Assembly: GCA_029552945.1 (NCBI GenBank)
Contig: JAKPDD010000032.1
Span: 1 to 64,000 of the forward strand
Length of the DNA: 64,000 nt
DNA from: Spirochaetota bacterium
GTDB lineage: Bacteria > Spirochaetota > GWB1-36-13 > JAKPDD01
Reading direction: 5' to 3'
The notes beneath the pieces are model-generated. The model searched no databases. It was not told where the DNA came from and saw only the letters and a list, made by a program, of their open reading frames with translations. Each line of letters starts with the position of its first letter. Within the stretch, counting starts at the first letter, position 1. The position numbers and the translations under genes are program-made. This document shows, one piece after another, positions 1 through 64,000 of the stretch.

Positions 1-600
1 AGAATAAGAGAACTTGCAGTCCAATCAGCAAACGGTATATATACAATGGAAGACAGGATGCAGATCCAAGTTGAAGTATCTCAACTTGTAGATGAAATAG
101 ACAGGATTGCATCTCATGCTCAGTTCAATGGTCTTAATATGTTAACAGGAAGATTCGCAAGAACAGAAGTTGAGGGTGCTGAAGTTACAGCAAGCATGTG
201 GTTCCATATAGGTGCAAACATGGATCAGAGAGAAAGAGTATATATAGGTACAATGACATCAGCAGGAGTTGGTATTAAAAACCCAGCTACAAATGAGATA
301 ATATCAATATCAACACCAGATAAAGCTAACCAGGCTATAGGCACAGTAGATATGGCATTAAAGAAAGTAAACAAACAGAGAGCTGACCTTGGTGCATATC
401 AAAATAGATTGGAGTATGCATTTAAAGGACTTGAACAGGCAGCAGAAAACTTACAGGCAGCAGAATCAAGAATAAGAGACACAAATATGGCATCTCAAAT
501 GGTTGAATATACTAAAAACAATATACTTGTTCAGTCTGCTACTGCCATGCTTACACAAGCAAATCAAAAAACACAGGCAGTATTACAATTATTAAGATAA
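1..600 (+). CDS. flaB: Periplasmic flagellin (FlaB-type core flagellin), 5'-truncated by window edge
   Basis: Open frame extends to base 1 ([19 protein letters not shown]...), conserved flagellin N-region and C-terminal [33 protein letters not shown]. Confidence 0.96.
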
Positions 601-633
601 TTAATTTTTTTCAACTCCAGCCTTTACCCTTTT

Positions 634-660
634 AAATCCCCACAAAGTGGGGATCTTTTA
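634..660 (+). terminator. Probable Rho-independent terminator after flaB
   Basis: Inverted repeat atccccac-aaa-gtggggat followed by cttttaaa. Confidence 0.65.
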
Positions 661-671
661 AAGGAGAAAAA

Positions 672-1136
672 ATGATAATAAAATTGTCAGATTACAACAT
701 AAATACTGTAGAAATTAAAAACACAAAAAAAGAGAAAAAAAATTCTATACCAAAAATATTTCTAATAATAGTAACAATATTTTCCCTATACCTTTTAGGG
801 CATTATTTAAATACTTCAAGTCTAATAGAAGAAAAAAAACATAAGATAGAAGAACTTAAAAAAATAAAAAGAGAGCTAATTGAAAAAAATACAAGACTTG
901 ATTTCAGATTAAACAATAGTGATTATAAAGATTACAAATACATTATTAAAATAATAAATGAAGATAAATTAAAAGAAGAAATAGAAAAAATTAAAAAAGA
1001 AATAGAAAAAGAGGATAAAAAAGATCCTTATTGGGTATATTATTTAGGTATAATTTTTATTGCAATTTTAAGATTAATTTATATCTATTTATCGAAAAAA
1101 AATAAGAAGAAACAATCAGTTTACAACATTTCCTAA
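672..1136 (+). CDS. Hypothetical protein with two predicted TM segments flanking a Lys/Glu-rich coiled coil
   Basis: ORF with aaaggagaaaa SD; hydrophobic IFLIIVTIFSLYLLGHYL and VYYLGIIFIAILRLIYIYL. Confidence 0.7.
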   Translation: MIIKLSDYNINTVEIKNTKKEKKNSIPKIFLIIVTIFSLYLLGHYLNTSSLIEEKKHKIEELKKIKRELIEKNTRLDFRLNNSDYKDYKYIIKIINEDKLKEEIEKIKKEIEKEDKKDPYWVYYLGIIFIAILRLIYIYLSKKNKKKQSVYNIS

Positions 1137-3116
1137 AGCTATCCCAAGTCTTGGTATTATTGTATGAAGTTTTACACTTATTTTCTGGCCTGGCTCTAAA
1201 ACTTTTTTAGATGATATTTTTGCAACACTTTTTGTAACCTCTATTTCAACAAGGTATGAACCATTTATTTCTCTTAAAACAATACCATCAAGTTTTTTAT
1301 TTCTGTATTCAATCAAAAGGAATTTAAGTAACCAGTATTTATTAACCTCATTTTCTATTTCAGATATTATTGATCTCTTATGATTAATAATAAATATAAT
1401 TTCATCTATAAAATCTCCGGAATAAAGCTCTTTATTTATTATAAAGTTCTTAATTTGTCTTTGAACAATAAGGTCAAGAAGTCTTCTTATAGGTGATGTT
1501 GCCTGAGTATAAAGGTTTAAACCAAGAGCATAGTGTGGTCTGGGATCAGTTGTTATATAAGCTTTCTTCATGTATTTAAGCAATTCACCAAGTAAAACTT
1601 TATCTTTAACAATTCTTGTGTTAAGTTCTATCTTTGTATCAGGGCTATCCTGAGCTATATAAATAGATGGTATATTGTTTTTATAAGTAAAAAAAGCAGA
1701 ATAGTTATTAACAAGTATCATCAATTCTTTAACCATATTAACACTTTTTGAAAATGGATTAAATACCTTAAGTCTAATAGTATTTTCATTCTCAACAACT
1801 GGATAAACGTTTATAAAAGAGAACTCAATACCATTATTTGAAAGCCTTCTTTGTTGTAAATATTCTGAAATCTGATAAATTTTATTAAAAATATGGAATA
1901 AATCTCCATATTTATTTTCTAGAATATTATCAACCTCCTCATAACTAAAGTTCTTATCAATATTAACAACAGAAGGAAAAACCTTAAAATCCTTTATTTG
2001 GAGAGTATTATCAAACTCAAAACAGTATGTTATAGCATATCTATCTGTTCCACATAACAGAGAAGAAACATATTCAGAGATAATAGGAGGAAGCATTGGT
2101 ATCTTAATATCAGGAAGATATATACTACTTACTCTATTTTTAGCTGTTTCAATAAGATCATTACTCTCTAAAACCTCATTAACATCAGCAATATGAATAT
2201 ACAACTTTATACTATCATCATCAATCTCAACAGATATTGCATCATCTATATCTTTTGTTGTTGAGTCATCTATACTGAATGTGAAAAGGTTTCTAAGATC
2301 AATCCTGTTTTCAAAATTTACACTAAAATTTTTAGCAATATTTTCTGAAAATGACAATTCATCAGAAGAAAAATTAAGTGGTATATTATATTTCTTTAAT
2401 AGAAGATTTTCATCCTCTTTGAATATGCCAAGATTATAACAGAGTCTAAATGCAGCATAATTTATATCACCTGATATATTGAAGTTATTAATAGCAGAAA
2501 TCTTCTCAAGTCTCTCAATAGCAATATGTTTATTTTTAGATTCATCCTGATATATAGCAAAATCTATTATAGGGCTAATATATTCTCTAACAAAGTCTGG
2601 AATATTACCAGTTCCATTTTTAAACCATTCAAGAGAGTTTTCTTCAATCTCTTTTCTTTTTCTTTCATTTTCCTCTTTTGCTTTAATGCTATCTATTATT
2701 CTATTTACCTCATTCTCAGACCTAGGGAAAAAACTGTTATCTTTAAACTCAAAATAAATTTTATCATTTAAAAGTAATTCGAAAATAGCAGCCTTCTTAC
2801 AATAATCAACCTCAGTGAAAAATAAAGAATATATATCATCAATAGAGAGAGACTCAATATCTTTTGTAAGTTCATATAACTCTTTTATATTTACTTTTGT
2901 TTTAAACTCCTCTTTTTTAGAATAAAATTCTTTTATTATCTTAAAAGCATCATCAAAGCTTTTAAAATTAAGAGCTATTTTATCCAGAATTTTATTAATA
3001 CTTATTGATAATTCTTTACCAGTAATATTTGATATAATAAGCTTATTCTTTTTTTCTGCCTTAACGAGCCCAAACTCAACAGTATTATTATCTCTATATA
3101 TAACAATATCTATCAT
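1116..3116 (-). CDS. rnr: RNase II/R family exoribonuclease (RNB domain)
   Basis: RNB signature FSIDDSTTKDIDDAISVE...YIHIADV, QATSPIRRLLDLIVQRQI. Confidence 0.9.
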   Translation of the reverse strand: MIDIVIYRDNNTVEFGLVKAEKKNKLIISNITGKELSISINKILDKIALNFKSFDDAFKIIKEFYSKKEEFKTKVNIKELYELTKDIESLSIDDIYSLFFTEVDYCKKAAIFELLLNDKIYFEFKDNSFFPRSENEVNRIIDSIKAKEENERKRKEIEENSLEWFKNGTGNIPDFVREYISPIIDFAIYQDESKNKHIAIERLEKISAINNFNISGDINYAAFRLCYNLGIFKEDENLLLKKYNIPLNFSSDELSFSENIAKNFSVNFENRIDLRNLFTFSIDDSTTKDIDDAISVEIDDDSIKLYIHIADVNEVLESNDLIETAKNRVSSIYLPDIKIPMLPPIISEYVSSLLCGTDRYAITYCFEFDNTLQIKDFKVFPSVVNIDKNFSYEEVDNILENKYGDLFHIFNKIYQISEYLQQRRLSNNGIEFSFINVYPVVENENTIRLKVFNPFSKSVNMVKELMILVNNYSAFFTYKNNIPSIYIAQDSPDTKIELNTRIVKDKVLLGELLKYMKKAYITTDPRPHYALGLNLYTQATSPIRRLLDLIVQRQIKNFIINKELYSGDFIDEIIFIINHKRSIISEIENEVNKYWLLKFLLIEYRNKKLDGIVLREINGSYLVEIEVTKSVAKISSKKVLEPGQKISVKLHTIIPRLGIALGNVVN

Positions 3117-3131
3117 TAAACTCCTTTCTAA

Positions 3132-4283
3132 TCACTTTAAATAAATAACACCAACAACTTCAAGGTGTTTAGTATTTGGGAACATATCAAACCCCTGAAT
3201 ATAATCAATACTATAACCCCCTGCAATAAGTTGTCTTATATCTCTTGCAAAAGTATCTGGGTTACATGATGAATATATTATAACTTTAGGTTTTGATTGA
3301 ATAAGCGACTTTATCATTTTATAACTTATTCCTTTTCTTGGTGGATTTATTATAACAGTATCATAAATAAAGCCAAGGCTATAAAACCTTGAAGCATCAG
3401 CAGTTATAAATTTTGTGTTATTTATTTTATTAAGTTCCAATGCTTTATTGCCGTTCTTAACAAGTGTTTTATTTATCTCTATCCCAATCACATGATCAAA
3501 GTATGGGGCAAGGTATTGACTTATTATCCCAACACCACTATAAAGGTCAAGCAATCCTTTACCAACTTTATAATTTAAAACAAGATCTTTTATATGTCCA
3601 AGCCATTTGGGAATTATTGTCCTGTTAACCTGAAAAAATGTATCTATATCAACAATAAAATTAAGTCCTGCTACATTTTCTATAAACCAGTCTTTTTTGA
3701 TAGTAGAATCTATTATTTTACTTTCAAAATTACTCCTTATAACTAAAGCTTTCATACCCTCTATTTTTTTATTTTCTTCCTCTATAGTTAAAAACTCTTT
3801 TATTCTTCTATTTATAGGTTCCTCCATTATAGGACAGGATTCGATAGGAAAAGGATCTGTTGTACCTGGTTCACAGTATCCTATTTTTGATCCATTAAAC
3901 ACCTGAAAAGAACCCTTATTTCTATAGTTAAAAACCTTGTCAGACTCTACTATATCCATAACTGGTATATCTATTTTTGCTATCCTTGAAATAGACTCTT
4001 CTATCATATCTTTCTTAATACTAAGTTGAGTTTTATAATCAGTCATCTGTAACTGACATCCCCCACAGTACCCAAAAATAGGACATACCGGAGTAATTCT
4101 TTTTTCAGACTTTTCAATTATCTCTTTGACTCTAACAAAAGCATACTCTTTTTTATCCTCATAAATCTCCCCAAAAATCAATTCACCTGGGAGAGTAAAA
4201 GGTACAAAATACACTTTTTCATCTATTCTTGAAAAACCTAATCCACCTGAGACAACTTTTTCTATACGTATTTTAATATCCAT
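3132..4283 (-). CDS. Class I SAM-dependent RNA (uracil-5-)-methyltransferase, TrmA/RlmD/RlmCD family
   Basis: TRAM-like N-terminus, CPIFGYCGGCQLQ, LDLYSGVGIIS, IINPPRKG, IYSSCNPDTFARD. Confidence 0.9.
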   Translation of the reverse strand: MDIKIRIEKVVSGGLGFSRIDEKVYFVPFTLPGELIFGEIYEDKKEYAFVRVKEIIEKSEKRITPVCPIFGYCGGCQLQMTDYKTQLSIKKDMIEESISRIAKIDIPVMDIVESDKVFNYRNKGSFQVFNGSKIGYCEPGTTDPFPIESCPIMEEPINRRIKEFLTIEEENKKIEGMKALVIRSNFESKIIDSTIKKDWFIENVAGLNFIVDIDTFFQVNRTIIPKWLGHIKDLVLNYKVGKGLLDLYSGVGIISQYLAPYFDHVIGIEINKTLVKNGNKALELNKINNTKFITADASRFYSLGFIYDTVIINPPRKGISYKMIKSLIQSKPKVIIYSSCNPDTFARDIRQLIAGGYSIDYIQGFDMFPNTKHLEVVGVIYLK

Positions 4284-4351
4284 CTTTTCACTTCTTTTAT
4301 TTTTTATAAGAATTTAAAAGATAAAATTTAATCTCTAAAATTTTAAAATAA

Positions 4352-5161
4352 CTAAATAAACATAATTAAACTTAAAGCCATAATAAACATACCAAGTATA
4401 AGCCCTAATATTGAAAGATGGTGATATCCATACTCCTCAGCAGTAGGAAGTAGTTCATCAAGAGATATATATACCATTATACCAGCAACAATCCCAAAAA
4501 TAATACCAAACGTAGTATTGTTAAATACTGCCTTTAAAAGAATATAACCTAAAACAGCTCCTAAAGGTTCAGCAATGCCAGATAAAAATGAAAAATAAAA
4601 AGCTTTTCTTTTACTTCCTGTTGAATAGTATATAGGGATTGATGTAGCTATCCCCTCGGGAATATTATGAATAGCAATTGCAACTGCTATACTTATACCT
4701 AATCGCGGATCAGATAAGGCTGCAACAAGTGTTGCAAGACCCTCCGGGAAATTGTGTATTGTTATAGCTAAAAATGTAAAAAATCCAGTTCTAAGAAGTT
4801 TTTTCTTCCTTTTCTCATAACTGTTTTCATTAATATTCTTTATCTCATGCGGATTTTCAAAAGAGGGTATAAGATTGTCTATAATAGCAATAATAGCTAT
4901 GCCTATAAAAAATGATAACACAGAAAAATAATACCCTTTTTCTTCCCCTAAAGATATAGATAAAAATCTTTTTGACTTTGAAAGTATTTCAACAAATGAA
5001 ACATAAATCATAACTCCAGCCGAAAAACCAAGAGATGCTGATAAAAACTTTGTATTAAAGTTTTTTGAGAAAAAAGACATAATACTACCAATACCTGTTG
5101 AGATCCCGGCAAGAAAAGTAAGAAAAAAAGCAAACCAAAAATTATCCATAAATAACCTCAC
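4352..5161 (-). CDS. zupT: ZIP family metal transporter, ZupT-like
   Basis: Multi-TM, HNFPEGLAT and HNIPEGIA motifs. Confidence 0.9.
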   Translation of the reverse strand: MRLFMDNFWFAFFLTFLAGISTGIGSIMSFFSKNFNTKFLSASLGFSAGVMIYVSFVEILSKSKRFLSISLGEEKGYYFSVLSFFIGIAIIAIIDNLIPSFENPHEIKNINENSYEKRKKKLLRTGFFTFLAITIHNFPEGLATLVAALSDPRLGISIAVAIAIHNIPEGIATSIPIYYSTGSKRKAFYFSFLSGIAEPLGAVLGYILLKAVFNNTTFGIIFGIVAGIMVYISLDELLPTAEEYGYHHLSILGLILGMFIMALSLIMFI

Positions 5162-5240
5162 AACTTAAAAGTAATTATTAAAAATCTAAGGTTAAAATAG
5201 AATTTTTTAAAAAATAATAAAAGAGAGTAATTTAAACATA

Positions 5241-5578
5241 AAGAGGGGGCAATAAGCCGGATTCTGTTTATGGTAGCATTTCTCTTGAAAAGGCAATTGC
5301 TTGCCTTTTTCTAGCTGCCCACCAACAGGCATTAGTAGGCTTAACCTGTTTATGGCATTGCTTTGGGAGGGGTTTACCATACAACTGAACCTTGCGGTCA
5401 GCCTGGTGGTCTCTTACACCACCTTTTCACCCTTACCAGTTTTTAAATTCTGGCGGTATATTTTCTGTGGCACTTTCCGTCACCTTTCAGTGCCCAGGTG
5501 TTACCTGGCTCCCTTGCCTACAAAGTCCGGACTTTCCTCTAACCTAAAAATAGGTTAGCACTACCCTTGCCCCCTCTT
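5241..5578 (-). ncRNA. rnpB: RNase P RNA (bacterial)
   Basis: Minus strand contains GAGGAAAGTCCGGAC and GAATCCGGCTTATTGCC; terminal P1 helix aagagggggcaa/ttgccccctctt joins both ends. Confidence 0.95.
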
Positions 5579-5842
5579 TAAACTTAAAATATAATAATAA
5601 TAAAATAAAATGGAAATAATCTTCAAAAAATTAGCTTGGAAATTGATCTTAGTCAGACATTTGAATTTGTTTATATTAAAAAATATATATTATTTCTTAT
5701 TTTTTAATTAATTTTTATATTATTTTTTTAAAAACAATAATATAATTATAAATACATTTCTCATATTTTATTTGTTTTTTGAACTCATAAACAATAAAAT
5801 TAAAATAAATTAGTTTTAACCAAAATAACAGGGTTTACTAAA

Positions 5843-6721
5843 TTGAAAATAGATGTAGATTGTATATCGTGTTTTGTTCATCAATCCGAAAGCATAATAA
5901 AAAAGTTTGTAAAAAATAGAGAAGAAAGACTAAAAATAATAAAATCTGTATTAAAGAGTCTTAATGACAACTATCTACCAGACTTAAAACCGATAGAACT
6001 TTATCCATACTGTTATAATACTTTATACAAAGAGTTAAACATATCAGATTTTTACAAAGAAGAAAAGAAAAGAAGTAATGAAATTATTATAAACATATCA
6101 GATAATTTTATAAACAAAATACGAGCATATAACCCTCTTAAAAACTCAATAAAACTTTCGATAGCAGGAAATATAGTTGACTATGGGATAAAAGATACTC
6201 ATAATATAATGAACAATGAAATAACAAAAATCCTTGAATCTTACCTTGAAACAGAGTTTTATATAGACGACTTTGAAGAATTTATAACCCTATTACCAAA
6301 AACAAAAAGTTTGTTATTTTTAACCGATAACTCAGGTGAAATAGTTTTTGATAAAATATTTCTAACTATATTAAAAGAAAAATATCCTCAGATAGAAATA
6401 TATATAGCTGGTAGAGATGAAAACGTATTAAATGATATAACTTATAATGAGCTTGTTGAACTTGGCTTTAACAAAATAGGTAAGGTTGTTAAGAATGGTA
6501 TAAAAATACCTGGTGCTGTTGAGTATTTATTCTCAGATGATTTTCTAAATATATGGAATAATGTTGACATTATAATTGCTAAGGGTCAAGGTAATTTTGA
6601 AGGATTATCAGATGCAAAGAAAAATAATATATTTTTCGCTCTTCTAGCCAAATGTAAATTAATAGCAGATCATTTGGGCGTACCTAAAATGTCAATGATT
6701 TTCAAGTCTAATAATATTTAA
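5843..6721 (+). CDS. DUF89 / ARMT1-like damage-control phosphatase family protein
   Basis: N-terminal DCISCFVHQ, central LLFLTDNSGEIVFDKI, IIAKGQGNFEGLSD; TTG start. Confidence 0.82.
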   Translation: MKIDVDCISCFVHQSESIIKKFVKNREERLKIIKSVLKSLNDNYLPDLKPIELYPYCYNTLYKELNISDFYKEEKKRSNEIIINISDNFINKIRAYNPLKNSIKLSIAGNIVDYGIKDTHNIMNNEITKILESYLETEFYIDDFEEFITLLPKTKSLLFLTDNSGEIVFDKIFLTILKEKYPQIEIYIAGRDENVLNDITYNELVELGFNKIGKVVKNGIKIPGAVEYLFSDDFLNIWNNVDIIIAKGQGNFEGLSDAKKNNIFFALLAKCKLIADHLGVPKMSMIFKSNNI

Positions 6722-6821
6722 GCTTTTGTATAATGTTTATTTGACGATAATTTTTTAAAATTTTATTATGCAAAATTTTATTATTATATTTTTTTACTGA
6801 TCGTTATCTAGGAGGGGAATT

Positions 6822-7676
6822 ATGAAGAGTATTGATAAGGCTAAAGACCTTGTTAAAAATGGAGAATATGACCAAGCTATAAAAATTTATAAGGAAATGT
6901 TAAGTAAATTAAGAGATGAAAAATCAGACGAAGCTTATTCAATATTTATAGGTTTAGGCCAAGTTTATCTTGAACTAAAAGAATGGGAAGAGGCTTTATA
7001 CTATTTCCTTAGGGCTGAGGTAATAAAAACTATACCTGAAGTATATCTTAATATAGGGGTACTCTTTTATAAAAAAGAGAATTACCAGAAAGCACTTGAA
7101 TACTATAAAAAAGCTGAAAAACTTGGAAGGCCTCTATTTGAAATATACTGGAACAAAGGGCTTACTTATGAAAAGATGAAATATCTTAAAGATGCTGTAT
7201 TCTCTTACTCTAAAGCCTATGAAATAAACCCTAAAACAGAACTATTAATAAAACTCGCCCCTTTATCACTGGAAGCAGGTCTTTATAATGAGGCAGTTAA
7301 ATTTTACAAAGAACTTTTAAAATATGAAGAAAATCCTTTATACTACTCGGAACTTGGGCTTGCATATATGAAACTCGGTATGTATGATGAAAGTAAGGAA
7401 TGTTATAAAAGAGCAAAAGAAATTACAAAACTTGCTAACAAATATAAACATATAGAGGAATTAACTTACGATGACCTTGTAAAAAAATATGGAGATAATA
7501 TAGAGGAAAAAATAAAAGAAACACTAAATAAAATTGAAAAAGATAAGAATGATTACAATAACCATTATGATCTCGGTAATATGATGTTTATAAAAGGAGA
7601 TTATGAACAATCTTTAAAGTTTTTTAAACAAGCAAGAGATATATATGTATCAAAACTAATAACAGCAAAAACTTAA
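6822..7676 (+). CDS. Tetratricopeptide-repeat protein
   Basis: Repeated TPR motifs (A..IYKEML..., ALEYYKKAEKLG, AVFSYSKAYEINP), SD aggagggg. Confidence 0.88.
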   Translation: MKSIDKAKDLVKNGEYDQAIKIYKEMLSKLRDEKSDEAYSIFIGLGQVYLELKEWEEALYYFLRAEVIKTIPEVYLNIGVLFYKKENYQKALEYYKKAEKLGRPLFEIYWNKGLTYEKMKYLKDAVFSYSKAYEINPKTELLIKLAPLSLEAGLYNEAVKFYKELLKYEENPLYYSELGLAYMKLGMYDESKECYKRAKEITKLANKYKHIEELTYDDLVKKYGDNIEEKIKETLNKIEKDKNDYNNHYDLGNMMFIKGDYEQSLKFFKQARDIYVSKLITAKT

Positions 7677-7691
7677 TTCAGGTATTATAAA

Positions 7692-8588
7692 TTGAAAATA
7701 AGAGAACTTAACGTAAGGTTTGGTAATAAACAAATTCTTAAAAACATAAATTTTAATACTGATAACATAAACACAATTGGAATAGTTGGAGAATCTGGCT
7801 CCGGTAAAACAACATTAAGTCTTGCTATAACAAGACTTATACCTAAAAAAAGTATATCAGGGAATATACTATACGATAATATAGATATTCTTTCACTTGA
7901 AAGAAAAAGCCTAATGTGGTATAGAAAAAAAGTTCAAATAATTTTCCAAGACCCCTACTCTTCATTCAATCCAAAAATAAAAATAGGTGATGCTATAAAA
8001 GAGGGTCTTGATATACATAATATAGGAACAAATAATGAAAGAAAAAAACTTGTTTTTGAAGTTTTGGAAAAAGTTGGAATGAAAAAAGATGATTACGATA
8101 AATATCCCCATCAGTTTTCAGGTGGGCAAAGACAAAGACTTGCAATAGCAAGAGCACTTATTCTTAATCCAGAACTAATTATTGCAGATGAGGCAACAAG
8201 CTCTCTTGATGTTTCAATACAGGCTCAAATATTAAATCTTTTTACATCACTACAAAAAAGTTTATCAATCAAATACATATTTGTTTCTCACGACATATCA
8301 GTAGTTAATTACTTTTGTGATTATATCCTTGTATTATATGGTGGACAAATAATGGAGTTTGGCCCAATAAATATTCTTAAAAAACCTACTCATCCTTACA
8401 CACAGTTACTACTCTCATCAACCCCAGGATATAGCTACTATTATCCAGAAATTATTCCAAAAATAAATGTAGATTCAAACTGCCCATTTTATCCAAGGTG
8501 TTATAAAAAAAGTCAAAAGTGTCAGGAATATAATGGTAAATATTTTTATTTATCAGATAATAATTTTACAACATGTGTAAATATTTGA
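7692..8588 (+). CDS. Oligopeptide/dipeptide-type ABC transporter ATP-binding protein (OppF/DppF-like)
   Basis: GESGSGKTT Walker A, FSGGQRQRLAIARAL signature, LIIADEATSSLD, C-terminal Cys-rich CPFYPRCYKKSQKC; TTG start. Confidence 0.9.
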   Translation: MKIRELNVRFGNKQILKNINFNTDNINTIGIVGESGSGKTTLSLAITRLIPKKSISGNILYDNIDILSLERKSLMWYRKKVQIIFQDPYSSFNPKIKIGDAIKEGLDIHNIGTNNERKKLVFEVLEKVGMKKDDYDKYPHQFSGGQRQRLAIARALILNPELIIADEATSSLDVSIQAQILNLFTSLQKSLSIKYIFVSHDISVVNYFCDYILVLYGGQIMEFGPINILKKPTHPYTQLLLSSTPGYSYYYPEIIPKINVDSNCPFYPRCYKKSQKCQEYNGKYFYLSDNNFTTCVNI

Positions 8589-8846
8589 TATTTAACAATT
8601 ATATATTCAAAAAATATTAAGTTTAAAAAAATAGTAATACAGTCTTATGGATTATGAATAATTATTTTAATATATGTTTTTTAAACACCTTACATTTCTG
8701 TAAACCAAGAAAAATAAAAGCCTTTAGATTTAAAATAAAAATCAACATTACATGGTTTAAATTTTATTAAACTTAGAAAAATTATTATCTTAAAATTTTA
8801 ATATTAAATTTTAAAATCCTAATTTAAATACAACAAAGGTTTTTAA

Positions 8847-9686
8847 ATGGATGTAAAAGGTGTTATAATTGCAGCAGGATATGGCACTAGACTTTTGCCA
8901 TTTACAAAAAGTATTTCAAAAGAACTCATACCTCTTGGGACAACACCTGCAATAGACTTTATATTAAGAGAGTTTATAAATGCTGGTATAAAAGATGTTA
9001 TTATAGTTACTTCAAGACAGAAAAGAGATCTAGAAAATTACCTTGATGTAAACTTTGAACTTGAAAAGTTTCTCGATTCAAAAAATAAAAAACAAGAGAT
9101 TGAATCTATTAAACCATACGATATGAACTTCTTTTTTGTAAGACAAAAATATATGAAAGGCACAGGGGATGCATTACTAATTACAGAGCCCTTTTTAAAA
9201 AACTCTGTCTTTGTAGTAGCTTTTCCGGATGATATAGACCCAACTTTAAATCTAAGTAAAAAAATGATTGAAACATACAAAGAAAAAAGAATGAACGTGC
9301 TTGCTGGTTTCGAAGTTGATAAAAAAGATGTTTCAAAATATGGGATTATAAAACCAGATAATAATAATACTGTTTTAAGTATTATTGAAAAACCATCTAT
9401 CAATGAAGCACCTAGCAATATTGCATCTATGGGAAGGTATCTATTTACAGACCAGATCTTTGAAAAACTTAAAGAAGCTTTAAAATTTTCACCTCCTGAA
9501 AGAGAGTTTTTTATGACAGACGGTATAGAGCTTCTTGCAAAAGAAAATAAAGTATGTTTTGTTATGGCTGACAAAAGACTTGATACTGGGTCTTACGATT
9601 CATATATAAACTCTTTCCTTGAAATCCTTTTTACAGAAAGGAAAGATATATTTATTAATTTTCTAAAAGAAAAGGGAATTAAATAA
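8847..9686 (+). CDS. galU: UTP--glucose-1-phosphate uridylyltransferase
   Basis: IIAAGYGTRLLPFTKSISKELIPLGTTPAIDFIL nucleotidyltransferase motif. Confidence 0.93.
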   Translation: MDVKGVIIAAGYGTRLLPFTKSISKELIPLGTTPAIDFILREFINAGIKDVIIVTSRQKRDLENYLDVNFELEKFLDSKNKKQEIESIKPYDMNFFFVRQKYMKGTGDALLITEPFLKNSVFVVAFPDDIDPTLNLSKKMIETYKEKRMNVLAGFEVDKKDVSKYGIIKPDNNNTVLSIIEKPSINEAPSNIASMGRYLFTDQIFEKLKEALKFSPPEREFFMTDGIELLAKENKVCFVMADKRLDTGSYDSYINSFLEILFTERKDIFINFLKEKGIK

Positions 9687-10717
9687 TGTTTAATATTTTT
9701 AAGAAAAATATAATATCCGCTATAAATCCTAATATCTTATTATCAGGTGGTATACTTGAAATAGAGCTTAAAAAAGATATAGACCCATCAAAAATATCAA
9801 ATATTAATATATCTATCGGGAACAAATCTGTTATAAGAATACTTGCTGCATCATCAAAAAAAATAATAGTCCAGGTAATGATAAAAGATTTAAATGTTAT
9901 AGCTCCTGTTACACTATATTATTCTTCAAAAGTAGCAGGAGAAAGTAATATAATATTGCCATGGAAATTGTCAAATGATAAATATATAATAGCATCAAGC
10001 CCTGCTTCAGATGAACATGCAAACATATACTTTATAGACTTAAAAGAGATAAAATCAAAAAATGGAACTATATACAGACATAACCTTGAAACAGACAGAG
10101 TTGAACCATATGTTACAACAATACCTTCTCCAAGTTCAATATATGTATATGACAATGTATTATGGGTTACAAGTGTAACAGAAAGAAAATTATATAGGGT
10201 TGTTGGAAAAGATGATTATGAAGTTTTTTCTCAAGGTCTTGGGAGTGCTTTTGGGATTGCTTTCGACTCAAAAGGTGGAATATTTGTAGGTGATCAGACT
10301 GGTAATCTATTTAAAATAGATTATAGAGGTAGAGCATCTTTTTATACAAATATCCCAGAGTCTTTTAAAGGATACCATTTTACATTCTCACCTGATGATG
10401 ACCTATATTTTTCAGTACCTTCAAGTATGGGATTAAACTATATATATAGAATAAAGAATGGTGAAAAAACACCAGAAGTTTTTCTAAAAACTTATAATTT
10501 ACTTGGTGGTATATGTTTTTCAAAAAATGGAGACCTTTTCTGGGCTGAAAATACCAGAGAAGAGGGTATTGTATATAAACTTGATAAAAATGGAAATAAA
10601 AAACAAGTTGTATCAGGTTCTTTTATAATTGGCGTTCACATTGATAGAAATGATAATATTATAATAACAGATATAAATCATATTTATAGGGTATTTAACA
10701 AATGGATAAAGAACTAG
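9686..10717 (+). CDS. SMP-30/gluconolactonase-like beta-propeller protein
   Basis: Repeated propeller-like segments (GLGSAFGIAFDSKGGIFVGDQTGNLFKID, GGICFSKNGDLFWAEN); overlaps galU stop by 1 nt. Confidence 0.65.
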   Translation: MFNIFKKNIISAINPNILLSGGILEIELKKDIDPSKISNINISIGNKSVIRILAASSKKIIVQVMIKDLNVIAPVTLYYSSKVAGESNIILPWKLSNDKYIIASSPASDEHANIYFIDLKEIKSKNGTIYRHNLETDRVEPYVTTIPSPSSIYVYDNVLWVTSVTERKLYRVVGKDDYEVFSQGLGSAFGIAFDSKGGIFVGDQTGNLFKIDYRGRASFYTNIPESFKGYHFTFSPDDDLYFSVPSSMGLNYIYRIKNGEKTPEVFLKTYNLLGGICFSKNGDLFWAENTREEGIVYKLDKNGNKKQVVSGSFIIGVHIDRNDNIIITDINHIYRVFNKWIKN

Positions 10718-11571
10718 AAAAAAAACTTTTAAAAGAGTTTCATTCAACTGTTGAAGAGATGAAAAAAAACTCTGACCCTAACCTTAACTCTGTAATTACA
10801 CCAAAGAAAGTTTTCCAACCAGCATTTCTTGCAAACAGGGAAATATTCAAAAAATTTCTTGATAAGCTTATTCTTGAAGGTAGTGGAATAATAGGTGAAA
10901 ACAATCTTCTTGAGTTTTATCAGTATTTTAAAAATGGAGAGTCATGTCTAATTCTTTCAGAACATAAGAGTAATTTCGATGTACCAGTCTTTTTTGCTGT
11001 AATGTATAACCAAAAAAAACAAATTTTTAGGGAAATATTTGAAAAAATAGTTTTTGTTGCTGGAAGAAAATTAAATGAAGAAGAGTTTTTTATAAAAACA
11101 ATGGCCGAACAGTTTCATAGAGTCATAGTTGTACCAAAGTCTGATTCTGACGATCCTACAGCACTAAAAATAAATCTTGCAACCCAGAAGTTTATAAAAG
11201 AAAATAAAAAAAATTATATTTTTTTAGTTTTTCCAACAGGAACAAGGTCAAAACCATGGGAACCAGAAACATATAAACCTTTAAGAGAAGTGTTTAATTA
11301 TATAAAGTCATTTAACAAAATTATTTTCATGTCTATTGACGGTAATTGTCTGCCACCAATGCCAACAAAAATGTCTGGTGAAATACCAAAACAGGATGTA
11401 ATAAAGTTAATATTTTCAAAAGTCTATGACACATTAGAAATTATAAATCAAAAAAAAGAAGAATGGGAAAAAACAGAAAAAGATATTGACTTTAAGCAGT
11501 TTTTCATGAACTTTGTTATAAAAAGTATCTATTCTCAAAAAGAAAGGAGAGATGAATGTCCAATAATTTAG
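10702..11571 (+). CDS. Glycerol-3-phosphate/1-acylglycerol-3-phosphate acyltransferase-like protein (PlsB/PlsC superfamily)
   Basis: LILSEHKSNFDVPVF (H-x4-D-like block), FLVFPTGTRSKPW. Confidence 0.75.
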   Translation: MDKELEKKLLKEFHSTVEEMKKNSDPNLNSVITPKKVFQPAFLANREIFKKFLDKLILEGSGIIGENNLLEFYQYFKNGESCLILSEHKSNFDVPVFFAVMYNQKKQIFREIFEKIVFVAGRKLNEEEFFIKTMAEQFHRVIVVPKSDSDDPTALKINLATQKFIKENKKNYIFLVFPTGTRSKPWEPETYKPLREVFNYIKSFNKIIFMSIDGNCLPPMPTKMSGEIPKQDVIKLIFSKVYDTLEIINQKKEEWEKTEKDIDFKQFFMNFVIKSIYSQKERRDECPII

Positions 11572-12239
11572 TTAGGTTTAATTCATTTCTCCCATCAAAA
11601 GTAAGAGATAACAAGATATTTTTTATATTATCAGTTGAATTTAATTATAATAATCTTGAAAAGATAGCTGATCATATAAAAGACTTTAATGAACCTATAA
11701 AGTATTTTATATTCTCAAGATCAGTTTCAAACAGTATAAAAGATAAAACAGACCTTGAAACAGACATAATAATATCAGGATTATTCAGAATAAAAGAAGA
11801 TTATGGAATAACTGTTGTTTCCAATTTTGGTAGTGGTGAAAGAGATATAACAAAAAGACTTAAAACAGTAGACATTATTCTAATCGATAGCTTTAATGCA
11901 CTCAATACCGATATTATAAAGGGCCTTACAATATCTAAAAAACCATTAATTATTGATACCTTACTACTTGATAAAGAAGATATTTATAAAATAGGTGAAA
12001 TAGCTGAAAATGATAATGCTCCTTTATCCTTTTTATTTGATGATATAACAATCAAATATATTGATATCTATGAAAAGTTTTTTTCATTTTTAAAACTCGA
12101 TATTTTTAGCGATAAGATTATAAACTCCAGTCTTGACCTTGGCATAAAAGGTTTTTTTATTAATGTTAATTCAGTAGAAGACGTTAAATATTTATCTGAT
12201 GTTATTCTAAATAAGGTACTAAAAAAGTTTAAAATATAA
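11556..12239 (+). CDS. Hypothetical protein; possibly a degenerate DAHP-synthase/NeuB-like TIM barrel
   Basis: GLFRIKEDYGITVVSNF...TVDIILIDSFNALNTDIIKGLTISKKPLII resembles the DAHPS/KdsA/NeuB core layout but lacks the KRG/KKG active-site motif. Confidence 0.55.
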   Translation: MSNNLVRFNSFLPSKVRDNKIFFILSVEFNYNNLEKIADHIKDFNEPIKYFIFSRSVSNSIKDKTDLETDIIISGLFRIKEDYGITVVSNFGSGERDITKRLKTVDIILIDSFNALNTDIIKGLTISKKPLIIDTLLLDKEDIYKIGEIAENDNAPLSFLFDDITIKYIDIYEKFFSFLKLDIFSDKIINSSLDLGIKGFFINVNSVEDVKYLSDVILNKVLKKFKI

Positions 12240-12393
12240 GAAATTTTAATATCATAAAATTTGTAATAGAATAAAAAAACTAAAAAAGAGATTACAAAAT
12301 TACTTAAGTCAAACTCTATATTTTGACAAAATAACTAATAAATACTTACCAACAAATAAATTTTGAAGTATAAACTTAATCTATTAAATTAGT

Positions 12394-13575
12394 CTAGATC
12401 CTCTTTCCAACCTCTATACCCAACTTAATACACTCATCAATATCTACTTCTCTTGGTGAATGCCTAACCTCTATAACAGGTTCTACCACTTCCCATCCAA
12501 TTTTTTGAGAAAACTCTTTTAACCTTGAGACTGCTCCACCACTCCATGAATATGAGCCAAATATACCAAGAACATGATTCTTAGGTTTAGCATTTTCATA
12601 AAAAGATAATAACTGTTCCATAGGTGGGAAAATTTTCTGATTATATGCACAGCTACCCAATATAACACCTTTATACTTCCATATATCTGCTATTATGTAC
12701 GATAAATGTGTTTTTGAAACATCATGAATAATAATATCTTTTATTCCTGAGTCCTTAAGCCCTTTACTTATTGCCTCTGCCATCATTTTAGTATTACCAT
12801 ACATGGAGCCATAAACTATTACGACCCCTTTTTCTGTCTGGTAATTACTCCATTTTATATAGTCCTGTACTATTTTAGCTGGATTAGTTCTGTATATAGG
12901 CCCATGTGTTGCACATATTGTTTTTATATCAAGCTTACTAAGTCTTGATACAGCCGCAACAACCATCTGGGCATACTTACCAACAATGTTAGAATAGTAT
13001 CTTAAAGTTTCATACTCATAAAAATCAATATTTAACTCATCATCAAATATACCACCATCAAGAGTACCAAAACCACCAAAAGCATCACCTGAAAAAAGAG
13101 TCTTACTTTTCTTTTCATAACTCATCATAGTCTCTGGCCAGTGCACCATCGGAGTAAGATAAAACTCAAGTTCACAATCACCTAATTCTAAAACATCACC
13201 TTCTTTTACTACATGAATATTTTTAAAGTCCCCATAGAAACCTTTTAGAAACTCAACTGTTTTCTGATTACCAACAATAGTAATTTCCGGGTATATGTCA
13301 ATCAATCTTTTTATAGAACCAGAGTGGTCAGGCTCCATATGGTTTATTACAAGATAATCAGGTTTTTTACCATTAAGCAAACTTTTAAGTTTATCAAAAT
13401 ATAAACTCTCATAAGAACCTTTAACTGTATCTATTATAGCTATCTTCTTATCAATTATAGCATATGAATTATATGCAACACCCTGTGGAAGTGGCCATAA
13501 GTTTTCAAAAAGATAGGTTTCTCTATCATTTACCCCGATCCAATATATGTTATTGTTTATTTTTTTAAAATCCAT
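12394..13575 (-). CDS. fprA: Flavodiiron protein / FprA family A-type flavoprotein
   Basis: Beta-lactamase-like NHMEPDHSG motif, SGDAFGGFG, C-terminal flavodoxin VIVYGSMYGNTKMMAE. Confidence 0.95.
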   Translation of the reverse strand: MDFKKINNNIYWIGVNDRETYLFENLWPLPQGVAYNSYAIIDKKIAIIDTVKGSYESLYFDKLKSLLNGKKPDYLVINHMEPDHSGSIKRLIDIYPEITIVGNQKTVEFLKGFYGDFKNIHVVKEGDVLELGDCELEFYLTPMVHWPETMMSYEKKSKTLFSGDAFGGFGTLDGGIFDDELNIDFYEYETLRYYSNIVGKYAQMVVAAVSRLSKLDIKTICATHGPIYRTNPAKIVQDYIKWSNYQTEKGVVIVYGSMYGNTKMMAEAISKGLKDSGIKDIIIHDVSKTHLSYIIADIWKYKGVILGSCAYNQKIFPPMEQLLSFYENAKPKNHVLGIFGSYSWSGGAVSRLKEFSQKIGWEVVEPVIEVRHSPREVDIDECIKLGIEVGKRI

Positions 13576-13586
13576 TTATTCCTCCT

Positions 13587-14195
13587 TTAAAGCAAAATAC
13601 TATCAAGGTATTTTCTTAGTTCATCAAATTTATCAAAAGAAACAAAGTCAGAATACTTCTGTTTAACATTATCAGGTGCTTTAAAAAGAATTCCTTTATC
13701 AGCTTCCTTTAACATAGATATATCATTAAAAGAATCACCTATTGCAAAAACCCTGAAATTAAGATTTTTAAAGGCCTCAACACTTTTTCTTTTTGGATCT
13801 TTTATTCTTATCTTATAATCAGCAATAAAACCATCAGAATCAATTACGAGTGAGTGGCAAAGTAAAGTTGGATATCCCAATTTTTTCATAAGTGGCATGG
13901 CAAATTCATAATAAGTATCAGATAATATTACAACCTGTGTCTTTGACCTTACCCAGTTCATATACTCAATAGCACCATCAAGTGGATCCAAAGTTGATAT
14001 GACATCTTGAATATCTTTAAGCTTAAGATTGTTTTTTTTAAGTATATCAAGTCTCATTTTCATAAGTTCATCATAATCTTCAATATCTTTTGTTGTAAGT
14101 TTAAGCTTTTCAATACCAGTCTTTTTAGATACAGCAATCCATATCTCAGGAACTAAAACACCTTCAAGGTCCATAGCAATTATTGTTGGTACCAT
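13587..14195 (-). CDS. thrH: ThrH-type phosphoserine phosphatase/homoserine phosphotransferase (HAD family)
   Basis: DLEGVLVPEIW, VILSDTYYEFA, AIGDSFNDISML. Confidence 0.88.
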   Translation of the reverse strand: MVPTIIAMDLEGVLVPEIWIAVSKKTGIEKLKLTTKDIEDYDELMKMRLDILKKNNLKLKDIQDVISTLDPLDGAIEYMNWVRSKTQVVILSDTYYEFAMPLMKKLGYPTLLCHSLVIDSDGFIADYKIRIKDPKRKSVEAFKNLNFRVFAIGDSFNDISMLKEADKGILFKAPDNVKQKYSDFVSFDKFDELRKYLDSILL

Positions 14196-14198
14196 TAA

Positions 14199-16187
14199 CT
14201 ACTCCTTTATCTTCTTTCCTAAAATAGATTCAATCTCTTCAGTTTGTAATGTTTCTTTTTCAAGCAATAAAGAAACAAGTTCTTCAACTTTATTTTTATT
14301 ATTTTCTATAATTAATTTAGCTTCATTGTACTGCTCTGATATTATTTTTTTTACTTCATCGTCTATCTCCATTGCTGTGTGTTCACTATAATCTTTATAC
14401 CTTGCAAGTTCCTTTCCTATAAATATTGGCGAATCATCCTTTCCATAAGTTATTGGGCCAAACTTGTCACTCATACCCCATTTGCAAACTATTGATCTTG
14501 CAAGTTCTGTTGCTCTCTCTATATCATTAGCGGCACCAGTTGTTATATTATCATTACCAAACCATATCTCTTCTGCTATTCTCCCGCCAAGTAATATCTT
14601 TATCTGAGAAAGAAGATACTTTTTTGTATAGCTAAACTTATCTTTTTCTGGTAAGTGTTGAGTAATTCCTAACGCTCTTCCCCTTGGAATTATTGTTATT
14701 TTATGCAAAGGATCAGCCTCTGGTAAAAAGTGTGAAACAATAGCATGGCCGGCTTCATGATAAGCTGTATTTTTTTTCTCCTCATCACTCATAACTCTAC
14801 TCTTTCTTTCAGGTCCCATAAGAACCTTATCTCGAGCCTCTTCAAAGTCCTCCATCTCTATTAGCTTTTTATTTTTCCTTGCAGCAATAAGTGTTGCCTC
14901 ATTTACCATATTCTCAAGATCTGCTCCAGAAAACCCAGGTGTACCTTTAGCAATTGTTTCAACATTTACATTATTTGAAATAGGTTTATTTCTAAGATGT
15001 ATTTTTATTATCTCTTCTCTTCCTTTTATATCTGGTCTATCAACAACAACCTGTCTATCAAATCTTCCAGGTCTTAATAATGCAGGATCAAGTATATCAG
15101 GCCTATTTGTAGCAGCAATTACAATAACAGTATCTTTATTATCAAAACCATCCATTTCAACCAATATCTGATTTAAAGTCTGTTCCCTCTCATCATTACC
15201 CCCACCTAATCCTGCTCCCCTGTGTCTCCCAACAGCATCAAGCTCATCTATAAACACAATACATGGAGCATCTTTTTTAGCAGTCTCAAAAAGGTCCCTT
15301 ACCCGTGATGCACCAACTCCAACAAACATTTCAACAAACTCAGAACCACTAATACTATAAAATGGCCTATTAGCCTCTCCTGCAACAGCCCTGGCAAGCA
15401 ATGTCTTACCAGTACCTGGAGGACCAACCAACAAAACACCCTTTGGTATTCTTGCACCCATAGATATAAACTTACCTGGCTCTTTTAAAAAGTCAATTAT
15501 CTCTTTAAGTTCCTCCTTTGCTTCCTCAACACCTGCAACATCCTTAAAAGTAATTCTTTTACCATGAGACTTATATAATCTTGCCCTACTTTTAACAAAA
15601 GTAAAAGCCTTATTGTTTGTATTATTAACTTGTCTGAAAAAGAGAAACCATATAACACCAAAAAGTACTATATAAGGTAAGAATGAATAAACAATATTAA
15701 GCCACCCATCTTTATCCTCAGGCTCAACATTTACCTCTATATCTTTTGCCTCTAGCTTTTGAATTAAAAAAGGGTCTGGAAATGGCAAATAAGTAACAAA
15801 ATTAACAATGTCAGACTTATTATTTTTATTATAAAGGTACTGACCTTCAAGTGTCTTAACTCCTTTAAACTTAACTGATGTAATTTTTGCTACAAGTTTA
15901 TAATCAGCCTCATTTTTGAAAAGCCTTATTTTGTCTTCACCAGATAAAAAAACAATATATTTATCATCCTCTTCAATTTTTCTTGCCATAACTTTTGTAT
16001 TATTATCTATTTTAACCTCATATAAACCATCAACATATTTTAAAAACTGACTATACGTAATCTTATCAACCTTTTTTGGATTTTCTGATAATAGTACAAA
16101 AACACTAAAAGCAAGTATAAGAAATAAAATTATAACCACAAAGTTTGTGTTTGGTTTCTGCTTATTATTGGGATTCTGTTCAGCCAT
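14199..16187 (-). CDS. ftsH: ATP-dependent zinc metalloprotease FtsH
   Basis: [18 protein letters not shown], second region of homology, HEAGHA zinc motif. Confidence 0.98.
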
Positions 16188-16425
16188 AATATCTCCTTAG
16201 ATTATTAAATAAATCTTTCTTTAATTTTTTGAGAGTAAAAATTTATTTATTTTATAGCGTATTCATAGAATTTAAATTTAAGATTTAATTGTAATATATA
16301 TTATATTTTATATCAATTTTAATAAATTATTTTAAAACTTTAGATAATAAAACTTTCATAAACTTTATAAATTAAAAAAATAAAGTACCTTTATAAAAAT
16401 TAGATAAAAAAACTAAGGAGATAAT

Positions 16426-17754
16426 ATGGAAAAAAAATACAAACTTAAAGATGTAACAGAACCAAACCTCCTTGACGAGATTTTTGACTATGATTCTGTC
16501 CCTAGAGCAATCTATCTTAAAGAACCGGTACCTCTTGAGATACCAGAAGAATTCTGGATAACAGATACAACTTTTAGAGATGGTCAACAGGCAAGGCCAC
16601 CATACACTGTTGAACAAATAGTTGATTTATACAAGTTTTTAAATAGGTTATCAGGACCAAGAGGTGTTATAAGACAGACAGAGTTTTTCTTATATACTGA
16701 CAAAGATAAAAAGGCTGTAGAGAAATGTTTAGATTTAGGATTTAAGTTCCCCGAGATTACTGCATGGATAAGAGCAAAAAAAGAGGATTTTGCGTTAGTT
16801 AAAGAGTTTAATTTAAAAGAGACTGGAATCCTTACAAGTATATCAGATTACCACATATTTTTAAAACTTAAAAAAACAAGAAAAGAAGCTATTGATGAAT
16901 ATTTAGATATAGTCAGGAGAGCAATAGAACAGGGTATAAAACCAAGGTGTCACGTTGAGGATGTTACAAGAGCTGATATTTATGGCGTTGTAATACCATT
17001 TGCACAGGAACTTATGAAAATATCAGAAGAAACAAAAGTACCTGTTAAACTTAGATTGTGTGATACAATGGGTTATGGCCTTGATAGCCCTTATGCTGAC
17101 CTACCAAGAGGAGTACCAAGACTTATACAAACCTTAAGAAAAGAGGTAGGGATAAAACCGGAGCAGTTAGAATGGCATGGACATAATGATTTCCATAGAG
17201 TATTAACTAACGGGGTTGCTGCATGGTTACACGGTTGCTCCTCTATAAACGGTGCAATATTTGGTTCTGGTGAGAGAACAGGAAATACTCCGATTGAAGC
17301 ACTTGTTATAGAATGGATCGCTATGACTGGTGATATGGCTGAAATAGACACAACAGTAATTACAGAAATGGCTCAATATTATCAAAACGTAATAGGGACA
17401 AAAATACCAGATAACTACCCATTTGTAGGTAAAAACTTTAATGTAACAAGTGCCGGAATACATGCTGACGGTGTACTAAAAAACGAAAGGATATATAATA
17501 TTTTTAACACAGCAAAACTACTTAATAGGCCTGTTAGAGTTAACATAACAGATAAGTCAGGTTTAGCCGGTGTCGCATACTGGATAAATGCATACTTTGG
17601 TTTGTCTGGCAACAATATGTTAAAAAAGAACGACCCGAGAGTACTTAGTATACTTGATTGGGTAAATGAACAATATAAGAGTGGAAGAACAACAAGTATT
17701 TCTGATTTAGAAATGGAAGAACTTATAAAAAAATATTTCCCAAAAGGAGTATAA
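16426..17754 (+). CDS. DRE-TIM metallolyase; probable Re-citrate synthase (IPMS/homocitrate synthase-like)
   Basis: ITDTTFRDGQQARPPYT, RLCDTMGYG, EWHGHNDFH, GSGERTGNTPIEAL; N-terminal block resembles Re-citrate synthase; adjacent to mdh. Confidence 0.75.
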   Translation: MEKKYKLKDVTEPNLLDEIFDYDSVPRAIYLKEPVPLEIPEEFWITDTTFRDGQQARPPYTVEQIVDLYKFLNRLSGPRGVIRQTEFFLYTDKDKKAVEKCLDLGFKFPEITAWIRAKKEDFALVKEFNLKETGILTSISDYHIFLKLKKTRKEAIDEYLDIVRRAIEQGIKPRCHVEDVTRADIYGVVIPFAQELMKISEETKVPVKLRLCDTMGYGLDSPYADLPRGVPRLIQTLRKEVGIKPEQLEWHGHNDFHRVLTNGVAAWLHGCSSINGAIFGSGERTGNTPIEALVIEWIAMTGDMAEIDTTVITEMAQYYQNVIGTKIPDNYPFVGKNFNVTSAGIHADGVLKNERIYNIFNTAKLLNRPVRVNITDKSGLAGVAYWINAYFGLSGNNMLKKNDPRVLSILDWVNEQYKSGRTTSISDLEMEELIKKYFPKGV

Positions 17755-18672
17755 ATGAAGAGAAAAGTTTCTATAATAGGTGCTGGTAATGTAGGTTCAA
17801 CTTTATGCTTATATATAGCACAACAGGAACTATCAGAAATAGTTCTTATAGACATAAATAGAAATATAGCTGAAGGGAAAGCACTAGATATAAAACAGGC
17901 TGGAGCCATATTAGGATTTAATACACCTATAACAACAGGTGATGATTATTCTTTAATAGAAGGGTCTGATGTTGTTGTAGTAACAGCAGGATTTCCAAGA
18001 CAACCTGGTATGGACAGACTTGACTTACTACACAAAAATAGAGATATAATAGATATTGCTGGTAACAACATAAAAAAATATGCACCTAACTCAAAAGTCA
18101 TAGTAGTAACAAATCCTGTTGATGTTATGACATACAGAATGTGGCAAACAACTGGTTTTCCATCAAACAGGGTTATGGGCCAGGCAGGTATACTTGATAC
18201 TGGGAGAATGATCATGTTTTTAGCTGATGAGATAAAAGTAAGCCCAAAAGATATAGATGGTCTTGTTCTGGGTGGACATGGAGATACAATGGTCCCTATA
18301 TTTGAACTGACAAGAATAAAAGGGATACAGGTTAATAAATTTCTTGACAATATTAAATTATCTGATATAGAGAAAAAGACACAAAACGGTGGGGGACAAA
18401 TAGTAAATCTTTTAAAAACTTCAGCTTACTATGCTCCTGCAGCAGCAACTTATATAATGGTAAGAGCAATACTAAATGATGAAAAAAGACTTATTGCTGC
18501 GTCTTGCAAACCAGATGGAGAATATGGACTTAAAGATGTTTATATAGGGCTACCTGTAATAATAGGATCAAATGGAATTGAAAAGATAATTTCTGTAGAA
18601 TTAAGTAATGATGATTTGATAAAACTCAAAGAATCAGCAAAAATATATCAGAGTTCAATAGCAGAACTATAA
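17755..18672 (+). CDS. mdh: Malate dehydrogenase (LDH-like)
   Basis: VSIIGAGNVGSTLCLYIA, VTNPVDVMTY, GLVLGGHGDTMVP. Confidence 0.92.
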   Translation: MKRKVSIIGAGNVGSTLCLYIAQQELSEIVLIDINRNIAEGKALDIKQAGAILGFNTPITTGDDYSLIEGSDVVVVTAGFPRQPGMDRLDLLHKNRDIIDIAGNNIKKYAPNSKVIVVTNPVDVMTYRMWQTTGFPSNRVMGQAGILDTGRMIMFLADEIKVSPKDIDGLVLGGHGDTMVPIFELTRIKGIQVNKFLDNIKLSDIEKKTQNGGGQIVNLLKTSAYYAPAAATYIMVRAILNDEKRLIAASCKPDGEYGLKDVYIGLPVIIGSNGIEKIISVELSNDDLIKLKESAKIYQSSIAEL

Positions 18673-18674
18673 AA

Positions 18675-18694
18675 GAAGGGGATATTCCCCTCTT
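18675..18694. terminator. Candidate terminator hairpin between convergent mdh and bactofilin genes
   Basis: Inverted repeat aagggga-tat-tccccT. Confidence 0.45.
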
Positions 18695-19115
18695 ATTCTG
18701 TTTTTGATTTTGCAAGTTCCTCAATTTTAGGACCAGATTCAAAAGATTCTTTAACAAGATTTGCTATATCCTTATTTTGACCACCAGTTATTGTTATTTT
18801 ACCATGAACAACAACACCTTTTGACATATTAAGAACTGGAGTCTGTATATCGCCTAAAACCCTACCAGTCTCAAGGAGAGAAACCTCTTCATCTGCCTGA
18901 ATATTACCTATAAGTGTTCCAGCAACAATTACCTTATTAGCTTTTATTACTGAGGTTTTAACTTTGCCAGTTTCTCCAATTATAACATGAGACTCAGCAC
19001 TCAACTCACCTTCAAACTTACCATTTATCTCTATAGAACCTTTTATAAAGAAATTACCTTTAAAAACTGACGACTCGCCTATTGTACTGTTTAAATTATC
19101 TCCCTTTGGGGGCAT
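18693..19115 (-). CDS. Bactofilin (polymer-forming cytoskeletal protein)
   Basis: Beta-helix-type repeats IKGSIEINGKFEGELSAESHVIIGETGKV...; likely start at MPPKGDN because GGAGG lies just upstream within the annotated MEEK extension (track start 19127). Confidence 0.9.
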   Translation of the reverse strand: MPPKGDNLNSTIGESSVFKGNFFIKGSIEINGKFEGELSAESHVIIGETGKVKTSVIKANKVIVAGTLIGNIQADEEVSLLETGRVLGDIQTPVLNMSKGVVVHGKITITGGQNKDIANLVKESFESGPKIEELAKSKTE

Positions 19116-19154
19116 TTTTTCCTCCATTTGTTTTTTTTAATTAAATTTAACTAC

Positions 19155-19697
19155 ATGTTAAACCGCAAACCAGAATTTATAGATCCTGAAGAAAATAAAT
19201 TTACATACTATTATAATCGAAACAAAAACAGAAAACAATTAGAAGAAAAAGAATGTTGTCCATCAAGGCGAAAGTTTCTGGTATTTGAAACAACAAAAGG
19301 AAAAGTGGGACTAGTTCTTGTTTATCTTATACTATTGGCCTATATATATATATCATCAAGTCGATACACAAAGACAAATATAGCAAAATATAACGATATT
19401 AAAATAAAAATAAGTAATTATTATATAGATACTGAAAAAAAAGTCTATTTAAATATATTTTTTGAATCAAAAAAGGAAGAGGATTTATTACATATTGACT
19501 CAATTTACGTAAAGCTTAAAAAAAATAAACTTACTCTTGAAAAAGAGATAGCTATTAATCAGGATATAAAGATAAGCCCGACCTATTCAGCATCTTACGA
19601 ATTCTCTTTTAAAGAAAAACCATCTGAAATAAGTCTTACTCTTTTCCTAAGAAACGATGATAAAATTATACCTATAGAAATGAAAAACAAATTTTAA
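19155..19697 (+). CDS. Hypothetical single-TM protein
   Basis: TM GKVGLVLVYLILLAYIYISS; likely ATG at 19155 (track starts at 19128 with a non-ATG codon). Confidence 0.65.
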   Translation: MLNRKPEFIDPEENKFTYYYNRNKNRKQLEEKECCPSRRKFLVFETTKGKVGLVLVYLILLAYIYISSSRYTKTNIAKYNDIKIKISNYYIDTEKKVYLNIFFESKKEEDLLHIDSIYVKLKKNKLTLEKEIAINQDIKISPTYSASYEFSFKEKPSEISLTLFLRNDDKIIPIEMKNKF

Positions 19698-19760
19698 AAA
19701 ACTAAATTCTGTACTCTTGATATATCATTTTTTTTTAATTAATTTTTAAAAAGGGAAAAA

Positions 19761-22700
19761 ATGGAAGCTATTAAAAATAGATTTAAAATATTAAATATTA
19801 TAAGCACCTCTGAACAATCCAAAGTCTATAAAGGTATAGACCTGGAGTCCAAAAAAAATATTGCTATAAAGGAAATAGATTCAACAATAAACTTTTATAA
19901 AGATGAAATCAATATTTTAAAAAATATAAGTCATCCGTTTATATTACCACTAATAGACTTTGTTGAAGAAAATAATAAAGTATATATAATCACAGAGTGG
20001 ATAGAAGGTTTTAAAATAAATCAAATCTCATTCTCACTTTCAGAATGGATAAACATATTTCTTGATATTTTAAAAACAATTAATTTTATACATGAAAAAC
20101 ATATAATCCACAGAGACCTTAAACCATCAAATATACTTATAGATGAAAATAACAAAATAAAGATAATAGACTTTGGTATAGCAGGATTTGAATCAACCCT
20201 GACAGATAAAGAAAAAATAAAAGGGACTTTACCTTATATGGCCCCAGAGTCTACAGGGTATTTTAAAGGGAATGTGACAACAAAATCAGATATATATTCC
20301 TTAGGCGTTGTATTTTATGAATGTATTACAGGGCATAATCCATTTAAAGCTGAAAAACCTGCAGAAATAATTCATAAACACCTTTCTCACATACCAGACC
20401 CTATTTACTTATATATAAAAACAGAAGATGAAAAAGAAAAAGAAATATTAAAAAAGTTAGATAAAATAATACGAGAAAAGATGTTACAAAAAGAGCCCAA
20501 TAGCAGGTATGAAGCATCTCAGATAATTGAAGAACTCAAAGATATATATAAAGAACAGTTCCCTCTTGAAAGAAGATATCAAGTTTTTCTAAGAGAAGAA
20601 TTAGTAGATAAAATGTTAGAATCATTAGGAAAAATAATAACAAAAAATAAAGGTTTATTAATAATAAGAGGTGATTACGGTTCCGGGAAAACATTTTTTT
20701 TAAATAAATTAATCAAGAAAATAAAACATAAAGAGCCTATAATAACTACAAAAATTTTCTCATCAAAACCATTTTCACTAATAAAAACAATACTTGAAAA
20801 GTTAAAATACAATACAAAAGACTATAAAAAGATCCTGGAGATAGACCTACCTATAATAGTAATTGAGGAATTACAAAGAATAGATGAATCAAGTCTTGAT
20901 CTTCTATTAAAAAAAGATAAACTAATAATAATAGGGACTGTTGATTCAACAGAATCAATAAACTTTATAAAAAAGATTAATGTTGAAAAAGAGATTATTG
21001 ATATAAAACCCTATAATAAAGAAGAAATAAAAACCTTTATAGATACAATATTTGTTAATAACCTTTTTTATCCAGATGACTTTATTAATTTTATTTCAGA
21101 AATTTCTCAAGGTAATCTAACAAACATTCTGTATCTATTAAAGTTTCTAAATGAAAAAAAATCAATAAAATACCAAAATAACAAATGGGTAATTACTGAC
21201 AATTACAGAGAGATATTAAAAGAAATTAATAAAGAAGATATAATAATTCACAGGTTAATATCACTTCCAGATGAAATAAAAGAGTTTGCAAAAAAAATAT
21301 CTATATTTGGATTTTCAATATCTCCTGAAGAATTAAAATATTTTTCAAATCTTTTAGGTTTTAAATTATCCGACTTAAAAAAAATGCTTAAAAAATCGGT
21401 TGAAGTTGGCATATTAGAAGAAATAGAAAAAAACTTTATATTTATAAACAAAACTACTTACAACTTTTTTTACAATCTAACCCCTATAGATGATAAAATA
21501 GAAAAACACCTTATAATAGCAAACAAAATAGAAAAACTTAAAAATATTAAAAATAAAGCATATCCTCTTTTTTATCATTACTATGCTGGAAAAAATTACA
21601 AAAAGTCATATTTATGGGGAAATGTACTATTAATAGAACTTATAAGAAATTATTCATATGAGCAGGCTATAAATGTATTTGAAAAAATAATTGAATCTTT
21701 CAATAAAATGACTGATAAAACCTCAACAGATTTTCTTAATATTTGCGATCTTACTCAAAGTATGGTAAGTGTATATATTTTTAAAGTAAATTATGATAAT
21801 ATAATAAAAATAATAAAAGAACAAATAAAAATTTTAAAAAAAGAAATAAATAATAAACAAAGGCTTACAAACGCATATATAAATCTTGGAAGATTATATT
21901 CGCTAAAAGGTGAACCACTACTTTCACAAAACTATTTTAAACTAGCTGAGAAAATGATAGATAAAGAGTCTATAGATATAAACACAATAAAATTTGTATT
22001 TGAATCAATGTGTCTAAACTTTTTATTTACAAGTGATTTCAAAAAAGCTATTGAATACTTTGATAAAGCTAAAAAGTTTTATACACAAGATGATTATAAG
22101 AAAGAAAGTTATATAACATTCCTAGGTATAATTAGTTTTTCTTATGCTAATATAGGAGAATATGAAAAAGCAACAGAATGCCTTAAGGAATTAAAAAAAT
22201 TAATAGAAATAAGAGAAAATCCATATTCTAAAATGGTTGGGACACATTATACAATATTAACACTTGCTCACATGGGACATATAGAAGATTTTGAAGAGAA
22301 AGAACTTGATACTATAATAGAAAAAATCGAAGCAAGTGACAATCTCTTGTTAAAATATAGTCTCTATTTTAGTGTAGGTTACTTTTTATATAAAAAAAAC
22401 AAGATAAAAAAAGCAACAGAGTATATAGAAACATCTATAAAAATAGCTGAAAACTTAAACATAGGTGCAGGAATACTTGCTCCATACCTTGTTTTATCAG
22501 AAATAGCAGTAAAAAATAAAAAAGATGAAATAATAAATAAAAACTTTAAAAATATTATAAAAAAAATAAAAAAAGTAAAAGATAGATTTTCATATCAGTG
22601 GTTTTTAAGACTTAAAGCACTCTATTTAAGTTACTCCATTAACCAGACAAAGTCAAAGAAAGCAATAATATTAATTAACAAAGCAATAAAGGAATCTAGA

Positions 22701-24149
22701 AAACTTGGCAATAAACCAGAACTTGCCAGAAACTACTATTATTATTCTCTTATATCTTTCAATATAGGTGATATAAAAGAGAGCATATTTTTTGAGAAAA
22801 AAGCAACTGAACTTTTTAAGTCACTTAAAATGAAGTGGGAAGAAAACGAACTTAAGTCAAACCAATTTACCCAAAGTGTTCAAACTGTTCAAATGTTTAT
22901 GGGTGAGAAATTGAAGATCGAAACCCTATCTAAAATAAGTGAAATAATAGCAAAGCAAACTAATCAGAATGAACTTTTTAAATCAATCCTTGGGCTTGCA
23001 ATTGAAATTTCAGGTTGCAATAAAGGGGCTTTCTTCTTAATAGAGAATGATAAAATAAAAAAAGAGTGCAGTATAAACATAGAAGAGAGCTTTAATATTG
23101 ATAAAAATCTACTGGAATATATTATTTTAGATAAAAATCCTTATGTAAAAAAAGAAAAAATTGGATCAAGTTTATACATGCCAATAAGATTTAAAGAAAA
23201 AGTAAATGGTATTCTATATGTTGAGAATAGTTTCATAAGAGGACTTTTTGAAAGTGAGATGATAAGAATAATGGAAATACTTTCATCAATATTCGGAGTA
23301 ATTATTGAGAACTCAAATGCTTACAGACAGCTAGAGACTGAAAAACTTAATCTTGAAAAAAAAGTTGAAGAAAGAACAAAAGAGGTATATACCAGGAATA
23401 AAATAATAGAAAGAGACCTTGCAGCAACCAAAATATTTCACAAAAATCTTATGCCAAATCAATTACCAGAAATAAAAAATCTAAAAGGAGATATATTCTA
23501 TAAAAGTCTTGAAGAGATAGGTGGTGATTTCTATGACTTTATAAAAATATCAGATACAAGGATGCTTTTTATAATAGCAGACAGTGCAGGCCATGGTATA
23601 AGAGCATCACTACTTACAGCAATGTTAAAAACAAGTCTATATACTTATCCTGATAAAACATACTCAAATCTTAATGACCTTATTATTCATATAAATGAGA
23701 GCCTTTATGGTAAAATAATGGATAAGTATGTAGTAGCAGTAATTGGTATAATAGATACAGAAAAAGAGGAATTAAACCTTATAGGTGGAGGGAATATTGT
23801 TGTCTTCTTTTTTGAAAAGAAAAATAAACAATGGCAAAGAATAAACCTTAATGGGCATATGTTGGGCATAATACCAACTGAAGTTTTAAGATTATCAACA
23901 GCTAAATTAACTTTTAAAAAAGGAGACATAATTTTTCTTGCAACAGACGGAATCCCAGAATACTATAAAAGAGATGCTGTTAAAGGAGATAGAATAGTAT
24001 TTGGAGAAGAAGGAATAATAAAACAATTAAAAAAATATTCAAACTCACCACATCTTATATCAAAAGCAATATTAAAAGCAATGAATGAGTTTTGTGACAA
24101 TTGTGATAACAGTGACGACCTTACATCAATAACACTATGGAAAGAATAA
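19761..24149 (+). CDS. Multidomain Ser/Thr protein kinase - ATPase - TPR-like - GAF - SpoIIE/PP2C-type phosphatase
   Basis: HRDLKPSNILI, IDFGIAG, APES; P-loop RGDYGSGKTFFLNKL; TPR-like helices; GAF-like region CNKGAFFLIENDKI; SpoIIE GDIFYKSLEEIGGDFYDFI..FIIADSAGHGIRASLL. Confidence 0.92.
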   Translation: MEAIKNRFKILNIISTSEQSKVYKGIDLESKKNIAIKEIDSTINFYKDEINILKNISHPFILPLIDFVEENNKVYIITEWIEGFKINQISFSLSEWINIFLDILKTINFIHEKHIIHRDLKPSNILIDENNKIKIIDFGIAGFESTLTDKEKIKGTLPYMAPESTGYFKGNVTTKSDIYSLGVVFYECITGHNPFKAEKPAEIIHKHLSHIPDPIYLYIKTEDEKEKEILKKLDKIIREKMLQKEPNSRYEASQIIEELKDIYKEQFPLERRYQVFLREELVDKMLESLGKIITKNKGLLIIRGDYGSGKTFFLNKLIKKIKHKEPIITTKIFSSKPFSLIKTILEKLKYNTKDYKKILEIDLPIIVIEELQRIDESSLDLLLKKDKLIIIGTVDSTESINFIKKINVEKEIIDIKPYNKEEIKTFIDTIFVNNLFYPDDFINFISEISQGNLTNILYLLKFLNEKKSIKYQNNKWVITDNYREILKEINKEDIIIHRLISLPDEIKEFAKKISIFGFSISPEELKYFSNLLGFKLSDLKKMLKKSVEVGILEEIEKNFIFINKTTYNFFYNLTPIDDKIEKHLIIANKIEKLKNIKNKAYPLFYHYYAGKNYKKSYLWGNVLLIELIRNYSYEQAINVFEKIIESFNKMTDKTSTDFLNICDLTQSMVSVYIFKVNYDNIIKIIKEQIKILKKEINNKQRLTNAYINLGRLYSLKGEPLLSQNYFKLAEKMIDKESIDINTIKFVFESMCLNFLFTSDFKKAIEYFDKAKKFYTQDDYKKESYITFLGIISFSYANIGEYEKATECLKELKKLIEIRENPYSKMVGTHYTILTLAHMGHIEDFEEKELDTIIEKIEASDNLLLKYSLYFSVGYFLYKKNKIKKATEYIETSIKIAENLNIGAGILAPYLVLSEIAVKNKKDEIINKNFKNIIKKIKKVKDRFSYQWFLRLKALYLSYSINQTKSKKAIILINKAIKESRKLGNKPELARNYYYYSLISFNIGDIKESIFFEKKATELFKSLKMKWEENELKSNQFTQSVQTVQMFMGEKLKIETLSKISEIIAKQTNQNELFKSILGLAIEISGCNKGAFFLIENDKIKKECSINIEESFNIDKNLLEYIILDKNPYVKKEKIGSSLYMPIRFKEKVNGILYVENSFIRGLFESEMIRIMEILSSIFGVIIENSNAYRQLETEKLNLEKKVEERTKEVYTRNKIIERDLAATKIFHKNLMPNQLPEIKNLKGDIFYKSLEEIGGDFYDFIKISDTRMLFIIADSAGHGIRASLLTAMLKTSLYTYPDKTYSNLNDLIIHINESLYGKIMDKYVVAVIGIIDTEKEELNLIGGGNIVVFFFEKKNKQWQRINLNGHMLGIIPTEVLRLSTAKLTFKKGDIIFLATDGIPEYYKRDAVKGDRIVFGEEGIIKQLKKYSNSPHLISKAILKAMNEFCDNCDNSDDLTSITLWKE

Positions 24150-24164
24150 GAAAAAGGAATAATT

Positions 24165-25094
24165 GTGAAAAAAATTATAATAATAAATATTTTAATGCTA
24201 AATACAAATATTTTTCCAATTATATATGAAATAAAAAACCTTGATAATAATGATAAAAGCTTTATAAAATTTAAAAACGAAATAAAAGAAAACAACTCTT
24301 TAGTAAGAGAGCTAAAAAATAACTTTTCATATCCTAAACTAAAAGAGGTAAAAAAACTAACAGTAGCATCTTATAATGTCAAAAAAAATGATACAATTTT
24401 CTCAATAGCAGAAAAATTAGGAATAAATGTAGATACAATAATATCTTTTAATGAAATAAACTCTGAAGACTCTATAAAAGAGGGTGATACAATACTCATT
24501 CCAAATATGGATGGGATAATAATTTTTCCTGAAAAAAAAATATATTTAAAAAGTTTATCAGAAATATATAAAATAAATGAAGAGATACTATTTTATATAA
24601 ATAACATACAAAGAGATTTTATATATCCAAAAGAAGAAATTTTTATCCCACTTGTAAGAATGAGTGATGAAGAAAAGTCATATTTTTTATCCAAAGTTTT
24701 TATATATCCATTAAAAACAAACAAGATAGTTTCATCTCTTTATGGCCTTAGAAAAGACCCATTCACAAGGAGAATAAGATTTCATGGTGGTGTTGATATT
24801 GCTACACCAAGTGGAACAAATGTGATGGCAACTGCTGATGGTCAAGTCATATATGCGGATTGGGCTCCAGACTATGGCATTCTTATAGTAATAAAACATA
24901 AGTATGGTTATACTTCATGGTATGGGCACTTAAGTAAAATACTCGTTAAAAAAGGCGAAATAGTAAAACAGGGGCAGATAATAGGATTATCTGGAAATAC
25001 TGGAAGAACAACGGGTCCACACCTTCACTTTGAAATTAGGAGGTTTAATACAAGAAAAAATCCATTTGAGGTATTAGACTTTTCTCACCCTTAG
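24165..25094 (+). CDS. LysM + M23 peptidase domain protein
   Basis: LysM VKKNDTIFSIAEKLGINVDTIISFN; M23 FHGGVDIATPSGTNVMATADG...GHLSKI...GPHLHFEIR; GTG start. Confidence 0.93.
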   Translation: MKKIIIINILMLNTNIFPIIYEIKNLDNNDKSFIKFKNEIKENNSLVRELKNNFSYPKLKEVKKLTVASYNVKKNDTIFSIAEKLGINVDTIISFNEINSEDSIKEGDTILIPNMDGIIIFPEKKIYLKSLSEIYKINEEILFYINNIQRDFIYPKEEIFIPLVRMSDEEKSYFLSKVFIYPLKTNKIVSSLYGLRKDPFTRRIRFHGGVDIATPSGTNVMATADGQVIYADWAPDYGILIVIKHKYGYTSWYGHLSKILVKKGEIVKQGQIIGLSGNTGRTTGPHLHFEIRRFNTRKNPFEVLDFSHP

Positions 25095-25280
25095 TAAACA
25101 TTTTCATAAGATTTATCTTAATTTAGCATTTTCAAGCTTGAAGTATTAATAAAAAGTTAAATTATTTTTTTTAAAAATTAAGAAATATAAAATTTTTTAG
25201 ATAAAATTCTAATTATTACAAGTTTTAAACAAATGAAAAAATACAAAATAATATTAAGAATTAATACGATAAAATATAAA

Positions 25281-25303
25281 AACCTGGCATTTTAACCAGG
25301 TTG
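25281..25303 (-). terminator. Rho-independent terminator for the minus-strand MlaC-like gene
   Basis: Minus strand AACCTGG-TTAAAATG-CCAGGTT followed by TTTAT. Confidence 0.75.
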
Positions 25304-25327
25304 TTGTAATTTTTATCTTAAAAATCC

Positions 25328-25984
25328 CTATTTTTCAAGTAGAGTCGGTCTTCTCTCTTTTTTAGGTTTCTCTCTTTTTGACTTCCAATTCTTTCTCCAC
25401 TGATCTTTTTCTTCAGATATAGCATTTCTTATTCTTGAGAAAAGAGAATCCTTATTTTTATCCAAACCATACTGGTTTACTATTTTATTAAACTGACTCC
25501 TATAATCCTCAGTCAAACTTGCACCATCTATAAAAATGTCTTCCACAATCCATCTATTATCTTTATCTCTCATTCTAAACTCATTTTCAATAGTTATATC
25601 CTCTGTTTTTATATATATATCTGTAATAACAGCAGCTCTTTTACCAATTTTTCTCTCTCCTTTATATTTAACCAGTCCTTTTTGGAGGTTCTTTTGGGTA
25701 TCCTGATAAACTGCTTTTTCAAGTAATTTAAACATAAGATCCATATATTCATCTTTCTGTTTCTTTGTCATCTTATCCCAATGGTCTATAATTGCTCTTT
25801 GTGCCATTCCTTCAAGATCAAAGTATGAATTAATTTCACTTTTTAATCTTTTATTATCTGGATTATTTTCATCATATTTTCTAAGAAGAGAATGTATTTT
25901 TTTTACTACATCCATTGGTCTTTCTTCAGCATATAAAGTGGTAATTAAACTAAACATCAGAAACAAGTAAATAAACTTTTTCAT
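25328..25984 (-). CDS. MlaC/Ttg2D family ABC transporter auxiliary substrate-binding protein
   Basis: Signal peptide; YFDLEGMAQRAIIDHWDKMTKKQKDEYMDLMFKLLE, WIVEDIFIDGASLTEDYRSQF. Confidence 0.88.
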   Translation of the reverse strand: MKKFIYLFLMFSLITTLYAEERPMDVVKKIHSLLRKYDENNPDNKRLKSEINSYFDLEGMAQRAIIDHWDKMTKKQKDEYMDLMFKLLEKAVYQDTQKNLQKGLVKYKGERKIGKRAAVITDIYIKTEDITIENEFRMRDKDNRWIVEDIFIDGASLTEDYRSQFNKIVNQYGLDKNKDSLFSRIRNAISEEKDQWRKNWKSKREKPKKERRPTLLEK

Positions 25985-26089
25985 ACTATACCCTCTAATT
26001 TATCTAATAAAAATTAATTACATTTAACTTAAAAATATATTTTCTTTAATAAAGAATAACTTAAAATTTTAAAAATTGAAATTTTAATT

Positions 26090-27034
26090 TCATTTATCAA
26101 AATTAATTTTATCTTTAATTATATAGGTAGGCTTATTTTGAGATTCATGATAAACTCTTACCATAACTTCTGCTAAAAGTCCAAATCCTATAAAAAGGAC
26201 TGTCAATGCCCAAAATAGAAAAATAAGCACTAAAGATTCATCAGTCAAAAACTTTTTTGACTTTATAACCCTATAAAGATATATAAAACTCCATAATATT
26301 GCAAATATAAAGTGAAGGCCAGCAATTTTACCAAAAAAATGCATAGGTTTTGTTGAGTACGAACCAAGAAACTTCATCGCAAAAAGGTCAATTATAACCT
26401 TAAAAGTTCTCGATATACCATATTTTGACTTACCAAACTGTCTTGGATGGTGTTTTACTGGTAAATCAGTTATTTTTGCTCCAACCCAGGATGCATATAT
26501 AGGTATAAACCTATGCATATCACCATAAAGCCTGATACTCTTTAAAACATCTTTCTTATACGCTTTTAGAGAGCACCCTAAGTCCTTTACGTTAACATTG
26601 CTTATCTTTTTTATAAGTAAATTAGCTATAAAAGAGGGTATTTTTCTCGAAAATAGAGGGTCTTTTCTCTTTTTTCTCCATCCCGAAACAACATCATACC
26701 CCTCATTTATTTTATCAATAAGAGCTGGTATATCCTCAGGATCATTCTGAAGGTCTGAGTCCATTAATATTATTATTTCCCCAATTGAATAATCTATACC
26801 AGCTGCCATAGCTGCTGTTTGACCAAAGTTTTTTCTTAAGTTTATAATTTTTACATTTTTATCATTTTCAGCTATTTTAACAAGTTCATCATATGAATTG
26901 TCTTTTGAACCATCATTTACAAATATTATCTCATAACTTTTATTAAGACCTTTAAGAACCTTATCAAGCTTTTCGTAAAGTAAAGATATATTTTTCTCTT
27001 CGTTATAAACAGGCAAAACAATTGACAAGTCCAC
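26090..27034 (-). CDS. Family 2 glycosyltransferase (DPM/ArnC-like) with C-terminal TM segments
   Basis: SIVLPVYNEEKNISLLYEKL, FVNDGSKDNS, LMDSDLQNDPEDIP. Confidence 0.93.
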   Translation of the reverse strand: MDLSIVLPVYNEEKNISLLYEKLDKVLKGLNKSYEIIFVNDGSKDNSYDELVKIAENDKNVKIINLRKNFGQTAAMAAGIDYSIGEIIILMDSDLQNDPEDIPALIDKINEGYDVVSGWRKKRKDPLFSRKIPSFIANLLIKKISNVNVKDLGCSLKAYKKDVLKSIRLYGDMHRFIPIYASWVGAKITDLPVKHHPRQFGKSKYGISRTFKVIIDLFAMKFLGSYSTKPMHFFGKIAGLHFIFAILWSFIYLYRVIKSKKFLTDESLVLIFLFWALTVLFIGFGLLAEVMVRVYHESQNKPTYIIKDKINFDK

Positions 27035-27046
27035 TAAAAACTCCTT

Positions 27047-28588
27047 TTACATTTTTTCCGGTGATTCAATACCTAATATTTTAAGTCCCTCTTTTAAAAC
27101 ATTAGAAACAGCTTTTATTATAAACAACCTATGCTCCACAACAATACCATTGTCAATAACTCTACTTGTTTCATAAAAATTATGGAAAATACCTGAAATA
27201 TTTAAAAGATAATTTGCTAATATATGTGGTTCCATATCTATAGCAGCCTGAAAAATAGTATCTTTAAACTTAATTATTTCTATTAAGAGCTCTCTCTCAC
27301 TATTATTCATATTATCTAAACTAAAATTATCTGTATCAAGGTTATAATCACCGACTTTTGATAATATTGAGTTTATTCTTGCAAAAGCATACTGAATATA
27401 AAAGACTGGGCTACTTTTTGACTTTCTTTTTACCTCCTCTATATCAAAGTCTATAGACTGTGATGCTTTTTTAGAAACCAGTATATACCTTAAGGCATCT
27501 TTACCTATCTCATCAATGACTTCATCAAGTGTTATAATATCACCTGTTCTCTTTGACATTCTAACAGGCTCTTTATCTCTAAAAAGATTTACAAGTTGAC
27601 CTATTATAATAGAGAACCTAACCTCCCTATTACTTAAAGCCTTTATAGCAGCAGAAAGTCTATTAACATAACCATGATGATCAGCACCAAGTATATCTAT
27701 TATCCAATCAAAACCCCTCTCTATTTTAGTAAGATGGTAAGCTATATCTGGAGCAAAATATGTATAACTACCATCACTTTTTATAAGGACTCTGTCTTTA
27801 TCATCTCCATACTCAGTAGACTTAAACCATATAGCCCCATCTCTTTCATATATAAGCCCCTTAGCTTTTAAAGACTCTATTGCATGAGTTATATTGTTGT
27901 ATACCTGTGTTTCATGAAAAAAATTATTAAAAAATACATTAAATCTCTCTAAAGTTTTTTTCTGTTGGTCCAAAAAATAAAGATGTGGATTATCTTCATT
28001 TATAGCTTCCTTAATATACTCTCCCCTGTAACCATCCTCAGGTATCTGCTCCCCTTTTCTTAAAGCAACCACTGTTTTTTTTAGGTTTTCTATCTGTTTC
28101 CCAGCATCATTTACATAAAACTCTCTATAAACATCATAGCCAACTTTTTCCAGAAGTCTTGCAATACTATCGCCAAGTGCAGCCCACCTACCATGCCCTA
28201 TATGCAAAGGCCCTGTAGGATTTGCTGAAACAAACTCTATTATTACTTTTCTATCTTTTTTAGGAAAATCAAAATTTTCTTTTTCAAAATTTTTTTTAAC
28301 AAGATCCTTTATAAAATCATTTGTAAGAAAAATATTTAAAAAACCTGGTCTTGCAGGTTCTGTTTTTATAAGATTTTGATTAGAATTTATATTATCTGAC
28401 AATTTTTCAACTATACTAAATGGATTCTGCTTAAGTTCTTTTGAAAGGTTAAAACCTATAGGAAAGGCAAAGTCTCCCATCTGTTTTGAAGGAGGGATCT
28501 CAAGCTTAATATTTTTATCAATTTTTATTTTAAAGAGGTTGTTAGCATTTTCAATTATAATATCTTTTAATATCTCTGAGACCATCAT
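27047..28588 (-). CDS. argS: Arginyl-tRNA synthetase
   Basis: FVSANPTGPLHIGHGRWAALGDSIARLLE, MSKRTGDIITLDEVI. Confidence 0.97.
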   Translation of the reverse strand: MMVSEILKDIIIENANNLFKIKIDKNIKLEIPPSKQMGDFAFPIGFNLSKELKQNPFSIVEKLSDNINSNQNLIKTEPARPGFLNIFLTNDFIKDLVKKNFEKENFDFPKKDRKVIIEFVSANPTGPLHIGHGRWAALGDSIARLLEKVGYDVYREFYVNDAGKQIENLKKTVVALRKGEQIPEDGYRGEYIKEAINEDNPHLYFLDQQKKTLERFNVFFNNFFHETQVYNNITHAIESLKAKGLIYERDGAIWFKSTEYGDDKDRVLIKSDGSYTYFAPDIAYHLTKIERGFDWIIDILGADHHGYVNRLSAAIKALSNREVRFSIIIGQLVNLFRDKEPVRMSKRTGDIITLDEVIDEIGKDALRYILVSKKASQSIDFDIEEVKRKSKSSPVFYIQYAFARINSILSKVGDYNLDTDNFSLDNMNNSERELLIEIIKFKDTIFQAAIDMEPHILANYLLNISGIFHNFYETSRVIDNGIVVEHRLFIIKAVSNVLKEGLKILGIESPEKM

Positions 28589-28754
28589 AAACTTAAAACC
28601 TCAATTTTGTATATTTAAAAATAATAAACATTTTACTTTTTTAACTCTTTTTATTGAAAAGTAAAAATAATAATCTTTATTGTTTTGGATAAGTACCTAA
28701 GTTTAAGTAAATTTAATATTGAGCTTATTTACTAAAAATAAAAAGAGGAAAAGT

Positions 28755-28982
28755 ATGAAAAAAGATATACATCCAAAATACTATAACGATGCAAAAATAA
28801 TATGTAACTGTGGCAATGTAATAATTACAGGTTCAACTATAAAAGAAAGACATATAGAAGTATGTTCAAAGTGTCATCCATTCTTTACTGGTGAGCATAG
28901 AATAGTTGACATGACGGGTAGAGTAGATAAGTTTAATAAAAAATATGAAAAATTCTTTTCTAATAAAGACAAGAAAAAATAA
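28755..28982 (+). CDS. rpmE: 50S ribosomal protein L31 (zinc-binding type)
   Basis: [43 protein letters not shown] at 28755 with aagaggaaaag SD. Confidence 0.95.
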
Positions 28983-29000
28983 AGAAAAAGATAGTAATTT

Positions 29001-29906
29001 ATGAGTAATAATATAGGTGGTCAGGCTGTTATAGAAGGCGTTATGATGAGGGATAAAACTCATTATAGCGTTGCAGTCAGACTTGAAAATGGAACAATAA
29101 TAACTGACCTCCAAAAAATAAAAAAATGGCATAAGTTTTTTGATCTTCCTTTTATTCGAGGAATAAAAGCACTATACGAAAATCTTACAATAGGTTATAA
29201 GACACTGGATTGGTCAGCTAAATGTTTTGAAAAGGAAAAAAAAGAGAGTTCTATTATCTCTTTTATCTCATTAATAATATCATTAATATTTGGTATAGGG
29301 TTATTCATAGTTCTCCCTAACCTTGTTGTACATTATCTTTTAGGTCTTGTTGAAGAAAAAACACCCATCTTGTACAATATCCTTGCAGGAATTGTAAGAC
29401 TATTAGTTTTTTTTATTTATGTAGTTATAATATCTTTTTTCAAAGATGTAAAAAGAATATTTCAATACCATGGAGCTGAACACAAGGTTATTCACACCTA
29501 TGAAAGAAATGAAAAACTAATATATGATAATATAAAAAAGTACCCTACTCTACACAAAAGATGCGGAACATCTTTTATATTTTTGCTAATATTTATATCA
29601 ATAATAATATTTTCAATAGTACCGCCAGTATTAAGTCAAATATTTCCTGATTTTAACTCCTATAGCTTGTTTTTAAAAAAAATATTAATACTATCATCTC
29701 ACATTATACTTATCCCTCTATTAGGTTCAATAAGTTATGAACTTCTAAAAGTATCAGCAAAAGAGAATTTAACTTCAAAAATACTATCAATACTCTCATA
29801 TCCAGGTCTCTTTTTTCAAAAAATTACAACAAAAGAACCAGATGAAAAACAGGTTGAGGTAGCAGTAAAAGCACTGGAAGTTTTAATTAATAAAAACAAT
29901 TCTTAA
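29001..29906 (+). CDS. DUF1385 family membrane protein
   Basis: IGGQAVIEGVMMRDKTHYSVAVR, YHGAEHKVIHTYE, HKRCGTSF. Confidence 0.92.
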   Translation: MSNNIGGQAVIEGVMMRDKTHYSVAVRLENGTIITDLQKIKKWHKFFDLPFIRGIKALYENLTIGYKTLDWSAKCFEKEKKESSIISFISLIISLIFGIGLFIVLPNLVVHYLLGLVEEKTPILYNILAGIVRLLVFFIYVVIISFFKDVKRIFQYHGAEHKVIHTYERNEKLIYDNIKKYPTLHKRCGTSFIFLLIFISIIIFSIVPPVLSQIFPDFNSYSLFLKKILILSSHIILIPLLGSISYELLKVSAKENLTSKILSILSYPGLFFQKITTKEPDEKQVEVAVKALEVLINKNNS

Positions 29907-29940
29907 AAAAGAAGAAATAAGTTAAAAAATAATAGAATTT

Positions 29941-30423
29941 CTAAAACTCCCATGAAAAAAAATTAAAATACCAGTTATAATTATTAAAACTCTCCTGGTA
30001 TGTCACAATCTTATCCTCAAAGTTATACACTTTTTGAGCCTTAACGTAGTGTATAAACTGAGAATCATTCCTTGCTATAAATAACGCAATTATTGCAGAT
30101 GTTATTACAGCAAAGTAAAGGTTTTTATCACTAAGTTTACCTATCTGGGTTTTATCTCTAAAACTTGCTTGTAATATCTGGTCGTAGAGTAAAAATTGAT
30201 ACATCCAGAGATAGCCAAAAGATATAAAAAAAACTATCTCTCCCCTCCTTAAAAGACTCTCCTCTTCTGGCTCAATATTAAGTTTTTTTAACATTTTAAA
30301 ATGTATTGAGTCATCACTATTTTCTATAGTATCTGAGTATATAAAAAGGGGAAATAATAGAATAAAAACTAGAAAAATTGAAGCAATTTTTTTAAACCCA
30401 GTATTTACCATAAAATATCTCAA
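29941..30423 (-). CDS. Hypothetical secreted/membrane protein
   Basis: N-terminal signal-like sequence, two hydrophobic segments; overlaps upstream MTAP gene. Confidence 0.6.
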   Translation of the reverse strand: MRYFMVNTGFKKIASIFLVFILLFPLFIYSDTIENSDDSIHFKMLKKLNIEPEEESLLRRGEIVFFISFGYLWMYQFLLYDQILQASFRDKTQIGKLSDKNLYFAVITSAIIALFIARNDSQFIHYVKAQKVYNFEDKIVTYQESFNNYNWYFNFFSWEF

Positions 30424-31240
30424 GTTTTTTTCTTATTTTTCTCGGCAATTTAACCTCTTTAAGGTTAGTTACTATAGCATTTTTTGCAGCAGAATGACAT
30501 ACACACTCTTTTTCTTCTATTCCTTTAACTATATCTGGAATAAGTTTTTTTAAGGTCTCAATATTATATTTCATATTGCTTATAACCATTTCAACAGTTA
30601 CATCCTCTTCATGCCAGCAATCATAATCAGTTGATAAAGCTATCATTGAATAACATATTTCTGACTCCCTGAATATTTTAGCTTCAGGAATAGCAGTCAT
30701 ACCTATAATGTCAGCACCCCACGACCTATAAAGATTACTTTCTGCTCTTGTAGAAAATTGAGGGCCTTCAATACATAAATATGTTTTTCCTTTATGAACA
30801 TTAGGTATTTTAGAAATTATTATCTCATATATCTTATTTGAGGTATCAATACAGAAAGGGTCTGCCATACTAACATGTCCTACAATAGGGTGTTCAAAAA
30901 GTGTTTGATTTCTTAATTTTGTCCTGTCAATTATCTGAAACGGTATAACAAAGTCTCTTGGTTTTATCTCCTCCTTAAGACTACCAACAGCACTTATAGC
31001 AATAACCTTGGATATTCCCAATTTTTTAAAAGCCCATGCAGCAGCTTTTACAGGAAGTTCTGTAGGTGAATATATATGACCTTTACCGTGTCTTGGTAAA
31101 AAAGCAACCTCTTTGCCTTCTATCTTCGCAATAGTAATGGGAGCACTTGTTTTTCCAAATGGAGTCTTAATATTAATCTCTTTTATTTTTTCTATATTTT
31201 CTATGTCATAGATTCCGCTTCCGCCTATTATTCCTATCAT
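30392..31240 (-). CDS. mtnP: S-methyl-5'-thioadenosine phosphorylase (MTAP/PNP family)
   Basis: IGIIGGSGIYDI, PRHGKGHIYSPTE, IGMTAIPEAKIFRESEICYSMIALSTDYDCW. Confidence 0.93.
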   Translation of the reverse strand: MIGIIGGSGIYDIENIEKIKEINIKTPFGKTSAPITIAKIEGKEVAFLPRHGKGHIYSPTELPVKAAAWAFKKLGISKVIAISAVGSLKEEIKPRDFVIPFQIIDRTKLRNQTLFEHPIVGHVSMADPFCIDTSNKIYEIIISKIPNVHKGKTYLCIEGPQFSTRAESNLYRSWGADIIGMTAIPEAKIFRESEICYSMIALSTDYDCWHEEDVTVEMVISNMKYNIETLKKLIPDIVKGIEEKECVCHSAAKNAIVTNLKEVKLPRKIRKKLEIFYGKYWV

Positions 31241-31337
31241 TATTTACTCCTTTACTTTTTTAAAACAAAGATTAAAATTTAATTTATAAAATTTCAGATT
31301 AAATTTTAATTCTTATCAAATAAAATTGGAAATTTTT

Positions 31338-32894
31338 ATGAGTAATACAGCATTAAAATTAAGGCCACAAAAATTTGAAGAGTTTATTGGTCAAGAACAC
31401 ATAGTTGAAATACTAAAAAACTCAATTAAAAACAATACAATATCTCACGCATATCTATTTTCAGGCCCAAGAGGTGTTGGGAAAACATCAACAGCAAGAG
31501 TATTTGCAAAAGCACTTAACTGTGAAAAAGGTCCATCTATTAACCCATGCAATAAATGCAAGAATTGTGTTGAAATAACAAAAGGAATATCACCTGATGT
31601 AATAGAGATAGATGCAGCATCAAATAGAGGAATTGATCAGATAAGAGAGATAAGATCAAACGTCCAATACCTGCCAGCATATTCAAGGTATAAAGTCTAC
31701 ATAATAGATGAAGTACATATGTTAACAGATGCAGCATTTAATGCACTACTAAAAACACTTGAGGAGCCACCATCACATGTTGTTTTCATACTTGCCACAA
31801 CAGAACCTCATAAAGTAAAACTTACCATAAGATCAAGATGTCAACATTTTAGATTTAAAGCTCTCTCAATAAAAGAGATAAAAGATCATCTTGCTATAGT
31901 ATGTAATAAGCTAGGAATAAAATATGAAAATAATGCTCTAGAAATTATAGCAAGATTAGCTGAAGGTTCTGTAAGAGATTCACTTAGTATACTTGACCAG
32001 GTAGCAATATATAGCAACTTTGATATAAAAGAAAAAGCAATAAAAGAGATAATAGGATATATACCAGATGAAATAATTGAAAGCTTTATTGAAAGTATAG
32101 TAAAAAAAGATATAAAGAAAATGTACTTACTGATAGAAGAGATTTACAACAATGGAATTGATATAAGCTTTTTTATAGAAGAACTTATAAACAGTTTTAA
32201 AGGAATACTCTTTACTAGAAACAATATCAACATAAACGAAAAAGAATTTTACAAAAAATTTATAAATGAATTTGACAACTATCAGTTAAATAAAATAATA
32301 GAAATACTTTTTGACTTATCTAAAGAAATAAAAAATATGGATAAAGAGCGGTGGTTTGTTGAAAACAGATTCATATATCTTACAAATTATAAAAACTTCA
32401 TAGAATTAAATGAAATACTAAGAAAAATAACAGAAATTGAAAAAAATCTTGGTGTAACCTTAGTTGAAAACAAAAATAATGAAGAAGGTAAATATAATAG
32501 ATTATTTGAAAAAGATGAAATACAAAGTGAAATAAAAGACAAAAAAGAGATAATAACAGATATAGATAATAATACAAAAAAAAATTTAGAGGAAATATGG
32601 AAAACATTTAAACAGAAAATAGCAGAAAAATCACCAAAATGGATAGCAATACTTGACAATGTAAAAGATGTAAAATATGAAAACAAAACACTTAAGTTAA
32701 TATTTTTAAATCCTTATGAAGAGGGTTTCTTTAATAAAGAAAATGAATTAAATAAACAGTTAAAAGAATTTTTTAATAAATTTGATTTTACAATAAAAAA
32801 TATTGAGACAAAGGTAAATAAGGTAATAAAAGAAGAAAAAAAAATAAATATTGTTGAATTAATAAAAAAAGAGTTTGATGGTAGGGAGGTTTAA
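31338..32894 (+). CDS. dnaX: DNA polymerase III subunit gamma/tau
   Basis: LRPQKFEEFIGQEHI, GPRGVGKTSTARVFAKALNC, zinc CNKCKNC, SRCQHFRF; ATG at 31338. Confidence 0.96.
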   Translation: MSNTALKLRPQKFEEFIGQEHIVEILKNSIKNNTISHAYLFSGPRGVGKTSTARVFAKALNCEKGPSINPCNKCKNCVEITKGISPDVIEIDAASNRGIDQIREIRSNVQYLPAYSRYKVYIIDEVHMLTDAAFNALLKTLEEPPSHVVFILATTEPHKVKLTIRSRCQHFRFKALSIKEIKDHLAIVCNKLGIKYENNALEIIARLAEGSVRDSLSILDQVAIYSNFDIKEKAIKEIIGYIPDEIIESFIESIVKKDIKKMYLLIEEIYNNGIDISFFIEELINSFKGILFTRNNININEKEFYKKFINEFDNYQLNKIIEILFDLSKEIKNMDKERWFVENRFIYLTNYKNFIELNEILRKITEIEKNLGVTLVENKNNEEGKYNRLFEKDEIQSEIKDKKEIITDIDNNTKKNLEEIWKTFKQKIAEKSPKWIAILDNVKDVKYENKTLKLIFLNPYEEGFFNKENELNKQLKEFFNKFDFTIKNIETKVNKVIKEEKKINIVELIKKEFDGREV

Positions 32895-32895
32895 A

Positions 32896-33252
32896 ATGGA
32901 TGATATTTTTGAAAAACTTTTTTCAAGTCTATCTAAATCAGGATTTAATCTTGAGAGTTTAATGAATAACCCATTAATAGCAAATATAAGCAATAACATA
33001 AAAGGAAGTTTTGCAAATATCGAAGTAAACGGAAGTTCAGGTGGTGGTATGGTTGAAGTCACAGTAAAACCGGGTCCTAAGGTAGAAAAAATAAATATAT
33101 CTGATGAAGTATTTAAAGAAAATGACAAAGAGATGTTACAGGAGTTAATAATAGCAGCACTCAACGATGCGTTCTCAAGATTGGAAGAAGTTATTATGAA
33201 AGAGACACAAAAACAAGCTATGAACTTATTTAACAATATGAGATTTAAATGA
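32896..33252 (+). CDS. YbaB/EbfC family nucleoid-associated protein
   Basis: Conserved VEVNGSSGGGMVEVTVKPG-type core; dnaX-ybaB-recR context; SD gggaggt then ATG 32896. Confidence 0.92.
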   Translation: MDDIFEKLFSSLSKSGFNLESLMNNPLIANISNNIKGSFANIEVNGSSGGGMVEVTVKPGPKVEKINISDEVFKENDKEMLQELIIAALNDAFSRLEEVIMKETQKQAMNLFNNMRFK

Positions 33253-33863
33253 CACACCCACCAGTTTTAGAAAAAATAATAAATAATTTTAGAAAATTAC
33301 CAGGCATAGGTCCAAAATCAGCAGAAAAAATAGCACTTTTCCTTATAGATTCAAATCCAAAATTTATAAAAGAGTTTTATGAATCAATAAAAGATATTAT
33401 TGGTAATATAAAAAAGTGTAAAATATGCTTTTCAATAACAACAACTGACACATGTAATATATGCTCTTCAAACCTAAGAAATAAAAATACTATATGTGTT
33501 GTTGAAACATATAAAGACCTTATCATGATAGAAAATATAGGTGAATATGATGGTTTATATCATATACTTGAAGGAAGACTTTCACCAATAAAAAATATAA
33601 ACCCAGAAAACTTAAGAATAAAAGAGTTAATGGAGAGAATAAAGAACCCAGAAAATAACATAAAAGAGGTAATAATTGCAACAAGCCCTAACATGGAAGG
33701 AGATGCAACTGGATTTTATATTGCACAGGAAATAAAAAAAAATAACATAAATGTTAAAATAACAAGACTTGCCAAAGGTCTTCCTTCGGGGGCAGACCTT
33801 GAATTCGCAGATAGATTAACTCTTATAAACTCATTAAAAAATAGAGAAGAGATGAAAATATGA
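33249..33863 (+). CDS. recR: Recombination protein RecR
   Basis: FRKLPGIGPKSAEKIA, CKICFSITTTDTCNIC zinc finger, Toprim VVETYKDLIMIE. Confidence 0.96.
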   Translation: MTHPPVLEKIINNFRKLPGIGPKSAEKIALFLIDSNPKFIKEFYESIKDIIGNIKKCKICFSITTTDTCNICSSNLRNKNTICVVETYKDLIMIENIGEYDGLYHILEGRLSPIKNINPENLRIKELMERIKNPENNIKEVIIATSPNMEGDATGFYIAQEIKKNNINVKITRLAKGLPSGADLEFADRLTLINSLKNREEMKI

Positions 33864-34969
33864 AAAAAATAACACTTACTTGTATAATATTATTGATCTC
33901 TATTTATTCCTGCAAAAACATCAAAACCATGGAACAGAGTATAGTATCTGTAATACCCTTTGAAAAAATAAACATAACTTCTGAAGAGATAAATAAAATA
34001 TCTTTCTATTATAATGAAGGGCTATATATTTCAAATCCAATCAGAGGAATATTTGGTATAAGTAAAAATGATATATTTTTAACAATAGGAGAAAAAGCAG
34101 AAGAATATAATATGCCTGATAAACTCTCATGGGAAAGTGAGTTTACACAATTTTTAAAAAACTTAACTGGAGAAGAAGTAAAAGATAATCTAAATAATAA
34201 AAAACTTGAAAAAAGAATATTTGTTAATTATAAATTCAACAAAATAGGTAAAATAATTCTTGGAAATGATAAATCTATATTTATAGAACATATAAAAGAA
34301 AATGGTAAAGAGATTCTAAAGTTTTCAGAAAATGGGGAGTTTTTATATAGGATAGGACTTAACGGTAGAGACGACCAAAACCTATTCACACCAGAGACAG
34401 TAATAATAAAAATGTATGTAAACTCTGAAAACGGCCTATGGATAAAATACAGTCTAAACAGTATGTTATATCTAAAGTACTACAACAAATACGGCAAAAA
34501 TCTTATTGTATTAGATGAAAACTCTATAAATAATGCAATAAACCCCTATATACCTATAAAAGAGGGTGATTTTTATCAGATAGAAGATATTTTCCCACTT
34601 ATGAACTCAGTTAATATAGGTATTATAGTGAATGTATATAAAAAAAATGAAAAATATAATATAAAAGATAAAATATACATAGAACTTAATAAAAACCTGT
34701 CAACAGAAAATTACTGGACTTTTAAAGAACATGAAATAGTTTTTTTTGATATAAACGTAAATGAGCAACTTGTATTTCTTTCTTATTTGCCTGAAGAAAA
34801 CTCAAATATTGTATATGTGGTAGACAAGGATGGTAAGCTAATATATGAGAAAAAAATTTTATTAAGAAAATTTAACGCAAAAAAGGTTGATCTATTTTTA
34901 AGTGCAGAAGGGATATTAACTGGAATTTACAGAAAAGATGATAATCTGGTTATAATACAATGGAAATAG
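33860..34969 (+). CDS. Putative lipoprotein of unknown function
   Basis: MKKITLTCIILLISIYSC lipobox-like; overlaps recR stop by 4 nt. Confidence 0.7.
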   Translation: MKKITLTCIILLISIYSCKNIKTMEQSIVSVIPFEKINITSEEINKISFYYNEGLYISNPIRGIFGISKNDIFLTIGEKAEEYNMPDKLSWESEFTQFLKNLTGEEVKDNLNNKKLEKRIFVNYKFNKIGKIILGNDKSIFIEHIKENGKEILKFSENGEFLYRIGLNGRDDQNLFTPETVIIKMYVNSENGLWIKYSLNSMLYLKYYNKYGKNLIVLDENSINNAINPYIPIKEGDFYQIEDIFPLMNSVNIGIIVNVYKKNEKYNIKDKIYIELNKNLSTENYWTFKEHEIVFFDINVNEQLVFLSYLPEENSNIVYVVDKDGKLIYEKKILLRKFNAKKVDLFLSAEGILTGIYRKDDNLVIIQWK

Positions 34970-36432
34970 TCTTAGACATTGAATTGGCAAGAAGTCTTGA
35001 CAGAAAGACCATAGAGATTTTTGGTTATTCGCCTCTTATACTGATGGAAAACGCTGGGGAAAGGATCTATCAGGAAATATTAAAAAGAGAAATTATAAAA
35101 CAGAACAATAAAGTTGTAATTTTAGCAGGTAAAGGAAACAATGGTGGTGACTCTATAGTTGTAGCAAGAAAATTAAAAGAAAAAGGAATTAATCCAATAA
35201 TATTTTTGTTTTCTAAGAGAGAGGAGGTTTCAGAACTTAATCTTATTAATCTTAACATTGCTTCTAACATAGGCCTTCAGATAATAGAGGTAAACGAGAA
35301 AAACTATAATAATAACATAAAAAATATAATTAAATCAGATATTATTATGGATGGACTATTAGGTATTGGAATAACTTCGCCTGTAAGTGGTATATATAAA
35401 AATTTAATAGAGGATATTAATCATGAATTCAAAGGAAAAGTAATTGCAATTGATACCCCAAGTGGACTCTCTACAGGTAAAAAATTTTATCACCCAGTAT
35501 TAAAAGCTAATTATACCTTTACAATAGAATATCCAAAACTTAATATGATTGATTATCCAGGAAGAGAATATTGTGGTGAAATTATTGCAGTAAAAATTGG
35601 ATTACCAAAAGAAGCACTTGATGAAACTAAATATTTCTTAGTAGAAGAAGATGATATAAAACTTCCTGAAAGACCAAAAAACTCTCATAAAGGAAGTTAT
35701 GGTAGGTTCTTAATAATAGGAGGTTCACAAAACTACAGTGGGGCACCTGTTATATCAATAAAAGGAGCTATAGAAAGTGGTTGTGGACTTATATATTATT
35801 TTGGATATTCCGAACACATAGTAAGGAATAGATATCCTGAGGTCATTATACTTGATAATATAGAATTTTTACCATCATTTGATTCTATACTGATTGGACC
35901 TGGCTGGAAAAAGGATAGAAAACTATTTGAAACAATAATTGAAAAATATAAGGGTAATCTTATAATAGATGCTGAAGGAATAAACCTTATAGCAGAAAAT
36001 AAAGAGATATTAAAAAACAGGAAAAATACACTCCTTACCCCTCACATAGGTGAGTTTGCAAGGCTAATAGAAAAAGATGTAAACTATGTTAAAGAAAATA
36101 AGATTGAGGCACTTGAAAACTATATAACTAAATATCCTGATATCTCAATCCTACTTAAAGACAGTGTTTCAGTACTATATCATTTAGGTAAATTTTATTA
36201 CCTTGATTTTGGGAATGATTTACTTGCAAGAGGTGGGAGTGGTGATCTACTAGCAGGGCTTATTGGTGGTTTAAGTGCATATAACAACATACAATACTCT
36301 GTTTTTCTAAGCAATTACATGATAGGTAAAGCTGTACGTAACGCTAAAAACAAAGGTAGATTTTCAATTTCAACAGAAAAAATAATAAACTATTTTTATC
36401 ATAACAATGAGGAAGTAGATTATGAATATTAA
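34960..36432 (+). CDS. nnrE/nnrD: Bifunctional NAD(P)H-hydrate epimerase / ADP-dependent hydrate dehydratase
   Basis: LAGKGNNGGDSIVVARKL (YjeF-N), HKGSYGRFLIIGGSQNYSGAP, LTPHIGEFARL, GGSGDLLAGLIGGL. Confidence 0.93.
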   Translation: MEIVLDIELARSLDRKTIEIFGYSPLILMENAGERIYQEILKREIIKQNNKVVILAGKGNNGGDSIVVARKLKEKGINPIIFLFSKREEVSELNLINLNIASNIGLQIIEVNEKNYNNNIKNIIKSDIIMDGLLGIGITSPVSGIYKNLIEDINHEFKGKVIAIDTPSGLSTGKKFYHPVLKANYTFTIEYPKLNMIDYPGREYCGEIIAVKIGLPKEALDETKYFLVEEDDIKLPERPKNSHKGSYGRFLIIGGSQNYSGAPVISIKGAIESGCGLIYYFGYSEHIVRNRYPEVIILDNIEFLPSFDSILIGPGWKKDRKLFETIIEKYKGNLIIDAEGINLIAENKEILKNRKNTLLTPHIGEFARLIEKDVNYVKENKIEALENYITKYPDISILLKDSVSVLYHLGKFYYLDFGNDLLARGGSGDLLAGLIGGLSAYNNIQYSVFLSNYMIGKAVRNAKNKGRFSISTEKIINYFYHNNEEVDYEY

Positions 36433-37108
36433 AATAGCAGGTATAATCGGATTATCATTAATAGATTATCCAGATACTTTAGCAGGTATAATATTTTTAG
36501 CAGGTTGCAATTTTAGATGTCCATACTGCCATAACATGAACATAGTTGAAAACATTGAAAATTTAGAAATGTTAGAACCTGAATTTGTTATAAATGAGTT
36601 TAAAAGAAGAAAAAAACTTTTAGATGGTATAGTAATAACTGGGGGTGAACCTACCATATATAAAAACTTGCCCATTTTTATTAAAAAGATAAAAGAGATC
36701 GGTTACAAAATAAAACTTGATACAAACGGCTATATCCCTCAAATAATAAAAGAAATCATAGAAAAAAATCTTGTAGACTTTATATCAATGGACATAAAGT
36801 CAAGTTTTGATAGTCAAAAATATAGTAGAGCTGCTGGTGTTAAAGTAGATATTGATAAAATACTGGAATCAATCAATATAATAAAAGAATCAAATATAAA
36901 CTATGAGTTCAGGACAACAATAATAAATGAATATGTTGACCTGGAAGATATAAAAAATATAGCAAGATATATTAACCCTGTTAAAAATTATTATATACAA
37001 ACAGCAAATAAGGAGTGGCAAAACTTTACCTCACCACCAGAAAAAGAAATAAAAAAAGTAATAGAAGAACTTAAAACAGAGGGACTTAACTTTATAAATA
37101 TCAGGTAG
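36422..37108 (+). CDS. Radical SAM protein, anaerobic ribonucleotide reductase activase-like (NrdG2-type)
   Basis: GCNFRCPYCHN radical SAM cluster motif, GIVITGGEPT, DTNGY. Confidence 0.88.
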   Translation: MNIKIAGIIGLSLIDYPDTLAGIIFLAGCNFRCPYCHNMNIVENIENLEMLEPEFVINEFKRRKKLLDGIVITGGEPTIYKNLPIFIKKIKEIGYKIKLDTNGYIPQIIKEIIEKNLVDFISMDIKSSFDSQKYSRAAGVKVDIDKILESINIIKESNINYEFRTTIINEYVDLEDIKNIARYINPVKNYYIQTANKEWQNFTSPPEKEIKKVIEELKTEGLNFINIR

Positions 37109-37113
37109 AAACA

Positions 37114-38538
37114 ATGAGTTTAAATGAAATTTTAAAAGAGTTTAAAAAAGATAAAATATCATACGCAGCCTTATTGATAATACTTTTTATATCTTTCATT
37201 GCAATTTACGCACCAATAATAGCAAACAATAAACCTTTCTTAATTTACACTGATTCAAGAATAATATACCTTGACTTTGTTGACTCTGCTACCTCAACAT
37301 TAAAAGTTATACTAAAAAATATGGAAGAAAAAAAACAAGAAATAGATAAAAAATATGTCAAATGGGCAAAATACTGTCTCTCCGAAGCAAAAAAATTTAT
37401 AAAAGATAAAAGTATAGTTTCTAAAATTGATAACATAGACTTAGAAAAAATAATTAAAGAAAAAGCTATAGAAAGACTTAAATTAATAATAAGTATAACA
37501 GAAAAACTTGATAATATTGAAATTAAGAAAAGAATATTTACTCCACTTTTAAACTCACTAACTTTTTTGGATTACTTTCTCATGCTTTTGCCTTTAATAT
37601 TTTTTGCTCTTAAATTTTTTAACAAAATTTTGAAAAAAAATTTTACTTTTAAAAAAATAGTATTACTATCAATTTTCACTACTTTAATTATATCTTTCGT
37701 TATCTCAGAGACAACCGTTAATTTCCCATCTTATAACTATAAGAAACTTATAAAAAACTCAAACTCATTCGCAATATTTCCTATTATACCATACGGAGAA
37801 AATGAGAACATAATACCTGAAGCAAAACAACCACCAACAGTATTTATTGAGAAAAAAGAAGATCAAAACTTCCATTTATTTGGTACTGATACTAATGGGC
37901 GTGATGTACTGGCAAGAATGATATATGGCTCGAGAATTTCAATGAGTATAGGTTTTGTCGCTGTAGGAATATCAGTAATAATAGGAATAATAATAGGAGC
38001 AATAGCTGGTTATTATGGTGGAATAGTAGATATTTTAATATCAAGATTAATGGAGATTGTTATCTGTTTCCCTGTATTTTTCCTCATACTAAGTATAATG
38101 GCTTTTTTAAGGCCAAACATATTCAATGTTATGGTTGTAATAGGTCTTACAGGCTGGCCTTCTATTGCAAGACTGGTAAGAGGTGAGTTTCTTAAGCTAA
38201 GAGAGTTTGATTTTGTCAAAGCAGCAAAAGCACTTGGAGCAAGTGATCTAAGAATAATGATAAAACATATACTGCCAAACGGTATAACCCCCGTAATAGT
38301 ATCAGCAACATTTGGAATAGCAGGAGCTGTACTCCTTGAAGCAGGATTAAGTTTTCTTGGTTTTGGGGTCCCACAACCTACTGCTAGCTGGGGTGACCTA
38401 CTAAATAATGGACGTGATGATATATATGGGGCATGGCACCTCACACTTTTCCCTGGTATAGCAATATTCCTAACTGTAACAGGTTTTAATCTTATAGGGG
38501 AAAAACTAAGAGATATATTTGACCCAAGAAAAAAATAA
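37114..38538 (+). CDS. ABC transporter permease (OppC/DppC-like) with extended N-terminal region
   Basis: C-terminal FGTDTNGRDVLARMIYGSRISM, EAGLSFLGFGVPQPTASWG; about 250-aa N-terminal region with extra TM segments. Confidence 0.9.
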   Translation: MSLNEILKEFKKDKISYAALLIILFISFIAIYAPIIANNKPFLIYTDSRIIYLDFVDSATSTLKVILKNMEEKKQEIDKKYVKWAKYCLSEAKKFIKDKSIVSKIDNIDLEKIIKEKAIERLKLIISITEKLDNIEIKKRIFTPLLNSLTFLDYFLMLLPLIFFALKFFNKILKKNFTFKKIVLLSIFTTLIISFVISETTVNFPSYNYKKLIKNSNSFAIFPIIPYGENENIIPEAKQPPTVFIEKKEDQNFHLFGTDTNGRDVLARMIYGSRISMSIGFVAVGISVIIGIIIGAIAGYYGGIVDILISRLMEIVICFPVFFLILSIMAFLRPNIFNVMVVIGLTGWPSIARLVRGEFLKLREFDFVKAAKALGASDLRIMIKHILPNGITPVIVSATFGIAGAVLLEAGLSFLGFGVPQPTASWGDLLNNGRDDIYGAWHLTLFPGIAIFLTVTGFNLIGEKLRDIFDPRKK

Positions 38539-38549
38539 TTTTTTCCATT

Positions 38550-39218
38550 TTACTCTTTCGGTAATTCAATTATAACTTTAGTACCTTTATTAACTTGGCT
38601 TTCAATAAAAATATTACCTTTGTTTTTCTCAACAAAATCTTTGCATAATATTAATCCAAGTCCAGTACCTTTTTCTCCACAGGTACCCTCCCTATGACTG
38701 ATTAGATCAAGTTTATAAATATTATCAATCTGCTCCTTATTCATCCCTATACCATCATCCTCAACAACTATTTGGACTTTATCAGGATAATCAAAAGTCT
38801 CTATTTTTATCTGCCCCTCCTCCCTGGTAAACTTAACAGCATTATTTATCAAGTTTCGTATTACAGTTAAAATCATATCTTCATCAGCATTAACATATAG
38901 ATCCTTAGAATAATCAAGTATTACTATACCTTTCTTATGAGCCATAACTTTATAAAGCTCTATATTTTTCCTAATTACCTCTTTTATATTAAACCTTTTT
39001 TTATTAACCTGAATACCATTAATCTGTAATCTTGACCAGGTAAGAAGATTGTTAACAAGATCTACAATATTATCTGATGATGTAATAAGTGATTTGATAC
39101 AACCCCTCTTTTCAACCTCTTGCATTGAATACCAGCATTTATTTATAAAATCAATGTTTCCTTTAAGTGCAGTAAGTGGGTTAATAAGGTCATGAGCTAT
39201 TATAGAAAAAAATTTGTT
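38550..39218 (-). pseudogene. C-terminal part of split sensor histidine kinase (HisKA H-box and HATPase), out of frame with the N-terminal part
   Basis: Track ORF 38550..39125 contains DEDMILTVIRNLINNAVKF, VEDDGIGM, GTGLGLILCKDF; the same frame reads upstream to ...SIIAHDLINPLTALKGNIDFINKCWYSMQ up to the frameshift near 39206-39212. Confidence 0.8.
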
Positions 39219-40063
39219 TTAACATCATTTATATATTGTAATTTCTTATTACTCTCCTTAAGCATATTAATATTATTTTTTAACTCATCATAAATAAAGT
39301 TTAAAGGCCTATCTATATTCTCTCTTACCATTGATTTATAAATAAAATAAAAAGAAATTAATTTGAAAATATGACCAATAGCATTTGTTATACTATAAAC
39401 ATCATTATAAAGAGTAAAAGATAATTCACTTAGCACTGTAAAAACAACTGATAACCTTATTAAACTTATATTTTTTTTGTCCTTTTCTTCCTTTAAAGTA
39501 AGAAAAAGTATGGAAAACAGCAGTATAAGAGATATAATATATTCACTTATGATCTTGAAATCTGTTAATCCCTTACCTTCAATAAAACATGTAGGGAATA
39601 TTTTAAACTCTAAAATAGATAATGTTATAAAAAGTGTAATTATAAAATAGATAAAAAATGTAAGTTCAGCCCATAATCTTTTTACTTTATTAAAAATTAA
39701 AGAAAATATAAAAAGAGATATCGATTCAACATACCTTGTTGCAATCCAGAGCTCAGTAGAATAAAATCTATCTGTTTTAAAAATATCTATTCCTTTATAG
39801 TTAAGTGTATGTAAAAGGTCAAGAGTAGATACAAAAAAATAAGATATACCTAAAAATATAAAAGACTTGTTTATTTCATATTTATTTCTACTTACCCAGG
39901 CTATTGTAAATATGGTATAGCCAATAATAATAGAAAACATCTCAGATATAGTATGAAAAAGAAGATAATTATTTTTTATAGAGAAAATAGAAAACAATAA
40001 AAAAAGAACCAAAAATAAAATAAATATAAGAGTATTAATAATTTTTTTTATATTTATTAACAC
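39200..40063 (-). pseudogene. N-terminal membrane sensor part (MASE3-like) of split histidine kinase
   Basis: Multiple TM helices, GISYFFVSTLDLLHTLNYKGI MASE3-like block; ends INDVKTNFFL-stop exactly at start of H-box. Confidence 0.78.
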
Positions 40064-40088
40064 AATACAATTATCCTTTAAATATACT

Positions 40089-41048
40089 TTAAATTAGTTC
40101 TTTAAATGTTACAATCTTATTACCTGTTTTTTTACCATAATATAGTGCTTCATCAGCCTTCTGTATTACTGTTATTATATCTTCAAACTCTTCACGAAAA
40201 GCAATCCCTGCTGTAAAAGTAATAATATTATGGGGTGGATTAGCATTATGTTCAATTTTTCTATCCATAATCTGGTTAAGTATTCTCTTTACAAGAACCT
40301 TTGCCCCCTCCTCAGTAGTATATGGAAGTATTAATATAAACTCCTCTCCACCAAACCTGCCTGCAAAGTCTGACTTTCTAACATTGTTTTCTATTATCTG
40401 TCCAAAAATCTTTAAAGCCTCATCTCCCATTAAATGCCCATAGGTATCATTGTATTTTTTAAAACTATCAAAGTCAAGTATAGCTATTGAAAAGTCCATC
40501 TTATACCTTGAAGACATCTCATATATTCTCTCAAACTCTTTTTGAATAGCTCTCTTATTCCATAGACCTGTAAGTGGATCTCTTAAAGAGGCCTTTTTTA
40601 ATTTACAAATTCTTTCTTTCATATCTTTAAACTTCAAAAGTCTCTTAATTCTGCTCTTAAACTCATCAACAGTATAGGGTTTAAGTATATATTCATGAAT
40701 ACCTTTCTTAAAAGCTTTTGCTCTCTCCTCTTTATCTTCAATTGTGCTTGTAATAACAACTAAAGGGAAATCGATTTCCTCCTTATAAGCACTCATAAGA
40801 CTAAGAAGTTTGTTAAGTGTAATATCATGTATATCAACATTCTCTATTATTGCAATATCAATCCTTTTTATCTCTTTTTTATTTTTATGTTTTAAGACAG
40901 CATCTTTAATTTTCTTATAAAAGTCATCAATAGACTTTATTATTTCTATCATATCAGACTTTTTTATAAGCCTAAAAAGTGCTGTTTCAGCTATATTACC
41001 TGGTTCATACATTTTATCAACAAGAATTATTTTATGGTAATAAGGCAT
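40089..41048 (-). CDS. Diguanylate cyclase with N-terminal receiver-like domain
   Basis: GGDEF-type GRFGGEEFILILPYT, DPLTGLWNKRA, RKSD I-site 5 residues upstream; receiver-like LVVITSTIEDKEERAKAFKKGIHEYILKPYT. Confidence 0.92.
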   Translation of the reverse strand: MPYYHKIILVDKMYEPGNIAETALFRLIKKSDMIEIIKSIDDFYKKIKDAVLKHKNKKEIKRIDIAIIENVDIHDITLNKLLSLMSAYKEEIDFPLVVITSTIEDKEERAKAFKKGIHEYILKPYTVDEFKSRIKRLLKFKDMKERICKLKKASLRDPLTGLWNKRAIQKEFERIYEMSSRYKMDFSIAILDFDSFKKYNDTYGHLMGDEALKIFGQIIENNVRKSDFAGRFGGEEFILILPYTTEEGAKVLVKRILNQIMDRKIEHNANPPHNIITFTAGIAFREEFEDIITVIQKADEALYYGKKTGNKIVTFKELI

Positions 41049-41065
41049 GTTTATTTCCTTTTAAA

Positions 41066-42739
41066 TTATTTTGGGAAAACAGCTCCTTTATCAGCACTTG
41101 ATACAAACTTAGCATATCTAGCTAAATATCCATAATCTATCTTAGGTTTAAACTCACCAATTGACTTTAATCTTTCTTTTATTTCATTTTCACCTAATCT
41201 TACATTAAGTTTTTTGTTAGGTATATCTATCTCTATTATATCACCCTCTTTTAAAGCAGCGATCGGGCCTCTTGCCGCAGCTTCAGGTGAAACATGTCCT
41301 ATTGAAGCACCCCTTGTTGCACCTGAGAATCTTCCATCTGTAATAAGAGCAACATCTTCATCAAGACCCATACCTGCAACAGCAGATGTTGGTGATAGCA
41401 TCTCTCTCATACCAGGCCCACCTTTAGGTCCCTCATATCTTATTACAATAACATCCCCTCTCTTTATTTTACCACCCATAATAGCTTCAACAGCATCCTC
41501 TTCACTCTCAAATATTCTTGCAGGCCCAGAGTGTTTTAGCATCTTCTCAGATACAGCTGCCTGTTTTACTATAGCTCCATCTGGTGCAAGATTACCTCTT
41601 AATACTGCAAGCCCACCAGTTTTATGAACAGGTTTATCTATAGGCCTTATAACAGATTCATCTTTTATCCTTGCCCCTATCTCTTTTAACATGTCTCCCA
41701 TCTTCTTGCCATAAACAGTCATCTGACTTGTATCAATAAGTTTACTTTTAGCAAGTTCAGAAAGTATAGCAGGAACACCCCCTGCATAATAAAGGTCAAT
41801 TATATGATGAGGGCCTGCTGGTGCAATAGTAGTTAAGTGTGGTACTTTATCTGTTAGTTTGTCAAAGTCAAGCAATGTAAGGTCAACATCAGTATAGTAT
41901 GCGATTGCAGGAATATGTAGTGCAGTATTTGTTGATCCACCTAAAGCCATATCAACAGCTATTGCATTATAAAAAGCCTCTTTTGTCATTATATCTCTTG
42001 GTTTTATATCTCTCTTAACAAGCTCAACTATTTTTTTACCAGTCTCTTTAGCAAGCCATACTCTTTCAGCAAATACTGCTGGGATACTACCATTCATTGG
42101 TAGTGCTATTCCTAATGCCTCAGCAAGATTACTCATAGTATTTGCTGTAAACATTCCAGAACAGGAACCTGCTCCAGGACAAGCTGAACATTCATAATTG
42201 TATAATTCTTTTTCATCTATTTTACCACTATTTAATTTACCTACAGCTTCAAAAACCTTATCAAGCCCCATATCTTTATTATTAATCCTGCCAGGCAACA
42301 TAGGCCCACCTGATAGAAATATAGATGGTATATTAAGTCTTACTGCACCTATCAACATTCCAGGTATTATCTTGTCACATGAAGCCAATAATACTAGCCC
42401 ATCAAAAGGGTGAGACGTTGCCATTATCTCAATAGAGTCTGCTATAAGTTCCCTACTTGGCAATGAATACTTCATTCCTTGATGATTCATAGCAATTCCA
42501 TCACACACACCTATTGTATTAAAAACAACTGGTGTTCCGCCAGCTGCATATATACCAGCTTTAACAGCCTCAACTATTTTATCAAGATGTATATGCCCTG
42601 GAATTATCTCATTAAAAGAGTTTGCAATTCCTATTATTGGTCTTTCCATCTCCCAATCTGTAAATCCATCAGCCCTAAGTAATGACCTGTGTGGAGCCCT
42701 CTCGAATCCTTTTATCATAAGGTCACTTCTTTTTTTCAT
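41066..42739 (-). CDS. ilvD: Dihydroxy-acid dehydratase
   Basis: [53 protein letters not shown]. Confidence 0.97.
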
Positions 42740-42887
42740 AAATACTCCTCTATTTATATTATTTAAATAATTATTATTTACTCTATGCCTTATAAAGAAA
42801 TTTAATAATATTATTTAAAATTTTTTACTTAAAATTTTTTAAATTTATACTGCAAAACATATAAATAAAGTTAAGGAGAAAATAGTT

Positions 42888-44096
42888 ATGAATGTTATGG
42901 TCTTAAACTGTGGAAGTTCTTCCTTAAAATATCAACTTATAAATATGGAAGAGCAAAAAGTCCTGGCAAAAGGATTGGTTGAAAGAATTGGATTAGACAA
43001 TGCAATAGTTGGTTATGAACCATATAATGGAGACAAAGTTAAAGAAACTGTTAGCAAAATAGAAAACCACGAGGAAGCTATAAAGATAGTACTTAATAAA
43101 CTTGTTGATCCAAAAATAGGAGTTATAAAGAGCCTTAAAGAGATAGTTGCAGTCGGACATAGAACTGTACATGGTGCTGATAAGTTCACATCATCTGTAT
43201 TAATTACAAAAGAAGTTATAAATACTATGAAAGAGTGTATACCTCTTGCTCCACTCCATAATCCTGCAAACATAATGGGTATTGAAGCAATGATGCACGT
43301 ATTACCTGATGTTCCAAACGTTGGTGTTTTTGATACTGCTTTCCACCAAACAATGCCTGAAGAGTCTTTTATATACGCAATACCTTATGAACTTTATGAA
43401 AAAAATAAAGTAAGAAGATATGGATTCCATGGTACTTCTCACAGATTCGTCTCCATGAAGGCAGCAGAATACCTTGGTATTAAACTTGAAAACTTTAACT
43501 GTATAACATGCCATATGGGAAATGGTAGTAGTTTTGCTGCTATAAAGGATGGAAAGTCTTACGACACAACAATGGGAATGACACCAGTAGAAGGTCTTAT
43601 AATGGGTACAAGGTCAGGTGATATTGATGCTGGTATACTATTCTATCTTAATAGAAACCTTGGCATGAGTATAGATGATCTTGATAATCTATTAAATAAG
43701 AAAAGTGGTCTTTTAGGAATCTCTGGAGTAAGTTCTGACATGAGAGACATTGAAGATGCAGCAAAAAAAGGGAATAAAAGGGCTCAACTTGCAATAGATG
43801 CACTTGTTCATAGAACAGTAAAATATATAGGTGCTTATATAGCATTACTCGGAAGAGTTGATGCAATAATATTTACAGGTGGAATTGGTGAAAATGCAAT
43901 TGACTTCAGGGCAAAAGTTGTAAAAAGACTAGAAGGATTGGGAATAAAACTTGATGAAGAAAAAAATAATGTAAGAGGGCAATTGCAAATTATAACAAAA
44001 AAAGACTCATCAATAAAAGTTATGATAGTACCAACAAATGAGGAGTTAATGATAGCACTTGATACAAAAGAGATAGTATCTAAATTGAAAAAGTAA
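42888..44096 (+). CDS. ackA: Acetate kinase
   Basis: VLNCGSSSLKYQL, YGFHGTSHRFVS, CHMGNGSSFAAI. Confidence 0.98.
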   Translation: MNVMVLNCGSSSLKYQLINMEEQKVLAKGLVERIGLDNAIVGYEPYNGDKVKETVSKIENHEEAIKIVLNKLVDPKIGVIKSLKEIVAVGHRTVHGADKFTSSVLITKEVINTMKECIPLAPLHNPANIMGIEAMMHVLPDVPNVGVFDTAFHQTMPEESFIYAIPYELYEKNKVRRYGFHGTSHRFVSMKAAEYLGIKLENFNCITCHMGNGSSFAAIKDGKSYDTTMGMTPVEGLIMGTRSGDIDAGILFYLNRNLGMSIDDLDNLLNKKSGLLGISGVSSDMRDIEDAAKKGNKRAQLAIDALVHRTVKYIGAYIALLGRVDAIIFTGGIGENAIDFRAKVVKRLEGLGIKLDEEKNNVRGQLQIITKKDSSIKVMIVPTNEELMIALDTKEIVSKLKK

Positions 44097-44134
44097 AGTA
44101 AACTGTATTGTTTAATTAAATTCAACAGTTTTTT

Positions 44135-44160
44135 AAGCCGGGTTTTTATGCCCGGTTTTC
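44135..44160 (+). terminator. Rho-independent terminator after ackA
   Basis: aagccggg-tttttatg-cccggttttctt hairpin. Confidence 0.8.
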
Positions 44161-44197
44161 TTAAAAAATCTAAGAAACAATTAAAATTTTTAATTTT

Positions 44198-45979
44198 TTA
44201 AAATTTAAACTCTTCAAAATCTTTTCTTATTTTTAAAGACAGACTTGACATATCCTGGGAAATATTTTTAATACAATCAGCTGAGCTAAAAGTTTTATTT
44301 ATTATATTATTTTCATTACTAATAAGAATACTAATATTATTAGAAATCTCACTTAAATTTTTGCATATTCTTTTAAGTTTTTCTACACTAATAGTTTCCT
44401 CTTGGGCAACATTATCAATAAGACTACTTAACTCGTTAATAGAAGATAAAGTAGATACTATAGGATTAATAGATTTTTTTTGTTCATCAGAAAAAAGTAA
44501 AATATTATTGTTAAATTCAAACAATTCTTTTATTTTCTCTTTAAGTTTTTCAAAATTCTTAATAGTGTTTTCACTTTTCTCTTTATTTTTTTCCATACCT
44601 TCTATAATTTCTTTAACTATTATTTGTATATTTTTAGCGGATTTGTTAGATTTTTCAGCTAATTTTCTTATTTCTTCAGCAACAACAGCAAAACCTTTCC
44701 CATACTCTCCAGCATGAGCTGCTTCTATTGCTGCATTCATAGCAAGTAGATTTGTTTGTTCTGCTATATCCATTATTAATTCAACCATATCATTTATTTG
44801 AGTTGATATATTTGAAACATTCTCAATATCTCTAGAGAATTCTAAAATAATTTTTAAATTTTCTTCAGATAAATTAAAAAGTTCTTTTGCCGAAAGATTA
44901 GCATTATTTGAAATAACATAAAGTTTATCTACTATTAAAGATATATTTTCTACAGATACTACTGCAGCTTTTATCATCTCTTTATTTTTTAAAGTCTCTT
45001 TAGTCATTTTATTAATATAAGAGTAAATAATATCAACTGCTTCTTTAGCTTGTTCTACTATTTCATTTTGATCCTTCATTGTTAATAAAATCTTATCAGA
45101 AAACTCAAAAATTTCATTAAAACTTAGAAGTAATTTATCACTTTCATTTCTTAAGACATCACTATAATGATCAAGATCAAAATTTTGTTTCTTCAAGCTC
45201 ACCAAAACATTTTTTAAACTAGAGATAACTATTGCAAAATATTTAATTATAATTCCAATCTCATCTTCTTTTATTACTTTATTAAACTCAGATTCTATTT
45301 CCCCTGAATAATCTTTATTTTCAATCTTACTTAGATGGTTCTTTAAAAATTCAAGAGGCTTTATTATATTTTTTACAAATATTGTAATGACTACTAAGAG
45401 GATAAAAATAGAGAATGAAAAGATTAAAAAAGATATCAAATTAGAAGATCTTTTAATCTCTTCAACAATATATGAAGAAGCAAAATCAAATTTTATTATA
45501 ATATATCCTTTTTCCTCAGGTGGTAGATATTCACTTTTTTCAATCATCAAAAGCCTAATTCTATAAAATATACCTTCCCCTTCATTACTCTTAAAAATTG
45601 AATCACTATTCTGATTTTCTCTCCATTCTTTAATCTCATTAATTACATTAATTCCTATTCTTTCTTTTGAGCTGGAAATTATTATATTCCCATTATTATC
45701 TGTTAGATCTATTTCTTTTATTACTTTTTCTTCTTTCACTAAATTATTAACGTACAATTGAAAAGAATCAAAATCATCTCTTGACAAATATTTTTTAGCA
45801 ATAGCCTCAATTGAAGAAAGAATAAAAGGTGAGGAGAAACGAGGAACCTCTTTTATAATTATATCTTTAAGAAAGTTTAAAGAATATCTTAAAGAAGTTA
45901 TAGAAAATATAACTAAAAAGATAATCAATAATATTATCTTTACTCTTATTTTATTAAAATTTCCTAAAAAAAATCTCAT
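44198..45979 (-). CDS. Methyl-accepting chemotaxis protein
   Basis: Two TM segments, HAMP-like region, [39 protein letters not shown]. Confidence 0.95.
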
Positions 45980-46000
45980 TTAAAAAACTATTTTAAAATA

Positions 46001-46429
46001 TTATTCTTTTTCAACAGGTAATCCGGCTGCCATCCATGCAACAATACCACCCTTTAAATTAAAAACATTTTTATACCCCATCTCCTTTAATGTAGCAGCA
46101 GCTAATACTCCTCGCCCACCTTTTTTACAGTAGGTAATTATTTTCTTATTTTTATCTTTTACAATTTCCTCTATCCTAAACTCAATTGTACCCCTTGGTA
46201 TATGAATTGAACCTTTTATTTTACCTTCAGCAAGTTCTATCTTCTCTCTAACATCAATTATCACAATATCTTCTTTACCAATAATATTATACAGTTTTTG
46301 AGCATCTATCTCTTCTATCTTCTTTAAAGCCTCTTTGATAAAGTCATCAGCCTTTTTATCAGCATTAATTGAAAATGGCAACAAGATTAATAAAGAAAAA
46401 AAGAAAATAGAAACTCTAATTTTTTTCAT
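46001..46429 (-). CDS. Exported rhodanese-like domain protein
   Basis: Signal peptide MKKIRVSIFFFSLLILLPFSINA; VDVREKIELAEGKIKGSIHIPRG, active-loop ITYCKKGGRG. Confidence 0.9.
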   Translation of the reverse strand: MKKIRVSIFFFSLLILLPFSINADKKADDFIKEALKKIEEIDAQKLYNIIGKEDIVIIDVREKIELAEGKIKGSIHIPRGTIEFRIEEIVKDKNKKIITYCKKGGRGVLAAATLKEMGYKNVFNLKGGIVAWMAAGLPVEKE

Positions 46430-46486
46430 TATATCCCCCTAATTTTTTTTTTTTGAAAAAATTGAAAAAATTTTTTTATAAAAAAA

Positions 46487-46516
46487 ATTACTAAAAACCC
46501 CCCCCCCCCAAGTCAA
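46487..46516 (-). promoter_or_regulatory. Candidate sigma70-type promoter with a G12 tract in the spacer
   Basis: Minus strand TTGACT-T-GGGGGGGGGGGG-TTTTT-AGTAAT (18-bp spacer; 17 bp to TAGTAA), upstream of the rhodanese CDS. Confidence 0.5.
46498..46509. repeat. Homopolymer tract C12 (+) / G12 (-)
   Basis: aaaaaccccccccccccaagtc, the only long G/C homopolymer noticed in this AT-rich window. Confidence 0.97.
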
Positions 46517-46567
46517 GAAAAAATTAAAAATATAAATAGTAAAGTTAATTTTAGACTAATTAACTTT

Positions 46568-47818
46568 TTAAGACTTGACTACTTCATTAAGTTTTTCATG
46601 AATAAAAAAAGATATTTTCCTAACATCATCATCAGTAAGTTCTAAGAAAGAAAGTCCAATCATGTTTTCATTGATATTTTGAACCCTAAGTTTAGCTTTA
46701 ACAACAAACCCTTTAAGAGAAAACTGCCCTTCAAATATAGAACCAACAGATACTTCTGAAATATTTTGAGGTGGGAACTCAACTAAAACACCACCTACAC
46801 TTATATCAAGTATTTTAACAGTCAAAGTGTTAATATCTTTTAAGCCAGAATAAATTATAAGTTTTGCCTTATCTTCATCAGATAGTTTTACTCTTACATG
46901 TTTTCTTGCAACATTGTATTTAACCCCTATCCTCTCCAATAAAAGCACCATAGCTTTTGCGGTTTTTATGTTATCAAAGTGTTTTGGTATATATCCTAAT
47001 AAATTGTTTTTATACTTTTCATATAACTCTTTATTCCACTCTTTCTCAGAACAATAGAAAACAATTTTAATATTAGGAGAAACATTAAGAATTTTATCCA
47101 TTATCTCATACAGTGATTTATGACTTATAAGGTTAAAAACACCTATAAAAACTAATGAAATATCTTTACTTTTAATTAGTTCACAAAGCATTGTAATATC
47201 ATTAACAGAATATATACTAAAACCTTTAGGTATAAAAACCTCTATAAAAAAACTAGTAACTATTTCGGTTATATTATATAGAACTATACCCGCAGGATCA
47301 AGTATAATATCTTCTTTAAGAACAAGATAGATATTAAAATCCCCTATAGGACTTGTTAACTCTATTACCCCGAGCTTGGTATTTTTATAAAATATATTAA
47401 TGTTTTTACCAATATATACCTTTGGCGGCATTATATTACAGTTAAGATTAATCTCTTCAAGGAACCCCATAGCATTACCAGCAATCATATTTGACATCTC
47501 AAGTATAGAAGCCTCTAACATCTTTGTATCATACTCAGACAATGCATTCCCCACAACATCTTTAGCAAGCTTAAAAGCAAGGTCCCGGGGAAAGTCAAAT
47601 ATAATCCTTGTCTCTATATCACCTACTATTCTTATTTCAACTTTTATATCTCCTATAGACTTATGTCCATCTAAAGGATAAACCTCCTTTTTATTGAACT
47701 TTATAGTGGTTATTTCATTTAAAACTTTAATTGCAGCTTTTAAAAAGGGAATTACTATTTTTATATTATTTTCAACTGTCTTTTGTTTCTCCATTAACCA
47801 TCCCTTTCTTAGAAACAT
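46568..47818 (-). CDS. CheX-like phosphatase domain + receiver-like region + C-terminal PilZ domain protein
   Basis: CheX-like LEASILEMSNMIAGNA (ExxN); PilZ ARKHVRVKLS and DISVGG; likely start at MEKQKT (about 47794). Confidence 0.8.
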   Translation of the reverse strand: MFLRKGWLMEKQKTVENNIKIVIPFLKAAIKVLNEITTIKFNKKEVYPLDGHKSIGDIKVEIRIVGDIETRIIFDFPRDLAFKLAKDVVGNALSEYDTKMLEASILEMSNMIAGNAMGFLEEINLNCNIMPPKVYIGKNINIFYKNTKLGVIELTSPIGDFNIYLVLKEDIILDPAGIVLYNITEIVTSFFIEVFIPKGFSIYSVNDITMLCELIKSKDISLVFIGVFNLISHKSLYEIMDKILNVSPNIKIVFYCSEKEWNKELYEKYKNNLLGYIPKHFDNIKTAKAMVLLLERIGVKYNVARKHVRVKLSDEDKAKLIIYSGLKDINTLTVKILDISVGGVLVEFPPQNISEVSVGSIFEGQFSLKGFVVKAKLRVQNINENMIGLSFLELTDDDVRKISFFIHEKLNEVVKS

Positions 47819-49898
47819 TTTTAATGTTTAAAAGGCCCTCTTTTAATATAATATAATTAGTACCTGGATTCCAAAAAGTATAGCCCATATCAATAGAATT
47901 AATAATACCTTTAACCTGATTTTCTATATATAAAGGTCCATAATAGTTTCTATCATAAGATACATTAAGTTTAAAAGCCTGCACATAAGGTCTTATTACA
48001 ACTGATTTCTGAGCTATGTAAAAGTTCCTAAAACTACCAAAATAGTATATCCTGTATGTCCTATCTTCATAAGGCTGATAATTTAAAAAGTCTTGAGAAA
48101 AATGTGAAGGATAATACATAGGGCATATAACATCAACAAAGTCTTTTAATATCTCAACTTCTTGCCCTGTTCTTGAACCAGTCCTATGCCATCCATTAGC
48201 CCCATATATATCTATAGATATAGGTGCTTTTATATTATCTCTTGCATATAAAAGAAAAGATAAGAGAGCAGTCTCTTTGTCCATCCCTTTTTCATAATTT
48301 TGATAAACAGCATCGCCAAGATTTATACCATCTGTTGGAAATCTTATATAATCAAATTGTATTTCATCAAATCCTCTCTCAATAAGCTCTTTTGCTATTC
48401 TTACATTATAATCCCATACTTTAGGTGAATATGGATCAACCCAGAACCCAGAGTTATAATCCTCTGTTCCTTTTTTATTTACTATTCCCCGCCATGGTTT
48501 ACCATTTCTATCTTTAATAGCAAGTTCATAGTTATTATAATGATATAATACTTTATCTTTAAATACTACAATCCTTGCAACAGTATATATATTGTTTTCT
48601 TTACATTTTTTTATAAACTCATCAAGATCAATAGGATTTTGAACAACCCCCATCTTTTTTAAGACTTCATCTTTTACATTAAATCTTAATATCCCAAAGT
48701 CATCCTTCATATCAATAGTAATCATATTAAGACCATAATCTTTCATTATCTCTAAAATATTTTCAAATCTTTTTTTCTGGGTAGGTACATAAAACTGAAT
48801 ATATAAACCCCTTTTATCTTTTGCCAATCTTTTGTATCCATCAAAATTATTTCTTAAAAGCCATAAACTATTGAAAAAATATTCGGGTTTACTATTTTTG
48901 AATATAACAAGACAATTTGGTTTTATTTCTTCTGAAGATAAACTACTGTCAATTTTATCAGATTCAATCCTATTTAGAGTATTTTTTTCTAAATTATATT
49001 CATATATCCCATCTTCTGAAACAAAATAAACACTCTTATTTGCATAATATAAAGATTCAACCATCCCAAAATCTTTTTTAATCTTAAAGACCTGCTTCCA
49101 TTTTTTAGTTTTAAAATCAAGTTCATATAAAATTGGTGTAAAAGAGTTTGAAGCAAAAACTCTTACCTTATTATCTTCATCTTTAGCACTAATAATATTG
49201 CTTACATCCTGAATCATATTAGAGTATTTGTAAAGCCCATCTACTATTTCTTCCCATTTTTTATCACCAATTGTTTTAATAAAAAAACCTTTAAAAGATG
49301 TGCCATAAGCAACATATACCTTAATTCTGTCCTGTTCTTTAATAGAAAATATTGTAGAATCTGTAATAGAAGAATAATGAGAAGATGGTATATCAAGTCT
49401 TTCCCATTTTAATCCTTTATTAATTGAATAATAAACATTTTTTGAGCTATTAGCAATAACTATTGAATCATCAAAAGGATCAACTTTAATAGACTTAATA
49501 TAATCAATTATTACTTTTGTTTCAAAATATTTTTTATCCTGGTTAAAAATTTTTATCTTATGAGAATAAATTCCATCATTAACTGGTTTAAAAGTTTTAA
49601 GATCCTCTGAAAAAAATATACCCTCATATTTAGTAAGAACAAAAAAACCGTATGAGGTTTTTATAACATTAACAACAGGTTTATCGAAAATAAGATTCCT
49701 TTTATTTGAATTAGTTTCTAATAGATATAAACCATTATCAGAACCAAGTAGTAAATAATCTTTCATTAAAGACAAATTAATCTCTGTATTAACAATAGTT
49801 TTTGATTCATCCCCTCTGTGTGTTTTAATTGAAAAAGAAAGAATAAATATTAAAAAGAGAAAGTTAATTGTTATAATAACCAATCTTTTAACACTCAT
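47772..49898 (-). CDS. Exported putative glycoside hydrolase (DUF4015-like) with N-terminal propeller-like region
   Basis: GLYIQFYVPTQKKRFENILEIMKDYGLNMITIDMKDDFG, GFDEIQFDYIRFPTDG, DVICPMYYPSHF. Confidence 0.82.
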   Translation of the reverse strand: MSVKRLVIITINFLFLIFILSFSIKTHRGDESKTIVNTEINLSLMKDYLLLGSDNGLYLLETNSNKRNLIFDKPVVNVIKTSYGFFVLTKYEGIFFSEDLKTFKPVNDGIYSHKIKIFNQDKKYFETKVIIDYIKSIKVDPFDDSIVIANSSKNVYYSINKGLKWERLDIPSSHYSSITDSTIFSIKEQDRIKVYVAYGTSFKGFFIKTIGDKKWEEIVDGLYKYSNMIQDVSNIISAKDEDNKVRVFASNSFTPILYELDFKTKKWKQVFKIKKDFGMVESLYYANKSVYFVSEDGIYEYNLEKNTLNRIESDKIDSSLSSEEIKPNCLVIFKNSKPEYFFNSLWLLRNNFDGYKRLAKDKRGLYIQFYVPTQKKRFENILEIMKDYGLNMITIDMKDDFGILRFNVKDEVLKKMGVVQNPIDLDEFIKKCKENNIYTVARIVVFKDKVLYHYNNYELAIKDRNGKPWRGIVNKKGTEDYNSGFWVDPYSPKVWDYNVRIAKELIERGFDEIQFDYIRFPTDGINLGDAVYQNYEKGMDKETALLSFLLYARDNIKAPISIDIYGANGWHRTGSRTGQEVEILKDFVDVICPMYYPSHFSQDFLNYQPYEDRTYRIYYFGSFRNFYIAQKSVVIRPYVQAFKLNVSYDRNYYGPLYIENQVKGIINSIDMGYTFWNPGTNYIILKEGLLNIKNVSKKGMVNGETKDS

Positions 49899-49914
49899 AA
49901 AAACCCCTCTAAAT

Positions 49915-50439
49915 TTATTTTATTCTTTTTCTTATAATAACTTTTGTTCCATTAATCATACCTTCTGAAAAACTTATCGTTTTATTTCCCTTTTTATCTA
50001 TAAGGAATATATCAAAATAGTCAGCAAACTTTTTAGCTGCATATAAGCCAAGTCCAAACCTTGCGTAACCTTCTCTTGCCCTATATTCTTCAAAAAGTTT
50101 ATCAAATACATCTATATTACTTATATCTTTTGCGAATATATCATAAGGAAGTGTTTTAAAGTCAAAACCACCGGCCCCATCCGATACTATTGTTGTAAAA
50201 AATGTTTTATCAACATCAAGGAATAATATTATCGGATTATCAACATTATTTTTTATAGAAGCTATGATAGAATTCGTAAGTAGCTCCATCACAACAAACT
50301 CCCACTGTACATCATATGGATATTTTAATGGAGTTTTTATACTAAGCAATAACCCTAAAAGATCTCTTACACTATTTTTTGAACTCAGTGAAAGTATAAG
50401 TTGTGTATAACTTTTTCCTTTATAATAAATTTTTCCCAT
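49915..50439 (-). CDS. HATPase_c (RsbW-like/anti-sigma kinase-like) protein
   Basis: QWEFVVMELLTNSIIASI (N box), VSDGAGGFD (G1), GLGLYAAKKFAD. Confidence 0.7.
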   Translation of the reverse strand: MGKIYYKGKSYTQLILSLSSKNSVRDLLGLLLSIKTPLKYPYDVQWEFVVMELLTNSIIASIKNNVDNPIILFLDVDKTFFTTIVSDGAGGFDFKTLPYDIFAKDISNIDVFDKLFEEYRAREGYARFGLGLYAAKKFADYFDIFLIDKKGNKTISFSEGMINGTKVIIRKRIK

Positions 50440-50584
50440 AAATTCCTCAAGAAAAACTGTATATAAAATATCGGATTTGACAGGAATAATTAGTATTAAA
50501 ATAACCTTTTAAAATTATCAAAATTTTAATACTAAGTTTAATTAATTTTAAAATTTGTATTTTGACAAAATAAAAGGAGATTAT

Positions 50585-53230
50585 TTGAAAATAATAGATA
50601 CATTAGGACTTATTTATAAAGCATATTACGCACTCATTAATAATAAACTTATAACAAGTTATGGTTTCCCAACATACTGTATATTTGGTTTTTTTCAGAC
50701 ACTTTTCAAATTTATTGAAGGAGATAAAGACAAATTTATATTGGTATTTGAATCAACAACCCCAACTTTTAGAAAAGATTTATATCAACCCTATAAAGCA
50801 AATAGACCACCAGTCCCCGATGAATTAAAAGCTCAGATAAACTATTTAATAGAAATAATAAACAACTCAAATATTCCTATGATATATAAAGATGGTTATG
50901 AGGCTGATGATGTAATAGGATCTATTGCAAAAAAAATAGCTAACAATGAAAATGTTTATATATTAACTTCAGATAAAGACCTTTTACAACTTGTTGATAA
51001 AAATATATCTATATTAAAACCACAAAAAAATATCACAGATATAAAAAAAATAGGAGTTGAAGAGGTTTATCAAGAAATTGGGGTATATCCTAACCAGATT
51101 CCAGACTACCTGGGTTTAATAGGTGATTCATCTGATAATATACCAGGAGTAAAAGGTATAGGTCCAAAAACAGCAGTTGCACTTCTGCAAGAATATAAAA
51201 CAATCGAAAATATATATGAAAATATTGATAAAATAGATAAAAATATATCTAAAAAACTAATAGAAGATAGAGAAAACGCTTTTCTAAGTAAAAAACTTGC
51301 TACAATAATTACAGACCTGGAAATAGATATAGAAAATTATACATCAAATGATATAGACACAGAAAAACTTTTGGATTATTTTAAAAAACTTGAGTTCAAA
51401 AAGTTTACTAGAGAGTTTGTTGAAAACGCATTTGGTATTCAATCTAAAAAAGTTTTATCAATAATTGAACCCTCAAGATATCATCTTATAAATACTATAG
51501 AAGAACTTAAAATTTTAAAAAATAAAATTTTAGAAAAAAAATTTTGTTGCATAGATACTGAAACAACCACATTAAACATATTAGAAGCAAAGATGATAGG
51601 AATATCGTTTTCAGTTGAAGAAAAAGAAGCATATTACATAAGTTTTACAGGGGAAAAAAGTATAAAGAAAGATGATTTTATAAGAGAGTTTAAAGAAATA
51701 ATAGAATCAGAGGAGATAAAAAAGATTGGACAAAATATAAAGTATGATTATCACGTTTTAAGAAATGATGGTTTAATACTGAAAGGAATATATTTTGACA
51801 CAATGATTGCAGCACATCTACTGGAACCAGATGAAAGAACATACAATATGGATATTCTTGCTGAAAAATATCTTAACTATAAAACAATAAAATATAATGA
51901 TATAGTGGAAAAAGATAAAACACTCCTTTCACTTGATGTTGGAAAAGTTAAGGACTACTCTTGTGAAGATGCTGATATAACCTTAAGGCTCTACAATATT
52001 TTTAAAAACAAAATAAAAGAGGAGAATCTTGAATATATATTTTATAATATTGAAATGAAATTATTACCAATATTAGCTGAGATGGAGCAAACTGGAATTA
52101 AGATTGACAAGAATATAATAAATAACCTTGAAAAAGAGATTGTAAAAGAAATAAGAGATATTACAGAAAAAATATATAGTGAAGCTGGAACACAGTTTAA
52201 CATAAACTCACCAAAACAGTTATCAGAAATTTTATACAAAAAATTAAACATATCAACAAAAGGAATAAAAAAAAGAACTACTGGTTTTGCAACAGATGAA
52301 AGGAACCTAAAAAAACTTAAAGAAAACAAAATAGTATCATTAATTTTAGAATATAGATCTTTAAATAAATACCTTAATACCTATTTAATCCCACTTTCAG
52401 ATTATCTAATAAAAGATAAAATACATACAAACTTCAGTCAGGTGGGAACAGCAACAGGAAGACTATCCTCAAGTTCACCAAATTTACAAAATATACCTAT
52501 TAAAGACCCAATAGGAAGGAAAATAAGAAATAGTTTCATAGCTGAAAATAGTAATCTATTAATAAGTGCTGACTATTCCCAGATAGAACTAAGACTTATG
52601 GCTGCATTCTCTAAAGATAAAATATTAACAGAATCATTTAATAAAGATATAGATATACATAAAGTAACAGCAAGTCTAATTTTTAATATGGATTACAAGG
52701 ATATTGCAGAAGAACAGAGAAGAATAGCAAAAACAATAAACTTCGGAATAATATATGGCATGGGTCAGTATAAATTAGCAGATGAACTTGAAATTACACC
52801 AGCAGAAGCAAAGGTTTTTATAGACTCCTATTTTAACATATTTAAAGGAGTAAAAGAATATATAGAAACAGTTAAAGAAGAGGCTTTAAGAAAAGGTTAT
52901 GTTGAAACAATTTTTGGAAGAAAAAGATTTTTAAATAAGATAAAAGATATAAGAAAAGATGAAATGGAAAGAATAGCAGTTAATACAATAATCCAGGGAA
53001 GTAATGCTGACATTATAAAAATAGGAATGATAAAAATAAACGATATACTACAAGAATATGATGCTAAAATGGTTTTACAAATCCATGATGAATTATTGTT
53101 TGAAGTAAAGGAAGAGAAAGCAGAAGAGTTAAGTAAAATCATTAAAGAGATAATGGAGAATATAGTTAAAATAGAAATACCATTAAAGGTTAACATTGCA
53201 ATAGGTAAATCATGGGGTGAACTAAAATGA
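50585..53230 (+). CDS. polA: DNA polymerase I
   Basis: 5'-exo YKANRPPVPDELKAQ, GVKGIGPKTA; DEDDy exo CIDTETT..; Pol A SADYSQIELRLMA, RRIAKTINFGIIYGM, QIHDELLFE; TTG start at 50585 after aaaaggaga. Confidence 0.97.
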   Translation: MKIIDTLGLIYKAYYALINNKLITSYGFPTYCIFGFFQTLFKFIEGDKDKFILVFESTTPTFRKDLYQPYKANRPPVPDELKAQINYLIEIINNSNIPMIYKDGYEADDVIGSIAKKIANNENVYILTSDKDLLQLVDKNISILKPQKNITDIKKIGVEEVYQEIGVYPNQIPDYLGLIGDSSDNIPGVKGIGPKTAVALLQEYKTIENIYENIDKIDKNISKKLIEDRENAFLSKKLATIITDLEIDIENYTSNDIDTEKLLDYFKKLEFKKFTREFVENAFGIQSKKVLSIIEPSRYHLINTIEELKILKNKILEKKFCCIDTETTTLNILEAKMIGISFSVEEKEAYYISFTGEKSIKKDDFIREFKEIIESEEIKKIGQNIKYDYHVLRNDGLILKGIYFDTMIAAHLLEPDERTYNMDILAEKYLNYKTIKYNDIVEKDKTLLSLDVGKVKDYSCEDADITLRLYNIFKNKIKEENLEYIFYNIEMKLLPILAEMEQTGIKIDKNIINNLEKEIVKEIRDITEKIYSEAGTQFNINSPKQLSEILYKKLNISTKGIKKRTTGFATDERNLKKLKENKIVSLILEYRSLNKYLNTYLIPLSDYLIKDKIHTNFSQVGTATGRLSSSSPNLQNIPIKDPIGRKIRNSFIAENSNLLISADYSQIELRLMAAFSKDKILTESFNKDIDIHKVTASLIFNMDYKDIAEEQRRIAKTINFGIIYGMGQYKLADELEITPAEAKVFIDSYFNIFKGVKEYIETVKEEALRKGYVETIFGRKRFLNKIKDIRKDEMERIAVNTIIQGSNADIIKIGMIKINDILQEYDAKMVLQIHDELLFEVKEEKAEELSKIIKEIMENIVKIEIPLKVNIAIGKSWGELK

Positions 53231-54609
53231 AACTAAAAAAAGGATTAAATAAGCTAAAATCTATTTTTGGATCAAGATTCATAACTGATGAAGACATCTT
53301 AGTCTCATATATTAATGATGAAAGTTCTATAAAATCAGAGGTAAGTCCTATAGGTGTTATACAACCACTTACAACAGAAGAGGTCTCTTCAATAGCAAAA
53401 ATATGTTATAAATATGATATCCCCTACATTATAAGAGGAGCAGGAACAGGAAAAAGTGGTGGGGCAGTTCCTACAAAAAGATCAATAATAGTCTCCTTAA
53501 CAAGGATGGATAAATTAAGAATAATAAAAGAGGATATGATAGCATATGCTCAACCAGGAGTAATTGTGTTTAATTTACAAAAAGAAGCTGAAAAATATGG
53601 CTTATTTTATCCTGTTGACCCGGCAAGCCTTGACATCTCAACAATAGGAGGTAATATAGCAGAAAACTCTGGAGGGCCAAGGGCTTTCAAGTATGGAGTA
53701 ACTAGAGACTACATACTTGGACTTGATGTAGTATTACCAGATGGTACTATAACCAGACTTGGGGGTATAACAAGAAAAAACGTAACAGGATATTCATTAA
53801 AAGACTTAATTATATCTTCTGAAGGGACTTTAGCTACTATAACAGGTGCTTATATCAAATTATTACCATATCCAAAATACAGAATATTACTATGGGCAAT
53901 GTTCCAAAATATAGAAAAAAGTTTATCAGCTATAAATAAAATATACACATCTGGGATAACACCATCAGCAATTGAGTTCATAGAAAATAAAGCATTAAAG
54001 GCAGTTGAAGCCCTAAAAAAAGAGAGAATACCAAACTCTGATTATCCTATGCACTTACTAATAGAAGTTGATGGAACTGTTATAGAACACGTAGAAGAAG
54101 ATGCCAGGTTTATTTATAAAATAATAGAGAAAGATTGTGAAGAGATACTTATTGCACCATTTTCTTCAATACAAAAAAACATATGGGAAATAAGAAGAAT
54201 AATAAGTGAGGCTACTAAACATATAAGTTTTAATAAACTCAGTGAAGATATAACACTCCCACCATCAAAACTACCTCTCTTTTTTAAAGATCTAAGACAG
54301 ATAGAGATAGACAATGGTATAAATATAATATGTTATGGACATATTGGTGATGGCAATATCCATGTAAATATATTAAATACTAAAGACGAAACAGGAATAA
54401 TATGGGAAGGGACTAAAGATAAAATATTAAAAACTATTTTTGAAAAGGCTATTGAATATAATGGAGTACTCTCAGGTGAGCATGGTATAGGACTTACAAA
54501 AAAGAAATACTTTATAAAATACGAACCAAAAATCAATATAGAACTCCATAAAAAAATTAAAAAAATATTTGACCCTAAAAATCTTTTAAACCCTGATAAA
54601 ATATGGTAG
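53227..54609 (+). CDS. FAD-linked oxidase (GlcD / D-lactate dehydrogenase family)
   Basis: IIRGAGTGKSGGAVPTKRSIIVSLTRMDK, GGNIAENSGGPRAFKYGVTRDYILGL, GHIGDGNIHVN, GEHGIG. Confidence 0.94.
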   Translation: MKLKKGLNKLKSIFGSRFITDEDILVSYINDESSIKSEVSPIGVIQPLTTEEVSSIAKICYKYDIPYIIRGAGTGKSGGAVPTKRSIIVSLTRMDKLRIIKEDMIAYAQPGVIVFNLQKEAEKYGLFYPVDPASLDISTIGGNIAENSGGPRAFKYGVTRDYILGLDVVLPDGTITRLGGITRKNVTGYSLKDLIISSEGTLATITGAYIKLLPYPKYRILLWAMFQNIEKSLSAINKIYTSGITPSAIEFIENKALKAVEALKKERIPNSDYPMHLLIEVDGTVIEHVEEDARFIYKIIEKDCEEILIAPFSSIQKNIWEIRRIISEATKHISFNKLSEDITLPPSKLPLFFKDLRQIEIDNGINIICYGHIGDGNIHVNILNTKDETGIIWEGTKDKILKTIFEKAIEYNGVLSGEHGIGLTKKKYFIKYEPKINIELHKKIKKIFDPKNLLNPDKIW

Positions 54610-55214
54610 ATTATTTTAAAATTTTAAACATAGAATATACAGAAGATGAAAATTTAATAAAAAAAGCTTTTTATAAAAGGGTTAAAGAACTCCATCCTGA
54701 TACAGGGCAATATGATTCATCAGAGTTTAATCTTCTTATTGAAGCATATAAAACTCTTTCTGATAAAAAGAAAAGAGATGAATATATAAGAACTGTTATA
54801 AAAGAGAAAACAAAAAATAATCTAAAAAAAATAGAAAAAAATAGAATAATATTCCCAAATAACCTTGGCAATATAGTAAAGAAAGTAAAAATATTTGATA
54901 GAAAAAGATATAAGGATGCAAAAAAAGATTTCAATGTTGATCTTTATGTTCTGATCTCAAAAAAAGAGATTAATTATAACTTTTATCTAGAGATAGACCT
55001 GCCAGCAAGAATAATTTGCCCTAAATGTTTTGGTAATAATATATACTGTGACCTTTGTAGTGGTATAAAAAGCATAATAAGATCATTTAAATATAAAGTA
55101 ATACTAAAACCACCCTTTAAAAATATGGGCAAAATAGAAATACCAATAAATAAAAAGATTAAAGGTGGTGAGTTTCTGGTTAAAAAGATTGAGATTGGAA
55201 TTTTGTTATTCTAA
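54603..55214 (+). CDS. J-domain protein with single CxxC..CxxC zinc motif (truncated DnaJ-like)
   Basis: DYFKILNIEYTEDENLIKKAFYKRVKELHPDTG..FNLLIEAYKTLSDKKKRDEY; CPKCFGNNIYCDLCSG. Confidence 0.88.
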   Translation: MVDYFKILNIEYTEDENLIKKAFYKRVKELHPDTGQYDSSEFNLLIEAYKTLSDKKKRDEYIRTVIKEKTKNNLKKIEKNRIIFPNNLGNIVKKVKIFDRKRYKDAKKDFNVDLYVLISKKEINYNFYLEIDLPARIICPKCFGNNIYCDLCSGIKSIIRSFKYKVILKPPFKNMGKIEIPINKKIKGGEFLVKKIEIGILLF

Positions 55215-55261
55215 TATTAAATTTCTATAAGTATTAACTTTTTATCTTAAGGATAGAGATA

Positions 55262-56158
55262 ATGAAATTTTCTAATTTATTAGTAGATGATTTGATATTC
55301 ATAAATCAACAATTCACTGATATAGATGAATTGTATCAGTATATCACAAAAAAATTATCCCAAATAATAAAAATAGACCAGCAAAAAATAAAAAATGCTA
55401 TAAAAGAGAGGGATAAATTAGGTTTCCCTGGTTTTGATTACGGGTTTGCAATACCACACGGAAGATTGCCAGAATATAACGACCTTTTAATAGCTATAGT
55501 AAAACTTAGTAAACCTATAACAGTCAATGAAAAAACTTATGACTTTTTTTTCATAATAATAACAAACACCCAAGGTTCAAATATCTATCTTAAAACACTA
55601 TCAACAATAGTAAGTTTTATAAAAAATTATAATAAAGAACTTAAGTCTATATCTGAAAAAAATGAACTAATAGAGTTTATAAAGTCAAAGGATGTTAAAA
55701 TAACTGAACCTCTAAAAGTATCTGAAATAATGGATAAAAACTTTGATAGTGTAAGGCTTGATTCATCAATATCTGAAACACTTGATATAATGAAAAAACA
55801 TAATAAAGACTTTTTACCAGTAGTTGATAATGATGGTAAATACAAAGGGAAAATAAGCGTAATAGATATATTAAAACTTGCTTATCCCCCATATGTATTA
55901 TCAATGACAAACTTATCGTTTCTGTCTGATTATAGAGCATATGAAGACTTTGAGAAAAAAGAAGCAACAACAAAAGTAAAAGACCTTTATGTAGAATCAA
56001 GTAAAGGGGATATAATATTTGAAGACACTTCAATTATAGAATTAGGTTTCATAATAGTCAAAAACAATTTAAGAAAAGTATTTGTAGTTAATAAAGAAAA
56101 TAAAATAGTAGGTGTAGTCGACCCAAAAACACTTCTTGATACTATTTTGAGGACTTAG
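55262..56158 (+). CDS. PTS EIIA(Ntr/Fru)-like domain fused to CBS-domain pair
   Basis: GFPGFDYGFAIPHGRLPEYNDLLIAIVKL; CBS IMDKNFDSVRLDSSISETLDIMKKHNKDFLPVVD. Confidence 0.88.
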   Translation: MKFSNLLVDDLIFINQQFTDIDELYQYITKKLSQIIKIDQQKIKNAIKERDKLGFPGFDYGFAIPHGRLPEYNDLLIAIVKLSKPITVNEKTYDFFFIIITNTQGSNIYLKTLSTIVSFIKNYNKELKSISEKNELIEFIKSKDVKITEPLKVSEIMDKNFDSVRLDSSISETLDIMKKHNKDFLPVVDNDGKYKGKISVIDILKLAYPPYVLSMTNLSFLSDYRAYEDFEKKEATTKVKDLYVESSKGDIIFEDTSIIELGFIIVKNNLRKVFVVNKENKIVGVVDPKTLLDTILRT

Positions 56159-56195
56159 AAATATTAGACTTTTATTTTTAAAAGAGGTTTTAAAA

Positions 56196-57470
56196 ATGAG
56201 TTCAATGACATTAGCAATAATAATATTCATTTTAGGTTATATACTTATAGCATCAGAAAAACTACCAAAAACCTTCGTAGCACTACTTGCAGGTTTTTTT
56301 ATGATAATCCTACATATTGAAAGTGAAGAAAAAGCATTTTCTCATCATATAGACTTCAATGTAATATTTCTTCTTATGGGAATGATGTTTTTAGTAAAAG
56401 TTATCCAACAAACTGGATTATTTGAATACCTTGCTATAAAACTATCAAAAATGGTAAATGCCAATCCTTTTAAAATAATGGTAGTCCTCTTCTTACTTAC
56501 AGCGGTTGTTTCAGCTTTTCTTGATAATGTAACTACAGTACTTTTAATATCACCTATATCAATACTTATTGCAAATGAAATGAATATAAGCCCAATGCCA
56601 TTTTTAATAACTCAAATATTAGGTTCAAATATTGGCGGTACTGCCACTCTGATTGGTGATCCACCAAACATATTAATAGGAAGTGCAGCAAACCTATCTT
56701 TTATGGATTTTTTGAAAAACCTAACACCTGTAATATTAATACAGTTAGGTGTTTTAAGTATTATATTCTATTTTGTATTCAGAAAAGATATGAAAGTTTC
56801 AAATACAGACAGAGCAAGAATAATGTCTTTTAATGAGAAAAGCATGTTAAGAGATAAACCCTTAATGATCAAGTCACTGTTAATATTTTCTCTTGTTATA
56901 ATTGGGTTATTACTACACAGTGTTTTACACCTCGAGGCATCTATTGTAGCATTCAGCGGGGCTATACTATTACTTGTAATATCTAAAATAGAGCCAGAAG
57001 AAGCATTTAAAGATATTGAATGGACAACTCTATTCTTTTTCATAGGATTATTTATAATGGTTGGTGGTCTCATAGAATCTGGAGCAATAAAAAGGTTAAG
57101 TGAAGAGGTTATTAAAATAACAGGAGGAGACATAAAAAAGACCTCAACCATAATACTATGGTTCTCAGGAATTGCATCAGGTCTTATAGATAATATCCCT
57201 TATGTAGCAACTATTATACCACTTATAAAAGAACTTGCTATAACTATGGGAGACAAAGCTATTCTACCAATATGGTGGGCACTATCATTAGGTGCATGCC
57301 TTGGTGGTAACTTAACAATAATTGGAGCATCTGCAAATGTTGTTGTTGCTGGTATTGCTAAAAAAAATGGTTATCCTATAACATTTTGGGAATTTTTAAA
57401 GTATGGAGTACCTTTATCTTTATTAACAATTTTAATCTCATACCTATATATTCTTATAGTTTATTTTTAA
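56196..57470 (+). CDS. ArsB/NhaD/SLC13-superfamily ion transporter
   Basis: Multi-TM; SAFLDNVTTVLLISP, GSNIGGTATLIGDPPNILIGSAA, SGLIDNIPYVATIIP. Confidence 0.92.
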   Translation: MSSMTLAIIIFILGYILIASEKLPKTFVALLAGFFMIILHIESEEKAFSHHIDFNVIFLLMGMMFLVKVIQQTGLFEYLAIKLSKMVNANPFKIMVVLFLLTAVVSAFLDNVTTVLLISPISILIANEMNISPMPFLITQILGSNIGGTATLIGDPPNILIGSAANLSFMDFLKNLTPVILIQLGVLSIIFYFVFRKDMKVSNTDRARIMSFNEKSMLRDKPLMIKSLLIFSLVIIGLLLHSVLHLEASIVAFSGAILLLVISKIEPEEAFKDIEWTTLFFFIGLFIMVGGLIESGAIKRLSEEVIKITGGDIKKTSTIILWFSGIASGLIDNIPYVATIIPLIKELAITMGDKAILPIWWALSLGACLGGNLTIIGASANVVVAGIAKKNGYPITFWEFLKYGVPLSLLTILISYLYILIVYF

Positions 57471-57502
57471 TCTTAAATTCTAATCTAATAAGATATAATA
57501 AG

Positions 57503-57524
57503 CCCCCATTGAATAATATGGGGG
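57503..57524. terminator. Hairpin between convergent transporter and fliA genes
   Basis: cccccat-tgaataat-atggggg inverted repeat. Confidence 0.55.
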
Positions 57525-57563
57525 AATTAATTTAAAATAAATAAAACACGAAATAAATACTTT

Positions 57564-58391
57564 TTATTTATAAATCTTATTCTGACTATCTTTCATTTGA
57601 TTTTTTATTTTTTTCATTTTAATCTTAATCTTAAAAAGTGTTTTACTGTGTATCTGAGATACCCTTGACTCTGTTACATCAAGAGCTTCCGCTATCTCTT
57701 TTAATGTAAGGTCTTCATAATAATAAAGTATCAAGACCTGTTTTTCTTTTTCTGGCAATTCCTCAATTATTTTACTTATAATTTCCTCAAGTTCTTTTCT
57801 TTCAGTAAGTTTATCTGGAGTAAGATTATCACCTGCTTCTATTGTATTTATTAAAGCCATTTTCTCATTTTCAGGTGAAACAGAAACTGGTGGTTCATAA
57901 AAAGATTTTATAGTAGTCATACTTAAATTCATATATAATTTCTGGAGGTCTTTAGGTGCAATACCCAATGCTTCTGATATTTCCTCATCTGTGGGATATC
58001 TATTAAGCTTTTCCTCTAGTTCTATTATAACTCTTTCAAGCTCTTTTCCTTTCTGCCTTATTGTCCTGGGTACCCAATCTTTAGCTCTAAGCTCATCAAA
58101 TATAGAACCATTTATTCTTGTAAGGGCATAGGTCTTAAACTTAGTATTTTTACTAAGATCAAACTTATCTATTGCATCCAATAAGCCTAAAAAACCATAA
58201 CCTACCAAATCATCAAACTCTATACTTTTAGGCATTCCTATAGCAATCTTACCAGCAGCATATTTTACAAGTGGGGCATATTTTATTATAAGTGTTTCTC
58301 TTGCTTTTGGATCTCCGTTTTTTTTATATCTTTTCCATAATTCTAGTTCTTCCTCTTCTGAGATATTTATAAATTCATTATTAAATTCCAA
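57564..58391 (-). CDS. fliA: FliA/WhiG family RNA polymerase sigma factor (sigma28)
   Basis: LIIKYAPLVKYAAGKIAIGMPKSIEFDDLVGYGFLGLLDAIDKFD, DWVPRTIRQKGKELE, C-terminal HTH LTLKEIAEALDVTESRVSQIHSKTL. Confidence 0.95.
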   Translation of the reverse strand: MEFNNEFINISEEEELELWKRYKKNGDPKARETLIIKYAPLVKYAAGKIAIGMPKSIEFDDLVGYGFLGLLDAIDKFDLSKNTKFKTYALTRINGSIFDELRAKDWVPRTIRQKGKELERVIIELEEKLNRYPTDEEISEALGIAPKDLQKLYMNLSMTTIKSFYEPPVSVSPENEKMALINTIEAGDNLTPDKLTERKELEEIISKIIEELPEKEKQVLILYYYEDLTLKEIAEALDVTESRVSQIHSKTLFKIKIKMKKIKNQMKDSQNKIYK

Positions 58392-58407
58392 ATAAGTCCC
58401 CTCTTAT

Positions 58408-59427
58408 CTATTTAAAATATAACAATAATAAAATTACTAAAATAATAATAAAAATCAATTTTAAAAAAGATGAATAATTGATTTTTAATGCATCCTGCTT
58501 TGTTTCCTTACTATTCATCTCATCATATTCTGAAAATGTTTTAAGAAGTACTGTTTTAGATACTAAAGCCTCGCCTGATATACCAGGTGCAAACTTTATA
58601 TTAAGTCTTACAGTATCTTCATCTACTATAGAATATGATTCAACCTTCCCTATTAGCCCCACATTATCTTTTTGTAAAAGTTCACCTATATAATTTGCTG
58701 CCTCTCTTTCATCTTTAAGCTCAAAGACAACTCTGTCATTAACAGTTAAATCACTCACATTTTTACCATTTATAGGGTCAAGGACTGGAACCACTTTAAT
58801 CGTAAAAATCTCATCTTCCTTTTTTTCTTCTTTCTTCACATCCTCTTTTTCTTCCCTATATGAAGACTCAAGTGGTTTGAAAAAAACAAAGGGATCTATA
58901 AACTCTATACTTGTGTCAAGAGAAAAGTTTTTATTATAAAATACTGGGGCTAATACCTTACTCAAAAGAGTTACAACAAGTGTTTTAAACTTTGTCTCTG
59001 ATTCAGAATAGATAGGGATGATCCTTTTAAGTTCTTTTATCAAAAGATCACTTGATACTTCTTTATCAAAAAAAGCCCACATTTTGCCATCAAACTTATT
59101 GTCTGATTTATGTTGCATTATAATCTTTTTTGTCTCTTCCCAATTCATACTAAGGTTCAATGGTTGAAAGTTTTTATAAGCAAAAATCCCTTTTTCAACT
59201 ATTTTAGAATTATTAATATCATAAGCAATGTATAAAAAACCCCTTTTATCTATTATCTTTGATTCAAAATTAGCTTTTATAAGTAATATACTTTTAGACA
59301 GTGAAGATAAAATCTTTTTAATACCATCCGGGTCACCGTTAGTAAAATCATACAAAAGCTCAACTATTTCTGGTGGACAATCCATATTTGTTGATATCTC
59401 AATTATAATTTTCTCTCTATCATTCAT
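58408..59427 (-). CDS. Hypothetical tail-anchored protein in fliA operon
   Basis: Soluble region followed by C-terminal hydrophobic LKLIFIIILVILLLLYFK; 16 nt upstream of fliA. Confidence 0.7.
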   Translation of the reverse strand: MNDREKIIIEISTNMDCPPEIVELLYDFTNGDPDGIKKILSSLSKSILLIKANFESKIIDKRGFLYIAYDINNSKIVEKGIFAYKNFQPLNLSMNWEETKKIIMQHKSDNKFDGKMWAFFDKEVSSDLLIKELKRIIPIYSESETKFKTLVVTLLSKVLAPVFYNKNFSLDTSIEFIDPFVFFKPLESSYREEKEDVKKEEKKEDEIFTIKVVPVLDPINGKNVSDLTVNDRVVFELKDEREAANYIGELLQKDNVGLIGKVESYSIVDEDTVRLNIKFAPGISGEALVSKTVLLKTFSEYDEMNSKETKQDALKINYSSFLKLIFIIILVILLLLYFK

Positions 59428-59920
59428 TTTCTTTATCCTCAGACAATAATTGTCTTATTGCAGCTGCAGCCTTTTTAGGATCATATTGGATTTTTTCTCC
59501 ATTAATAACTATCTCCTTTTCAGATGAGCTTTTTTCAATTATTGTATCGTCTAATGGTGTAAACTCAATCTCTTCATCATCAACAGTGTATGTAAAACCT
59601 GAATCATCAGACTTCTCTATTTTATCAACACTTCCAGCCTCAATTTTTTCACTTTCTTCATTTCCAGGAGTTTCTACTTCTCCTTCCTCATCACTTTGAT
59701 TCTCTTCACTACTCATATCATTAGAAGCCGGAGAATTAAGGTCTATCCCCCATTTTTCAAGGATATATATCAATACAAAACCTAAAAATCCCATAAGAAT
59801 ACTAAAAAATAATAACCTCTGAAATATTTTACCTATAGGAGCCCCGCCTATTATGCCCCCTAGAATAACAATTAAAGATGTAACAACCGCAAGAAATATA
59901 GGTATGCTATATCTTTGCAT
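59420..59920 (-). CDS. Hypothetical membrane protein with acidic cytoplasmic tail, fliA operon
   Basis: Two N-terminal hydrophobic segments then Glu/Asp/Ser-rich tail; overlaps next gene by 8 nt. Confidence 0.68.
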   Translation of the reverse strand: MQRYSIPIFLAVVTSLIVILGGIIGGAPIGKIFQRLLFFSILMGFLGFVLIYILEKWGIDLNSPASNDMSSEENQSDEEGEVETPGNEESEKIEAGSVDKIEKSDDSGFTYTVDDEEIEFTPLDDTIIEKSSSEKEIVINGEKIQYDPKKAAAAIRQLLSEDKENE

Positions 59921-60020
59921 TAAGCTCCTCTTTTATTTAAGATAAACAATTAATTTTTTTATTATAAAGATCATTTTAAATTTTATTCCAAAATTTAAAA
60001 AAATATTTTTACTTATACAA

Positions 60021-60677
60021 ATGTTTGATATAAAAATAGATGAAATAAATCTTAAATCATTTTTTTTAAAACCATTCCATATAAAAATAGAAAATGGAAT
60101 AACAGGCATAATTGGAGAAAACGGAAGCGGAAAAACAACATTATTAAAAACAATTGCAGGGATCATAGACTATAAAGGAAAAATTTACTATAACAATACT
60201 GATATAAAAAAAATTAAAACAATAGAATATATTCCCCCAATAATACAGCCTCTTTTTCCTATAAAAGTCATAGACTTTTTTTTAGCATCATTGAACTCTC
60301 TGGTAATAACACCAGAAAATAGAATAAGAATATATAATATATCAAAAAATCTTGGTATAACAGACCTGTTAGAAAAAGAGATTTCAAAAATCTCGTATGG
60401 CGAAATTGTAAAAATACTGTTTGCAAAGTCAATAATAACAAAAAAAAAGATTATACTATGGGATGAACCAACATCTTTTATTGATATAAAATACAAAATA
60501 TTTTTAGCAAAAATAATAAAAAGATTTTCAAAAAAAATAAAGTTTATAATTACAAGTCATGACTTTAAATGGTTAAATAATATTATAGATAATTTTATAT
60601 TATTAAAGGATAAAAATACATATTTTTATTCAAGAAAAATAAATAAATCCGATATAAAAAAACTATTCAATATTTAA
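60021..60677 (+). CDS. Stand-alone ABC transporter ATP-binding protein
   Basis: GENGSGKTTLLKTIAG Walker A, ISYGEIVKILFAKS (variant signature), IILWDEPTSFID, H-loop TSHD. Confidence 0.85.
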   Translation: MFDIKIDEINLKSFFLKPFHIKIENGITGIIGENGSGKTTLLKTIAGIIDYKGKIYYNNTDIKKIKTIEYIPPIIQPLFPIKVIDFFLASLNSLVITPENRIRIYNISKNLGITDLLEKEISKISYGEIVKILFAKSIITKKKIILWDEPTSFIDIKYKIFLAKIIKRFSKKIKFIITSHDFKWLNNIIDNFILLKDKNTYFYSRKINKSDIKKLFNI

Positions 60678-60738
60678 AATTTTTATTTATATTTATTAAG
60701 TATATTTTTAAAGTTTAAGACAAAACAAGGAAGAAAAA

Positions 60739-61203
60739 TTGCAGTATAAGGACGTTTTTTTAGAGGTTTTATCTAAATGTTTGGAAGAATTAACCGGTCT
60801 TGAGTTTTTACTTGAATACCAAGGGCAAGACAGTAAGTTTATTTCTAAAAAAGATATAACAAGCCAGATAAGTATTTTTGGACCTGAACATGAAGGAATG
60901 CTAATAATAAATATTGACAAAAATGATATAAACCTACTTTATAAAAAAATTGAAAACGATGAACTTGAAGAGGATGGCTTTTTAATAGAAGACTTCCTTG
61001 GTGAACTTACAAATATAATAAGTGGAAAGTTTATAGAGTTTTTAGATATAGAGATAACACCTTCAATACCATTTATACACTTTGGGAAAATAGAATATTC
61101 AACAATGAGAAAAAACAATTTTGATATAATAAACATACGTCAAAAAGATGGGATAAACTTTTTCGTATATATTTATCTTACAGAACTCGAAAAGGACTTT
61201 TAA
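60739..61203 (+). CDS. CheX-like (chemotaxis phosphatase family) protein
   Basis: FLIEDFLGELTNIISGKFIEFL (ExxN motif and CheX-like layout); TTG start. Confidence 0.68.
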   Translation: MQYKDVFLEVLSKCLEELTGLEFLLEYQGQDSKFISKKDITSQISIFGPEHEGMLIINIDKNDINLLYKKIENDELEEDGFLIEDFLGELTNIISGKFIEFLDIEITPSIPFIHFGKIEYSTMRKNNFDIINIRQKDGINFFVYIYLTELEKDF

Positions 61204-61209
61204 AAAATT

Positions 61210-61644
61210 ATGAGACCATCATGGGACAACTATTTTTTAGAAATAGCAAAAGTTGTTTCATCAAGATCAACTTGTCTTAGAAAAAAAGTCGGTGCAGTAA
61301 TCGTAGATCCTTACAATAAAATAAAATCCACAGGATATAATGGCACACCTCATGGAGTAGAAAGCTGTATAGAAAAAGGGTTTTGTTACAGAGAAGCCAA
61401 TAATATAAAAAGTGGTACAATGTATGAAACATGTAGATCAATACATGCTGAACAGAATGCTATAATACAAGCTGGCGAAGATAAGTCAAGAGGTGGAACC
61501 ATCTACATCTATGGCCATGACTTTATATGTGTTCTATGTAAAAGATTTATAGTTCAAGCTGGACTAAAAAGAGCAGTATTAAAAAAAGATGACTTAAGCC
61601 CAATAATATCATTTAATACCCATGACTGGATAAAAGATCTATGA
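61210..61644 (+). CDS. dCMP deaminase / ComEB-like cytidine deaminase family
   Basis: SRSTCLRKKVGAVIVDPYNKIKSTGYNGTPHG, IHAEQNAIIQAG, CVLCKRFIVQAG. Confidence 0.93.
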   Translation: MRPSWDNYFLEIAKVVSSRSTCLRKKVGAVIVDPYNKIKSTGYNGTPHGVESCIEKGFCYREANNIKSGTMYETCRSIHAEQNAIIQAGEDKSRGGTIYIYGHDFICVLCKRFIVQAGLKRAVLKKDDLSPIISFNTHDWIKDL

Positions 61645-62135
61645 GACTATATCTTATTGGATATAGGGGTTCAGGAAAAAGCAGTGTGTCTCAAAAACTA
61701 AGTGAGGCAATAAACCTGCAGATATACTCAATAGATAAAATAATCGAAAATAGAGAAAAAAAAGATATAACAAGCATAGTAGAGGAAAATGGCTGGGAAT
61801 ACTTTAGAAATATAGAGACCTCTATATTATATGAAATCTCAAGAAAAGATAACTGTATAATAGATTGTGGCGGGGGCATAATAGAAAAAAAAGAAAACAG
61901 AGAAATTTTAAAAAAAGAAAAGTATGTATTTTTTCTCTATGTTGAAGTAGAAACAATAAAAAAAAGACTAAAAGATAAAAAAGATAGACCATCACTTACT
62001 GGAAAAGACTTTATAAAAGAGATAGAAGAGGTTTATTCAAGAAGAATACCATTATATAAAGAAGTTGCAAACTTTATAATTGATGCCAATAGATCATTAG
62101 ATGAGATTGTCGGAGATATAATAAAAATCATTTAA
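61641..62135 (+). CDS. aroK: Shikimate kinase
   Basis: LIGYRGSGKSSVSQKLSEAI, CGGGII, KDRPSL. Confidence 0.9.
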   Translation: MRLYLIGYRGSGKSSVSQKLSEAINLQIYSIDKIIENREKKDITSIVEENGWEYFRNIETSILYEISRKDNCIIDCGGGIIEKKENREILKKEKYVFFLYVEVETIKKRLKDKKDRPSLTGKDFIKEIEEVYSRRIPLYKEVANFIIDANRSLDEIVGDIIKII

Positions 62136-62216
62136 AAACTTTTGTTTTTAAATCAGTTTATGTTATTCTTAATAATAAACAATAAAAAAATGCAAAATAA
62201 GACCAGGAGGATTGAG

Positions 62217-63188
62217 ATGAAAAAAATAATAGTATTTATAATGTTAATAGTTTACTCAGGGTTGAGTGCACAGGATATTATAGGAAAAGTAATATTTAAA
62301 GTTGGTAGTTGTAAACTAGAAAAAGGTCAAAATCTTAATGTAAATAATAAAATAAAAGAAGGAGATGTTATAATCACAGGTAAGTCATCAATATTAAAAA
62401 TTGAGTTGAATAATGGTTCTGTTATCAAAATAATGCCAAACTCAAAAATAATTGTTAATATAATAAAAACAAACAAGGAAAACAGGTATGCATTTGGTGT
62501 AATAAATGGTGCTATAGACTCAGGAGTTGAGAAAATTAATGAAAAAGGATATTATAGAGTATACACCCCAACAGCAGTAGCAGGTGTAAGAGGTACATCA
62601 TTTACAGTTATGGTTGTAAATGGAAAGTCAAGTATAATAGTAAAAAGTGGAAAAGTTATTGTTGATAACGATAAAAAACAAATAGAAGTTACTCCTAATA
62701 TAAAAGTCACAATAGAAATAAATGGTGAATTAGAAAAAGACAAAGAAGAAAAAATAGATGAAGAAAAAGACTATGAAGAATTTACTAAAAAAACAGAAGA
62801 TGTTAAGGCAGAAAATATAGAAGATACATATTCAAAACTATCAGAAATAGAAAAAAAGAACAATCAGAGATTAGAACAACTTAAAGCAAAAGATAAGTTA
62901 ACAGAGGAAGAATTAGATGAAATTGAATACCTTTATCAGAAAACAGTAAGTCAATCAAAAGGTTTATATACACTATCAGAAACAATATTTAAAAAATACA
63001 AAGATAATCCTTTAGTCAAAAGAAACTTTTATCAGGTTCAATCAACATTAAAAACAATAGAAGATCAAATAAAAGATATGGATGAGTTTATAGAAAAGAT
63101 GTCAAAAGAGATAGAAGAGTTTACAGAAAAAACATCACAGGATATAGATGACCTTGAAAAAAACTTTATAAAAAAGAAAAATAAATAA
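62217..63188 (+). CDS. Exported FecR-domain protein with C-terminal coiled-coil
   Basis: Signal peptide MKKIIVFIMLIVYSGLSA; IIGKVIFKVGSCKL..GDVIITGKSSILKIELNNGSVIKI..TPTAVAGVRGTSFTV; ATG 62217 after aggagg. Confidence 0.88.
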   Translation: MKKIIVFIMLIVYSGLSAQDIIGKVIFKVGSCKLEKGQNLNVNNKIKEGDVIITGKSSILKIELNNGSVIKIMPNSKIIVNIIKTNKENRYAFGVINGAIDSGVEKINEKGYYRVYTPTAVAGVRGTSFTVMVVNGKSSIIVKSGKVIVDNDKKQIEVTPNIKVTIEINGELEKDKEEKIDEEKDYEEFTKKTEDVKAENIEDTYSKLSEIEKKNNQRLEQLKAKDKLTEEELDEIEYLYQKTVSQSKGLYTLSETIFKKYKDNPLVKRNFYQVQSTLKTIEDQIKDMDEFIEKMSKEIEEFTEKTSQDIDDLEKNFIKKKNK

Positions 63189-63192
63189 AACT

Positions 63193-63219
63193 AAAAAGGG
63201 GGAGGACCCCTTTCTTTTT
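63193..63219 (+). terminator. Rho-independent terminator after FecR-domain gene
   Basis: aaaaagggg-gagga-cccctttctttttag. Confidence 0.75.
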
Positions 63220-63368
63220 AGATTATTAGGTTAATAATAAAATTTTATTACAAAATTTAAATCTATAATTAAATGACATTAAGACTCAGATTTTAAATCA
63301 AAAAATATTATCCATATTGTAATATTTTTTGTTATTATTATAATATAATTATACATTTATAGGAAGTG

Positions 63369-64000
63369 ATGAAACTGAAAAAAGAAAAATTATTAACTTA
63401 CCTTATTTTATTATTTATTATAACAATAAACAATTGTCAATCAAAAAATCCATTTTACGGAATAGATGGTGAAGATAAGAGTGGGCCAGACATATATGTG
63501 GATTATCCCCCACCCGGGTCTCTTATTACAAGTACATTCACAATTATAGGAAGAGCAAAGGATAAGGGTGGGGATAACACAGTATTAAAAATTGAAATAA
63601 GTCTTGATAATGGTAATACATGGAATCTGGCAGGTGGAACAACAAACTGGTCTTATACTATAGATCCATTCTCAAGCTGGGGAATACTATCAAATCAAAT
63701 AAGGAACATATTAATCAAAGCAACAGATACAGATTACAAAAGAAATACAAATACAATAACAGTAAGTTACATTGTAAATAACACAAATCCAGATCTTTTA
63801 GGAAGTATAAAGGATTCAAATGATACTATAAAATATGATGGAACAGCAGGTTATGATGGATATCACAATAGTGCTGAAGGCAATACTATAAAATATGTAT
63901 GGGACAATATTCCAGGTGCACAAGGATATGAGATGACACTTTACAACATAACTGACAATCTATCTGCTATTGTCTCAATAGACACCCCAACACCAGGATC
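63369..64000 (+). CDS. Putative lipoprotein with Ig/FN3-like extracellular modules, 3'-truncated by window edge
   Basis: Open frame ATG 63369 to window end (not in ORF track): MKLKKEKLLTYLILLFIITINNCQSKN...; IEISLDNGNTWNLAGGTTNWSYTID. Confidence 0.75.
   Translation, partial: MKLKKEKLLTYLILLFIITINNCQSKNPFYGIDGEDKSGPDIYVDYPPPGSLITSTFTIIGRAKDKGGDNTVLKIEISLDNGNTWNLAGGTTNWSYTIDPFSSWGILSNQIRNILIKATDTDYKRNTNTITVSYIVNNTNPDLLGSIKDSNDTIKYDGTAGYDGYHNSAEGNTIKYVWDNIPGAQGYEMTLYNITDNLSAIVSIDTPTPG

Follow-up and report, generated by a model that had tools for sequence, protein, structure and literature searches.

On the minus strand of the window, as we call the whole 64,000-nt stretch of DNA analyzed here, a gene for a rhodanese-domain protein is followed, in the same direction and after a gap of 21 nt, by a gene for a methyl-accepting chemotaxis protein (MCP), just as a preliminary description of the sequence had it (Table 1). 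The rhodanese matches its Pfam family with 83.1 bits against a cut-off of 22.2, begins with a hydrophobic segment resembling a signal peptide and carries the catalytic cysteine in an active-site loop, CKKGGR. The signaling domain of the MCP scores 110.5 bits against a curated cut-off of 34.6, and hydrophobic segments at residues 4–37 and 177–212 flank a sensor region of ~140 amino acids. These features bear out the earlier naming of the pair as an exported sulfurtransferase-like protein and a chemotaxis receptor. The sensor region matched no family in Pfam, and a single-sequence structure model of it reached a pLDDT of 56, which is too poor to name the fold. The genome encodes 13 MCP signaling domains, as well as homologues of the FlaA family, a mark of spirochaetes that is absent from 14 control genomes.

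On its 3′ side, the MCP gene converges with a gene for an acetate kinase-like protein, and a GC-rich hairpin separates the two, so that the presumed transcription unit consists of the rhodanese and MCP genes alone; we infer that these are co-transcribed. Upstream, a gap of 138 nt separates the rhodanese gene from a gene whose product combines a CheX phosphatase-like domain with a c-di-GMP-binding PilZ domain. In the one genome of the same order that we compared (G001), this CheX–PilZ gene (49% identity) is conserved together with its upstream neighbors, among them the DUF4015-type gene that precedes it. A spermidine-synthase-like gene sits there where the rhodanese–MCP unit would be expected, and the rhodanese homologue of that genome is located elsewhere. 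The position of the operon is therefore particular to the lineage of the window, and G001 offers no orthologous promoter or tract for comparison. Searching genome contigs with the rhodanese returned distant rhodaneses only and no near relative. Elsewhere in the window (5238–5577, minus strand) lies a bacterial RNase P RNA of class A.

Table 1. Features of the rhodanese–MCP locus, with positions in the window.
Feature	Positions	Strand	Evidence or remark
Methyl-accepting chemotaxis protein (MCP), 593 aa	44198–45979	−	Pfam PF00015, E = 1e-31
Rhodanese-domain protein, 142 aa	46001–46429	−	Pfam PF00581, E = 2e-23
AGGGGG region, presumed Shine–Dalgarno sequence of the rhodanese gene	46434–46440	−	Sequence; putative
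A12 tract of the putative leader, 5′ of the ribosome-binding site	46443–46454	− (coding strand 46454–46443)	Sequence
Weak −10 candidates 3′ of the tract: AGTAAT (46492–46487, spacer 18) and TAATTT (46490–46485, spacer 20)	46485–46492	−	Putative
G12 homopolymer (C12 on the plus strand)	46498–46509	−	Sole G/C run of at least 10 in the genome
TTGACT, strong −35-like hexamer, separated from G12 by one base	46511–46516	−	6.1 bits
AT-rich inverted repeat around AGTTAATT..AATTAACT	46541–46567	−	Once in the genome; may act as an operator or weakly terminate the upstream gene
Gene with CheX phosphatase and PilZ domains	46568–47818	−	Pfam

Within the 138-nt gap, the minus strand reads TTGACT (46516–46511), T, G12 (46509–46498), TTTTT (46497–46493) and AGTAAT (46492–46487), in agreement with the arrangement first reported. 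After G12, the longest run of C or G in the window measures 5 nt; the earlier remark that no other run exceeds about 5 is thus correct for C and G, and it overlooked an A12 tract in the same gap. A pattern search of the whole assembly (1,869,830 bases in 50 contigs) counted 29 G7 runs, a single G8 and a single G9 besides the G12, which makes the tract an outlier of the genome's run-length distribution, as would be expected of a phase-variable promoter that works through spacer length. The G7 runs, all but one of them read at their loci, appear to be mostly coding or Shine–Dalgarno-like; the G9 run lies directly ahead of the start codon of another gene. The G12 tract is intergenic. Under a first-order Markov model, ~0.007 runs of at least 12 C or G are expected genome-wide, which upholds the view that such a run is very improbable by chance, and the figure from a crude geometric extrapolation is at most 0.04 per genome. 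With 106 occurrences of TTGAC in the 128,000 strand positions of the window, the chance of finding one 0–3 nt upstream of a given run is roughly 0.3%. Both real and exceptional, the G12 tract is sited where a contingency element would be.

Among the A/T runs of the window, the A12 tract is the longest, so that a single gap contains both of the most extreme homopolymers. The A12 tract is one of 16 A runs of at least 10 in the genome, and the chance that one such run should land in the 138-nt gap is about 0.1–2%. The longest A runs that we found in the genome, A13 and A15 (loci L136 and L142; contigs C26 and C48, the latter very short), lie inside or beside broken reading frames.

We scored promoter elements with an E. 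coli-type matrix and a spacer penalty; the matrix is borrowed, and the scores are calculated values. TTGACT is one of the best-scoring −35 hexamers in the window, as its description as near-consensus implied. The −10 hexamer proposed along with it, AGTAAT, does lie at a spacing of exactly 18 bp, within the 17–18 bp claimed, but it lacks T−12 and A−11, the two most conserved positions of TATAAT, and is not supported in that role. The other registers available at G12 (TTTAGT at 15, TAGTAA at 17 and TAATTT at 20) are weak as well. Together, these −10 choices yield scores of 3.8–5.4, and the best total of 5.4 ranks 15th among 24 upstream regions of the window. When the length of the tract is varied in the calculation, the best values near the present length fall at G8–G10, where TAATTT comes to stand at a spacing of 16–18 (17 at G9) and the score reaches 6.6–7.0 versus 5.4 at G12; at G13–G15 the scores rise again by way of the weaker TTTAGT. 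This modeling suggests that G12 may be a weak transcription state and G8–G10 better ones. A good hexamer, TATAAA, is found further downstream, but its distance of 30 nt from TTGACT exceeds that of a promoter spacer. The inverted repeat, ~25 nt upstream of the −35 element, folds no better than many shuffled sequences, and its single occurrence in the genome provides no regulon. We also looked for an intrinsic terminator at the G12 tract and found none.

Across 395 genomes of the phylum, TTGACN{0,4}G8 is common, and many of its matches fall in coding sequence. The stricter pattern TTGACN{0,3}G8N{0,8}TANNNT gives 44 matches, corresponding to ~31 distinct sites in 19 genomes, compared with 3 for the reversed pattern that served as control. 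The window's own site does not match this pattern at G12. Near-perfect promoters are among the sites (for example, TTGACA-C-G14-A-TATAAT in G342, TTGACA-AC-G10-TGC-TATAAT in G270 and TTGAC-G17-TATTAT in G009), and TTGACT-G13-CGTGT-TATCCT in G269 is a further clear case. The genes downstream mostly encode lipoproteins and other envelope proteins, and in addition MCPs. Four of the ~31 sites, from three independent lineages, precede an MCP gene: one in G009, one in G270 and an orthologous pair in G154 and G158. The genomes with these sites carry 13–18 MCPs each, well under 1% of their genes by estimated gene number, so that ~0.2 such sites would be expected by chance among 31 versus the four found, in a count made post hoc. 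In the near-identical genomes G154 and G158, the tract is G9 in both, and variation is thus not seen there either. For the genus to which G154 belongs, the better −35 may be another TTGACA that lies eight bases farther upstream, and the poly-G would still fall inside the spacer. Among 146 genomes of that genus, the more distant homologues of this MCP whose upstream DNA was read lack the tract at that position; one of them, in L241, has a C10 further upstream.

Two other observations from the phylum concern different kinds of genes. In one genome (G207, loci L202–L210), some ten promoters share the form TTGAC-G8 to G10-TAT.., and nearly all of them precede lipoprotein-like genes, several of these paralogous; this set is a candidate phase-variable lipoprotein family. 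In G342, the gene behind the G14 promoter (L199, upstream of 372) encodes a PD-(D/E)XK nuclease domain and may be a defense gene under phase-variable control.

We consider slippage that alters promoter geometry the most likely explanation of the locus: the G12 tract would tune the promoter of a rhodanese–chemoreceptor operon, for which it is a good candidate, if a tentative one. As a simple sequence repeat that would lie within the promoter of the two genes or at its margin, the tract would gain or lose single Gs by replication slippage. Each gain or loss would shift the distance from TTGACT, as the active −35, to the −10 region, and the altered spacing would make expression of the exported rhodanese and the chemoreceptor differ among the cells of one clone. 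Transcription would then start just downstream of the tract, within ~10 nt of AGTAATTTT. This reading draws on the fact that the only G run of at least 10 in 1.87 Mb is intergenic and adjoins a strong −35, on the recurrence of the layout across the phylum (44 versus 3 matches) and on the precedent in Treponema pallidum. Against it stand the want of a good −10 at any plausible spacing for G12, the mismatch of the site with the phylum pattern, the different genes downstream in G001 and the identical G9 tracts of G154 and G158. The proposal of a phase-variable promoter in the preliminary description accordingly keeps its outlying tract, its strong −35 and the layout found in relatives, and finds no support for AGTAAT as its −10.

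That same weakness of the −10 takes away the best reason to place the tract in a promoter spacer, and it leads to the main functional rival, in which G12 lies within the mRNA leader as a G-repeat under the control of a small RNA, after the manner of tlpB and RepG. A candidate promoter, TAGTCT-18-TATATT, precedes the tract and with a score of 4.6 is on a par with the −10 choices at G12, so the tract could lie in the leader; the tlpB operon of Helicobacter pylori, moreover, is itself a chemoreceptor operon whose variable G-repeat is the target of a small RNA (PMC8295292). Nevertheless, we regard a leader mechanism as unlikely, given the strong TTGACT directly against the tract. An Rfam scan of the window recovered RNase P and no other small RNA, and the predicted leader folds no better than shuffled sequences. 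A different role for the tract would be to set the distance or helical phase between the site of an upstream regulator and a promoter whose −10 lies further downstream. Here the inverted repeat, a palindrome unique in the genome, could provide the site, and TATAAA, usable with an activator, the −10. Neisseria offers cases of this kind: action through a regulator has been proposed for the tract of opc (as cited in PMC7864442) and shown for nadA, where operators of a repressor flank the tract (PMC2791445). The palindrome is AT-rich, however, and with a fold no better than that of many shuffles it could also be where the upstream transcript ends, and any regulator is hypothetical; we judge this arrangement improbable.

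The main alternative that gives the tract no function is that G12 arose by chance, or because mutation expanded a run of Gs, in a gap under weak constraint, where it may well slip without any selected role. The A12 run in the same gap could mean that the gap merely tolerates homopolymers, and the fit to a promoter at G12 is poor. Species with phase variation usually carry many such tracts, and this genome has a single one. Neutrality is harder to reconcile with the rarity of runs of at least 12 under either estimate, with the low chance of a position against TTGAC and with a layout that recurs in the phylum well above the control, and on balance we think it rather unlikely, though a serious contender. 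Finally, the count of twelve, or the tract itself, might be an error of sequencing or assembly. The data are a single draft assembly of 50 contigs, and homopolymers are a weak point of all platforms, so the length may be wrong. But the tract is embedded in a contig of 290 kb and flanked by normal genes, and the next longest G run of the genome is 9, which shows no general excess of long G runs; we hold such an error to be very improbable.

If the tract varies, the cells of a clone would differ in one chemoreceptor, which would produce stochastic diversity of behavior rather than of surface antigens, outside the classical arms race between host and pathogen. It is conceivable, if doubtful at present, that spirochaetes beyond the known pathogens too use poly-G spacers as contingency switches for chemoreceptors as well as for surface lipoproteins. 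Were that so, clonal populations would hedge over the stimuli that they follow, and the rhodanese–receptor operon of the window would be one instance. A literature search of partial coverage returned few papers on phase-variable chemoreceptors with homopolymeric tracts, and none on a chemoreceptor of a spirochaete. This type of mechanism is known; what is of note is the target, a rhodanese and a chemoreceptor, and the recurrence of poly-G promoters before MCP genes in the phylum. The phylum scan also amounts to a ready list of spirochaete poly-G promoters.

Among characterized systems, the tlpB–hp0102 operon of H. pylori shows how a G-repeat can tune the expression of a chemoreceptor, there at the level of the mRNA. 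The length of a variable G-repeat in its leader, 12 Gs in strain 26695 as against 7 in X47-2AL, decides the outcome of control by the small RNA RepG (PMC8295292). Like the locus in the window, it comprises two genes, one of them for a chemoreceptor, behind a G-repeat that counts 12 in one strain; it differs in that the repeat is part of the mRNA leader and works by way of a small RNA, and in that the partner gene encodes a glycosyltransferase and not a rhodanese. In Neisseria meningitidis porA, a poly-G tract lies between the −35 and the −10, and its length sets the spacer (as cited in PMC7864442). The layout is that of the window, in an unrelated organism and before an unrelated target, with a working −10 in porA where that of the window is poor. 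The sites in the other spirochaete genomes (G342, G009, G154/G158, G270, G207 and G269) likewise have TTGAC, G8–G17 and then a −10; their −10 is better than that of the window, and the genes downstream are not orthologous to its operon. T. pallidum provides the precedent within the spirochaetes. In tp0126, a poly-G tract lies between the −35 and the −10, with an optimum of 17 nt; in tprE, tprG and tprJ, transcription is permitted at eight or fewer Gs; and in tprL, tract length ranges from 7 to 11 within isolates, with an effect on promoter and reporter output (PMC7864442). There, variation and reporter effects have been demonstrated, and the targets in that host-restricted species are outer-membrane proteins, in place of a rhodanese and a chemoreceptor behind a weak −10. 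The two have in common a spirochaete setting and an envelope gene with a poly-G tract in or beside its sigma-70-like promoter.
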